The notes below the pieces were generated by a model that was not told where the DNA came from, ran no database searches, and saw only the letters and a program-made list of their open reading frames with translations. DNA of 64,000 nucleotides from Apostichopus japonicus (Eukaryota; Echinodermata; Holothuroidea; Aspidochirotida; Stichopodidae). Within the stretch, counting starts at the first letter, position 1. The number at the start of each line of letters is the position of its first letter. A program made the translations under genes and the position numbers. The stretch spans positions 11,311,213-11,375,212 of the forward strand of contig NC_092574.1 of assembly GCF_037975245.1 (NCBI RefSeq), given 5' to 3'. Positions 1 through 64,000 of the stretch are shown here, piece after piece.

Positions 1-682
1 GAAGTAGAAGTCGCCTAGTAACACCCTCCATATACCGTTTTCAATGCAATACAATGCAAAAATTTTGTTTGATAGCCACGCGATTTTAATCTTTCCAAAA
101 AAAGTTGCCAGTAAATTACACCGTATACGTTACTGCAGGTTGAACACTGCAGGAGTGGCTGCTATTTCCTTATTCGTTAAGGCTTCGAAGAACCGATGAA
201 GTTATTTTAAGGGGCCCACTGAATTACTTTTTTGCTTTGACGTCATCAGGGGCGATTCCAGAACATTTTAAAAGCGGGTGTGTAGGTCTAGGGTCCTTGA
301 AACCGACTCATCAAGCATTGGTATGGAAACAATTTCCGCTCAACCCCCCCCCCCACCCCTTCCCCCTCCCACTTATTCACCTCCCCATGTAATATTTTAT
401 ACGTCAAGTGCTGCATTTTTAGGCATATTTAGGTCCAAAATGAAGCGTGCGTTACAGAGTTCAAATGTGGAAACTTTTTTTTGGGGGGGGGGGGTGGGGG
501 GGGATCGTGTAAGGTAAAGAGGTGAAAATGATGCTCATTCCCCACATCCCTGTATCAGAACCTTGTTGTGAACCGTGATAGATGACTGGTGAAATTACAC
601 CAAAGACCGACAGGCTCATTTATTATAGTTATGAATTAAAAAGTACAGTACACATATACACTCACGCAAACAAAAAACTTAC
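1..682. other. Flanking non-coding DNA
   Basis: No exon is recognised on either strand. The stretch holds a C-run near 343-356 and a G-run near 482-500. Positions 661-682 are the start of the intron that follows the minus-strand exon ending at 683. The short open frames cross homopolymers and have no protein character. Confidence 0.5.
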
Positions 683-952
683 CGATCCATCCCTCATTGA
701 TTTATAATGTTCTAAGACAGCCGCAGGATGTCCAGGTCTTGGGAAACTAATTTTAACCAATAATTTGCCGTCGTTACCAGCAGAGTCCATATACCGCATC
801 ACGGAAGACTTTGGTAAAACTATTAAATCTTCATTGGAATTCACCTTTATGGTGCTTCCTCTTGAGCCTTCATTAGCATAAAGATAAGAGAGAAATGCTA
901 AGCCAATCACCACGGTGTAAACCACCAGGTATGTGACGCCTCCTTTCCTAGT
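683..952 (-). CDS. Internal exon of an unidentified membrane-anchored protein
   Basis: A 270-bp exon of exactly 90 codons, phase 0 at both ends. On the minus strand it is preceded by a pyrimidine-rich acceptor (tttcag, AG at 954-953) and followed by a consensus donor gtaagt starting at 682. It begins with a few basic residues (TRKGG), then a hydrophobic stretch (YLVVYTVVIGLAFLSYLYA) like a signal anchor, then a polar, mixed-charge region ending in RDGS. This looks like the cytosolic tail, membrane anchor and start of the luminal stem of a type II membrane protein such as a Golgi enzyme, but no family was recognised. There is no ATG before the anchor, so the first coding exon lies at a higher coordinate and was not found. 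The gene continues beyond the left edge. Confidence 0.6.
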
Positions 953-974
953 CTGAAATTGAGGAGGAAGAAAA

Positions 975-1017
975 CCTATATGTATATTTGTCTCATATGT
1001 ATGTATATATATATATC

Positions 1018-1048
<31 letters not shown>

Positions 1049-1165
1049 TTATATATATATATATACATAATATATATATATAATATATATAATAGATATA
1101 TATATATATGCATAATATATATATATATAAAGATATATATATATAAAGATATATATATATATATG
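975..1165. repeat. (TA)n-rich microsatellite
   Basis: Interrupted alternating TA tract in the intron upstream of the 683-952 exon. Open frames across it encode only Tyr/Ile runs and are artefacts. Confidence 0.9.
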
Positions 1166-3366
1166 GGTATGAGTAGATCAGCATGAGTGTACGAGAACAA
1201 GGTTCTAAGAACGAGTACGAGATGGGTACCTAACTCTGTACTAGTTAGTACTCTATACTACATTCTGCCTAGAGTATACGAATACGAGTACAAATTCATG
1301 AGAATCAGCACAAGTATATAAATGGCTATGCTCAAATATGAGTACTCATTATAAGTCTATGAAACACCATAATTTATCTTTAAAAACTATAAAACGTTAC
1401 CAAAACTCCCTGGACGAATTAGCCGTATAAGCATGTTTTAAGTTTTATCCGTAGCTTAGAGTACTATTGTGTTAGAACTATATCATGACAATAACAAATG
1501 CGTATATCCCCTACTTTTCTTTTGATTATGACCGCAAAATTTATCACATAAAAGACTTTTCTTTTGATACTCTAATTACCGTTATAGAGAGCTAATGTCT
1601 GTATTAATTTTCAATAGCGATGATTGTTAGAGGCATTGTCCTGGATCTCTGCATCACATATTATAGGTATAATAGGTTTATACTAGTATACAAATTAATT
1701 AAAATGAATTAGAAACACGTCTCATTGCTTTTATGTTTGTTTTTTATAGTTAGATTAATTGAGTGATAAATGAAATCTTCTCAAACTACGGTAAATGACT
1801 TTCATTTTGCATTATAGTTTTGGTTCTGATTGATTCATTGAGAGACAAAGAAATGAAAAGTTAACATCGTTTTCTATTTTCGGTTTCATTCAGAGAATGA
1901 TTCTGTACTTTGTTTTGTCATGCGTTAAAGCTTACACAGAATGTACAATGCATGTAAATGTTTCTGTTGTATAGTTTATTTCTGATTTTTCATTTATGAA
2001 AAAATATCAGTCCTAAGTAATAAAATCATTCTGTTTAATCTCTATAGAATGCTATTTTCATGTTAAATGATAACTCCTCATCGCAGGAAAAATGTGCATT
2101 TCAGTTCAAATTCTATTATCAAAATCACTTGACTTTATAACAACAACAACTACAACAACAACAACGATATCAATAGAGCGCCGCCAAAAGATAGTCAAAT
2201 TCATTTTTTTTTCGATAAATCTTAATGTTTTGTAAACGTTTATTTTAGGCCATCTCTATAAGCTAGATCATGTTTTCTTGTTGAGTTGTTGTGTTATCTG
2301 AGGAACTCAACCTGAAAGGTATGTTTATTAGATTAAGTAGTCCCTGTCACTTTAATTGATGATACTGAGATATTTAAAACAAAAGTATCAGGTCAAGGTC
2401 AGGTCAAGTTAAAATGTGGTATACCAGAATTCAACCTGGAATTAAATCAGTGTTTATCAACAGTCTACAATATCTTAAAATGAATCTGCTGCCTTAAGCC
2501 AAGCAATTAATCTCGTTAATTTTGGGAAACTCTGCCAGACTACAGAAATAATAATTAATTCAAGATGCAATTATTTTAATTGACTATATATTGACTGTTT
2601 ACACTCACATTTGAATAATGACTGCTCTTTTGAAAGTGTTGTCTTTCCGGCAGTTAATTGTAACTTCAATTTTCAAACACTGTTAAATATATCGATGGCT
2701 ATCATAACAACTTTTTTCTCAAATGGGCAAATTCTTGTTTTTGTTTTTCAAAGTTGTTTGTTGGATGGGACTCCTCTGTTAACCATATCAACTGTGTGTG
2801 AACAGTTAAGTCGACTTTCTTTTAACTGTCATAGAATTATTACCATATTTCATATAATTTCATCTTAAAGTTTATCGCGAAATATAACCTTTTTCACTAA
2901 ATCAGTCTATAATCGATGCGATTTCTGGTGGAATCTGATAGAATTTTGTTACTGACCAGGCAACGTGTTTTGGATGGTTTAGATGCACCTTCTTCCATTA
3001 TTTGATAAAAGCTGACGTTATGGATTTCACCCCTGGCCTCCTTCCTATGTGGATATTGATTTGGTCAGTGGGCTGTGGAAATAGAAAACAAAGACGAAAT
3101 CAATACATATAGCAAACATTAAAAATACTAGATATTAAAAAGTAGGAATTGACATTGGAATATGTCGTTAACACTGTTGATGACGAAGGCAAAGATATTA
3201 AAATTACATTTTGAGAAAGTAGAAATATGTTATAAAAGAGGAGGTGGCAGTCTAAAGAAACTCATGAAAACATTCCATACCATGATGCACGAAGCATCAT
3301 TAGCACGACTCATTATCAATGCTTATAGATATTTACAGAACATTTTTCGTGACGTTTTAAAAGTTT
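1166..3366. other. Non-coding stretch, no gene recognised
   Basis: AT-rich unique-looking DNA. A short CAA-rich microsatellite lies near 2140-2165 and a small cluster of AGGTCA words near 2393-2408. The open frames at 2611-2868 and 3162-3368 have no recognisable domain or matching splice context. Confidence 0.4.
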
Positions 3367-3416
3367 AGAGGGGACTGACGTTTCGATCTATAGCAGGATC
3401 ATCTTCAGAGTGCTAA
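3367..3416 (-). ncRNA. Hammerhead-ribozyme-like motif
   Basis: On the minus strand the order is CTGAAGA, a hairpin whose stem is GATC/GATC around CTGCTATA, then GAAACGTC. This gives the CUGANGA and GAAA core boxes, a two-base-pair stem III (AC/GU) and a GUC cleavage triplet. The three bases before CTGAAGA (ACT) pair with the three after GTC (AGT) as a short stem I. The base after the first core box is unpaired, so helix II does not stack canonically. Such motifs with tiny stem III are known in Penelope-like retroelements. Activity is not implied. Confidence 0.35.
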
Positions 3417-4603
3417 CGAAAACAAGTTACGAACACATTTAAGGGGTACAGATTGGACAAATGAGCAATTAATAGAGAATAGAAGAAGAAAGAGCTACAC
3501 ATGCTTTGTTTTACATTAGATGAACAGTAGATGAGCAGTTTGCTAACAATATTCTTATCCCTATCTTTGACTTTCTTGTATTAGAATATATAGGAAATGG
3601 TCTTGTTTTGTATATTATTTAAGTTTGTTTATATTGCATGGTCTGTACAAGAATAACTGGCTTTCACCGTTAAAACATATTTTCTTATACATTTAGTTTT
3701 CTTTTTCCTTTATATACAGGGAGTCCTCTACTTTGTTAAGCCATATGAAGGTTTATTAGAGGACTTCCTATCACATTGTATATTCACGTGATAAAACAAA
3801 TAAAACAATCAAACTCAAAACCACTTATACGGTTTTGTAACTCTATTATACGTGTACCTATAGTGGAATTCCCTGAAATTCATTCAATTTCATTATAGAA
3901 ATGAAGTTACTGCAATATTTATAATATGACGATAATGATTATTTCTGGATGGGGGTAGTTCGTTGTGGAAGGAGTGGGGAAGGGTAAGGGTGGGGTTCGG
4001 GATGAGGTTGGGGTGGAGGTCGTTTCTGAGAATGTCTTTCTTTGTTTGTTTTCACTTATAGATGGCTTCAATTTCTGATACAACTTTTCTAGATCCCTTA
4101 TAAACCTCTATTAAGAGTTTAAGTTTTCATTTTGTATTTTGTACGCTGTAGCCATCCCTTTGTTATTGTAATTTTTTCTTCCTAACATATACGGATATAC
4201 ATGATTGTTTTTGTGTTTGTGTAAGTAAGCATACATGTTTATATTAACATGGGTGTATATATATGTATGTATATGCATATACTTTTCTCTGTATTTATAT
4301 TGTGAAGAAACAAATAAATGAAATGAAATGAAATATAACAAACGGTCTTGTTCTGGTTACAGAACTGAAGTGTACTGCATTGTGCCAGCCTACTGAAATC
4401 ACGAATAGGTTGCTAACATTACTGATTTGTAACCATCATTTAATGCGCATGTGCAGGCTTGTATTAGTCATATCATAATCCCATTGCTTAACCAGATAAC
4501 GTTATCTTTAATTCAACAACTTAATTAAAAGTATACATATACTGTGAAGAGCAATGGTGTTTCTTAGACCTATCGACATGCATGGCCGCTCATTGCCTGC
4601 AGT

Positions 4604-4621
4604 GTATATATGTATATGTAT

Positions 4622-4680
<59 letters not shown>

Positions 4681-4686
4681 TATATA
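4604..4686. repeat. (TA)n/(TATG)n microsatellite
   Basis: Alternating TA tract with TATG interruptions at its left end. Open frames across it on both strands are low-complexity artefacts. Confidence 0.9.
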
Positions 4687-4881
4687 ACTCAAAGACAATT
4701 ATTCGAGACACACACGTTGTAAAGTATGAGATGGGGAATCCGGCTTAGCAGAGCATAAAAAAATATGTTCGATCTGATATTTATAACTTTTTCGAATCAA
4801 TTTGATGCAAATTAATGTTTGTCAACAGCCATGAGCCTTGACTATAGTGAAGTTGAATTTAGATTAAAAATGTAAATAGCC

Positions 4882-4942
<61 letters not shown>
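4882..4942. repeat. (TA)n microsatellite
   Basis: Near-pure alternating TA tract of about 60 bp. Confidence 0.9.
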
Positions 4943-4945
<3 letters not shown>

Positions 4946-6164
4946 ACCATAATTTTTGTTGAAATGCCAATCTCATGTTGAAATTCCAATAAAATATCAT
5001 ATTAGCCAAGGTAGCTAGCTTACTCACAAAACAACCGACACATCCATATGGCCTTATGACGTCATACAAAATATTTAAGTTCCTTGCCGAATAACATAAT
5101 TCTTCTGTCAATATGTGTTGAACGTCATATGTGTGATCTATCTCATGTGTAATATGTTTATAAAATTACCGACATACTATTCCATCCATGACGTCATACA
5201 TGCATGTTGACATAGCCAGCTGAGCAAACAATTTTCAATTGGTCATATAGGCTACCACTCGCTTCTGTTCTTCGATATAATGCTTCAAAAGCACACGATA
5301 GTAGGTTAGTCAGAACGTCGAAAAGCCTGCAGATACAAGTCACCCGAGAGGAGCTGGCTAACGCCCGATCATTACGCCCACCCTCTTTCCCACAGCCCCC
5401 TACCCTAAGCCTCATGTGTAAGAAGGTCCATTCTTGCCGAGTAAACATTTGTACTGCTTCAGGTAAACATTCCAACAGTATAATCAGTAGGGAAAGACTA
5501 GTACACTAACTTCTCTTCTCCTCCACAAAACTTACTTGTAAACGTTGATTTGCCGTTTAACATGTCGTTGACTGACTATGACCGTACATCACGCCTCCCA
5601 AATACCCTTAACTTTTCCACTTAGGCTTATAGTCCTACCATCCGAACCCTAACGACAAAACGCGATTGAACTCAACGGCTTTGCTTGCAACTTCATTTCT
5701 TTACACCGCCATTATTTTTATCTTCCAGCTGAATCAACCAAACGACAATGTTTCCATATAAATTTATTCGTGATTCAGCGTCTATAAATATTCGACAACC
5801 GTGAGGATGAGGGGTGTGCTGCTGGTATGTTTTTTTCATTTCTTCTCTGAATGATAACTACACTGTTTTTCTATGATGCAAACTACTTGTTACTTTCCAT
5901 GTTACATTTTATACTTATAGACTACTAGCAACCAAGGTTTTGATTTAGATAATCACAAGAGAACCATAATGACCCGAGTTACATATACGTCATTCTTGCC
6001 ATTGACACTCATTATATGATGTACGAAGTACAGTTGGTTGGTTTTCAGTAGGCTATAGGCCAATGTCCAATGGTAGATAGTCGACGACCATTATTCGATG
6101 ATCGATGGATAATAAAACAATCGTCAAGGTTCAATGAGGAGTGACTGGATGAGAATACAAGTTA

Positions 6165-7190
6165 GTAGCCAGGCCGGGCTGCGAATATTTTTTTCCCAAA
6201 CTGAACTGACACTGAAATAATTTCCTCGATTCTGATTGGTTATCAGCGAGCACGTGATATACTTTAGTTTTCAACATGGATCCTCCATAATCTGTCGATA
6301 TCAGTATGATCAACACAATCAAATTCAAGATATTTACATTAGCAACTTTCCAGAACTTTTAGTAGGTATATTTGAACGAAAGTATAGAGTGAAGCAACTA
6401 TTCCCAACTACTGCGCCCATTATAGGCAGTCCTCGATCGTTTGTTTACTCGCTTGACTCCGCTCTACACAGCACATACATGTAATGTAGCCTATTGTACT
6501 GTGTATAGTATACAACACAATAAAACACAGTGCATTTGTAATTGTATACATGTAGCCGATGTACATATGTACCGTGGTGTTTGGTTGCGATACTTTTAGT
6601 TTTATAATCATAAATTCAAAATGTATCCAGTCAATGAATCATGATAGGCCTAGTCGAATATGTAGTGGCCATGAAGACGCGCGAGCGAGTGTGTGTCAGC
6701 CAGTGAGTGTACACAAACATGACATTTGACGATATGTCTGTGTCTTTTGACTTGTTAACTAGTTGTATATAGCATTATAACCTATACGTACATAACCACA
6801 TATGTTTACCTACGCAATTAGAAGTTCTTATACATGGTGACATAGTAGACCTGCATTAACCGTATATACGTATTCGTACTAGATCGAGATCTCAAATTCA
6901 CTAATATAGGCCCTATCGCCCTTGCAGTAGCTCTTGATAACTGGAAGCCTCACATTGTATCTACATGTAGGCACACTTAGGCCTACATACTTTAACTTAG
7001 CCTGTACACACGTATTTTTGACATGATGGAGCCCATGAGGATTGGTATGATCAACACTAACAGTGTCACATACATTCATTCATAAACGCCGACTACCATT
7101 CCGGTTTTGATCAGCCAATCAGAATCGAGGAAATAATTTCAGTGTCAGTTCAGTTTGGGAAAAAAATATTCGCGGCCGGGCTACATGGCA
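6165..7190. mobile_element. MITE-like element with about 70-bp terminal inverted repeats
   Basis: The left end (about 6174-6245) reappears reverse-complemented at about 7110-7187 with only a few mismatches, including the words CCCAAACTGAACTG and CTCGATTCTGATTGG. The 0.9-kb interior has no open frame with transposase character. Both ends run into GTAGCC, the likely outer terminus. No clear target duplication was found, so the superfamily is unassigned. Confidence 0.6.
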
Positions 7191-7424
7191 GTGCTCTCCT
7201 TCCCCTACCTTCCCATCCCAACCACCAGCCGTGCAGACTATCGTTCCTTCCCCGTAGATAGCTGGTGCCTATATAACTCCTAATTCCAGGCTACGGGACT
7301 GATAGGGCTGGAAGTTATATATATGTTCATATGGAATTGTAACATGTTGATATCGAATTGGACATAACTTCGACACTTCACTTTCTTTTTCGACATTTAT
7401 GGAACGTTTGGCTCTCCGTACCTG

Positions 7425-7450
7425 AACACACACACACACACACACACACA
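7425..7450. repeat. (CA)n microsatellite
   Basis: About 13 CA units directly abutting the left arm of the palindrome that starts at 7449. Confidence 0.9.
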
Positions 7451-7626
7451 GACTGGTTAAATACTTCACAATGCATCACTCGTCAAAAACAAATAACAAA
7501 TTTCAAAAATATCGAATCATTGGATTATAGTGCTACATACAAATTGTACTGAATGTTAGTATTGAGTGTCCACCATTATACTACTCAACGTTCAATTCAA
7601 ACGCAACCCTGTTTATGCTACCTATA

Positions 7627-7714
<88 letters not shown>

Positions 7715-7892
7715 TATAGGTAGCATAAACAGGGTTGCGTTTGAATTGAACGTTGAGTAGTATAATGGTGGACACTCAATACGAACATTCAGTACAATTT
7801 GTATGTAGCACTATAATCCAATGATTCGATATTTTTGAAATTTGTTATTTGTTTTTGACGAGTGATGCATTGTGAAGTATTTAACCAGTCTG
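7449..7892. repeat. Near-perfect 444-bp palindrome with a (TA)n centre
   Basis: Arms of about 180 bp (7449-7628 and 7712-7892) are nearly exact reverse complements around about 84 bp of alternating TA. For example CAGACTGGTTAAATACTTC at the left end mirrors GAAGTATTTAACCAGTCTG at the right end. The identical 64-residue frames on opposite strands (7566-7760 and 7581-7775) are a consequence of the symmetry, not genes. Confidence 0.9.
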
Positions 7893-8625
7893 TCATGAAT
7901 CTATTTGAACCGTACAGGGGTACTGAGATCATGATTTGTACATAGTGGTTGCAAACGTGACGTTCAAGGAAAATTGTATTCAGTTTGAAGCTGGTATAAA
8001 TACTATTTCGCGACTAACTAAGGAATGCATATGCATAGTTTGTAGAACACAGGACTGTTATTATAGACATATGATCCCGATGAAGTCGGTTCTAGCCAAA
8101 TGTCCATTGCTCATTTCAAATTCATTGTATAATTTATTTTTATAAGTTATTTTCCGTTCGGTTGATTTACTAGCACATATTATATCAAAACGTTTAAATT
8201 CCTTTCCCCTTTTCTGAGTTTGTATTGAACGAAACTGGGTTGTGAGAGTCCGTGTCAGAAAGGCTGTGTTTCGGACATATGGCCCCTTTCTCACCCCTCC
8301 TGCCCCCCCCCCCATACAGCAACAAAAGTTTATACATAGCGATAGCAACCATCTATAACAATGGAGAGATCCATTGATATAGAGCATGTAACACTGGTTC
8401 AAATACTAGCCAAACAAACTTAATTAGCTTATTTGCTTCCTTTCATTGTGTTAATAATTTCCCATTCTATTTCCGTTGTCGGTTTAAGCCTACATACTAC
8501 ACATATGCAACAAATGACTGTAGGACGAAACCATGAGAATCAAACATTGGGTATAGAACTGATTCCATTCTCATACCTATAGTTCACTTGTCATACTTCA
8601 GGACTATGGTCGTCAAAGGCTCAAG
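7893..8625. other. Non-coding stretch, no gene recognised
   Basis: Contains a C-run near 8303-8315. The 113-residue minus-strand frame at 8061-8402 crosses this run, has no recognisable domain and lacks splice signals. Confidence 0.4.
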
Positions 8626-8628
8626 CAT

Positions 8629-9032
8629 ATGGCAAGCCATGTGGGACAAACACCGCATAATATATCCGCGTATTAATTCGAATATATACGCGTATTAGTT
8701 GTACATGTGTAAAGTTTCGCTTTTTGAAGCGATCTCGCGAACCCGCCAAAACATTTATCGTTGGTATATGTACACAGCAAGAGCGGAATTGTTTTTTCGT
8801 GTATATTCTAATTAATCCGTGCATATATTGGATTTAATCTCCATATATATTCGAATTAATACGTGTATATATTCGAATTAATACGTGGATATATTCGAAT
8901 TAATACGCGGATATATTTAAGCCACATGATTGGCTCATAATATATACGCGTATATATTCCAATTAATACGCGTATAAATTCCAATTAATACGCGGATATA
9001 TTATGCAGTGTTTGTCCCATATGGCTTGCCAT
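8629..9032. mobile_element. Small fold-back element with internal AATTAATACG repeats
   Basis: The ends are reverse complements: ATGGCAAGCCAT at 8629 and ATGGCTTGCCAT ending at 9032, extending inward about 50 bp through the GGGACAAACAC and CCGCGTATTAATTC words. The interior is a run of near-repeats of AATTAATACGCGGATATATT and variants (about 8820-9000). About 400 bp with no coding potential, so a MITE or fold-back element is likely. Confidence 0.6.
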
Positions 9033-9317
9033 ACAAGCACGCATACTTCTTTATCCCACATCCCATTATAATTAGTGTAACGTTGACCAGTGTCCCCGAA
9101 GTCCAGCTGCTTGAACTAATAAAAATCTTCAACACATATCAAGACAAAAAAAAATCGGAGAAGAGGTTGATGACTGATTGATTGCTTATTTATTGATTTA
9201 TTACGTTGATCTTTGATTCACTGGCACATGAATTTACCACAGATTATGGCATTGACAGACTTTACAGATAAGCAGTTAATAGAAATGGTACAGGATAACA
9301 GGAACTGTCTGTACACT

Positions 9318-9522
9318 TAAGCAGTAACACAGTTACGCACTTAGGAAGTTACGCAGTTAGGTAGTTACACAGTTACGCAACTACGCACTTACGCATTTAC
9401 GCACTTACGCAGTTACGCACTTACGCAGTTACGCAGTTGCGCACTTACGCAGTTACGCACTTACGCAGTTACGCACTTACGCACCTACGCAGTTACGCAC
9501 TTACGCAATTACGCAGTTACAC
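9318..9522. repeat. Minisatellite of TTACGCA(C/G)
   Basis: About 200 bp of tandem words such as 'cagttacgcacttacg' with a 10-bp or 20-bp period and few substitutions. Confidence 0.9.
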
Positions 9523-10467
9523 TAACTCGTGGAGGCATACAAGATATTTTATTGGGACGTACTCAACAACAGGCTTAAAGACTTAACCAGTTTATATTAC
9601 TAAATAAAATATCTCTTTCGAGATCACAACCGAACCAGTACGTGGGTAAGTAAGAGTATTTACATATGAAGGATAATACTAGCGTTTGTTGACACTAGTC
9701 GTTCTCACTACTTGCTTTGCTTAAGAAAACACAAAAGATTATATAAAACAAACGCCCACATGAAACACACGGTATAGCGTTTGTGAGCCTCCTAGTGAAG
9801 TCGAAATTACAATTATCGAATAGAAAGTGACAACAAATATGACGTCCTAAAAATACACCCTAGTTTCTTGCTACTTCAATGCACTTAGCGCAACGATAAT
9901 TTTCTTACAATTCCCTAGGTGTGCGAAAAATAACCCCCGTCACCCCAAAGATACCCGATTTAATCTTTCTTAAGACAAACAATTAAACCTAGAAGTCATG
10001 CCAAGCACATAATCGTGTGATAGAACAAAAATATACCAGTGAAGTGGTAACAACTTACAGAAAATAGGCGTTCTCTCGGTTCTCTCTCCGTCAGAGGCCA
10101 ATCTCGGAATACCTCGTGAGCGTGGTGAGCTCAAACTAATAAAACAAACTGCGCTACCACTAACAAGGGGAAACATCTCAAAATTCGGGTGCTGATTCAG
10201 CAAAGTTTACAAACAAAACAGGGGTACGATTTTCATTGGCTGTCCCCACCTGCAACTCGCAAAAGCTCTACACATATTTTTAGAGACAGGCCATCGACGG
10301 GTAGAACCGAGGGAACGCTCATTCTACAACGATAATATTATAATAACAATTTACTTAAAGGGATACATTTCCGTTACACTATTATGCGCACCAGCCTCCC
10401 TTCCTTGCCGCTTACACCTCATCCCATTTCCGGGATGACTATATAATGTACACATAATATACACACT
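9523..10467. other. Non-coding stretch, no gene recognised
   Basis: Unique-looking sequence. The minus-strand frame at 9970-10203 has no recognisable domain. Confidence 0.35.
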
Positions 10468-10469
10468 AT

Positions 10470-10722
10470 GCAGGCAATTTTACACTATACAAGCACACTA
10501 TACAAGCACACTATACAAGCACACTATACAAGCACACTATACAAGCGCACTATACAAGCACACTATACAAGCATTATACAAGCACACTATACAATCAATA
10601 CACACTATACAAGCACTATACAAGCACACTATACAAGCACTATACAAGCACACTATACAAGCACACTATACAAGCACTATACATTACACTATACAATCAA
10701 TACACACTATACAAGCATGATT
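10470..10722. repeat. Minisatellite of ACTATACAAGCAC
   Basis: About 250 bp of a 13-bp unit (ACTATACAAGCAC) with shorter variants. A frame of 93 codons across it encodes a degenerate YTSTLYK repeat and is not a gene. Confidence 0.9.
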
Positions 10723-11087
10723 TGTCCCATGAAAGGACAATTGACCTAATTCCCGACTCTTGGTTATAGACCTCTCCTGTTTTAGTGACACGGTGTCGCG
10801 TGAACTGTATATTTGACTTTTAATTGTTTACATATTTGGCTAAAAGCAAGTACCTCAGAAAAAATAGCCCAAAAAACAAATTGTTACAGGTTTCTCTCAT
10901 TAAACCGACGGTGACTCCATAGCAAGCATTGTTTACTGTTATTTATTCACTGCCTAGCAGCATCCACTGTGCGTGAGTCACGAGATAATAATCGGTCCGG
11001 GTAATATCTAAAAGTGGAATCTTTGATAAGATGTTATGCACGTCTCATATATAAAAGTGAGCATGACCACCAACCAGAGTGAACAAT

Positions 11088-11876
<789 letters not shown>

Positions 11877-11884
11877 ACAAGTAC

Positions 11885-12257
11885 CAAGGGCGTAGGAACC
11901 GGGGGGCTGGGGGGAGCCAGCCCCCCAGTGAAAAATATGGTGGGGCGGAAGTATCATTCCGCCCCCCCCCCCGCTTCGCAAGTCAGAAAACCCCTTTATC
12001 ATTTCCAAATGAGAAAAAAATCTCATTTGGAGCACCAAATTGCATCTAAGGCCAGGTGAAAATGCAAAATTATTTACAAAATGGAGTGGGTGTTGAAGGG
12101 TGCTATATTGCACCAAATTGCATCTGAGGCCACCTGGAAATGCAAAAAAATCCAAAGGGGGGGGGGGACACCCCCTCCCTTTAGACCCCTCCCCCAGGCC
12201 GGCCATCAGTCTTCAGCCCCCCCCCCCCCCACTCAAAAGTACCTTCCTACGCCACTG
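11885..12257. mobile_element. Non-autonomous hAT element (373 bp) with an 8-bp target duplication
   Basis: The termini are CAAGGGCGTAGGAA and TTCCTACGCCACTG, an imperfect inverted pair of the common hAT type CAGTGGCGTAGG. The element is bounded by identical 8-bp copies of ACAAGTAC at 11877-11884 and 12258-12265, the target duplication length expected of hAT transposons. The interior is G/C-run rich. It carries a 'gcatctaaggcca...' segment like those inside the hAT element at 16691-18971, so the two may belong to one family. Confidence 0.85.
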
Positions 12258-12265
12258 ACAAGTAC

Positions 12266-14086
12266 AGTATTCTAGTCATCATATAGACCGGGCAGAAGAC
12301 ACCCTGCATGTACCCGGTTTGCTGATACACAATCTATGAGAATTTAATATAAATAGAAGAAACTCAGATCGTAGCAAATCTCCAAAATAAGTAAGATACC
12401 ATCATTGTGTGCGGAACCTTGATAAGTTTTAGGACACGACTATATATACTGCCCCCGCCCCACCCTCCATTACTATTTGGTGCCCTTGCCCTCCCCTCCA
12501 TCACTATTTGGTGCCCTTCCCCCCCCCCCCTCCGGGCCCCGCCCCCTTTCATAAGTTTTTGGTGCCCCTTCCAGCTCAAAATTCCTGGCTTCATGGCAAG
12601 GACTGGAACTAGTGGGACGGACCTACGTTCCGCGAACTAACGTTTGATATTTAGAAACTGAGCAGTTTAAATGACTTGACATATACAATTAATAAAAAAT
12701 ACTAAAAAAAAACATTCGTAGGCGTTCTTTTGTGTTCACATGTATTTTTGTATTTTAAGAAACAGCCGACAGGGCTGCATGCTTTAATAAAAGCAGGAAA
12801 GCGCTTCGCAAGCAACAAAACCTTAAATAAGCATTCGTTGTCTAGGTTTCAGTTTCCCTTTCTGTGATATTGTTGTATAGGTTTGACCTATGTACACCCT
12901 TTAGGAGCATGTGATACTATGAGAGTATGAGGGGGGGGGGGACCTTGAATTCTTCTCCAGTTTCGCCAACTTCACAAAACAGATGTTAATTTCGAATTGT
13001 GCGAGAAGGAAACGACAACCTCCTTTTGAATGTAACACTACACATAGCACTTGCGTTAAATTTCAAGTTCAAATTTTGTTCATTTAAAAACATTCCAAAG
13101 TCAACTTGTACGGTCACATGTTCGCATTAGATATATATACATATCATTTGCCGATTCAGTGCTGTTTCCTTTTTTCTGCTTCTACTTTCCCCGTGTTTGG
13201 AGAGAGTGGGATAGAATGAAAGGGAAAATACCGGCTTCATTTCTATGCTTCCTTCTTGATAATGTTACTACATATACTCCGCTGAACATGAACTTCGATA
13301 ACGCTTGACAAAGACGCAGCTTTCCCCAAAACCCCACCCTCAACCGCTTCCTCCCACTTCGTTAGCCTCACCCAATTGTCACCTCAAACCTTCGACAGCA
13401 TTTCATCATTTTAAACCCTGATAATTTCCTCGATTTGTGCCTCACCCATTGCCACGTTTGTTCGAAACTGTTGTTCCTTGAGGAACAGAAATGGTATCTG
13501 ACTTCGGAGGTGTCCTTTACAATCGATGATACGTATAGCAGGTCTCCATTGATAACTAAAATTGTCCAATATAAGCGGTGACGTCATATGACCTATTGGG
13601 TACCCGTTGGGTATCCATCGACCTACATCTCTGACGCCGTCGCTTGTATGCAGTTTGGACTTTGGACCAAAACTAAGTTACGAAGTCCGCCAAAAATAAA
13701 TAACATTTTTTTTGGACATTTTTATGCCATTCCCAAGAACTTCCTCACATTGAGATATTTGAATGGCTAATATTAATATCACACAACTCCTATACGAATT
13801 GTAAAAAGGTTAAACCCTACCAAGCTGCAGGTCACTCCTCTGTGACATATGCATATTCAATACCTATTTTAACAGATCTTTGTATTTTGTGTACCTTTAA
13901 AAGTAAACATACATGTGCCCGTGTAGTACCACTTGCAGGGTTGAGAATCTCCTGTGGAGATGATTTACTACAGCTTTCTTGGCTTAAATCTGAGATAATT
14001 ATTATCCAGACTAGACAAACTTTGGGTCAAAATATGTTACTCTTTAAAACAAACATCAACGACTGGACAAGGCCTGCAAAACCTAA
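12266..14086. other. Non-coding stretch, no gene recognised
   Basis: A CCC-rich direct repeat built on 'ctatttggtgccctt' lies at about 12465-12515. The frames at 12364-12640 run over it on both strands and are artefacts. A G-run lies near 12930. Confidence 0.35.
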
Positions 14087-14094
14087 ATAAAGGT

Positions 14095-14317
14095 AGTGGC
14101 GGACACAGGATATCAAACTTTGGGGAGGGGTCCCCTTGTAGCGTTTGGGGGTCCTCCCTTAGTAAACTTCAACGTTTAGACGTCAAATTGTGCATTCCTG
14201 AGACATAATTATTCTACAACTGATGTCTACAATTAGGCCTGAAACGCAAGTTTGTGCTGATAAATAATGACCGTTTCCCCTGACGGACCCACCCCACTTC
14301 CGTTGCACACGTCACTG
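14095..14317. mobile_element. Degenerate hAT-like MITE
   Basis: Begins TAGTGGCGGACACAGG and ends CACGTCACTG, resembling a decayed CAGTGGCGG-type terminus pair. The flanking octamers AATAAAGG (14087-14094) and AATAATAG (14318-14325) match at 6 of 8 positions, consistent with an old target duplication. About 223 bp, no coding potential. Confidence 0.45.
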
Positions 14318-14325
14318 AATAATAG

Positions 14326-14882
14326 ATGTCTCTATAACCTACGACATACGACGATATGTCCAACGTATAGCTACCTTACAGGGAAGAGATATGCCTAAAT
14401 ATTTAACCCATACGCTGTAAAGAACAGCCTATAAGCATAAACCTAAATAACCTGCACATTATATAGTGCTGAAATGCCTGGCCTAGCCTTTAGCCTTGCC
14501 TTCTTCAATGCCAAATGCCAATTGCGCAATGGTTATTTTATATTTGGTCAAGGGCTGGTAAAAGCCTATAGCTAAGCACCGGTGAATGTTATTCTGCTTG
14601 TTTTAGTGCGACGGAAACATACCACATAAGGGCTCGTAAATAGCATTGTACTAGTTACTGTGGTGCACCAGGTGGTAAAAGCGGCAGTTAATTACATAAT
14701 TTGAGTTAAAAGATAAACAACCGATTGCTGTTTATTGGACGTAGACATGCGCTGTACGAAATTTTACCCAGATTTTATCACCCTTGTTATTCACGCAGGA
14801 GTCGACAGGGTATATGCAAACACTTATCACTAAATGCAGGATGAAAATATAATATATATATATATATATATTTATACAGAAT

Positions 14883-14935
<53 letters not shown>
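14326..14935. other. Non-coding stretch with TA microsatellites
   Basis: Unique-looking to about 14845, then TA-rich tracts at about 14850-14935. No gene seen. Confidence 0.4.
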
Positions 14936-14936
<1 letters not shown>

Positions 14937-14937
14937 G

Positions 14938-15112
14938 CCTACAGTGGAATTACGATCTTCCTTACCGGTTTCGAACCTCTGGACATACAATCAGCGTCCA
15001 TAGCCTAGTGGTTAGGGTGTCCGCGTACAGAGCGGGAGGCCCGTGGTTCGAATCCCGGTGGAGGCTGAAAGTTTTTTCACTGTTCTTGATTTTCCAACTC
15101 ATTACGATTTTC
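14938..15112 (+). mobile_element. tRNA-derived SINE, copy 1
   Basis: Contains a pol III type A-box-like segment (TAGTGGTTAGGGTG, about 15007-15020) and a B box (GGTTCGAATCCCG, about 15045-15057). Around these a near-complete tRNA fold can be drawn: acceptor strands GCGTCCA and TGGAGGC with one mismatch, and an anticodon stem TCCGC/GCGGG around a 7-base loop. A tail containing CACTGTTCTTGATTTTCCAAC and ACTCATTACG is shared with the copies at 38686-38866 and 58365-58535, and TA-rich sequence follows. The same 5' segment, GGTTTCGAACCTCTGG, precedes the tRNA-like part in this copy and, with changes, in the others. This makes a SINE more likely than a lone tRNA gene. Confidence 0.7.
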
Positions 15113-16682
15113 ATTTATATATATTCATTTGCCTTTGTCGTTTACCTCCATTGCATTTATATATATATATATATATTTATACAGAATGAGAGAGAGGTGG
15201 AGAGAGCATGCGTCAGATACATTTACAATGCTCACAGACAAATGAAAAGTAAGACAAAATAGTTAAGGAAAATACTTTTGAAAAACTTACTTCAAGGCTC
15301 AACAGTGGGTAAGAAGCCAGTCAATACTGATGCGATAAAGTTCCCTACGGTTACGCCGAGTATAACTCTACGCACAGACTAGCATGTATAGACTGGTGTA
15401 TACTTTTCGATTTGACTATTTAGTATAGGTAAATAATTAATGAACGAATAAGGAAAGTTCGTTGACGCTTCGAATTTTGTAGTGGACTCTGCCCCTAGTG
15501 CTGTAAGGTATTAGGGTAAATCATTAAACAAATTACAAACAATCTCTAACGGGGCTAACGTCGATGGTAGCGTTTAATGGCCATTCTTGGTTTCTATATA
15601 TATCAACTCCGATGAGTGTAACGTTTTGCATTGTGATGTCTCAGTCTCTTCATTCTTAATTGATATATACAGGTACCGTATCATTCCACAATTACAGTGA
15701 TGCATATTCGATCGAAAGGTTAACCATTCTCGTTTGGGAAAAGTGTCACAAAATGGCCAAATTTAGTAATTGTTTTAGGCCTAGCATATTTTCAGAAATC
15801 TTCATAGTTGTTCTTTGCTGCTTGTTTATATCAAAGAACAATATTCGAGATACTAGGTAGGATTGGTGGTGATATCAAACATTTTAGAAATTCCTTTGGT
15901 TAATTGTGGATATTATACTCTATTAAGAGAGCAATCGGAAGGGTTGGGTTCATTATGCTTGACGTGCTCCTATAGTAGCTTAAATGGTAATGGCATGTTA
16001 GTTTTCAAGTGTCATGCATGCAGGCCAAGCTATCAGCTAACAAGTGGTGGGATAGTAAATGCCAGTTGAAAACTGCTATCTATGCTTAAGGAGACTTGAA
16101 AAGTACGTGGCAAGTTCAGTGTGTAAAGCAATAAGATGATTAATTGTGACGCGACACCTGCATTGCATTTCATCCAATCGCATCATATCAGCAGTGTGTG
16201 AAATAATAGAAGATCAGTTGATCCAAACAAAACCGGATTTCAAACAGCTATAGAGTTGATGCCTAACCGTAGCCATACCTAGGTACAGGGTATCATGCCC
16301 CCCTGCCCCTTGCAGACTATACATGTGCCCCTACTGAGAATTACTCCTTACGGACTTGGTTGAGTACGTAGATTTCATAGGCCTGTTTACATGACATTAT
16401 CTTATTCCAAATCGAATAGCTTTGTCATTAAATTTCATTTTCAAATTTCATCTCAATTAATCTTCAATATGTCTGTTTGTGTTCGCATTTGCACTTCATT
16501 ATTTAAGCATATGATAGCTAATAAGATAAACGCAAAGCACTCATCTAAATGAAGTGGATAAAACTTTTGATTTATTGTTGTAGTTGTATACGGAATTATG
16601 TTGTAGCAATAAATACGTACGTACGTATAGGTACACCAACAGGAAGTATGTATTACGAGCAAGTGTAATGATGCACGTTGTA
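15113..16682. other. Non-coding stretch, no gene recognised
   Basis: A short (TA)n lies at 15159-15176. Frames at 15660-15860 and 15863-16069 lack recognisable domains and consistent splice sites. Confidence 0.35.
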
Positions 16683-17194
16683 CGTATGGGCAGGGGCGGA
16701 TCCAGGGGGGGGGCCGACCCGGCCCCGGCCCCCCCTTTTTGGAAATCAGTTGCGTTTTTTTTATGTGGGAGTACTTTAAATTCCTAATAGGCATAACTTG
16801 GTGAAAGAAAAGCCTAATATATATCCAGCTGTTCTTCCCTGAAACGCGATCGTTTTTATTCCAAATTTGAAACTAAGGCAATTACCGGGCCTACGCGACA
16901 TCACGTATTAATTAGATACGGCTCAGTACTATAGTGCTGACTATTACTGTCAGGGAAAATCAATGCACAGTTAGCAAGTATATCATAATTATCTGAATGA
17001 AACGGGGTGTAGGCGGTTTAACACTATCTAACGCAACGTAGTCGCCAAGAACCTGAAGTATTTTTAAGGGAGGGCCCAAGGAACATGAACTTATAGCATG
17101 CTCCTCGTGGTGAATCATAATTGCACCTATTAGGTGAATTGAGTGTACTGTTAATAGTAGGAGAGACTAGTGTATAGGTTCTTATGACCAACTA

Positions 17195-17241
17195 GACCGG
17201 TTTCTGCTCTCAAACTTTATAGGAGCTTCATCAGTAGTAGC
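17195..17241 (-). ncRNA. Hammerhead ribozyme candidate (best of the set)
   Basis: On the minus strand: stem I strand ACTA, core CTGATGA (17234-17228), stem II GCTC/GAGC around a 13-base loop, core GAA, stem III ACC/GGT with no loop, cleavage triplet GTC (17197-17195), then the stem I partner TAGT (17194-17191). All invariant core residues (CUGAUGA, GAA, A15.1-U16.1, NUH triplet) are present. The base pair expected next to the core at 10.1-11.1 is an A-A mismatch, which may lower activity. Confidence 0.55.
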
Positions 17242-18115
17242 CTTTGAATATTTTATATTCGGCCTGGGCGTCTCGTTCTCAAAATGCATCTATTTTCTGT
17301 GCACGAGTTTTTATGGGCTCATAATGCAGCTATAAGAGCATCTAAAAGAGCTTCGTGTGAACCTTCAGAGTCAGCTGATTCTTCGTTAGTATGAAACCTT
17401 GAGTTAACAAGTAAACCTTTGAGATTTTGGTTTTATTTTTTGATTTATTATATTATATATAATAATTTGGGCGCTGTCGGCAAATTTTGGGTCTGTCGGC
17501 AAAAGGAGAAAAGGTGAAGAGAGCGGAAGGGGAAGAAAGAAGGAAAGCTGAATAAAGAAAAGGAGAACGGGAGCTTCTTTATCGGTTATTTCGATTTTCC
17601 AGTTCTTCATCTGATAAACTCATTCACCAATCCAATCACCCGACGCCTGCAAGTTAAAAACCTCTCTGCAAATAACTGATAATGTCACGGCCGTCAGTAT
17701 AGCTACTGTAGCCAGGCTCAGCTAGACGAGTGCCAGAATCACCGGCAACTCAGTGAAAGAAATGGAATTAAAGGCTTCCGTATAGGCCGTAGCCCATGAG
17801 TCGTGCTATCGTGTGACAACGTGTTGTTATTATCCTATGTTCAGAATGACGTCATCGCAGATGTCATTCGTTCTCCGTGGAAAACTTAAGGACACGGCTC
17901 ACGAATTGTACACGATTTTTAACGTTTCTCGCTTGTATATCAATGAATGTTGTTATTTCTCATTACCGGAAAGTTTTCTGAACATTTTCATCACGAAGTT
18001 TCACTATTTCAACGATCGGTGAAAGAGAAAACACAGTTCGATAATTGGTCCCAATTAATTCTTCTTCTGCCGACTGCCATAAAAATAATATCGAAATGGA
18101 AATTCTACGGTGCAA

Positions 18116-18395
18116 AATTTGACTTAAAATATGCACCAGATTGCATCTAAGGACGTTTCAAAACTAAAAATTTTCCAAAGGGGAGGGGACACCCCCTCCC
18201 CTTAGACCCCTCCCCCATTTCAGTCACCACTTCCAGATCCGTCGGCAAATCAAATTTGACTTAAAATATACACCAGATTGCATCTAAGGACGTTTCAAAA
18301 CTAAAAATTTTCCAAAGGGGAGGAGACACCCCCTCCCCTTAGACCCCTCCCCCATTTCAGTCACCACTTCCAGATCCGTCGGCAAATCAAATTCT
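18116..18395. repeat. Tandem duplication of an approximately 130-bp unit
   Basis: Two nearly identical units in direct order, each running from AAATTTGACTTAAAATAT through GCATCTAAGGACGTTTC, a CCCCTCCCC hairpin-like segment and CCAGATCCGTCGGCAAATC. The second starts near 18248. A related segment lies at 18825-18905. Confidence 0.85.
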
Positions 18396-20838
18396 CCACA
18401 CCCCCCCCCCCAACAAAAAAACCGCTACGCCCCTGAATAGGAAGCAAGAAATAATCCACAAATTCCGATACATTTTCGGTCGGTGATCCGTTTCCGCTTA
18501 TTATCAGGCCCTCCCTTAAAAATACTTCAGGTTCTTGGCGACTACGTTGCGTTAGATAGTGTAAAACCGCCTACACCCCCCTTTCATTAATAAGTATATC
18601 ATAATTATCTCATTGAATATATCTTGTTTTATGTTTTTTCTTTGGGTGAATCTGGTGTCATAATTTCCGCGCAAAAGAAAAAACGAATCGACGCAATAAT
18701 AGTGTATCCATTGTACATGCACTGTTGAGCGTTCTTAAATATGTGTCTATCGAGCAAAAATATGTGCACAAAAAAGCGTGTCTGCAACGTATCTGGTTTT
18801 TCTAGTTGCGAAATGTTTCACCATTTTGCATCTAAGCACTCACAATTAACCAAAAATTTCCAAGGGGGAGGGGGCCCCTCCCCCTAGACCCCTCCCCCAG
18901 GACGCAGATCACTAAAGTGCTACCATCGGGATGTCGGCCCCCCCTTTCTCAAAATCCTGGATCCGCCCCTGCGTATGGGTGTGTGTATGTAATGCGTGTA
19001 TGCGTTAATGCATACACTGAAAAAATAAACTAGTCAATATTGCCACGGACTAACGTTAAATTAGTCTATAACGTTAGTCAATGCACACGGACTAGCAAAA
19101 ATCTTCGTTTCATCGCTGCTTCTTAGTTAGTTTACACTGACTAAGGAAAATATAATCGCAGCTTAGTCGGTGGCGACGGACTAAGGTATTTTAACCCATG
19201 GACTAAGAACGATACGGACACCCGATTAACGCCATAATCGTAGCTTAGTCGGTGTCGACCGACTAATGTATTTTAACCCAATTCGATTCACTTCAATTTG
19301 GAAACCGAGAGGCAACGGCAGCTTGCTGGGCTTGGCATAGTTTCATACGATCACTCTAAGCAACTTTCAACCGTAAATCACCCAAGAAGGTCTTTAGAAC
19401 AATGGAGGTATTAACTGCATCATCGGCCTACCTGTTATTCCTTTAACTTGAAGGTAAAATTAAAGTTAATTGTTAGGCCACTGGCACTAGTACTGTATTA
19501 TGGTTAGTGTAACGCTACCGTTGTCACGTTGGCGTTTCGCAATACACAAGTGCAATGACAGTGAGTAGCCTATAGGCTTCTACTGGGTACTGCAGTGCAT
19601 TCTCAACACTAAAGTGTGCATCCTAAACACCAATTAACAATGTGTTATGTGTGTATTGGGCTAGATTGAACAGTGGCACATAATCTTCTTATTTATTCCC
19701 AAACAAATGCTGGAACTATAAGGCTCAATAGTTTATTTGAAGTCTACACTCATTTGGTAAAGATTTCCTGTAATTTCCCATGTGAATCTAAATGGGTAGG
19801 CTTTGTGATATTGAATAAGCAAGGCTAGACCTTCAAACGTACAGTCACAGTAGGCTGAACAAATTATGTTGGCTAGTCAACGGTATTATATGTTGCGAGC
19901 AGTCAGGATGCACGCTTCAGTTCTATTTAACCTTTTCATTTATCATTTTTTAGTATTTAATTTCCGGTCACGCCCAGGAAACAATTGCGACATTCCTTCA
20001 CGGTCGACTTGCTTACTGTAAGAAGTATTAACCGTTTTTTCTCAGGCAAGCTTGATAGTCTGAAGTTATTATAACATGTGCTTTTAGTATACTGCCAAAA
20101 GAGTAAGTTGTTGTATTTGTATTGATATTTTATGTAGAAGTAACGGAAAATTTAGTATGTTTAGTTTGGTCTAATTGCACGTTTTTTTTTCTGTCCAATG
20201 TAGTGCAGGGTTCACTTGCGCGAATTCAAATTATTCTGTTTATGTATATGTATATGCATCGATTCTTAGATTATGATGTTTTTTTGACATTTATTTGTAA
20301 TTCAAGCATATCTGTTTAGTAGCAAAGTGTAAAGGTTAAGATTAATTAGTTTTCTCTTTTTGATCCTAGATTGAATGAAACTCATTGGCGTAAATAATAG
20401 ATCAGATGATACAGTTTAACGCAGTTGCTAAAACTCTGGGTATTCTCTAGTCTTCGCCGGTCCATTATATACTTTAGTACTACTAGTAAGACTATATCAA
20501 AACGACCGAAGACAAACTTAGTGTAACAAAATACTGATTCTCCTCTAGCCTAGGTCTAAACAGGCTTGTTATGTGAGCAAGCAAAATAACAACTAAAAAC
20601 GATTAGGCCTATAAATAAGTTGGCTCAGTGCATTTCTGTTTCTAAAATTTTATATTTTTAAAGATCATAAAAGCAAACAAAGATTTAGCCCATGTCTTAT
20701 TATCTCTGTATTCTGGGCATTTGATTCTGGTTGCAATGGTGATGACACTCTCGTTCAAATTTTCAGCTTTATACAGTCTGCTTCAAACTTTGGGATTGTT
20801 TTTAGAGACTATAGTGGAAGCAAATCTCACATAACTTT

Positions 20839-21093
20839 GTGGTGACAACTTTATTTTTTTTTTCAAATGATGAATACTTTGCTGTTTCTTTCTTCCAGCA
20901 GGAATTGAAAAGCCAAATATCTGTCATGGGTGAGCTTTCCTGTGATGTACGACACCAGTGTGGAGGCAACAACAGAAGAGGAGAACTGTGTTATATATGG
21001 CTTAAAGACATGTTTAAGATGATATATTGGTACCCTTCGCAGAACAAAAGAGTTTATCCAAGACTCCAAAAAGCAAAGGAACAAGTACCATAG
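20839..21093 (+). other. Open frame inside the CACTA-like element, function unknown
   Basis: An 84-codon frame preceded by an acceptor-like cttccag near 20893-20899. Its C-terminal half is mixed in composition, with CGGNNRRGELCY followed by WYPSQNKRVYP. It could be an exon of an element protein or chance. A candidate AATAAA signal lies downstream near 22441. No family recognised. Confidence 0.2.
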
Positions 21094-21254
21094 AGAAAAA
21101 AGATGGAAGAGTGAGTTTAACTATTGTACCCAACTGTTTAATGATATTTAAGATACTTTTCATAACCTGTTTTAAATAAAAAAACAGTCTAGTATATCAT
21201 TTACGTGCAAGCTTCATAAGTTTGGTCAAATTTTCACTGATCTGTAGAGGGGTA

Positions 21255-21857
21255 GTCGAGAGGGTTTGGTTAGCTGGGAAGGTAATGGGAATGTAAGGGA
21301 TGGGCGGACTCTGGCAGTGGTGGCCCACCAATATAAAATACTGGAAATTCCCATCCCTTACATATGAAGTGATACCATTTTCCAGTAGTTTTCAACTGGT
21401 TACATCATGAGCTCATCTAGGTCAATGGGGGATGGGCATTTTGGGGGTCTACTGGCAGGGGTACCCCACCAATAAAAATTACTGGCAATGCCCATCCCTT
21501 GTATCTGAAGTCCTAACCAACATTTTCCAGTAGGTTTCAAGTGGTTACCTCATGAGCTGACCTAGGTCAGCCGTGAGGGGTCAATTATAGATCACTGGCA
21601 GGGGTACCCCACCACCAATAATTACTGGCAATTGCCATTTGTTGCTCTTGGGGCCATACCTGACACATTGTTCTTACTTTGATGTGGTTACCATGAAAGC
21701 TGCTCTAGGTTAGCTATTAGGTGACTTTAAAATTGCTCTCCCAGCCACATCCACCACAGTCGGTTTGCCAGTCATCAGGTTTCATATACAGGAATGCATT
21801 GTGAACATTGTGATGTACCAGGCAATTGGTTACCTTCCCAGCTAACCAAACCCTCTG
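21255..21857. repeat. Triple tandem repeat between 26-bp inverted repeats
   Basis: GAGGGTTTGGTTAGCTGGGA near 21258 is mirrored by TCCCAGCTAACCAAACCCTC near 21836. Between them lie three diverged copies of an approximately 130-165-bp unit, each with ACTGGCAGxGGTxCCCCACCA, 'atgcccatccctt' and 'gtggttacctcatgagct' variants. Confidence 0.75.
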
Positions 21858-22887
21858 GGATCCCGGTCTATTGGGATCATTATTAACATGATTAACATAA
21901 TTATTAAGCTTTGAGAAATAACTTGGTGTTATGCTGTGCAAAGCTAATAATAATTTGGTAAAGCTGCTATTCCTGGCTTATAATTTGAGGGACCTAGATT
22001 TAAATGTATACCTCCCAATATGTTATAAACTTTTAATGTAAATGTATGTTTATGATAATGTGAGTTATCATGTGCTATATCTGTATCTGTGCTTACACGT
22101 ATATCATATTTTCTGTCCACAGGTCAATAATGGTGCAGATTTTGGCTTCCTGAAGACAAGTGGGAGGCCATTTGTAGTTAAGAGAAACACTCTTTGATCG
22201 TGAAGACTTAACTGGTGTCGATTTGGGGTACCACTTTAAAACGAAAGTCATGAGGAACCCTTGCCCAAGATTCAACTTTGCATTATTGTGCAGTGCTATA
22301 CTTTTGCGATTCATGTTTGATCCATTAACTTGTCTTAACTTTGTTGGAAAAAAAATCAGATTTTCAGATTTTATTTACAGTGATTTCTTCTCTATTTGTC
22401 GAAAGTCAGCCTTTTGTAGACATCAGAAGTTTGATCAGAAATAAATACTGCCAACGTACACATTATTTGTGTTTCTTCTGCTCTCTTTTCTTTCAGTGAT
22501 GCTAGTCAGTGAAACTAGTCGGGTTTAATTCTTTCAGTGAATCTAGTCAGTGCAACTAGTCAGTCGATACCGACTAAGAAAGGTTAGTCGGGAGAGGCAC
22601 CATCCTGACTAATGTAAAACCTGCTATAAACTAGTCGGTGGCTCATATAAATTAGTCGGTAAAGACCGACTAATGTCACCAACTAATGTAACTGACTAAT
22701 ATACATTTACCAACTAAGAAATTGTTGATGGACTAAGCTGACGGACTAAGATGACCGACTAAGAAATCCAACTGACTAAGGAATAAATTAGTCGGTATAG
22801 CAACTGACTAAGGCTATGTTAGTCGGGAGAGGCACCAGATGGACTAACGTTTTGTTAGTCGGTGAACCAATTTAAGTTTTCAGTGTA

Positions 22888-23055
22888 TGTGTATATGGAA
22901 TGTGTGTGTATGTAATGTGTGTATGTAACGCGTGTATGTAATGTGTGTGTGTGACGCTTTAGCTTGTATGCACGATAACTCAACAAGGAAATTACCAATC
23001 ACTACCATACTTGGTGTGTGGGTGGCCCATTGTGACTAGCCTGAACCCTGTTGAT
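22888..23055. repeat. GTATGTAATGTGT-rich tract
   Basis: GT/TATG-rich repetitive tract at 22888-22965, similar to sequence at 18972-19014 on the other side of the CACTA-like element. The two appear to be halves of one original tract. Confidence 0.6.
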
Positions 23056-23480
23056 TTTGGTGCCGGCAAAGGTCACCAAAGGTCAGTTAGATGCCAAAAC
23101 CAATATATTAAAAATAGCAATAACTCCCATTGACAGGGTCCGACATGGTTGATATTTTGGGAGTAGTTGTGCATGGGGTAAGGGATCGTTTCCAAACATA
23201 ATGGTAATGTGATCGAAGGTCAACAAAGGTCAATTAATGATAAAAAAAACTAGTATTTTTGCGATAACTTGAGAACGAAATGTCCGTTAGGGCTGGGAGT
23301 TGCTTCAATGTAATCCAATTGTCGACCCGCATCTGGTGACCCTTGACCTCAATTTGACCTCTGTGACCTTTACGTGTTTTGGGGGATTTTTACAGTTTTG
23401 ATGCTATTTTCAGATGTCAAAGGTACCTTCTGATCATAAATGTCCATAGGTTGACCCCGCGTGACCTTTTTGTGCAAAGT
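23056..23480. repeat. Interspersed repeat rich in AGGTCA words
   Basis: Many AGGTCA/TGACCT half-sites occur on both strands within about 420 bp, including AAAGGTCAGTT, GAAGGTCAACAAAGGTCAA, CCCTTGACCTC and TTTGACCTCTGTGACCTTT. The surrounding text reads like a decayed tandem repeat. AGGTCA is the half-site of nuclear receptors, but such arrays are often only repeat families. Confidence 0.45.
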
Positions 23481-26012
23481 TATATGGGGTCAAAGTTTTT
23501 CGGTCGGAGTTAGGATGGCCGTACAGACTTGTCGATTTGTTTTTTGAGTGTGCTCCATATTCACAAACAAAGGCATGTTTGAGATTTAATTTGCATTCAG
23601 TTTTGTGAAGGGGCTCAATATACAATAGGTCTGAAGTACTCTTCAGCCAAACAGGAAAGAAATCTTCTTCAAAGATATTCTAGTGTTGGGTGATATAAAC
23701 AAACTCAAATGGCCATCTCTTTCAGTTTTTTACACTCTGAGCTTCAAGGGTCAATAGGTTATCTCAAATGGTCCTTGCAAGATTTTCTTAATGGATAACC
23801 CGGTTATCTCCATGGTCTTAAAATTGCTCATCGATATATACTAGATGTCTTTTGCTTTAACAGTAAGTTGTGAAAAAATTTCACAGTGTTTAAACAATGT
23901 CATGTAACTCCCATTCATTAATAACAATTATTAAAGGGATGGTTGGTGGTAGAGCTGATTTGCTAGCTCAAAATAGGTAAAAGAAAATGTCCATGTGCTC
24001 ATATAGCTTGTTTAATGACATTATGAATAATTATAAAGGTATCGCAGAGTTGGCAGTATTGCTGTGGGCATAAACAATCAAATTACTGACCGAATTGGAT
24101 AAAGAAAATAGCCAACTCAAGGTCTGGGAAGGAAGTGAGTGGGGCATTCCACAAAAAAAGCAGTAATAGTATCGTAATGTAAGGACTTTGTCGCAACTTG
24201 CAAACACTACAAAGTTTGTTGAACTTATAGGCAATGTACTGATATATCATATCAGACTATGTATATTTGGTAATATATGTTTTACGAAAGAGACACCCAT
24301 CACTTACGGAGGCCTGTACAGAACTACGAAAATGTTCCACAATTGAACATTATAATTTGTTTATTAATATTACTGATTATGATATGAAATCTAAAACAAA
24401 AAAAGGAAGATTTGGGTAACACTTATTACCTGCTTGCTAAATTGCTTACAAGCCAAATCGGCAAACATTTCATATTTCCCGGGCCAAATATGGCACATTC
24501 AAAAGCCGTGACAATTCAGTTAGAACAGAGATTTTGACTTATATTGGTCAGTTAAAAATTAATATAAGTAATTAATAACTTGTCAAACGTAACAAATGAT
24601 TAAGTATATATCCTACCTATAGCATAACAGAAGTATCCAATGCACCGCCGAGAGATCACTCGTTATGAATAAACACGTTCGTCTGTGTGTAGGTTAATGC
24701 CTCTAACGTGCACGTTAGGATACATATTTCCATTGAAAATCGAACTTACTATCAAATATAATGGAACTTTGCACGGACCAGTTACTCAATACAGAATTCG
24801 CGAAGCTTGTTTGTTTCGTATTATGTTATTCTGTAGTATTTTTAGATGACAACCTATTGTTGTCCTTCTATAACCACAGTACAGTTTCCGCTATACATAG
24901 GCAACAATTACTATATGATAACAAAATCACCGACCTTGCAGTCACCATGCAAGCCCCATACCTATATATGCTTTATTTAGGTTTAACGTTTCAAGTATTA
25001 TAGTTTCTACTCTATGAAGCATCTGAGGCACATATATGCAAGTTGATAGAAACATTCTTCCACTCTTTCGATTTCCCGTCCTGCCCATTGCAAGTAACCC
25101 GGTCTTTCTTCAGGTTCGAAAGTCTCCAGCCTTTACTCGAATTTTTTACCCAGCTCCCCCCCCCCCTCCTACCGACGCTTTTACCCACCGAACTCGTGAC
25201 ATATTAAGCTATCATTGACACCGTCAGCGTATTTTTTTCCCAGGACGAATAAGGGCATCGGCCAATCAAATCCCTGGATTCCAAGCATGTGACGCTTTTG
25301 CAGAAAAACATGTTCTGATTCTTTTTTCCTAGTTTTGACCCCAGATTATAAACGACAATCCTTCATTTTCTTAAGAAATGGGTTCCTAACCCACTCTCTA
25401 AACCCTAACTCTGATTTCAAACAAATTTGTAAATTCCTGAAAACCTGAAACCCTTGTTCGTCATGGGAATAAAAATTAGGCACACCGTCACATAACCGTG
25501 ATTCCTAACACAGAAGGAGGGTATATAATGTACTGTATAGGTATCGCACTTTAATACAAACAGCTCTAGAGTGTGATATACATTTTGGTGATCACTAATT
25601 GAGTCATTAGGCGTTAAAGGAAGACTTAAGGGGGGATGTGTCATATATAACACACGGCATATTCCTCTTAGACTGGCGGTCTCAGTTTAGGCATAAATGT
25701 TAATGTTAACCTATCGTTTCATATGTTACATAGACAAATCAACACCTTACGTCATTTGTCTGTGACAAACTTGTATTGTTGTAAAAGTATACTCATTTGA
25801 GACCAGAAAACTAATGATATGAACGTAAAACTGTAAGTAGCTCAGCCATATTGATTGATGAGCCCACTGATGTGCTAGTGTCATTGCTCAGAAACACAGC
25901 CAGGCCTGCAGGACTGACAACGACTATCGTTGGTTAATAGTCCATACAACATATCAACTAATTGTTATTCTTATAGTCTATGCCAGTAAGTCATGGAGTC
26001 TCGACTACAAGA
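23481..26012. other. Non-coding stretch, no gene recognised
   Basis: Several frames of 60-80 codons occur (for example 24761-25003 +), but none has a recognisable domain or a consistent exon structure. A C-run lies near 25158. Confidence 0.4.
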
Positions 26013-26281
26013 CTGATATCCTATTGTGTATATGTATGTGTATGTATTTTTGATCCTCCTGCAAGCAGGAACTCGCGAAGAAGCCCCATTGGCTTATCGA
26101 AGCCGCACGCAAGCTGACCGAAGTCAGTCTCTTAGATTCATATTTAGCGTCCATGATTATGAATTGTCAATTGTCAACAACTCTGTAACTGGGCGACATA
26201 CATTAATCTTGGAGTGACTCGAACCGGGGACCTTATGATTTGAAGGCACCGGCGTTAACCACTGAGCTATAACACTCCATA
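26013..26281 (-). mobile_element. tRNA-derived SINE (second family)
   Basis: Read on the minus strand, 26280-26211 form a tRNA-like head: acceptor strand GGAGTGT pairing with TCACTCC, an A box TAGCTCAGTGGTTAACGCC and a B box GGTTCGAGTCA. The anticodon loop is irregular (8 bases), so it is not a normal tRNA gene. A body of about 180 bp follows, with a small hairpin (TCCTGCTTGCAGGA), ending in an ATAC/ATAT-rich tail near 26040-26013. Head, body and simple-repeat tail are the layout of a SINE. Confidence 0.6.
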
Positions 26282-27432
26282 TGTCCATGATTGTCATGTC
26301 CATATTGCCATATTGTCATGATGCAAATCTGGGTTGCCAAGATACACACCATTTGTCAATAAACTATTTGAGATACCGCAATGCATTCTGTGAGAAAAAA
26401 TAGTTGAGAATAAACCTTTGATAGCAACCTGCATGCTGTTATGAAAAATGTAGATAGGCCTACACACATTAATTAAAATGTAATATATGTACACTACAGA
26501 AACACATATCGATTTAATCATTCCGTCTGGGTTCGATTGTAAAGTTTAGGTATTATCCAAATTAATTTATATCAGTTTGATCGTTTATAAACCTTTCATT
26601 GTTTTCATGACTTTTCATGTATTTCCTTTCCAAGGGACTTTATGTCAGTTTTCGACGGCCTTGGGTAAGATTAGCTACGTCTAATGAATGGAGGAAAGAA
26701 CTATTGAATGAACAAAAGAACGAATGAATGAATGAATCTAAAGGTCAAATTTCCATCCTTTTCTTATCTTATGAAAAATATATGAATATTGATATTGTGG
26801 CAACAGCTCCCTCCCTCCCTCTCCCTCCCTCCTTCCTTCCTTCCTTCCCACCCGCCCTCCTTTCTTCATACCCACCCTCCTTTTACTTCTTTATAAGAAA
26901 ATCCTAACACCCAATATTATCCCTTGGATATTGATCAGCTTTACTATTATTGTTCTTAGACAAAACGATACCGTGGTAACATTGTTTTAAAAAAAATAGA
27001 AAAAAATAAATAAATTGACATTATACAAACGGAATCTATAAAAATGGATTTCTTTTCCGTCTCTCTTTATGAGTGAGTAATGAAACTGTGCGACAGAACT
27101 AATGAACAGTATCGACAAACTCCGAAAAGACAAGAATGTTATAGAAGAAGCTCCCGGTTGTAAAATAAAGCCTTTTATACGAAGATCGTTATTTCAAGTC
27201 CTGATTTAAATCTAATATTTTCTTTACCTTTACTTGAATATTGATTATTTCTCTTCTTTATCTTCTCCCCACGCAATATTTCGTGGTTACATATTTCGAT
27301 AACAATATTACGATAACGATAGACTATTTATCAAAAGTTGGTGGGTGTGAGCTATTAGAACATTAGAACCGCCATGAATTGACAAATCATCACACGAACG
27401 TCGATGCAGTGAGCTACAAATCTCGGGATTAT
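26282..27432. other. Non-coding stretch with pyrimidine repeats
   Basis: A (CCCT)n/(CCTT)n tract lies at about 26808-26850 and an (AATG)n tract near 26715-26735. No gene seen. Confidence 0.4.
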
Positions 27433-27689
27433 ATATAACGGAATATATAGAGTAGGTTGGCGTCTATCTTGGCGCAGAGTGCTCTATGTCCATTGGACAG
27501 AGCGGAATATATGTTGATACTAGATGAGACTAGTGGAACACTAGTAGTTGTAACTCGGAGTTTCACGCTTTGTAGCGATCTTCAGACAACTCGAGTTGTC
27601 TGAAGATCGCTACAAAGCGTGAAACTCCGAGTTACAACTACTAGTGTTCCACTAGTCTCATCTAGTATCAACATATAACGGAATATATA
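27433..27689. mobile_element. Short insertion with 17-bp direct repeats and a perfect 170-bp palindrome
   Basis: ATATAACGGAATATATA occurs at 27433-27449 and 27673-27689 and brackets 223 bp. Within it 27508-27677 is a perfect palindrome with 85-bp arms and no spacer, centred on CAACTCGAGTTG (27587-27598). Each arm carries a hammerhead-like motif. The bracketing direct repeats suggest an integrated element rather than a simple local inversion. Confidence 0.65.
27593..27639 (+). ncRNA. Hammerhead ribozyme candidate, mirrored on the minus strand
   Basis: Plus strand: stem I strand AGTTGT (27594-27599), core CTGAAGA (27600-27606), stem II CGCT/AGCG around ACAA, core GAAA (27621-27624), stem III ACTC/GAGT around one C, triplet GTT (27631-27633), then the stem I partner ACAACT (27634-27639), six pairs. 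The core fits CUGANGA...GAAA...NUH. The pair next to the core in helix II is U-U, a defect. Because the locus is a palindrome, the same motif exists on the minus strand in the left arm. Confidence 0.5.
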
Positions 27690-28866
27690 TATATATCTGG
27701 AAACAGGTATGTTGAATTATAACTTTAATACTGCATGCAAGTATGTAACTTCTAAGATCAGTCAAATCTATAGTTTTCCTTCTTTTAAACATGAGCATTT
27801 ATTTTGTCAATTTAGTTTGAGAAAATCATAAATGCAATAGGACATATAGGTATATAGATACTTTTATAGAGTTGATTCTATTTTTATGTAAAATTCAAAA
27901 CAAAAGCAGTAAAGGATAAAGCAAGATTACGAAAAAGAAATAAAAATATTGGCATAGGAAGCTATCAAACTGATCTACGTTATGTAGATGGTACGGTGAC
28001 CCAGATTGGACACACAAACGTTTACGATTTCATAGTATCCTTTAAACCAAAAATAATTATTATCTGGAAATGTTCGACTACATAAGGTCTCGAAATATCG
28101 GTTTTGATATTTTGTTGATTTCTTCCTTGTAATTTCTCGAAGTTAAGGAATAGTAGGATAGGGTTTAGAGTAGGCAACTAAGTAAGAATAACTGGCGATT
28201 TTTTAAATTATGATTATTACAGATAAATTTGAGGAAAATTCGAAACTTTGACAGATTACGGGGTTTTTGAAACAAGAAAATTATGATCATTAATTACCAG
28301 GCATTATTTTTGCTACTACAAACGATCTAACTGAATGATGCATCACCGGTTACAAAAGTGTGCGCAGAGACATACCCCCCCCCCCGCCTCCCACCCCCTT
28401 GCTCCACCTTGCTTAATTCGTTGGAGGGGTAGCTCTGCAGGGGAAGTGGCCAACGATATTTTGACATATTGAGTATTCTATATTTACTTAGACTTTTTAA
28501 ATATACGAGCCATAGTGCAAGTAACGGGTACAATAGCTACTGGAAATATACTGAAAGAACGGGAGTAAGCCTTTGACAAGGGATGGGGTGGTGGTGGGGT
28601 GGGGGTGACGGTGGGGGGGGGGTTGGATCGTCACGACATATCACGAAATTTAACAAAAGAGAAAAGTGGATGGTTGGGTACTAAATGCATTTTAGAGAGA
28701 GAGAGAGCGATGATAATACAGGACAAATACTCAGTCATTACATATAGAGACTGCTTAAATATCTCGTTGTTATTATACAGGGATATTTAGTACCACCTCA
28801 ATCCTTTCGTGTTAATCCAGCTTTTACACTTTCGGAAACCCCTTTTTTTTGTTTCTTGAATTTCAG
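27690..28866. other. Non-coding stretch upstream of the fibrinogen-related gene
   Basis: Has C-runs (28375-28385) and G-runs (28611-28622). No clear core promoter was identified. The pyrimidine tract and AG just before 28867 suggest that the first coding exon is an internal exon with an untranslated exon further upstream. Confidence 0.35.
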
Positions 28867-28879
28867 CATTGATACAGCT

Positions 28880-28952
28880 ATGACAGCAACTACGGCGGCA
28901 TTGACGGTATTTTTGACGTCATGGATAGCAACGATGTTTTGTTTAACTGATG
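28880..28952 (+). CDS. Exon 1: signal peptide of the fibrinogen-domain protein
   Basis: ATG at 28880 opens a 24-codon exon encoding a hydrophobic leader (MTATTAALTVFL, then TSWIATMFCLTDG) and ends in a phase 1 gtaagt donor. The exon probably starts at 28867 after tttcag, giving a 13-nt untranslated part. It is too short to stand out as an open frame. The downstream exon has matching phase. Confidence 0.75.
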
Positions 28953-31900
28953 GTAAGTAATTAAGCTTATACAAAAGCAACTACTCTACATTCATAGGCA
29001 CACACACTCAAACACAGGCATACACATGTATTCATTAGGCTTATTATGTCATCCATATGCTTTGTGGAATCAAACTACGAAATATAACTCTACTAAAGAC
29101 CGAGATGAAACAGGAATTCAACATAATTATCCAAACCTTGCTATATTAACTTGATTTACGTTAGGTACAGTGGCGGAGCGTCCATACAGTCAGAGGGTGC
29201 GAACCCCCCCCCCCCCCCCCCCTTGACGGACTCAAATGCGCTCTCAAATACCTATTGACATTTGCCACATTTTGTTGGTGTAATTTCCTGTCAAAATGGC
29301 GATGACACCTATTTATTCTTCGTTTATTTGCAAATTAGCAAGGCCCGGAAAGGGTCATTTCCGGCGATCTAGGGAGTATCTTTACTCAAAAAAAAAATCT
29401 GTACGCTCCGCGCCAACCTGTGGTGGCGCTCCGCTTAGATAGTGTCCAGAGCCGTATATAGAGAGAGTTTGGCCAACTGGCGATTTGTGACGTCACACGC
29501 AAACCATGGGCATCAAAATAGGTCCAGTTGTCGTTACCAGTTGCGCGAAACACGAAAAACACCACACACAATATATAGCAGCTTTGCACACTGTGCTCGT
29601 TGCGAACAAACGAAGCGACTCAGAATGTCAGATTTTGACAGGCATACGAGGAAGAAAATGGATATCAGGTAATGAATTAGAGTATGCGTTAGTTAATGAC
29701 ATTTACGTTTATCTTCACACCTGAAATGCATAGAAAACTAGCTGAAAACCTGTCATTACACTTGTTTTATTTTACGCCTCATACTACTAGTCCTACTTTA
29801 GTCATACAAACGAAAAGCACACATCACAGTCCTGGCTAGGCTAGATTACAGACGCACAACTATAGCATCAGGCCTACATGAATAGATCCTTCAATTAAGT
29901 TAAGTAGGCCTACACATAAAATGACAATTTATGCTTCACTGATCTTTTCATGTTTGCCAAAAAGTAGTTGTACCAGAGGTCATTGTATTAAACTCCAGAA
30001 GTTACATAGTAGGATTAATATTCGGCATAACTTTTTCTCTAAAGTCTAATACAACTTATACAAGGGTTGTGAATAGATGGAATGGTTTGCCTGAGAAGGT
30101 TGAATTGCAAGTAGTGTGAATGGGTTTAAGAATACTTTGGATGAGTACATTAAGCATTGTAATTGGGTATGACATTTGATGGCCTCGGTTTTATTCCTCT
30201 CATATAGCCTTAGGGTCCTTAATGGGGACTTGAATGTCTCTCCTGGTCTTTTTTTCTACTAAACTAAACTATATACTTGAGTGTAGGAGTTAGCAATAGT
30301 TGGGAGTCTGTGGGCAAACCTAAGACTGATATTGTGGTGTTAATTTCTCAGGAATGTAGTACTAGGCTATAGTAGGTGCAACAGATTGAATGGGTCTGTC
30401 GAGAAAAAAAAACCCTGCAACAACTGAAGACTGGTGTATGTTGTAGCTTATGTATTTTCCATTAACATATATACTATAAGGTCATGTCCTTAATAAGGTT
30501 TCATGGATCACACTGACATAGTGTGCCTACCTGTCAGTGTTGTCAACTGAGCACAGGGCTGATGACATCATTCAGTTTGTTATTATGCAGACAGCAAATG
30601 GCCATAATGATAATTATTAATTGTTACTTATTCTTCATACTGCCCTTACTGGCCTTACCTGAACAGTGATGTATAAAAATGCAAGAAGTCGTTAAGCTTT
30701 CCATTTAAGAATCGTTTCAGCCTGTCCTATTGCAAACATATGATTGGCAGGTTTCCACGTTACATAGCTTATCAAAATGGAGCTGTTCTGTAAAGCAAGA
30801 AAATCACACATATGCATGCATACAAACACACTCATATATAACAATTTCTGAATATCTTTTCAGCTGCCCAAAGGTACTGGAATGCAAGCTCTGTTGGGTG
30901 AATTAAAAAACCCTCATTGTACTCTTTTATCATGGTCAGCGTAGCTGGAACCAGCAATGATGGTGATGTGGATTTGACAGTACCTAGACAAGAATTCAAT
31001 AGCTGCTTTGTGTTGAAGTGGGTTCAACTTGCTCAAGGCCATGACAGGATGACGACTAGACATTAGGATGAATTATCTGTTGCAGAGCTCTATAAACCAG
31101 GCAGTTGTTAAAACATCCATTGGGTGACCCTCACATTCTACCAGGCACTGCATCGCAGAAGCAAAATGAAGTGTGTGTGATACCTTCATCTTATGAGAGT
31201 GGAATGGTATCAGTGTGGCCTCTGTCAATTTGGCTTCAAGTCTTTGTTTTCTTGAAAGCTGAGAAGATCTTTCAGTGGTTTCACACTGACCTCTGTACTT
31301 GACAATTCATGTGTATTTGCCAGCTCAGGAGGAAGCCAGATTTTAATTACATTAACCAATGCTGACTTTTTTTTGGACATGTGGTACATTTGCAAGGAAG
31401 TGAAGGAAGCAGTTGGAGTTGCATGGATGTGGAATCTTGTTGATAGTCTGGCAGTCTTATCCACAGATTATCCCAAAGCTTCTCCACATTGCCACATTCA
31501 GAACTTATTACATTGATAAACTTGAAAATTGCAGGAATCTAACGAAGCACCCATCAAGGGAATTTGTTTGTATAATTATTGAAAGCTGTGACCTTCTGAT
31601 GTGACAGACCAATGTGAAATAAAGGGCAGTAGATTACCTTGTAAATGAACCTTGTTATTGTTTGATTGTATCTAATGTTTGCAAAATTTTAAGTTGCATG
31701 CTACCAATTGAAACATAAATCTTTCTCTTTTAATGGGATATACTTCTCCTTAAAGGGTGTGGAGACTCCCGCCCAAAGAAACGTCTCATGCCGGTTATCT
31801 GACCTAGTTTCGAATGCGGTGTAACAGAAGTGTTAGACACCACCATTGATCCCAGAAAATACACATACAGCTTGCTACCATCTGTAAATAGACATTAGTG

Positions 31901-34900
31901 TACAGTCAATACAAACATCACAGTCAATACCCACAACACAGTGCACATAGCAGCGTGGACATCTCAGGTCTAGATATAAGATAACAAGGTATCAGGTTTC
32001 ATTACTGTCTGCATTTTGTAGCGACACAAAAAAAACTTCACTTGCAAGCAACGGAAAGTAAACTTTTTCAGAGCGCGGCATGCGGTTTAGGGCAAGTCCA
32101 ATACCTTTAAATATACTGCATCGGTTGTTGTCACTTGATCATTTGCTTGTGTGTGAGCTAAACAGCTTAAATAATATGTAAAAAAATAATACAAACTTTC
32201 AAATTGCCAGATATTTACTTGCTCAAAATCATTATCCAATCATGATTTGTTGCTATCCTTGAGTCCATTATTCAGATGATGAGGCAGATTCCCTTCAACT
32301 CTCCATGATGAAGGTAAAACCTTATATCTTAACCAACTGCCATTGAGTGTCCATTTGAAAGTTTCAAACACACAAGTGCATTGATTAAAACAAAGACTTT
32401 ATTGCTGTGGTTGCAGGAACTGGATTTCAGTCTAGTAGTCACTCACCAGGTTTGTCATTATCATAGTCTGCTAACTGTGGCTTTTTTTGTTAGGAGTTTT
32501 TCTTCAGAGCACATGTCACCTTTGATTTGTAAAAAAAAGTCCTGAAATTCAGGGAGTTAAAATTTACTGTCTAAAGATAATTTAAAAAGATTCTTTTTAA
32601 CTTCAATCGTCAATGTGGGTGTCAATTAAGGAAATAAGGAGGTACTGATGCAACTTTGATAAATGATAGTTGACTGCATCCAAATTAAACCAAGGCCTAG
32701 GCTATACTTTTGAAGAAGAAAAAATTAGGCTGAATTCATGTTAGCCTAAAAAGGCTAGGCCAATGCTGACAATTAACACAAACCAAGATCATTTAACCAT
32801 TTGGGCACTTGTTTATGGCATACTAAAAGGGTCTATATAATTAGGCCTGTATGTGTACACAACCCACAAGTTGCCAATGAGTATAGACCTAGCCTAACTA
32901 GTTTAGGCCTAGGCTACTTTGTTTTCCTTAGACCTAGTTTAATTGGGCCTTATACTGTGCCATATTATGTAATGTGCTATAACAGTTGTAGTAATAGCAA
33001 GAATGGTCCAGGTCTAACTAAGCCAAGGCTTAACTTATGCTTAGGGCATAACTAAGGATTAGGGCTTTACGTGATGCCTAGAGGCTAGCCCACCCTTTTA
33101 CATTAAACTAAAAGCGATACTTTTTTAGGCTAGGCATAGCCTAGGCATACAATAACTAGGAATTAGGATAACTATATGTGCGACTGAAACTGCCATGCCT
33201 ATGATTAGGAGAGCTGGCATGATGAAATCGAATTTGTGGATCGTAAAACGAGAGAGAATAGCCATGCATATAATTACAGAAACCAGTCTGAACGTAAAAT
33301 TCTCGCATTGCTTGTACATTACTCGTATTACACTAGGGCCTATGGCTAGTATGGGCCTAGGCTACACAGACTTTTTTTTCATTAGATCTCCATCTTGTTC
33401 TTTCTACTTCCAAAAAATTCCTCTTCTTTTATGGTCAGTCGGATAATCAAACAACAATATCCATGTTCTGACCGATTGCAGCATCCCCAGCACCATTTCT
33501 TTCATAATTTCGTACTTTTTTCGTGTACACAAACGATAGTCTATACACTGTGAGTATGCGTGTCGTCTGCTATAAAGTTTTCAAGTGGACCTATTTTACC
33601 ACCCTGTGTGGGCGTTTTCCCTCTCGACCAATCCAAATCGGTTACATGGTTGGCCAAACTCTCTCTATATACGGCTCTGATAGTGTCGAAAGCGTCCCTA
33701 CAGACCATTCTCGGCCCCTGACCAATACCCCTAGCTCCGCCACTGGTTAGGTACAGACCGACATTTACTGCTGATATGTTTAGTTTGGGGGCTCCTTTAT
33801 AACGCATATTTTTTCTTTCAAAAAGATACCTGTGTTTACACTATAGATCAGGATTGCACACGGATATCCAAATTAAACATGCGCGAAGTCACGTTTTTAG
33901 TGTAAGTTTAGGCAATGTTGAGATGGTTCAAACTATGCAATATTAATTAAAGAAAGTGAAAACTGACTGAGGGTTGCAAAAGAAGCTTCACATATTTACG
34001 GCTCTAATGAAACCTTCCGCATGATTTGACGTATTAAGATCATGTATCAATGTATATATGTAAATGTATCACGTGATCCAATGTGTCACAGTTTCTTACT
34101 TAAATCGGCTATCTATAGTATAAACTTTGCCTTATGATTTAGCGACGACTTTTTTTTCTGTTTTCTTTTTTCTTCTCCTTCATAATAGCTAAAGTTTGCT
34201 ACATTTCCACCCAAATGAGGGACGGGTGTTTTGAGTGGAAACTCTCCACAAAAGATACCACCAATTGCACCTCTATCATTTTCGGAGGATTTAAAAATTC
34301 ACTCGAAGAAACAAAGGAAGACGAGATTGTTTCACGTTTTGTTTCTACAGAGGCGTTGCATATAGAAAGCTTTCTACAAAACAAGGGTAAGTAAAAGTGT
34401 AAGTGTAAGGGTAAGTGCTACTCACTATATTCATATAACTTCCTTTAAATCACATTTAGAAAGCATTCAGGGTAAGTTTAAGTTTAAGTGTAAGGGTAAG
34501 GGTAAGTGTTACTCACTTAGTTATATAAAATTTTGTATATAACTGTTTTCAGGTCACATTATATTATATTCACCCATATACAGGCCTAACGAAGAAGGGA
34601 GAGGGGGATAGGGGGGGTGGTGTCAGGTAGTGGATTGCACTAATGATGATGGGGCAACTTCTATTGTCAGTCAGGGGGTAACAGTTCAATCGTTGGATGT
34701 TTCACATTCAGTCATGGGAAATATGAAACTACTTTTATGGGTGTCCACTCCCTCTTTACAGCCTCATAGAAGAACTTTCAAGAGTATTCGTTAGCAGAAC
34801 CTTGAGTTTATAACTACCTAATTTGTAGTGTAAATGTGCCTCAGAATTCACCATTTGAAATATAAACTTCTTCTCTCGTTTGTTGTTGTTGTTGCATCTA

Positions 34901-37900
34901 TTACATCACACGAAACTTTTTGAAGTTCACTCAAACACAAAGGCAGAGACATTTGCCCCTAGATTAACCCCGCATGTTGAAGCTTGAGTATGACCAGCGT
35001 GATCCAGCTTTCTATTCACTCTCTGCGCATAGTATCATTAACATTGTTAGTATCATAATAATGTTATATTAAACATCCACAAAGATACTGTATCATAATT
35101 ATATAGCATAAAACATCCACAATAATATGGTTTCATGTAGTATTACCCGATTCACGTAATATCATACAATAATATTGTATCATAATAATATATTGTAAAA
35201 CATGCACAATAACATTCTTACATATGTATTACCCGATTCATAGAGTATCATACAATAATATTAGCCTATGTCATGATAATATAATATAAAGCAACCTCAA
35301 TAATAGCTTTGCATATAGTAATACCCATACCATATAGTATCATACAATAATATTGTATCGTAATAATATAATATAAAACACCCACAATTATACTGTTGCA
35401 TGTAGTATACAACCCCGTTTCATCACATAGTATCATACATCAATATCATAATCATATTAAACATCCATGACAATATTGTTGCATATAGTATTACACGGTG
35501 CAATGAAATATCATCATAACAATTATATTGTTTTTTTTTGTTTACTTAATTTTATTATTTTATATATATGACAGTGCAATAATAGTGTAGGCTAGCATGT
35601 GAATCGGTTGCCCTAGTATGCTACAAGCAAAACAAGGTCTTAAGACTACTGTCTTTCATCTGATGACATTGCTGACAATGTACCCGACAATCTAATTGTG
35701 ATTGATTGATTATTGATTTATTTGTTGTTTATAACTCGTTGGCTCTGTTGCTATTAGCGAGTTTTCCTTTTACTTTATTATATTTCCTTACTTCCCTTCT
35801 TTCTAATTTCATTTATTTTCCAGACACTTCGTCGTGTCCCACCAACATGCTTTATCAGACCTGCTCCCGCTGCCAAGGCACTTGTGACAACCCCAATAGT
35901 TGTCAAGGCAACCAATGTGCGGAAGCTTTCGGTTGTGTTTGTCCTGAAAGATTTCTAATAAAAGGAGGCGACTGTGTCCCTCTTACAGAGTGCGGTTGTT
36001 ACTTTCTGGGTTTTGTGATTCAGGTAAGGAGCCATTTTTAAAATTTCAATGACTTTCTCTTATATACGGTTGTTTGTTTGGGATTTTTCGCCTCAGACGG
36101 AGAAACCGCGTCTCCTCATGCACATGATGTACAAAGAGTATATAGATTTCAGTCTCCGTTTATGAATAAAATAATTGTTGATATGTCCATATCCGACGTG
36201 CTATAAAGTAAAAAGTATGTACGGCGCTCTTCTATAATTGCGTATGGTCTTCAATTTTAACAAAGTCACTATATAATTGTCGTTCAACTAACGGGGGTCA
36301 TGTTAAGACACTTTCCTAGAGTTGTTCATCAGATTGATGTTAAGAAGAGGTTCATTTATGGTTCTTTTCGAATATGAATATTTTAAATTACTGGTAATTT
36401 AGGCAAATCATAGGCATGCATATCTATGCAGTATAGCAATCAAAATTGGAAAGAAGTCCTCTTGCTGCTCAATTTCAAGCTAATGGGAAAATGCTTTGAA
36501 ATGGAATTATTCACTATCAAATAGCATCGAAAACGTATCATTTTAAACATAAAAACTGCATTCGCAATAAAGTTGAACTTAAATTCAGCTGTTATTTGAC
36601 AATATTCTACGTTTACATTTCAATATTCCATAGCCCGAGTGTATAACTATACTGTAGACCGACTAATCTTTACGAAATTCCGAATAGTGCTCTTTTCATT
36701 TGTGTGTCTATCGGTCGATAACCCTGAACTGTGAAAAAAAAAACCTTGAATATACGATTATTGGGCATTTTATTTGCTATATAATTATGGGTGTATGGGG
36801 TGCGAGTTTGATTTGGTTCTAGTATATAGAATCAAATCTTGTATTTCGTATTCCGTACCACCTACAGAACGGCGATTTTGCAGTGAACTCCGATTGTAGC
36901 GTCAAATGTTGGTGTCGAAGTAGCACACTCAATTGCATCAGGCCCTATCGGTGTGGTACGCATGCGTCGTGTCACCAGGACGGTAACGTTGGACAGTGCA
37001 AATGTCTTGACGGTTACTATGGTGACGGTGATAAATGTGAACCTTTGCCGTCGGATTGTCTGGAATGGTACAAAATGGGCTTTCGAGAAGACAATGTCTA
37101 CGAAATTTCACCGGTAGGCTGGAATAGGCCTAATGTTAACGTATATTGTGACATGAGATCAGGTGGATGGACAGTGAGTATTTTATGGTTTTCTTCAATC
37201 CAGTACACATGTTGAAATTATAAAGGTGTATTAATTTTACACTTGTGATCTGCAGAATACAGTAAAATGTCCGTAGTTTTGCATTTATCGAATCGCATGA
37301 TACATGACGGTAATCTCATCAATGGACTTTATTGACCTCATTTTGATCTTTACTTGTTTGTTATTGATCTCATTGTATCTCTAGTGTTTTCGTTAATCTT
37401 TAGTGTCCTTTGGAGTCTTTGAGGTAAGTTTTGTTTAAGCCAAAAACAAAGAATTAATCTCTTCAATCTACTCATTACAGGTTATCCAACGACGTTCTGA
37501 TCCTAATGTTAACTTTTATCGTGGTTGGTCTAACTACAAAGCAGGATTTGGGGACAAGCGTGGAGACTTTTGGCTTGGTAATGACGTCATACATTACGTC
37601 ACCAGCCAAGATGCGTACATTCTTCAGGTCGATATCACCAGCGTTGACAACAATATGAGTCGATACGACATGGGGCCATTTTTGATAGGACCTGAGAGCA
37701 AGAACTACAGATTAGGTATACAGTTAGTATAAAGTTTAAAATATCTTTACAATACGTGTATATGAGTGAAAACGTAGATATATTTTTTTTAGCGACATGG
37801 TGAGTGAAACATCTCTCGATTGAAGCATTAAGTATCAGTTTGATTGTATATGAGTGCACCAGTTATATGAGTTCTTACTACTACAATAATCTATCCTTCG

Positions 37901-38569
37901 AATTTCTATTAACTGCAAGTTTAATAAACAAACAAAAAAGTTGGATTAGCTGGTGTTTATAACCCAAACAGGTGACAATGATAACAACGTCTTTTAGCAT
38001 TCACATCGGCCACCGTCTCACTAAAAAACAGAGCAAACCTGGGTATGAAACATTGAGACTTACTATAATTGCTAATAAATCAGACATATTTACTGTGTGT
38101 GACCAGACTTGTGTGTGTTGGGGGGGGGGGGAGGGTTCACTACGGGCGGCAAAGTGGCGGGTCTCAGTTTGTATATTAATGAAAGGCCATGCTTAGTGCT
38201 TGTTACATCACATATAACCTTCTTATTAATCTTTACCAATAATGTGAATTTTACTGTTGCGATTTATTTTCCACAGAATATGGGTTGAATGGATCTGTGG
38301 GCAACCCATTCAGCACGTACGATCATTATGGTGATGCATGGAGTTGCGTCAAGTTACACGAGGGTGCTTGGTGGTACGGAGATATGCGTAGTCACTGCTC
38401 TACTGTAGATGAAGAAGTTGCATGTAACTATGCTAACGATGACGTGACTGGTTGCTACGTGACATGCACCAATAATAATTTGAATGGGAAATTTGATACC
38501 TCGTTATTTTGGAACGGGACCATTTGTAATATCAGAAAAACTGAAATGAAAATATTGCCATCTTGGTAA
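28880..38569 (+). CDS. Secreted TIL/EGF/fibrinogen-domain protein (six exons)
   Basis: Joined coding exons 28880-28952, 34189-34386, 35824-36023, 36868-37173, 37481-37715 and 38277-38569 give 1305 nt, 434 residues plus stop. Every junction has GT/AG and phases agree throughout (1,1,0,0,1). Order: signal peptide (1 to about 22), an unknown segment (25-90), a cysteine-rich TIL domain (about 91-150), a TILa-like segment and one EGF-like module (about 150-215), and a fibrinogen C-terminal domain (about 219-434). It is probably a secreted recognition or matrix protein resembling fibrinogen-related proteins of echinoderms. TIL-TILa pairs are known from zonadhesin and FCGBP-type proteins. The exact ligand and function are unknown. 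Confidence 0.85.
29974..30273 (+). pseudogene. Non-LTR retrotransposon reverse transcriptase remnant
   Basis: Three short frames in order match the usual C-terminal end of CR1/Jockey-like reverse transcriptases: a segment starting RGHCIKL and ending NIRHNFFSK, then VVNRWNGLPEKV, then FKNTLDEYIK. They are separated by frameshifts and stops, so the element is dead. It is a 3' fragment inserted in, or carried by, the surrounding hAT element. Confidence 0.6.
30850..31640. other. Interior of the hAT element, possible decayed exon region
   Basis: Several mid-length frames lie on both strands (31105-31302 +, 31225-31464 -, 31413-31604 +), with an AATAAA near 31619. None could be assigned to a transposase or other family. 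It may be the remains of the element's own gene or captured sequence. Confidence 0.2.
34189..34386 (+). CDS. Exon 2: unknown N-terminal domain
   Basis: 198 bp, phase 1 to 1, acceptor aatag and donor ggtaagt. It encodes 66 residues starting AKVCYISTQMRDGCFEWKLS, with three cysteines, an N-glycosylation site (NCT) and a charged second half (EETKEDE). The family was not recognised. It is a symmetrical exon that could be skipped or shuffled without shifting the frame. Confidence 0.75.
34387..34510 (+). repeat. Splice-donor-adjacent GTAAG(T/G) array
   Basis: The exon 2 donor is followed directly by repeated GTAAGT/GTAAGG words (about 34387-34417). A second block of GTAAG/TTAAG words follows at about 34470-34508. 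Several copies match a splice donor. Confidence 0.7.
34511..35035. other. Intron 2 sequence, nothing recognised
   Basis: Plain intronic sequence with a G-run near 34605-34618. Confidence 0.5.
35036..35545. repeat. Diverged tandem repeat of about 95 bp
   Basis: About five units containing variants of ATCATACAATAATATTGTAT, 'aacatccacaataatat' and 'gtattacccgattcat'. It is an AT-rich intronic tandem array in intron 2 of the fibrinogen-domain gene. Confidence 0.75.
35824..36023 (+). CDS. Exon 3: TIL domain
   Basis: 200 bp, enters in phase 1 after ttttccag and leaves in phase 0 before gtaagg. It encodes a domain with twelve cysteines in the TIL pattern: C-P...C...CxxxC...C...C...CVCP...C...CGC. 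The words FGCVCPERFL and DCVPLTECGC are typical of trypsin-inhibitor-like modules in zonadhesin or von Willebrand-type proteins. The open frame extends upstream of the acceptor, but that part is intronic. Confidence 0.85.
36024..36867. other. Intron 3, nothing recognised
   Basis: 844-bp AT-rich intron with consensus ends and no repeats recognised. Confidence 0.6.
36868..37173 (+). CDS. Exon 4: TILa-like segment, EGF-like module, start of fibrinogen domain
   Basis: 306 bp, phase 0 to 0. The first part (NSDCSVKCWC...NCIRPYRC) matches the TILa pattern that follows TIL domains. CGTHASCHQDG...CKCLDGYYGDGDKC is EGF-like. The exon ends with the start of a fibrinogen C domain (SDCLEWYKMGF...VYCDMRSGGWT). 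Three modules in one exon suggest intron loss between them. Confidence 0.85.
37481..37715 (+). CDS. Exon 5: core of the fibrinogen domain
   Basis: 235 bp, phase 0 to 1. Encodes VIQRRSDPNVNFYRGW, GFGDKRGDFWLGND and the YILQVDIT strand, the most conserved block of the fibrinogen C-terminal domain. It ends at KNYRLG. Confidence 0.9.
37716..38276. other. Intron 5, nothing recognised
   Basis: 561-bp intron with a G-run near 38118-38132. Confidence 0.6.
38277..38569 (+). CDS. Exon 6: C-terminal fibrinogen domain with a cysteine-rich insert
   Basis: Enters in phase 1 after ttttccacag and ends in TAA. It contains FSTYDHYGDAWSC, EGAWWYGD, NNLNGKF and RKTEMKILPSW, matching the end of the fibrinogen fold. 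Between GAWWY and NNLNG, where the family usually has about five residues, there are about 24, with four cysteines (HC...AC...GC...TC). The calcium loop keeps some acidic residues (YDHYGD). No AATAAA was found just downstream. Confidence 0.85.
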
Positions 38570-38685
38570 ACCAAACGTGGATATCATCTCCCTTTTTTCC
38601 TGTATTAATTAATCTATTGATTAATCTCTAGAGTAAGGCAAAATATGTCACCAAAACAGAACTTGCATTGTTTCATACTGCAGGG

Positions 38686-38866
38686 TGGCAAAAGTCTACA
38701 GTGGACTGACGACCTTTCTTACTGGTTTCGAACATTTGGGCAGCCAATCAGTGTCTACTGCCTAGTCGGTTAGGGTGTCAGCATTTAAAGCGAGAGGCTC
38801 GTGTTCGAATCCCGGTATAGAATTTTTTTTCTTTCACTGTTCTGGTTTTTACAACTCATTACAATA
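38686..38866 (+). mobile_element. tRNA-derived SINE, copy 2
   Basis: Shares with copy 1 the order GGTTTCGAAC, GCCTAGTCGGTTAGGGTG, GTTCGAATCCCGG, 'ttcactgttctgg' and ACTCATTACAAT, followed by a long TA tract. The tRNA-like fold is degraded. It lies just downstream of the fibrinogen-domain gene. Confidence 0.65.
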
Positions 38867-38867
38867 T

Positions 38868-38899
<32 letters not shown>

Positions 38900-38940
38900 C
38901 GTATATGTATGTATACGTATACATATATATGTATACATAC

Positions 38941-38998
<58 letters not shown>

Positions 38999-39000
38999 GT

Positions 39001-39068
<68 letters not shown>
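38867..39068. repeat. (TA)n microsatellite
   Basis: About 200 bp of alternating TA with TATG/TATAC interruptions directly after the SINE tail. Long low-complexity frames on both strands are artefacts. Confidence 0.95.
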
Positions 39069-39070
<2 letters not shown>

Positions 39071-39240
39071 TTCACTTATATGCTTTCATACTGCTTCATC
39101 ACGAGGGAGAGATATTCGGCGAGTGTGTGTGTGTGGGGGGGGGGGGGTTAGTAATTTCTTCACGTGTACGCCTAACATTCATGCAATTATTGCAACACAA
39201 ATTTAACATATGAAAGGTTTTAACATTTAGTTAAATTGTA

Positions 39241-40153
39241 TTGACTTTCTATTTACTGCATTGCCAAATAAAAAATATTTGTTTTATGCTTGAACAACAG
39301 TTTTGTGCAAATAATTACCACTTAATGCAATATTATCATTACTAGGAACTGCAAGTTAGTATTCACTAACATATTCAGATTTGCAAACAGAATGACTTAA
39401 TGCTAACTAGAAACATTTCTTATCGAGCATGGGTTTGCAACTCGTTCACCGTGCATGTTTAAGAAATATAAACCTAACAAACGGAAGGCCGGTAAAATAT
39501 CATTTATCTCGACAAAGTAAACAAATTAATCAAATCAAATCGTCTTTAAAAGAACATTATCTTATTGAAAGAAAGAAATAACAGATTGATGAAAGCATCA
39601 TGAAAGCAATGGTTACATAGGGAAGGGTTGTGAACCAATCGGCCAAATCGTGTAGAAACAAAACACACGCCAACTATTATTGTTATTTTATATTGTTTGA
39701 CCCTGTATATGGGTTTACAAATTGTTTAGAATCACAATTCGTTGAAATTGGGTGCTCATGGCTGCATACTACGAAGTGAAATGTGGTAAACAAAATTCAA
39801 CGTTTTGACCGACGCGTAAGATTAGATGCAATCTTGGAACGGACTAAACACCATGACATGGTTGAAACCAATGTTCTTTGAGAGATAGGGAAAATAAATT
39901 TCTACTATTACTTCTCTAACATGTACACGTCTTTAATATAGAGTGCTTTATAGTGCTATATGACCGGACTTTTCATTTTTATTCGGCCAACGAAATTTGA
40001 AGATAGCCAAGATTTACGGCTTTTAAAATGCCAAAACCGGCTGTCCTGATATAGAAATGGCGACAACCGGACAAGTACTCGAACGCTTCGTTGGTATAGA
40101 GCACACGGCGTGTAATCCTGCAGGATGTGAAATCCGTTCTATACAACAATGTC
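39241..40153. other. Intergenic sequence downstream of the sulfatase gene
   Basis: Unique-looking apart from the part shared with arm B (to about 39560). No gene seen. Confidence 0.5.
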
Positions 40154-40159
40154 TTTATT
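40154..40159 (-). terminator. Candidate poly(A) signal of the sulfatase gene
   Basis: TTTATT on the plus strand gives AATAAA on the minus strand, about 190 bases past the sulfatase stop codon. Confidence 0.5.
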
Positions 40160-40345
40160 CTCTCTTAAAACAAGAAAATCACATTTGACAAAAATCAACT
40201 AAAAACTACATCCGACATTTCTCTAAAAGTATTTTGAAATATCATTAATTTGAGCATAAAGTAACCGAAAATATCATCTAAAAGTTTCTATAATATACGC
40301 GGGCTCCTTTTTCAGAGGTTTGCAAACCAGCCTATTTCAAAGAAA

Positions 40346-40965
40346 TTATGGATAATTACAATAACAGTTAGTAGTTTCATTGCAACAAGGAATCATATCG
40401 CGGTTTTCAGTGTCCATCAATGGTGGTGCTCTAATTAAACCAGCTTCGTGGTCGGATATTAAGTTCTGTACGCTCTCGATTAGGGCATCGAACTTGGATG
40501 GATCCAGGGGCCACGACTCTGTCGGATCGGCATCCAAATCAAAGATGAGCGGTGGGTCATGTTCTGTGACGCACTCTTCAGAAACGCTTTTCTTGTTACA
40601 ATCAAAGTAATGCCCAGAAGGATAACCAGCTGGCAGGCACACATCTGCAAATTCTTCTGGCGTCTTATCGGCTTGAGTAAAGAAATGGAGTTTATATTTA
40701 CCGGACCGGACAGCGAAAAGAATATCGCGGTTATAAAAGAAGATAAAATCCCTAGTAGAGGGCTCTTTTCCAAGAAGCACGGAAACGTCGTTGACACCAT
40801 CGTGCTCTACGTCAGTGGGCATTTCACCGTCAGCCAGATCCACAAATATCGAAAACAGGTCGAGAGCACTGAAGATTTCATTCGAAACCCCTGGCGTGAT
40901 TACCCCAGGCCAGTAGGATATTAAAGGTACACGGTATCCACCTTCAAAGGAATTGCTTTTAAATC
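40346..40965 (-). CDS. Sulfatase exon 6 (terminal)
   Basis: 620 bp, enters in phase 1 after tctttcag and ends in TAA. Encodes [20 protein letters not shown], the [15 protein letters not shown] segment, the [20 protein letters not shown] block typical of animal arylsulfatases and a cysteine-rich end with a glycosylation site (CNET). Confidence 0.92.
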
Positions 40966-43900
40966 CTGAAAGAATGATTTGTTTTTTCAATTGTTAAAAT
41001 ACTTTGAGAAAACAAAAGAATGAACGTTACTATTTAAAACCCCAGAGGGGAGGAAGGTGGAGGAAAGGGGAGGAAGGGGCAACTTCCACCGTCAGTCGGG
41101 GAATGGTTAATTCGGGGGGATTTTCTTTTCATTTGGACAGGGAAGAATGAGACCATCGCTGCGAGTGACCCCCCACCTCCCCTACCCCCGCCCCTCTTCC
41201 AATTTTACATAAGGAAGTTGCGTATAGTATTTATTAGGACAAGTATGCGTACAGACGTAATTATAGACAATATATTATAGTCGAACTATGAATCAAAATG
41301 CACCATTTATTAATTAGCCAATAGAAGGATAAGGAGAAAACTTTTCACGAAGCAGGTTAAGTAAATGTTTTCAATACATCGAGTATCAAAGACATATGGG
41401 TTACTTTTTTCTCCCGCAAACATCTATAACTTCTCGATAAATTCATTTCTCACAAAGAGTGACCGTGGGGTTATGTTATGCCGTTGATACAAACTTATAG
41501 ACTGATCCGTCTTAATAGACTCACCTCGAAATATTCCCGGATCCCCTGCATCCAAGCAATATTCTAAATGAGGTCCATGATCGGACATGAAAACCACTAA
41601 GGTTTCTTTTGCGATTTCCAGTTCTTCCAACTCTTTGATAATGGTACCTACTGCCCAACTTAATTCATTGATGTTGTCACCATATGCACCTTTAAAATCA
41701 ATATTTAATAGAAAAAAATGATTATGCAATATATATTCTTTACTGAAAATAGAGAGACAAAAATTGTTAGCAAACTCCTTATCTACTGCAAGGAAAGCCT
41801 GTGTGGGTAAAACTGTAACAGTTAGAGGGCCTGACATTTTGACCTTCTGTGGATATACACTCGTAGGTGGGGGGGGGGGGGTACGATGCATCGGAAGAAG
41901 ATCCTACTTGGATCGGAACGTCAGGCCCTCTGACATGTACATCTTTATTGAAAAAAAAAAATAGAAATGCGGCAAAGAAGTGGCTGAATAACAACTTCTT
42001 GGAGATAAGATCAAATGCCTTTTCCAAGAACAAGAACTTCGCCCTGGATCGTACTGAAAACTTGACATAAGTTATTTGATCGTTTTAGATAGGCTTCTAT
42101 GAGCGATTTCAAATCCCTAATCCTTACTAATAGTGTTAGATGTTTCTGAGAGCTTTGTGCAAAGGACGACGATTGCAATGGAAGTCTCTTTACGGATATC
42201 TTACAATGAATATAGAGCATTACATATGATGCATTGTAACTTTTATCTTAACGATGGTTTCCATCACACGGTTTATTTTTCTAATAAAATAATCAAAATA
42301 AATATAGAAAAACAAAACCAATGTAGATCCATTCCTGGAGAAACCAAGTTTGGATTTCAGGTCGGGCCCTGAACAATTACGTCATCGGACCCCCTTTCAG
42401 CACCCTTCTTTCCTTCAGTATACCAGCATAATGTGGAAATGAGAATACAATGTTCTTTATGGCATATATTTCCCCGGCCTTCTCTATATTGTGTCTGGGC
42501 CCAAATCACCCGGGGTGACCCGGCCCGTGAATTTTTCCCACCCCTTCTGGTTACCGTGTGGAGAATATGTCAATCATTGATGATTAACCATTGATTTAAC
42601 AATGTCAAAAGTAACAGCTGGACTGTACTGGACCTTACTCCTGGCCGAGTGACCCCACCCCTTGACGAGTGACTCAACTCCTTACCGAGTGACTCCGCCT
42701 TGCCGATTGACCTTTCCCTGGCCAAATGACCTTACCCCTGGCCGAGTGACTCCACCCCTGGCCAAGTGACTCCACCCCTGGCCGAGTGACTCCACCCCTG
42801 GCCGAGTGACTCCACCCCTGGCCGATTGACCTTACTCCTGACAGAGTGACCTTACCCCTGGCCGACGATCCTTTAAATTGAGCTGATGAAAACAACGGTG
42901 CGTGTGGGTGCATCATCGCAAAGTAATAGAAGAAAGGGCCATCTTTGTTTCTCCTTATGAAGTCCACGGTATCATTGACAAATAATGTCGTGAGATTTTC
43001 CTGATAATACGGCTGTTGAACGATCTCATCTCTGTAATATAGGAAACATTTTGTGGGATCAGGGGTATTGTCGTATCTCTGAAGAAGAATAGAAAAGTTT
43101 GTCAAATAAAGTAATGAGTAAATCGTCGTGTAGTACAGCTAAATGTAACTATTGTTCAGTTGTTCAGGGATCGTGGAGTGGATGTGATGGTGCATGCCCC
43201 ATAGGCTTTTAGTTCACTTTCCTAAATTGTGCCCATTTGCTTAGTTTTAACAGAACGTATAACTTTTTTCTTGTAATTAAAAAGTATTGTCTGTCATTTA
43301 AAAAAGTGCCCCTTCTGTAACCAAAAATATTACCATTAAATATTTCAATTAAAATTTCGATACGTGAAAAAAAATAACTCAAATACTGGAATTTGAGGTA
43401 CAGAATGCAGAGAGGATCCATTTCTGTCAGAAAGTTTCTATTAAAACAGATTTTGTGCTACACCCCTGCAGATAAAAGCCACTTGCCCGCAGCCCTCCAT
43501 ACAAGTTTGGTGACTCTCCCCCCCCCCCCCACCCTCTCACCCCCGACCCCTCTGTTTGAACCCTATTCCATTTGCCCCTGCAGTGACGTTAATTTAGTCT
43601 GTGCATTGGAAGTTAAATGGACGTATTTATTGCTAATGTGTTGTCAGTTCGCCTATATTTATATTATCAGATGGTTAATACTTTCATAATATTTTCCATA
43701 GACCGTACATGCATGGCTTGAACGTTTCACACCATTCGGCCATCGAATGATGAATGTCTTCCCGTCAATCTTTCGAAGGACCTTTGAGCATACTTTGTTT
43801 GGAAGTGTATATCCTTCGCATACAATAAACATTTTAAGCAAACACGATCCAATATCTCTCCATAACTCTCATTCATCATCAGCAATTTAATAAACGATTT

Positions 43901-46503
43901 TGCGTCTCTTATTGACCTCTTATTGATATATCGAAAACAGCTCAGAGATTATTGTACACCCACCAGCAATATTTTATCAGATGTGAATGAAAATAAAATT
44001 AGCCTTGGATATAAGGAGAAGGACAAGCTGATTCAAAGTAGGAAAGGTAAACCCTGACATGCGCAGATGCCTTTCTTGCTCCTGAGACAATGTGAAGTAC
44101 ATGAACATAATGTATATTGCTTGTTGTGTATTTTAAAGTCTACTGCTGACGTGATTTTTTTTTATTAAATTGATAAAAAAAAGTAAGTTTAATCTTACAA
44201 TCCTTCCTCCACCACCACACGTTACTCATTTACTAACTCCATTGTTGTCCATATGCCTATACACCTACAGTTTTGAAAGACAATCAGGGTATCTCTTCAG
44301 TAAAGGCTTTGACAAAAACACATAATAATATAAACAGGGAATCCATACAAGTACCGAATATGAGGTGTGTAATTTATCTTATATTTTCGCCTTTTCGGCG
44401 CTCCTTGATAAATTATATAGAAGTGACAACCACCTAAGTAGGTTTTGGATATGACTGTCAAACAATTAGTCGTTTAAAAATTAAGAATATTTTCCCCTTA
44501 GAAAATATTGACGGTTGTACATAGAATGTTCGTTCAGATAAAATTTGAAATAATTTTCAAACGACTTTATAAACTTTTAGCATTAGAACCAGACTATCAG
44601 ACTATCCGATTATCAAGTGAATTACCAACAGATTGGACAGTTTTGTCCTACATTGGTAGCAATCGTGTACAACGTCGTTTTGCTGCAGTTGAGGGGGATC
44701 GGGGGGGGGGGGGGTCGGGGAAGGGGAAGACGTATAAGGGAGATCGGTGTGGGAGAACGATTTCAAATGTATTTTATTGCTTGAATGCAATATAATTCAA
44801 TCTACACCACCTGCTGTCACTTTTGAAATGCTTTGACTTACCCCAGTATTATCGCAAGAGTAACTTCCTCCAAATGGAATAATGTGACCAACGAAATCAA
44901 ATCCGTGGTTGGTAGGAAGATGAAACCCATCTGTCTTTGTGTTCTGATTGATACCTTTCAACAAATGAAATAAATAAAGATAACGTCAGTTTTTTTTTAT
45001 CTATTCCGTCCTCAATGAGTTGTGTCCTTTTTTAAATTTTGTTTTTTATTTTAGTTTGATTAAATTCTACGTCCATTGCTTAATATACTCCGATGATAAC
45101 TTGCTTGCAGAAAATATTTGAAACTCTCATTCCAGAGTGGTCACAAACCGGAAACGAAGACGTATATGTAAAAGTGGGGTGGTGCTACACCTACTTCCAC
45201 ACCCACCTGGATCGGTGCTTGGTATAGCTTTTTACTCTTTCCCTGACTAAAGATACATTGTAACTCTTTGCTTCTCACGAAAAACAAAGCATGCGAAAGG
45301 AATTTCAACTTACAGGTCAAATGGCTTGAGTGAAAGACTTACCAAGATGCCATTTTCCAACCATACCAGTCGTGTAGTTTTGTATTTTTAGTGCCTCTGC
45401 TATAGTGGTTTCACTTCTGGGTAAACCTGTAGTCAACCATGGCAAAAATACTCGATGGGTCTCACCCCAGACTCCTAAGCGAACTGGAAGTCTGCCTATA
45501 TGTAATCGGGAAAACAGGCACAAATACAAGATACTACGGCGTCACTATTGATATGCATAACAATGCAAGTTTGATGACATGTTATAAGGTTGAGCAGTTC
45601 TTTTCGAGTTAAACCTTTAGATTAAATTGAATTTGTCAGTGTACGATAGCTCAAAACTTCAAAGCTCAACAGAAAAAAATAATAGAGAGAAAAAAAAGAA
45701 TTCGATTTCTACAGTAAGTCAGTCATGAATTTTGTTGCTATGGACGCACGGGTTATTAGGATAAACGTCGTAATGAAATATCGGAAGAGTGTAAACGGAG
45801 CTCCGTGACATAATTTGGGTTCGGGAGGGAAGGGACATGAGGGGAACGTGATTTCCTTCCAAATAAATTGTATTAAATCAACTCTATAAAATCAAAGCGC
45901 TGGAATGATAGCACAAATTTCTACAATAGCCCTCTAACCCAACTAAAACTTTCTCAAGGTAAATGGGGACATCGTTCGTCTTAGACTCCCTCCCCAAAAC
46001 GGACATCAGCCAACATTTGTGACACCACCCACCGCCCCTCCCCCTACCCACCCACCCATGCACACATACACAAACAAATCCGCCACTTCAAACTCTATAT
46101 GGACCTTTCATTTTGTACTATGAATCACATGGAAGCCGAATGAAATGCCATATAGCACTATGGAATGAAACCTCAGATGCAAGGCAACATGCTGTCTAAC
46201 ATTAAGGGATAACTTACCCGTTAACAGCGCAGCTCTACTCGGTGAACAGACAGAATCAGAGGAATATGCCTGTGTAAATCGAAGCCCATTCTCGGCCATA
46301 ACATCTACGGGACCATACTCTTGTGTCGGATGTCCGTATGAAGCTATATCTCCGTAGCCCATATCATCTGCTAGTATCATAATTATGTTAGGACGATCAC
46401 TTTCTGTCTGTCTGGGTTTTCTTGGAGTTTTGCTATCTGCCTGGGATTGATGACCAACCACGGCAAGGGTCAATATAACGAACGCCCAATACATTGCCAT
46501 CAT
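40346..46503 (-). CDS. Arylsulfatase (six exons, complete)
   Basis: Joined minus-strand exons 46503-46218, 45495-45343, 44954-44842, 43078-42856, 41689-41525 and 40965-40346 give 1560 nt, 519 residues plus stop, with all phases consistent. It would hydrolyse sulfate esters in the secretory pathway or lysosome, or after secretion. Features: signal peptide (1 to about 22), metal-binding DD (46-47), sulfatase signature CSPSR (86-90) whose Cys is converted to formylglycine, second signature VGKWHLG with K143 and H145, H241/H243 in MHPHAP, metal ligands D295-H296, and a basic residue in the FKS segment before FEGGYRVP. The C-terminus ([10 protein letters not shown]..., then CC...CYC) resembles the STS/ARSD-type C-terminus, but the membrane hairpin of STS is absent, so it is soluble. 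Substrate unknown. Confidence 0.92.
41525..41689 (-). CDS. Sulfatase exon 5
   Basis: 165 bp, phase 1 to 1, acceptor tttaaag, donor gtgagt. Encodes [14 protein letters not shown], the conserved core strand [14 protein letters not shown] with the metal ligands D-H, and DPGIFRG. An intact copy exists in arm B at 56560-56724. Confidence 0.9.
41822..41937. repeat. Inverted pair of degenerate hammerhead-like repeats in sulfatase intron 4
   Basis: GAGGGCCTGAC (about 41825-41835) pairs with GTCAGGCCCTC (about 41920-41930). Just inside the right arm lies GAAGAAGATCC...GGATCGGAACGTC, a decayed form of CUGANGA...GAAAC-GUC. The left arm carries a further decayed mirror. The arm B equivalent (about 56285-56430) preserves a fuller hairpin, GAAGAAGATCCTGCTAGGATC. 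Confidence 0.4.
42640..42856 (-). repeat. Minisatellite at the exon 4 donor, arm A
   Basis: About ten copies of a 19-20-bp unit (minus strand GGCCAGGGGTGGAGTCACTC, with GGTAAGGTCA variants), starting at the exon 4/intron 4 boundary. The unit matches the exon's own last bases plus the donor. Confidence 0.85.
42856..43078 (-). CDS. Sulfatase exon 4
   Basis: 223 bp, phase 0 to 1, acceptor cttcttcag, donor gtaagg. Encodes [11 protein letters not shown] to FKGSSARG with [13 protein letters not shown]. The donor is the first copy of the adjacent GGCCAGGGGTAAGGTCACTC minisatellite. The open frame runs on through the repeat, but joining at this donor restores the family sequence (SSARG-AYGDN). Confidence 0.88.
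43079..44841. other. Sulfatase intron 3
   Basis: 1.76 kb. Contains C/G-runs near 43520 and 44702. No embedded gene seen. Absent from arm B. Confidence 0.6.
44842..44954 (-). CDS. Sulfatase exon 3
   Basis: 113 bp, phase 1 to 0, donor gtaagt. The acceptor is weak (gttgaaag), with a poor pyrimidine tract. Encodes [19 protein letters not shown] and [14 protein letters not shown]. It completes the GKWHLG-to-NHGFD segment expected in the family and is too short to appear as a long open frame. Confidence 0.85.
45343..45495 (-). CDS. Sulfatase exon 2
   Basis: 153 bp, phase 1 to 1, acceptor atatag, donor gtaagt. Encodes [10 protein letters not shown] to [11 protein letters not shown], including the second sulfatase signature with active-site Lys and His. 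Absent from arm B. Confidence 0.9.
46218..46503 (-). CDS. Sulfatase exon 1
   Basis: Start codon at 46503; two further in-frame ATGs follow within four codons. Encodes the signal peptide ([17 protein letters not shown]), the first metal-binding motif [14 protein letters not shown] and the [11 protein letters not shown] signature. Ends in phase 1 at a gtaagt donor. Absent from arm B. Confidence 0.92.
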
Positions 46504-47059
46504 GAGTTATAGAGGTCCACTTCTTGAATGTATTAACCAAGAGAAAAGGAAACAAAAGAGAAACAAAAGAAGGGATCATCGCTAGGTGTCATAAATTTAT
46601 ACTTCATTATCATTGCAGAGCGCCTAAAAAATGTCAGAGATATAGAAGAATAAGAAGGCATAATAATACTCGTAAAATATCAACAACAAAACTGGTCACA
46701 TATATGTTCTATTTCTATATCTTCTCCAGACCATACAAAGAAAATCAAGAAAAAGACAGTAAATTTTCAGGTAATGATTTCTCACTCTTCGAAATTGTAA
46801 GTGAACAAGTAACTGTAAAGCGATATGTGGTGACGACATCAGTTAGAATCCAAATTGTATTTTCATTATCTGGAGAAACGAATACGAAATGTAGGTCTTT
46901 CTGGCTAAAGGGCTTACGGTAGGTTTAAGAAAACAGAGAGCAAAATACCACAAAAATAAATAAATAAATAAAGAAAGAAAGTAAAATAGCCATTTACTTG
47001 AAATATATGTAACACATCGTTAGCATGTCATTCGAGGCAACAAAAGTCGTATGTTTTTC
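46504..47059. other. Region upstream of the sulfatase gene
   Basis: No clear TATA box was identified in minus orientation. The 132-codon plus-strand frame at 46524-46922 is basic and featureless and has no arm B counterpart, so it is treated as chance. Confidence 0.4.
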
Positions 47060-47529
47060 CTACTGTTTGTTGTGTTGCATCTGGAGTACTGACCTATTTG
47101 TTTGTGTTATTAGACTATACATAGTGCAGCCATTTTACTTTGATAACCTTTTTGGCTGTTTAAAGGTTAGTTTATCAAACATTACATGTGTTGATTAAAT
47201 ACAATCAGGGCTTTTTAACGGCCTACAGTGAATCATAAATGTTGTGCCTAAAATCATCATTTAATTCTTTTTTCTCTGCACTAAAATCGAAACATGTTTT
47301 AGGGTTGACTTCTGGTACATCATTACTTTTGTTGTATTTGTTGTATTTTGCTACAAATCACTTCTTTCATGCTAGGTTGTATTTATACCAGTTTTAATTT
47401 CATATTTTTTATGGAAATAACCTGTTAAACATCTGATGGTCATTAATGGAAGTTTCCGGGCAGTTGCTAGTCTAATAAACACCATTATGTCAGTTCCCCA
47501 GATGTAATCAAAAATTAAAATGGAATTTT

Positions 47530-47754
47530 ATGGCCACATGTAAACATATTGAACAACGCTTTACAAAATTATCAGCGACAAATGGTGTTGAATATGAACC
47601 GAAGATGCCTTGTCGTTTATATGAAGATCACATTAAAGAGCACATGTCTTGTTTGAAGTATAGCGAATTAATTGAATTATTAAACAATGGTTTAAACATC
47701 AACATTAAGGCCTGCATTGTGGAGCTGACGTCATCATTAATTAAACACATGTAG
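47530..47754 (+). other. Open frame of unknown nature in arm A
   Basis: A 74-codon frame with ordinary protein-like composition (MATCKHIEQRFTKLS, LKYSELIELLNNGL). The arm B copy (about 53530-54117, minus) has a 2-bp insertion after the start and further breaks, so it is not conserved. Could be the remnant of a transposon or host exon; no family recognised. Confidence 0.2.
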
Positions 47755-48569
47755 ATTTAACATATTTTAACACTGAATGCAACACAAAAAAAATGGAATA
47801 TGTAGATATATAAAATAGAAATATGACAAACACTGAAAATGTCTTCTTTGGCCTCGAGCCAAGATTTAAAATCAATTAACGATTGTTTTCCTGATACATT
47901 AGCTCAGCAACATATACACAGGTCCAATAAAAAAATATATATAAAAAACAAATAAAAAATATATTAACTAACAAAAGTGGATTCACGTTATCTTGTACCT
48001 ACCAACTAAACAGCTGTTGATTACAACGTCTAAATGAAGAAAGGAAGATTCCTGGTTTACTTCACTATGCTGTAAGTGTTATCTCTGAGAATAATGATTG
48101 CAATCTGTGTCTCATCAAAACATTATGTATGTGTAAGCAAATTTGAGAAGCGTTTGTTTACAAACGCCTCTAGAGTAAATTATAGCTCAAACGTTCGCAC
48201 CTTTAATATTTACCTGAAGCTATTGCCGTCAAGAAATATGTTGTATAATTCAAGTGCCTTTTTTAATAATCATTGTCTGTTATCACGAAATGTTTTTTAC
48301 CTCAGCTAATATAGACCTAGAGAGTGTACACACCCTTTACTTACACATATGTATATGTATAAACGCTAAACACTTTTGAAGCTTTTAGTGAAGGGGTGGG
48401 GGGGGGGTCTGGCGGTACAGGTTTGGTATACTTTCTCAGATGAATTTGTTTGGAGGTGTCCAATAGTAAAATACAGCTACATAATGAGGCTTTCGATATT
48501 TTTTTCATGCGACCTTCTTCAGCCGATCCAAGGGGGAGTGTGGATGTAACCCCGCAGTGTCAACTTCAC

Positions 48570-51050
48570 ACGAAAAATTATAGAGCTTTTACTAACAAAA
48601 CCCTTATACATTTAGACTAAATTATAGACTTAATGTATAGCTGCAATATGCCTCATATTGCACCATTTGACGTCAACTCAAACATTTTGGGAATGGGGGG
48701 GGGGGGGGTGGGGAGGGACAGAAAGCGGTTAGGTTTACAGGGATATATCATATGTTTGGTAGCAAAGTATGTAATACTTATCTTAAAGAGTAATATATTC
48801 CACACTGTTAATTGAAAACACCATCTCAAATTATCCTTTTCCTACAACTAGAAATATGTTGCATTTTAGCTTTATTGGCAATGATCTCTAAAGTTAGAAT
48901 TTCATCAATTATATGCAGCTTGTCTTTGTATATATAAAGTTATAATAGTATACAGAAATAACAGAAGACACAAACACGATTCTATGCTCGTTAACCGTGA
49001 TGACTTCATACGTTCTACTTCTTGCCAGATGCATTCACAAAGTATCACCAAAAAAATCACAACTTCTATATATCATCTATATCATGTGGATGTGGTTTGA
49101 CATAAAGATAAACAACATTTTCAGTATATTTGTCAAGCAACGGAATATAGCCAACGGAATATTCGTTTAAAGACAAGGCGTGGTGTAGAGTTTAGTGTGA
49201 GGGATAGCCTATCTAGAGGGATATCTACTGTATGTGGGTCATTTTTATTCATAGTAATCTATCAAGACTTAGCTACTGAGTGATATCCAAATAATCTAAT
49301 AAGATTTTTCCTTTTCTTAATTCGTTTTCTGGAGGACGAGGTGCAGATTAATAAAATCTATATTCTCTGCCAATGCTTTGTATATGCCAGAATGACTGGT
49401 CACCGTATACTTGTATATCTTGTCGTATAGCACGTTCTTTTGTTACTAACTATAACAGACTAACTAACATGGTGATTTCATGAGCTGATTCCCACGGTTA
49501 AAAAATATTTTTACACAGCCCGTCTGTATTCTATTAACTACTGTGTAAATGGGCTGTAATTTTTACCAGGCTCCCCAGCCCACCGGCGGACCGGCCCACC
49601 GGACATTGCCCAAATGCCCGTGTAGCCAGTCCGCCACTGGTTTCAAACCACCTACAAGGACCTATATTCTCTTGCAAGACTTATTCCAAGTTGCAGCTGT
49701 TCAGTACTGCTGAGTGGAGGCACTCGTGGCTTCAGTGATATCTGCTTTGCGATAAGGTTGGATATTTTTAAGGGTATTGAACAACTTTGTTCACCAAAAT
49801 CTGCACGGCAGTGATGACGATGAATAAGATGTCCTAACCTCTCTCAGTATTTGAGATAAACTCTTGTCCAATGTATACGAACGTCAAATGGCGGTCCTAT
49901 CGGGAGAAGGGATGGGTGCGACATTTACATTTGCCTCGTAACTCTCTGGACATTCACCGAAACATAGAGACGGTTTGATATAAGTCGTTGCTATAATTCT
50001 TGGGAAATATTAAAACTGAACAACAGATTTTATTTCGAAGATTGGTAAAGCTGCAGTGGTGTAGGAACTATCAACATGTGCCAGGGTGGATAACTGAACC
50101 AATGCATGGAGTTTGTGGATATCCCTGAAAAACACGGAACTTTGTAGATGCTATACAGTGGCCAAAATTGGAAAATTAATATTTCAACATGTCAAATATC
50201 TTAGCCAAATAATCGACCATTTTATCTCCTAATTGCGACTTCTTTTTCGAATTTTCGCCTTAAAATCTCAACTATTCGGATACCGTCTCGATATTATGAC
50301 TTAAAATATCGACATTTGACTTATTCCTGAATTCGCCAATTGCTCCCCTCCCCCCACACACACTTTTTGGAAGCTTCAAAAGCGTATACTGTGCAGATGA
50401 TTGGGTTGGAGTGTTTTCAAACTATAGCCCTTACTTAAAACGTTGGAATTGATGCGTTATTTGTTGATGATGGTGCTGTTATTTTTTGTTGCAATTCAAT
50501 TCTGGCATAATTTGAGTAACGTCAAAGACCGGCAATGTAGTACGATTACATAAAAAATACGCACAGTATGTGACTGTACAAAAGAAAGAAAATAACGCTT
50601 TTAAATACACATTATTATATATTTTATTTATGTATACTATATATAGTTATATATATATTTTATATTATAGTATATATATAGTACATTATATATAGTATAT
50701 ATACTGTATTTATACTATATATATACTATGTACTATATACATATATCTACATATACTTTGTACTATATATAGGCCTATACCTAAATAGGATACAAATATA
50801 TACATATGTACATATATACGTATGTATACATGTATATTTATATAGTATATATATACTATTAACTATATGCCAATATAATCATCACTGATGAAGCAGTAAG
50901 TATTCTTACCTTTAACAGTCAGTAACTATAAACTTCGTATGGATACAAACGGCAGGTATGGCGTCTTACACTTAAGTAAGGTGTAACGAGAAATGTATGT
51001 GCATAAATATGAAGTTTGAACCCCATATACCGTGAAATGGCAAATACAAA
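48570..51050. other. Segment present only in arm A
   Basis: About 2.5 kb without a mirror in arm B. Contains a hAT-like right terminus at about 49560-49645 (ending GTCCGCCACTGG), a hAT-like left terminus near 50053 (CAGTGGTGTAGGAAC) and a TATATAGTATAT-rich tract at about 50620-50870. No gene seen. It is either an insertion in A or a deletion in B. Confidence 0.45.
50620..50870. repeat. TATATAGTATA-rich microsatellite
   Basis: AT-rich tract of TATATA with recurring GTA/CTA interruptions. Confidence 0.85.
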
Positions 51051-51330
51051 TATTGAGAGGTGCATAGGAAATGTAAACAGGATATGGATGTTTAATGCAC
51101 TCAGTATACATGTAGTTCTGACCACACAAATGACCAAACTATAGGACTCAGTGTATACGCCTTTACGTGGTGAGTTTCTGCGGATGGGATCCCCCCTCCC
51201 CCCCAACCACAAGATTGGCTCTTCTCTTAACAACTAAACCGTTACCACTGCAACTTGTACCTATCAAATGCATCTTCTTCACATGTACCACACTTTCAGT
51301 TTCTTCATTGTGGAGGCCACATCACCCCCC

Positions 51331-52429
51331 CCCCTTCCTCCCACAAACACACGCGATGCACCCTTTCAGTCCCTTCCAAACTGAAATTAAAAGTGTTTAC
51401 GGCTTTACGTGTTTAGTCTTTACGGAGGGGAATTTCCCCAGAAGATTGGATCTTGCTGTTACTGCTACACCGTGGTTACAGCTGCATTTCCTGTTGACTT
51501 CACTACAGATAGCGACAGATTACATGTTGACATAAATAACCCAAATGAGCAACTCAGTTAACTGCTAAGCAAGTAGTGTTAGGCACAGCTACCATGCATA
51601 TGTATCTCCTAAAGGAGTATTTTGTACATTAAAAGTGTGTGTCCTGCAAATCTGTGAAATCACAGTGTAGGCTATATTCAAGTAACTGAAGACCAGAAAC
51701 CAGGAAGACCACACTAAGCATAGTAATTCCTTGCCAGGTGAGAACCCCCCCCCCCCCTAAATATGTCAACTTTAGACCATTTTGTAATGCAAGTTGATCA
51801 AGCATCAAGCAAGAGGACCTTGCATGCATGTAAATAGCCCATCCACCCTTCACGCTTTGAAATTGTCACGTTTAGAACGTATATATGAACCTCAAATTAT
51901 CTCTGACCTCCACAGAAAACAAAAGCCATCCTCAACATATATATTCCGTTTTGCTTTCGATTGCCAGTATAAGGGATACAAATGTTTGGTTCTTAGGCCC
52001 CATATGAGGTTTTTCTTTTCAAGAAACCATTACTGTATTTGATGGGGGCCTTGTTCCACTTATAGTTATCATAACAAAGCCAAAAAAGTGTGGAATATTT
52101 GAATACAAAATATTAACATCTTATAATCAATTCTTTCAAAGTAAATATACCACACATTGGAATAACAATTTATATTCGAGAAAAATATCTAAAAAAAAGA
52201 AGTCTTAACATAAAATAAATAAAAGGGGAGGACATCCGTCGAAAGGATGAACGGGAGAATATATTTTGCTGAGAGGTGACCCCGTTTGCTTATACCCGTT
52301 TCCTTTCAGAAACAGTATTGAACCTTTCTGGACAGTAAAAAAAGAGAGAAAAGGGATGGTTCACCCATTTTTATATATTATTCAACAAGTACGTTACTGC
52401 CATGTTTCAATGAGGGCTGGGGAGGGGGT
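51331..52429. other. Spacer at the centre of the inverted duplication
   Basis: About 1.1 kb between the innermost mirrored blocks (51050-51330 and 52430-52680). Has C-runs near 51330 and 51746-51758. No gene or symmetry seen. Confidence 0.5.
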
Positions 52430-53601
52430 GAAGTGGTCTCCCCAATGAAGATTCTGGAAATGTGGTACATGTGAAGAAGATACATTTGATAGGTACAAAA
52501 TGCAGTGGTAACGGTTTAGCTGTAAAGAGAAGAGCCAATCTTTATGGTGGGGGGGGGGGGGATCCCATCCGTAGAAACTCACCACGTAAAGGCGTATACA
52601 CTAAGGCCTATAGTTTGGTCATTAAATTCGTGTGTTATCCATATCCTGTTTACATCTCCTATGCACCTCTCAATAAATACTCTTTATTTTTTCGTGTGAA
52701 GTTGACACTGCGGGGTAACATCCACACTCCCTCTTGGATTGGCTGAAGAAGGTGGCATAAAAAAAAAATACCGAAAGCCTCATGATGTAGATGCATTTTA
52801 CTATTGGACACCTCAAAACAAATTTATCTGGGGAAGTGTACCAAACCTGTATACCGCGAGATCCCTATCTCCACCCCATCAATAAAAGCTTCCATAGCAA
52901 ATAGTGTATATACATATAAATAAATATTTATATACCCGGAGTCTAAGAAAAGGGTGTGTACACTATGTAGGTCTATATTAGCTGGAGTAAAACACATTTC
53001 GTGATCACAGACAATGGTGATTAATAGAGGCACTTGAATTAGACAACATATTGACAGCAATATAGCTTCAGGTAAATATTAAACGTGCGAACGTTTGAGC
53101 TATAATTTACTCTAGAGGCGTATTGTAAACAAACGCTTCTCGAATTTGCTTACACATACTACATGTTTCGAGGAGACACAGATTGCAATCATTATTCTCA
53201 AGATAACACTTAAGGTATAATGAACTTAACCAGGACCTGGTCATTTTGAGATCGTTTTCTTCCTTTAGACGTTGTAAATCAACAGCTGCTTTGTTGGTGG
53301 AAAGTTTACTTGAAAACGTGAATCCACCTTTGTCAGTTTGGATTTTGTTTTTATTGGACCTGGGTATAATGTTGCCGAGCTACTGTGTCAGAAAAACAAT
53401 TCGTTAATTGATTTTTAATCTTGGCTCGAGCCCAGAGAAAGACTTGTTCAGTGTTAGTCATATTTCTATTTTATATATCTACGTATTCCAGTTTTTTGTT
53501 GTATTCAGTGTTAAAATATGTTAAATCTACATGTGTTTAATTAATGATGACGTCAGCTCCACGGTACAGGCCTATATGTTGATGTTTAAACCATTGTTCA
53601 T

Positions 53602-53950
53602 TCATACTTAGTAAAGATTCCTAAATCCTATTGGTCCATTCAGGTCAGCTGACCGTGGTTAATCCTGTGAGTAACGCACGGTAAAATTACGGGGCATCAC
53701 TTTAATAAATCTCTGGTTATATGTAACCAAAAATGTTTTGTTTTATGATTTTTCCCCCACACAAATTGTAGTGTATGAATGAACGGGGTTAATCAACGGT
53801 CTAGCGTGCGTTACTCACATGATTAATGCACTCCGGGTGTTAATGCTATCGCTGGATGCACTCGGGCTCCGCCCTCGTGCATCGCTTGCATTATCCCCCG
53901 ATCGTGCATTAATCCTGTGAGTAACGCACGCTAGACCGTTGATTAACCCC
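53602..53950. mobile_element. Fold-back insertion specific to arm B
   Basis: Arm A reads straight through here. Arm B has about 350 extra bases, of which about 53785-53946 form a long stem: GTTAATCAACGGTCTAGCGT near the left mirrors ACGCTAGACCGTTGATTAAC near the right. The loop side holds GCACTCGGGCTCCGCCCTCG. Because it is private to one arm, it inserted after the duplication. Confidence 0.6.
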
Positions 53951-54884
53951 TTATTTAATAATTCAATTCATTCGCCTTACTTCAAACATAGACATGTTCT
54001 TTAATTTGATCTTCATATAAACGACAAGGCATCTTCGGTTCATATTCAACACCATTTGTCGCTGATAATTTTGTAAAGCGTTGTTCAACATATGTTTACA
54101 TGTGGCCATAAAATTCCATTTTAATTTTTGATTACATCTAAGGAAATGACAAAATGGTGTTTATTAGACTAGCAGCTGTCCGGAAACTTCCATTAATGAC
54201 CATCAGATGTTTAACAGGTTATTTTTATACAAAAAAAATGAAAGTAAAACTGGTTTAAATACAACCTGGAATGAAAGCAGTGATTTGTAGCAAAATACAA
54301 CAAATCGCCTTTCAAAAGTGATGCTGTACCAGAAGTCATCCTTAAACCATGTTTCGATTTTAGTGCAGAGAAAAATGAATTAAAAATGATGATTTTAGGC
54401 ACAACATTATTGATACACTGTAGGCCGTTAAATAGCTCCCCACCAACCCTGATTGTATATCATCAACACATGTAATATTTGAGAAACTAACCTTCAAACA
54501 GCCAAGAAGGTTATGAAAGTAAAGTGACTGCACTATGTATAGTCTAATAACCCAAACAAATAGGTCAGTACTCCAGACGCAACACAATATTGAATCGGGA
54601 AAAGAACTTTTATGGTAGAAATTGGTGCTATCATTCCAACGCTTTGATTTTAAAGAGTTGATTTAATATATTTTATTTGAATGGAAATCACGTTCCCCTC
54701 ATGACCCCTTCCCTCCCGGACCCGAATTATGTCACGGAGCTCCGTTTACACTCTTGAGATATTTCCTTGCAATGTTTACCCTAACAACCTGTGAGTTTCA
54801 TACACCGGTGAGGTATACAAGTCCATAGAAACAAAATTCATGACTGACTTACTGTAGAAAGTTGAGCTATTAAGTTTTGAGCTA

Positions 54885-57345
54885 TCGTCAATGATACCGT
54901 GGACTTCATACGAACAAACAAAGATGGCCCTTTCTTCTATTATTTTGCGCTCATGCACCCACACGCACCGTTTTCAATTTAGAGGATCGTCGGCAAGGGG
55001 TAAGGTGACTCTGTCAGGGGTAAGGTGACTCTGTCAGGGGTGAGGTCAATCGGACAGGGGTGGAGTCACTCGGCCAGGGGTGGAGACACTCGGCCAGGGG
55101 TGGAGTCACTCGGCCAAGGGTGGAGTCACTTGGCCAGGGGTAAGGTCACTCGGCCAGGGGAGGGGTCACTCGGCCAGGGGAAAAGATTACTCGGTCAGGG
55201 GTAAAGTCATTTGGCCAGGGTAAGGTCAATCGGCCAGGGGCGGAGTCACTTGGCTAGCACCGTTGTTTCATCAGCTCAATTTAGAGGATCGTCGGCCAGG
55301 GGTAAGGTCAATCGACCAGGGGAAAGAACACTCGGCCAGGGGTTAAGGTCAATCGGCCAGGGTGGAGTCACTTGGCTAGGGGTGGAGTCACTCGGCTAGG
55401 GGTGGAGTCACTCGACCAGGGGTAAGGTCATTTGGCCAGGGTAAGGTCAATCGGCCAGGGGTGAAATCACTCGAGCAGGAATGGAGTCGTTCAGCCAGGC
55501 GTGGAGTCACTTGGCTAGAGGTGAAGTCACTTTGCTAGGGTAAGGCCACTCGGCCAGGGGTAAGGTCACTTGGCCAGTACAGTCCAGCTGTTATTTTTGA
55601 CATCGTCGTGTCAACGGTACATCATCAATGATTGACATATTCTCCACACGCTAGCCTGCATGGGAGGGGTGGGGTGTCTGTTGGAACTAGTAAAATCCAC
55701 GGGTCGGCTGATTGGGGCCCAGACACAATATGAAAAAGGCCGGGAATAAATTGCAATAAAGAAAAGTGTATTCTCATTTCTACATTATGCTGGTATACTG
55801 AAGGAAAGAAGGGTGCTAAAAGGGGGTCCGATGACGTAATTGTTCCAGGCCCGACCTGAAATCCAAACTTGGTTTCTCCGGGAATGGATCTACAGGGATC
55901 TACATTGGTGTTAATTTCTATATTTATATTGATTTATTTTAGAAAAAAACTCCGTGTGATGGAAACCATCGTTAAGATAAAAGTTAAAATGCATCATATG
56001 TAATTCTCTATATTCATTGTAAGATATCCGTATAAGAGACTTCCATTTCAAACGTCGTTCTTTGCACAAAGCTCTCAGAAACATCTGTCACTTTTAGTAA
56101 GGATTAGGGATTTGAAATCTTTCTATAGAAGCCTATTTAAACGATCCATTAACTTTTGTCAAGTTTAATTACGATCCAGAGCGAAGTTCTAGTTCGTGGA
56201 GAAGTCAATTTATCTTATCTCCAAAAAGTTGTTATTCAGCCACTGCTTTGCCGCAAAATTTCTAGTTTTGTTCCAATAAAGATGTACAAGTCAGAGGGCC
56301 TGGCGTTCTCATCCAAGTAGGATCTTCTTCCGATGCATTTTTACACTCCACCCCCCCCCCACACTCCCGCGAGTTTATCTCCACAGAAGAAGATCCTGCT
56401 AGGATCAATTTGTCAGGACCTGTAACTTTTACATTTTTACCAACGCAGGCTTTCCTTGCAGTAGATAAGGAGTTTGCTAACAGTTTTTGTCTCTCTATTT
56501 TCAGTGAAGAATATATATTGCATAACCATTTTGTCTATTAAATATTAAAAATATTAAAGGTGCATATGGTGACAACATCAATGAATTAAGTTGGGCAGTA
56601 GGTACCATTATCAAAGAGTTGGAAGAACTGGAAATCGCAGAAGATACCTTAGTGGTTTTCATGTCCGATCATGGACCTCATTTAGAATATTGCTTGGATG
56701 CAGGGAATCCGGGAATATTTCGAGGTGAGTCTATATTAAGACGGATCAGTCTGTAAGTTTGTTTTAACGGCATAACATAACCCCACGTTCGCTCTTTGTT
56801 AGAAATGAATTTATCGAGAATTTATTGATGTTTGCGGGGGGGGGGGGGGGGGGAGTACCCCATATGTCTTTAATACTCGATGTATTGAAAACATTTACTT
56901 AACCTGCTTCTTCTAAATTTAGATCTTCGTGAACTGTTTTCTCCTTATCCTTTTATTGGCTATTTAGGAGTCAAATGGTGCATTTTGATTCATAGTTAGA
57001 CTTTAAAATATGCTCTATAGTTAGGTCTGTACGCATACTTGTCCTAATAAACACTATACGCAACTTCCAGATGTAAAATTGGAAGATGGGGCGGGGGGGG
57101 GGGGTGCGAGGGGGAAGGTTTCAAATGAAATCGTCAGTGCTCTCGACCTGTTTTCAATATTTGTGGATCTGGCTGACGGTGAAATGCCCACTGACGTAGA
57201 GCACGATGGTGTCAACGATGTCTCCGTGCTCCTTGGAAAAGAGCCCTCTACTAGGGATGTCATATTCTTTTATAACCGCGATATTCTTTTCGCGGTCCGG
57301 TCCGGTAAATATAAACTCCATTTCTTTCACTCAAGCCGAGAATGA
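54885..57345 (+). pseudogene. Arylsulfatase pseudogene (partial exons 4, 5, 6)
   Basis: The plus-strand order mirrors the functional gene. The exon 4 remnant at about 54888-54995 keeps [17 protein letters not shown], but a deletion shifts the frame into a stop. Exon 5 (56560-56724) is intact, with splice sites and few changes. Exon 6 survives only as about 57119-57330, from [14 protein letters not shown] to SGKYKLHFF; its 5' part (including FEGGYRVP) and its 3' end are deleted, and a one-base insertion shifts the frame near 57330. Exons 1-3 are missing, so no active enzyme can be made. Partial transcripts are possible. Confidence 0.88.
54990..55580 (+). repeat. Expanded donor-derived minisatellite, arm B
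   Basis: About 30 copies of GGTGGAGTCACTCGGCCAGG and GGTAAGGTCA variants. Within it, at about 55258-55300, lies a second copy of the end of exon 4 (CACCGTTGTTTCATCAGCTC onward), so the array has re-duplicated exon sequence together with repeat units. Confidence 0.85.
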
Positions 57346-57840
57346 TTTACTTACAAATAGAATTACATCAAACTGTTATCAAATTCTTTCTTTTATTAGG
57401 ATAATGTTCTTTTAAGGACGATTTTATTTGATTAATTTGTTTACTTTGTCGAGATAGATGATATTTTACCGGCCTTCCGTTTGTTAGCTTTATATTTCTT
57501 AAACATGTACGGTGAACGATTTGCAAAACCATGCTCGATTAGAAATTTTTCTAGTTAGCATTAAGTCCTTCTTTTTGCAGATCTGAAAGTTTTAGTATAT
57601 ACTTACTTGCACTTCCTATTACTAATAATATTTGCATTAAGTGGTAATTATTTGCATAAAACTGTTGTTCAGGCATAAAAAAATAAAAAAATTATTTGGC
57701 AATTCAGTAAATGGAAAGTAAGTACAATTTAACTAAAACCTTTTGTATGTTAATGTTGTGTTGCAATGATTGCATGAATGTTAGGTGTTACCTAGTGTAC
57801 ACGTGAAGCAATTACTAACCCCCACCCCCCCCCCCTACTC

Positions 57841-58364
57841 CCCCAATATCCTTCACTCGTGTTGAAACAGTGCACACTCGTAGGGTTGTAGGGATCAGTT
57901 CATGAACTGCCTCGCAGACCAGCACTTCTGTTTATTATAACCAAATGACAATCATTACTTTCTATACTTCAATAGCGCCCATCTCCACAATATTGACAAA
58001 GTAAATAATTAATCGTCAATGTCTGACAATTTAACGAGTCTGTTTCAACCAGCAAGATTCAGAGCAGGAAATCACAGCCTTGACTGGTTATGTTCCTACC
58101 GATGACTGACCTATGAGGCTCATAAAACACGGTATAGGGAGGGCCAATAGAAGCATACTACTATCTTTTCCCGTACTGTATATCAAGAATGCTGCACTCT
58201 AAGAGATTACCCGTTTCTCCTTAGTTTTTTCTTTTCTTAGTTGAGTACCGGTACCCCTCTTTCCTAGCATTACGTTAACCCCCTTCACTCCAAAGGTTAC
58301 TGACATCTTATTGTTCTTCGTCTCGACACACCCAAAAAGGTATTGTCGGTCTTCGTAAGGCAAT
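57841..58364. other. Non-coding stretch beyond arm B
   Basis: No gene seen. The mirror of arm A ends near 57840 at a C-run. Confidence 0.45.
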
Positions 58365-58535
58365 ATATATATTTGAAATTTTAATGAGATGTAAAATCCA
58401 GAACAGTGAAAGACAAAAACTTCCATTCCGTACCGGGATTTGAACACGAGCCGGGCCCGCTTTATATACTGACACCCTAACCAACTAGGCAATTGGCACT
58501 AGTTGATTTGGCTGGCCAGAGGTTCGAAACCAAAT
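58365..58535 (-). mobile_element. tRNA-derived SINE, copy 3
   Basis: On the minus strand: GGTTTCGAACCTCTGGCCAG, CTAGTTGGTTAGGGTG, GTTCAAATCCCGGTACGG, then 'ttcactgttctggatttt' and a short TA tail near 58365. Same family and order as copies 1 and 2. A 97-codon minus-strand frame across it is an artefact. Confidence 0.65.
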
Positions 58536-58744
58536 ATCGAACAATATATCAAAGATTATTGCCGACTTAACCCATTCAGATTCAGCACCGTTGCATAATA
58601 TATTTTTTTCTAGACAAACTGAAAAGGGTTACATAACATGTTCTTTGGGTTCATAAAAGTGTTTTATGCTTTCTTATAAGTTTTGCGTAGCATCTGAGGT
58701 ATTGAATAATAACCTGCGAGTTACTGCGTGTTAGACGAAGTAAA

Positions 58745-59355
58745 ATAGGCTCTCGGTGGTTTATGAAACTAAGATGCTTGAAGGGTCATTTCGCCAACAT
58801 TAATAGTGGTAACTATAGTTTCTCGGTGACTGATGAACCTTAGGTGTTTGATGGGCCATTTCTCCAACATTAAAAGTGGTAAATAATCTATCGGTGTCTG
58901 ATGAACCTTAGATGCTTGAAGGGTCATTTCTCCAACATTAAAAGTGGTAACTAGTTTCTCGGTGTCTCATGAACCTTAGATGCTTGAAGGGTCATTTCTC
59001 CAACATTAAAAGTGGTAACTAGTTTCTCGGTGATTGATGAACCTTAGATGCTTGAAGGATCATTTCTCCAACATTAAAAGTGGTAAATAGTCTCTCTCTG
59101 ACTGATGAACTTTAGATGCTTGAAGGATCATTTCTCCAACATTAAAAGTGGTAACTAGTTTCTCGGTGTCTCATGAACCTTAGATGCTTGAAGGATCATT
59201 TCGCCAACATTAAAAGTGGTAAATAATCTATCGGTGTCTGATGAACCTTAGATGCTTGAAGGGTCATTTCTCCAACATCGAAGGTGGTTACTATAGTCTA
59301 TCGGTGATTGATGAACCTCAGATGCTCGAAGGGTCATTTCTCCAACATTTTAAGT
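58745..59355. repeat. 68-bp minisatellite, about nine copies
   Basis: Direct repeats with a 68-70-bp period carrying GATGAACCTTAGATGCTTGA, GGGTCATTTCTCCAACATTA and AAAGTGGTAA, with few substitutions. It ends about 0.5 kb before the TATA box of the transporter gene. Confidence 0.92.
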
Positions 59356-59889
59356 GGAATAGCAGTGACTTTGTCAATCATATCAAAGTCAATTTGGTGC
59401 CTAAAGTTATCCTTTAGTTCTTTGTTTATCAATGAAGTCACAAACGACATGTTTACTAGCTGTCCTTTATTGTTGTTATTGCTTCTAATGCATACAATCG
59501 TATACAGAGTAGGAAAATAAAAAAACTCATTGACCTTGCTTCTGTACTAAAGTAAACGCATAACAATTGACCCAGCTGCATACATTTGTTTTCTAGACTC
59601 TTTTTATACTTTGAAAAGAAAAAAAGGCTACCATCTTCTATCTATTTAGGCCTATGTCAATTCTTTTATCAGAATCGAAGATGACGATGTCAATAACAGA
59701 TTATTGTTAAATCATAAATCGATTGACACGATGTTGACAAAGCTATCTTTATCGTCTCATAAAAACAAATTATATAATAGTTGAATGCAAGTTTGGTAAG
59801 CAAACTCACCATCAGTTAAATTGAAGCCTTTGAGGTAAAACGACAATAGTGCTAATACAGCCAATACATGAGCCGATAGCTATAGTCGG
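59356..59889. other. Upstream region of the transporter gene
   Basis: No exon seen. Leads into the candidate core promoter. Confidence 0.5.
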
Positions 59890-59896
59890 TATAAAA
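59890..59896 (+). promoter_or_regulatory. Candidate TATA box of the MFSD6-like gene
   Basis: TATAAAA lies 80 bases before the ATG at 59970, giving a predicted start near 59920 and a leader of about 50 bases. A small inverted repeat (AATGCC...GGCATT) lies just downstream. Confidence 0.5.
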
Positions 59897-59969
59897 TGCG
59901 GTAATGCCTGTCGGCATTTTTTAGTTTAGCTGTTTCTGACACTGAGTAAATTTTGAGCTACTCTAAATC

Positions 59970-63162
<3,193 letters not shown>

Positions 63163-64000
63163 CGCGGTGTCATTTGGAGGGATAAGAGGGGTGGGGGGGG
63201 GGGTGGGGCGGAAATTTAGTTTATATGCATTATGACCATGTGAAAGATGGACAGCTCATAGTACTTGTAGATTTTTAGCAACTAAGTTGGTCTATTATAC
63301 AATGACATTAAGAATGAATATGCAAAGTAGCTGGATCACGTAGTTTAACACCGTACACACGAGCTCCTAACGAATGACGGCAATTTTCGAGGTGTCAAGC
63401 TTTTATTAACAAAACATTAATTTGTCGATAACTGTTAGTTGCCCGACTGATTAATGGTAAAAAAAAAGATAAATATATTTTCTTTCATCATACACCTAGT
63501 GGTATCCTCTAAAATTCGAACGTAGTCATTATTAGTCATAAATAACGCAATTGCATCATACGTATATACAATTAAGCATTACTTGGTCATATGAAACAAG
63601 AGCAGTTATGTATTATTTGCATGCACCCATGGTACCTTAAGAGGGCACGTCTCTATTTCGAGGCATTTCGGAAACCTACTTTTAAGTGGTGTGGTGTAGA
63701 GGGAATACAAAACAAAATCCAATAAACCATAAACTATGTGTGTATAGGAGATCAAGCGCTTCCCATTAATGGAAACGGAGCCGATTAAACTAACCACAGA
63801 CCATAAAGCCCATTTGTATTGTGATTCAATTGTGACCCCCTATTCCTTTTTCTCTTTCTCCTTTGGGATTCGAAGTAAACTGCTGTTATATGTATAGCTC
63901 TAGAATAAAGTAGAAAGATAGACACAATTTTTTTCTTGCAATTGTTTTTTTTAAATATCTTTAGTATTGGTATCAGGCAGGCGCGGCGGAACGGAAAAAT
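63163..64000. other. 3' untranslated and downstream region
   Basis: A G-run lies at about 63190-63207. AATAAA at 63904-63909 is a candidate poly(A) signal for the transporter gene, implying a 3' UTR of about 750 bases if used. No further exon seen. Confidence 0.45.
63904..63909 (+). terminator. Candidate poly(A) signal of the transporter gene
   Basis: AATAAA within TAGAATAAAG about 740 bases after the stop codon. No nearer canonical signal was noticed. Confidence 0.45.

Follow-up and report, generated by a model that had tools for sequence, protein, structure and literature searches.

A perfect palindrome in Apostichopus japonicus as the probable head-to-head product of two reverse transcripts of a Penelope-like element

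The perfect palindrome in the window, the 64,000-nucleotide stretch of Apostichopus japonicus DNA analysed here, probably belongs to a single insertion of the pLTR of a Penelope-like element (PLE) in which two reverse transcripts of one RNA species lie head to head. Observed directly are head-to-head copies, variable joints, mirrored variants, a one-tail asymmetry, target-site duplications (TSDs), a TATA context and one long relative with an open reading frame (ORF). The question addressed is how PLEs insert and what accounts for their inverted pLTRs and hammerheads. As many insertions of one short unit display priming sites, the RNA 5′ end, TSD length and joints, rival models become testable by counting. 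More broadly, two-sided twin-primed reverse transcription at two fixed sites may be the normal insertion route of this Penelope family, with the known inverted pLTRs of PLEs its ordinary product and not one of self-priming, and with the short copies recording RNA 5′ ends (the cap, perhaps once a ribozyme cut); we regard this wider proposition as evenly balanced.

The perfect spacerless palindrome and its bracketing 17-bp direct repeats, described by a sequence-only reading of the window, are both real. The arms of 85 nt (27508-27592 and 27593-27677) are 100% complementary with 0 nt of spacer, and the repeat ATATAACGGAATATATA is exact at 27433-27449 and 27673-27689, the two copies of a 17-bp duplication of an interrupted TA-rich target. 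The right repeat shares its first 5 bp (ATATA) with the end of the right arm and of module B, a microhomology, so that the arm outside the direct repeat measures 80 bp. Unit positions are given in the RNA sense, which is the minus strand of the window, as nt 1-143; module A ends at nt 143 and module B at about nt 86. Module A (27450-27592, minus strand) corresponds to a reverse transcript of unit nt 1-143 and includes the tail, nt 87-143 (27450-27506, minus strand), which has an A+C content of 60% across 27450-27507 and, in the long relative L128, extends on in the direction of the 5′ portion of the ORF. Module B (27593-27677, plus strand) corresponds to a second reverse transcript, of nt 1 to about 86, in the opposite orientation and without a tail. 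The modules meet at a head-to-head joint (27592-27593) where CAACTC abuts GAGTTG; other copies mostly have other joints. An internal AUAUAU at unit nt 81-86 (27507-27512, minus strand) is the putative priming site of module B.

Perfect palindromes without a spacer are a recognised type of assembly or library artefact, and a hairpin chimera of one arm, an option also raised by the sequence-only reading, would yield one here. The mirror, however, is enclosed by both copies of a target duplication whose flanks differ, the likely source assembly is based on HiFi reads at about 64x coverage according to the available part of its description (PMC10344927), and in dozens of copies the joint and the flanks are particular to the copy. 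This last observation means that the palindrome is not an assembly artefact, and the chance that it is one is negligible. A search of the genome (671,581,487 bases in 35 contigs) with the insertion, much as that reading had proposed for the arm, returned many further copies: the insertion recurs at no fewer than 40 loci at 93-100% identity (40 scored of 1000 candidates), most of them spanning 27443-27677. These copies also overturn the notion of the palindrome as a one-off product of self-priming.

Copies were collected in three samples, each with its own bias: by palindrome similarity, by head G and by tail. Sample 1 was drawn by similarity to the palindromic copy (39 regions fetched, giving 41 rows including the window and excluding rows with identical cores such as L011 and L014). 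Sample 2 required an intact head bearing G at nt 1, with a base other than C before it (45 matches, of which 18 further loci were used), and sample 3 an intact tail at 100% (30 loci, with 40 scored of 795 candidates). Pooling after removal of duplicates left 83 rows, comprising 67 A/B pairs, 10 with module A only and 6 with module B only; some rows are parts of one insertion, with L070, L078 and L101 giving two rows each. The element strongly prefers TA repeats as its target. In 55 of the 66 tail-bearing pairs (38/43, 11/14 and 6/9 by sample) A+T makes up at least 90% of each 20-bp flank, the flanks are mostly TA runs by eye, and L016 and L038 each contain two insertions inside one TA run. The target duplication is measurable only where the TA run is interrupted, which is so in nine copies; it is 15 bp in seven of these, 18 bp in L009 and 17 bp in the window. 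The remaining 32 rows of the TSD survey comprise seven without an exact repeat and others in uninterrupted TA, where the length is ambiguous.

Outside the palindrome centre the copies are near-identical; at the centre they differ. Across all samples 51 palindromic joints were read, of which 41 are distinct and the commonest was seen five times. In sample 1 the stretch from CTTCAGA to TCTGAAG ranges from 4 to 23 nt, and the fillers in some copies (for example L010, L036 and L058) hold sense pieces of the head. Substitutions within the arms behave differently: over 41 rows, and leaving out the gap cells of two short-armed rows, 21 copy-level cases occur in both arms vs four in one arm, each of the four seen once. 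The 21 mirrored cases represent six different variants and are not independent, as a C-to-T change in loop II alone contributes 14. Since the joints are mostly distinct while the arm variants are mirrored, the palindrome appears to be remade at insertion and not inherited, and most likely the mirror was formed anew each time from one template sequence. Gene conversion could also hold the arms alike but would not explain the variable joints. The same data bear on another reading, a DNA element of foldback or MITE-like type that moves as a palindrome. Such an element would account for direct repeats, many copies and inverted halves; against it, the centre is not inherited, the ends are unequal with one tail, the arms are truncated independently and a retrotransposon-like ORF and promoter lie upstream in the long copy read. 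A transposed palindrome is thus very improbable. That palindrome, hammerhead-like motif and direct repeats mark one class of integrating element had been suggested earlier; the present data uphold an element that integrates, duplicates its target and carries a hammerhead-like motif, whereas the palindrome itself appears to be remade at insertion and is not encoded by the element.

The ends of the two modules point to two separate priming events. Exactly one tail is present in all 66 tail-bearing A/B pairs, none having two. Module B ends at nt 83-86 in 65 of the 66, the other running into masked N. In 53 of 58 pairs the insertion stops at nt 143; in L128 the unit continues beyond it. At the opposite end, module A starts at nt 1-7 in 53/66 and module B at nt 1-13 in 62/66. 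Ten pairs have a truncated module A with module B starting at nt 1-13 (L016, L038, L054, L056, L057, L060, L067, L068, L069 and L093; 2/43, 7/14 and 1/9 by sample, hence mostly from the small sample 2), the start of module A in L093 being nt 42 by BLAST and nearer 47 by eye. The reverse case, with B truncated and A not, occurs once (L098), and both modules are truncated in L073, L076 and L091. Truncations of A fall at nt 65-80, beside the priming site of B, in 7/9 cases from samples 1 and 2 and in 7/13 with sample 3; the binomial p of 1e-5 for this clustering in samples 1 and 2 applies to an interval picked after the data were seen.

A single cDNA could in principle generate both halves by snap-back self-priming, with A folding on its own 3′ end and being copied back before the free end joins the target through TA microhomology. 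This route also yields one tail and a constant B end at a TA run, could produce most of the palindromic copies seen here, and has a precedent in the head-to-head junction palindromes of PLEs in Adineta vaga, as far as the accessible part of that report describes them (PMC3846280). It meets difficulty in 10/66 tail-bearing pairs, where B holds head sequence missing from A: self-priming of A fails for these ten because a cDNA cannot snap back into sequence absent from it, unless a later deletion is invoked. Such deletion inside the palindrome could lie behind some of the truncated-A copies. On balance self-priming is unlikely as the main route. Twin priming from one RNA or dual priming from two RNAs would explain the set of pairs as read from their sequences: judged on anatomy alone, two inverted cDNAs share one TSD and the second is primed internally, as in twin priming. 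The arrangement of inverted pLTR, TSD and one-sided tail known from PLEs is likewise present, also in the long copy L128/L129, as is an internal start of reverse transcription near the pLTR-ORF junction, with the position of the start codon not fixed.

The 5′ end of the presumed template coincides with a promoter-like context. Four loci (L078, L079, L092 and L101) hold sequence upstream of the unit. By pattern search of the loci, TATATATTC starts 32 bp before nt 2 in five contexts, namely L092, L101, L128 (twice) and L129. By eye, L078 has the TATA stretch, split from the unit by an insertion, and the TATA is absent from L079. Nucleotide 2 is the A of CCAGTTG, which we take to be an initiator-like start at a suitable 32-bp spacing from the TATA box. 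The base before nt 2 is C in the parent contexts read. In the short copies of sample 1, which were not selected by head base, G precedes nt 2 in 19/41 for module A and 21/41 for module B, and the genomic C in 10/41 and 11/41, respectively, the rest having another base or none. In the window copy nt 1 of module A (27592) is this G, absent from the parent contexts. The non-genomic G may be a trace of cap reverse transcription, and many short copies look as if they span the stretch between an RNA cap and an internal start.

A hammerhead-like motif in each arm, likewise reported by the sequence-only reading, is borne out as a minimal type I motif with a 6-bp stem I, CUGAAGA, a 4-bp stem II, GAA, stem III and UU before the predicted cut. 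It lies at 27546-27591 on the minus strand in module A, with predicted cleavage between 27552 and 27551, and at 27594-27639 on the plus strand in module B, with predicted cleavage between 27633 and 27634. A strict descriptor (stems of at least 6/4/3) matched these two arms only in the whole 64-kb window. In a simulated background of 60 sequences of 64 kb with the dinucleotide transitions of the window, the strict descriptor gave 0.0 and a relaxed one (4/3/1) 0.15 matches per sequence. Rfam at gathering thresholds found no hammerhead in the whole window, and at E up to 10 over 27300-27800 it returned 19 matches without a hammerhead, chiefly miRNA models, which reflect the palindrome. The motif is therefore minimal, found by descriptor and below Rfam grade. 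Exact-pattern scans for it in viral contigs and prokaryote genome contigs gave no match, which is unsurprising for a repeat of animal origin. A minimal hammerhead in the pLTR is a family feature of PLEs in the accessible text of three reports (PMC7229834, PMC7761336, PMC6155905), and the unit carries one, by descriptor rather than by Rfam.

Folding of a single motif is predicted to be weak (hammerhead fold -4.5, best fold -6.5 kcal/mol), stem III being ACUC-C-GAGU, which in cis provides 3 bp and a 3-nt loop. Two strands can form a double hammerhead at -21.0 kcal/mol in which ACUC-C-GAGU of stem III is paired between strands. RNA of the genomic palindrome folds as a strong hairpin (-153.9 kcal/mol), for which reason the window copy is, on these predictions, unlikely to show ribozyme activity in cis. 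The predicted cut lies between nt 41 and 42, and as 53/66 module A cDNAs pass through it to nt 1-7, most templates appear to have been uncleaved at the hammerhead. In L091 (1440-1720), one copy of 66, the palindrome is centred exactly on the cut, GTTGT meeting ACAAC with no filler, which may be the footprint of a cleaved RNA or chance.

This joint, together with the minimal type I hammerhead and the 143-nt unit, is what might be expected of a non-autonomous animal retrozyme spreading via circular RNA from hammerhead cleavage. That origin is nevertheless quite improbable, given that no head-to-tail unit array was seen among the 83 classified rows and that 53/66 module A ends fall at nt 1-7, on the 5′ side of the nt 41/42 cut, against the single case of L091. 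Nor do the classified rows contain the tandem repeats of 150-450 bp with a canonical type I hammerhead that define retrozymes.

The likely parent of the unit is a longer element. Its upstream sequence occurs at no fewer than 40 places (40 scored of 165 candidates), including seven pairs that face outward at distances of about 1 to 7 kb; of these pairs one, C11, was read (L128, 3051 bases; L129, 481 bases). L128 has a 738-codon open frame, then the TATA box (TATATATTC), then nt 2-86 and then (TA)n. The first ten or so codons of the frame span the joint. A facing inverted nt 2-143 continues past nt 143 toward the apparent ORF start of a partner copy, and the inverted repeat is a perfect 144 bp. 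L129 represents the partner's far end, with a TA run, the tail, nt 143-2 and then the matching 3′ end of the ORF. From this layout of L128 and L129 the long insertion at C11 likewise has a head-to-head arrangement and a single tail. The left copy at C11 has the unit at each end, judging from the end reads, with 1969 bp between lying outside them.

The L128 ORF matched no Pfam family, came near no NCBIfam cut-off and had no notable PDB chain, and tblastn at 1e-3 found no match in 25 fetched GIY-YIG loci. By hhalign it aligns to the L124 ORF of this genome (97 columns, E 4e-5, probability 70), which is RVT_1 plus GIY-YIG by Pfam, and the motifs FDIVEFYPS, YRDD and YIG are recognisable by eye. 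PLEs with GIY-YIG are present in the genome, with at least 37 matches among 150 scored of 626 candidates. The hhalign match, the by-eye motifs and these resident PLEs are why the element is called Penelope-like; with its gene order they suggest a distantly Penelope-like element, whose endonuclease is not proven by a family model. Further Penelope-like ORFs with GIY-YIG occur in L104, L106, L112, L124 and L125, that of L124 also having RVT_1. The unit beside the GIY-YIG gene in L106 was considered as a parent and rejected; it consists of module B alone, set in a TA run adjoining another PLE.

These observations can be assembled into a model of insertion. Transcription would start at the initiator-like site, 32 bp 3′ of the TATA box, which would place the hammerhead at the RNA 5′ end. 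The reverse transcriptase/endonuclease would then cut (TA)n or other TA-rich DNA with a stagger of about 15 bp, leaving 3′ overhangs. One overhang would prime at nt 143, on the 5′ side of the ORF, to give module A with its tail, and the other at the internal AUAUAU, nt 81-86, to give module B. Both cDNAs would often reach the RNA 5′ end, often adding an extra G copied from the cap, and their 3′ ends would be united by end joining with a filler of 0 to about 20 nt. Two cDNAs that both reach the cap would yield a palindrome, as in the window copy, and an A stopping near the priming site of B would yield a classic twin-priming inversion. The polarity of the overhangs, the cap origin of the G, the use of one or two RNA molecules and the identity of the acting enzyme are what we infer in this scheme.

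A second insertion in the window (approximately 16976-18611) had been read as another case of the same class. Its layout is comparable, and that it is of the same kind as the palindrome insertion is plausible. It has an exact 19-bp direct repeat AAGTATATCATAATTATCT, inside a 31-nt match of 87%, and an inverted repeat of 73 nt at 99% (17004-17076 and 18507-18579). Its hammerhead-like motif, on the minus strand at 17238-17191, has a self-complementary stem III (ACCGGU) and appears in the relaxed scan only. Six-frame translation of 16990-18600 gave no Pfam family over the cut-off (TLP-20, E 0.021, 15.2 vs 23.5 bits). The same C- and A-rich sequence lies at both outer ends, as expected of two-sided priming at one 3′ site, and a 137-bp direct tandem duplication at 99% occupies 18115-18388. 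Elsewhere in the window are pieces of a sulfatase gene (40346-46506, minus strand; Pfam Sulfatase and Sulfatase_C), a long open frame for an MFS_1_like transporter (61274-62530) and, beside a TA run, a tRNA-like sequence (14994-15066; Rfam tRNA 47.2 bits, ARAGORN tRNA-Cys). By eye, tRNA-like stretches seem to be present in L078 and L129 as well, perhaps a tRNA-derived repeat.

In the open-licence literature no description of a dual- or twin-primed Penelope insertion was found, and as far as searched a natural insertion series tying together inverted pLTRs, twin or dual priming and both-strand extension is new. It also indicates that a perfectly palindromic stretch of an assembled genome can be genuine and owe its origin to transposition. 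The closest relatives in layout are Pen2a and Pen3a of Adineta vaga, where, in the part of the report available, Arkhipova and colleagues describe inverted pLTRs with junction palindromes and infer self-priming on an antisense template (PMC3846280). Shared with these elements are a pLTR with an adjacent inverted pLTR, unequal lengths, an optional one-sided tail, a TSD around the whole and junction palindromes. The copies sampled here differ in being mostly pLTR-only pairs in (TA)n, in their TSDs of 15-18 bp where measurable vs 9, 10 and 8 bp in Adineta vaga, and in truncated copies that point to two independent cDNAs and not to self-priming.

A biochemical counterpart is PAc, the Penelope/Poseidon element of Anolis carolinensis, which in vitro cleaves and extends both strands of AT-rich DNA and starts reverse transcription internally near the ORF start; the accessible text of the 2024 study leaves later insertion steps to be validated (PMC11167929). 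The present unit resembles PAc in that its hammerhead lies close to the ORF start, reverse transcription begins internally around the pLTR-ORF junction and the target is AT-rich. Both-strand extension is an in vitro result for PAc and is proposed here from genomic sequence, and the PAc hammerhead cut falls inside the ORF, whereas the unit here is placed after the end of one ORF and before the start region of the next. With animal non-LTR retrozymes, as characterised in the excerpted source (PMC7229834), the unit shares small size, a type I hammerhead and low GC; it differs in the lack of head-to-tail arrays in the copies seen, in a hammerhead that is minimal and in cDNA ends that lie mostly at the promoter-like start and not at the ribozyme cut. 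For L1, the portion of the literature consulted treats twin priming as known and dual priming as postulated (PMC2837659), and the present insertions may offer a natural case for the latter. Like L1 twin priming, they combine two inverted cDNAs of one RNA species with one TSD, target microhomology and end-joined inner ends. Unlike L1, they have no poly(A), two fixed priming sites and cDNAs that commonly both reach the RNA 5′ end, and from this last difference the palindromic product follows.
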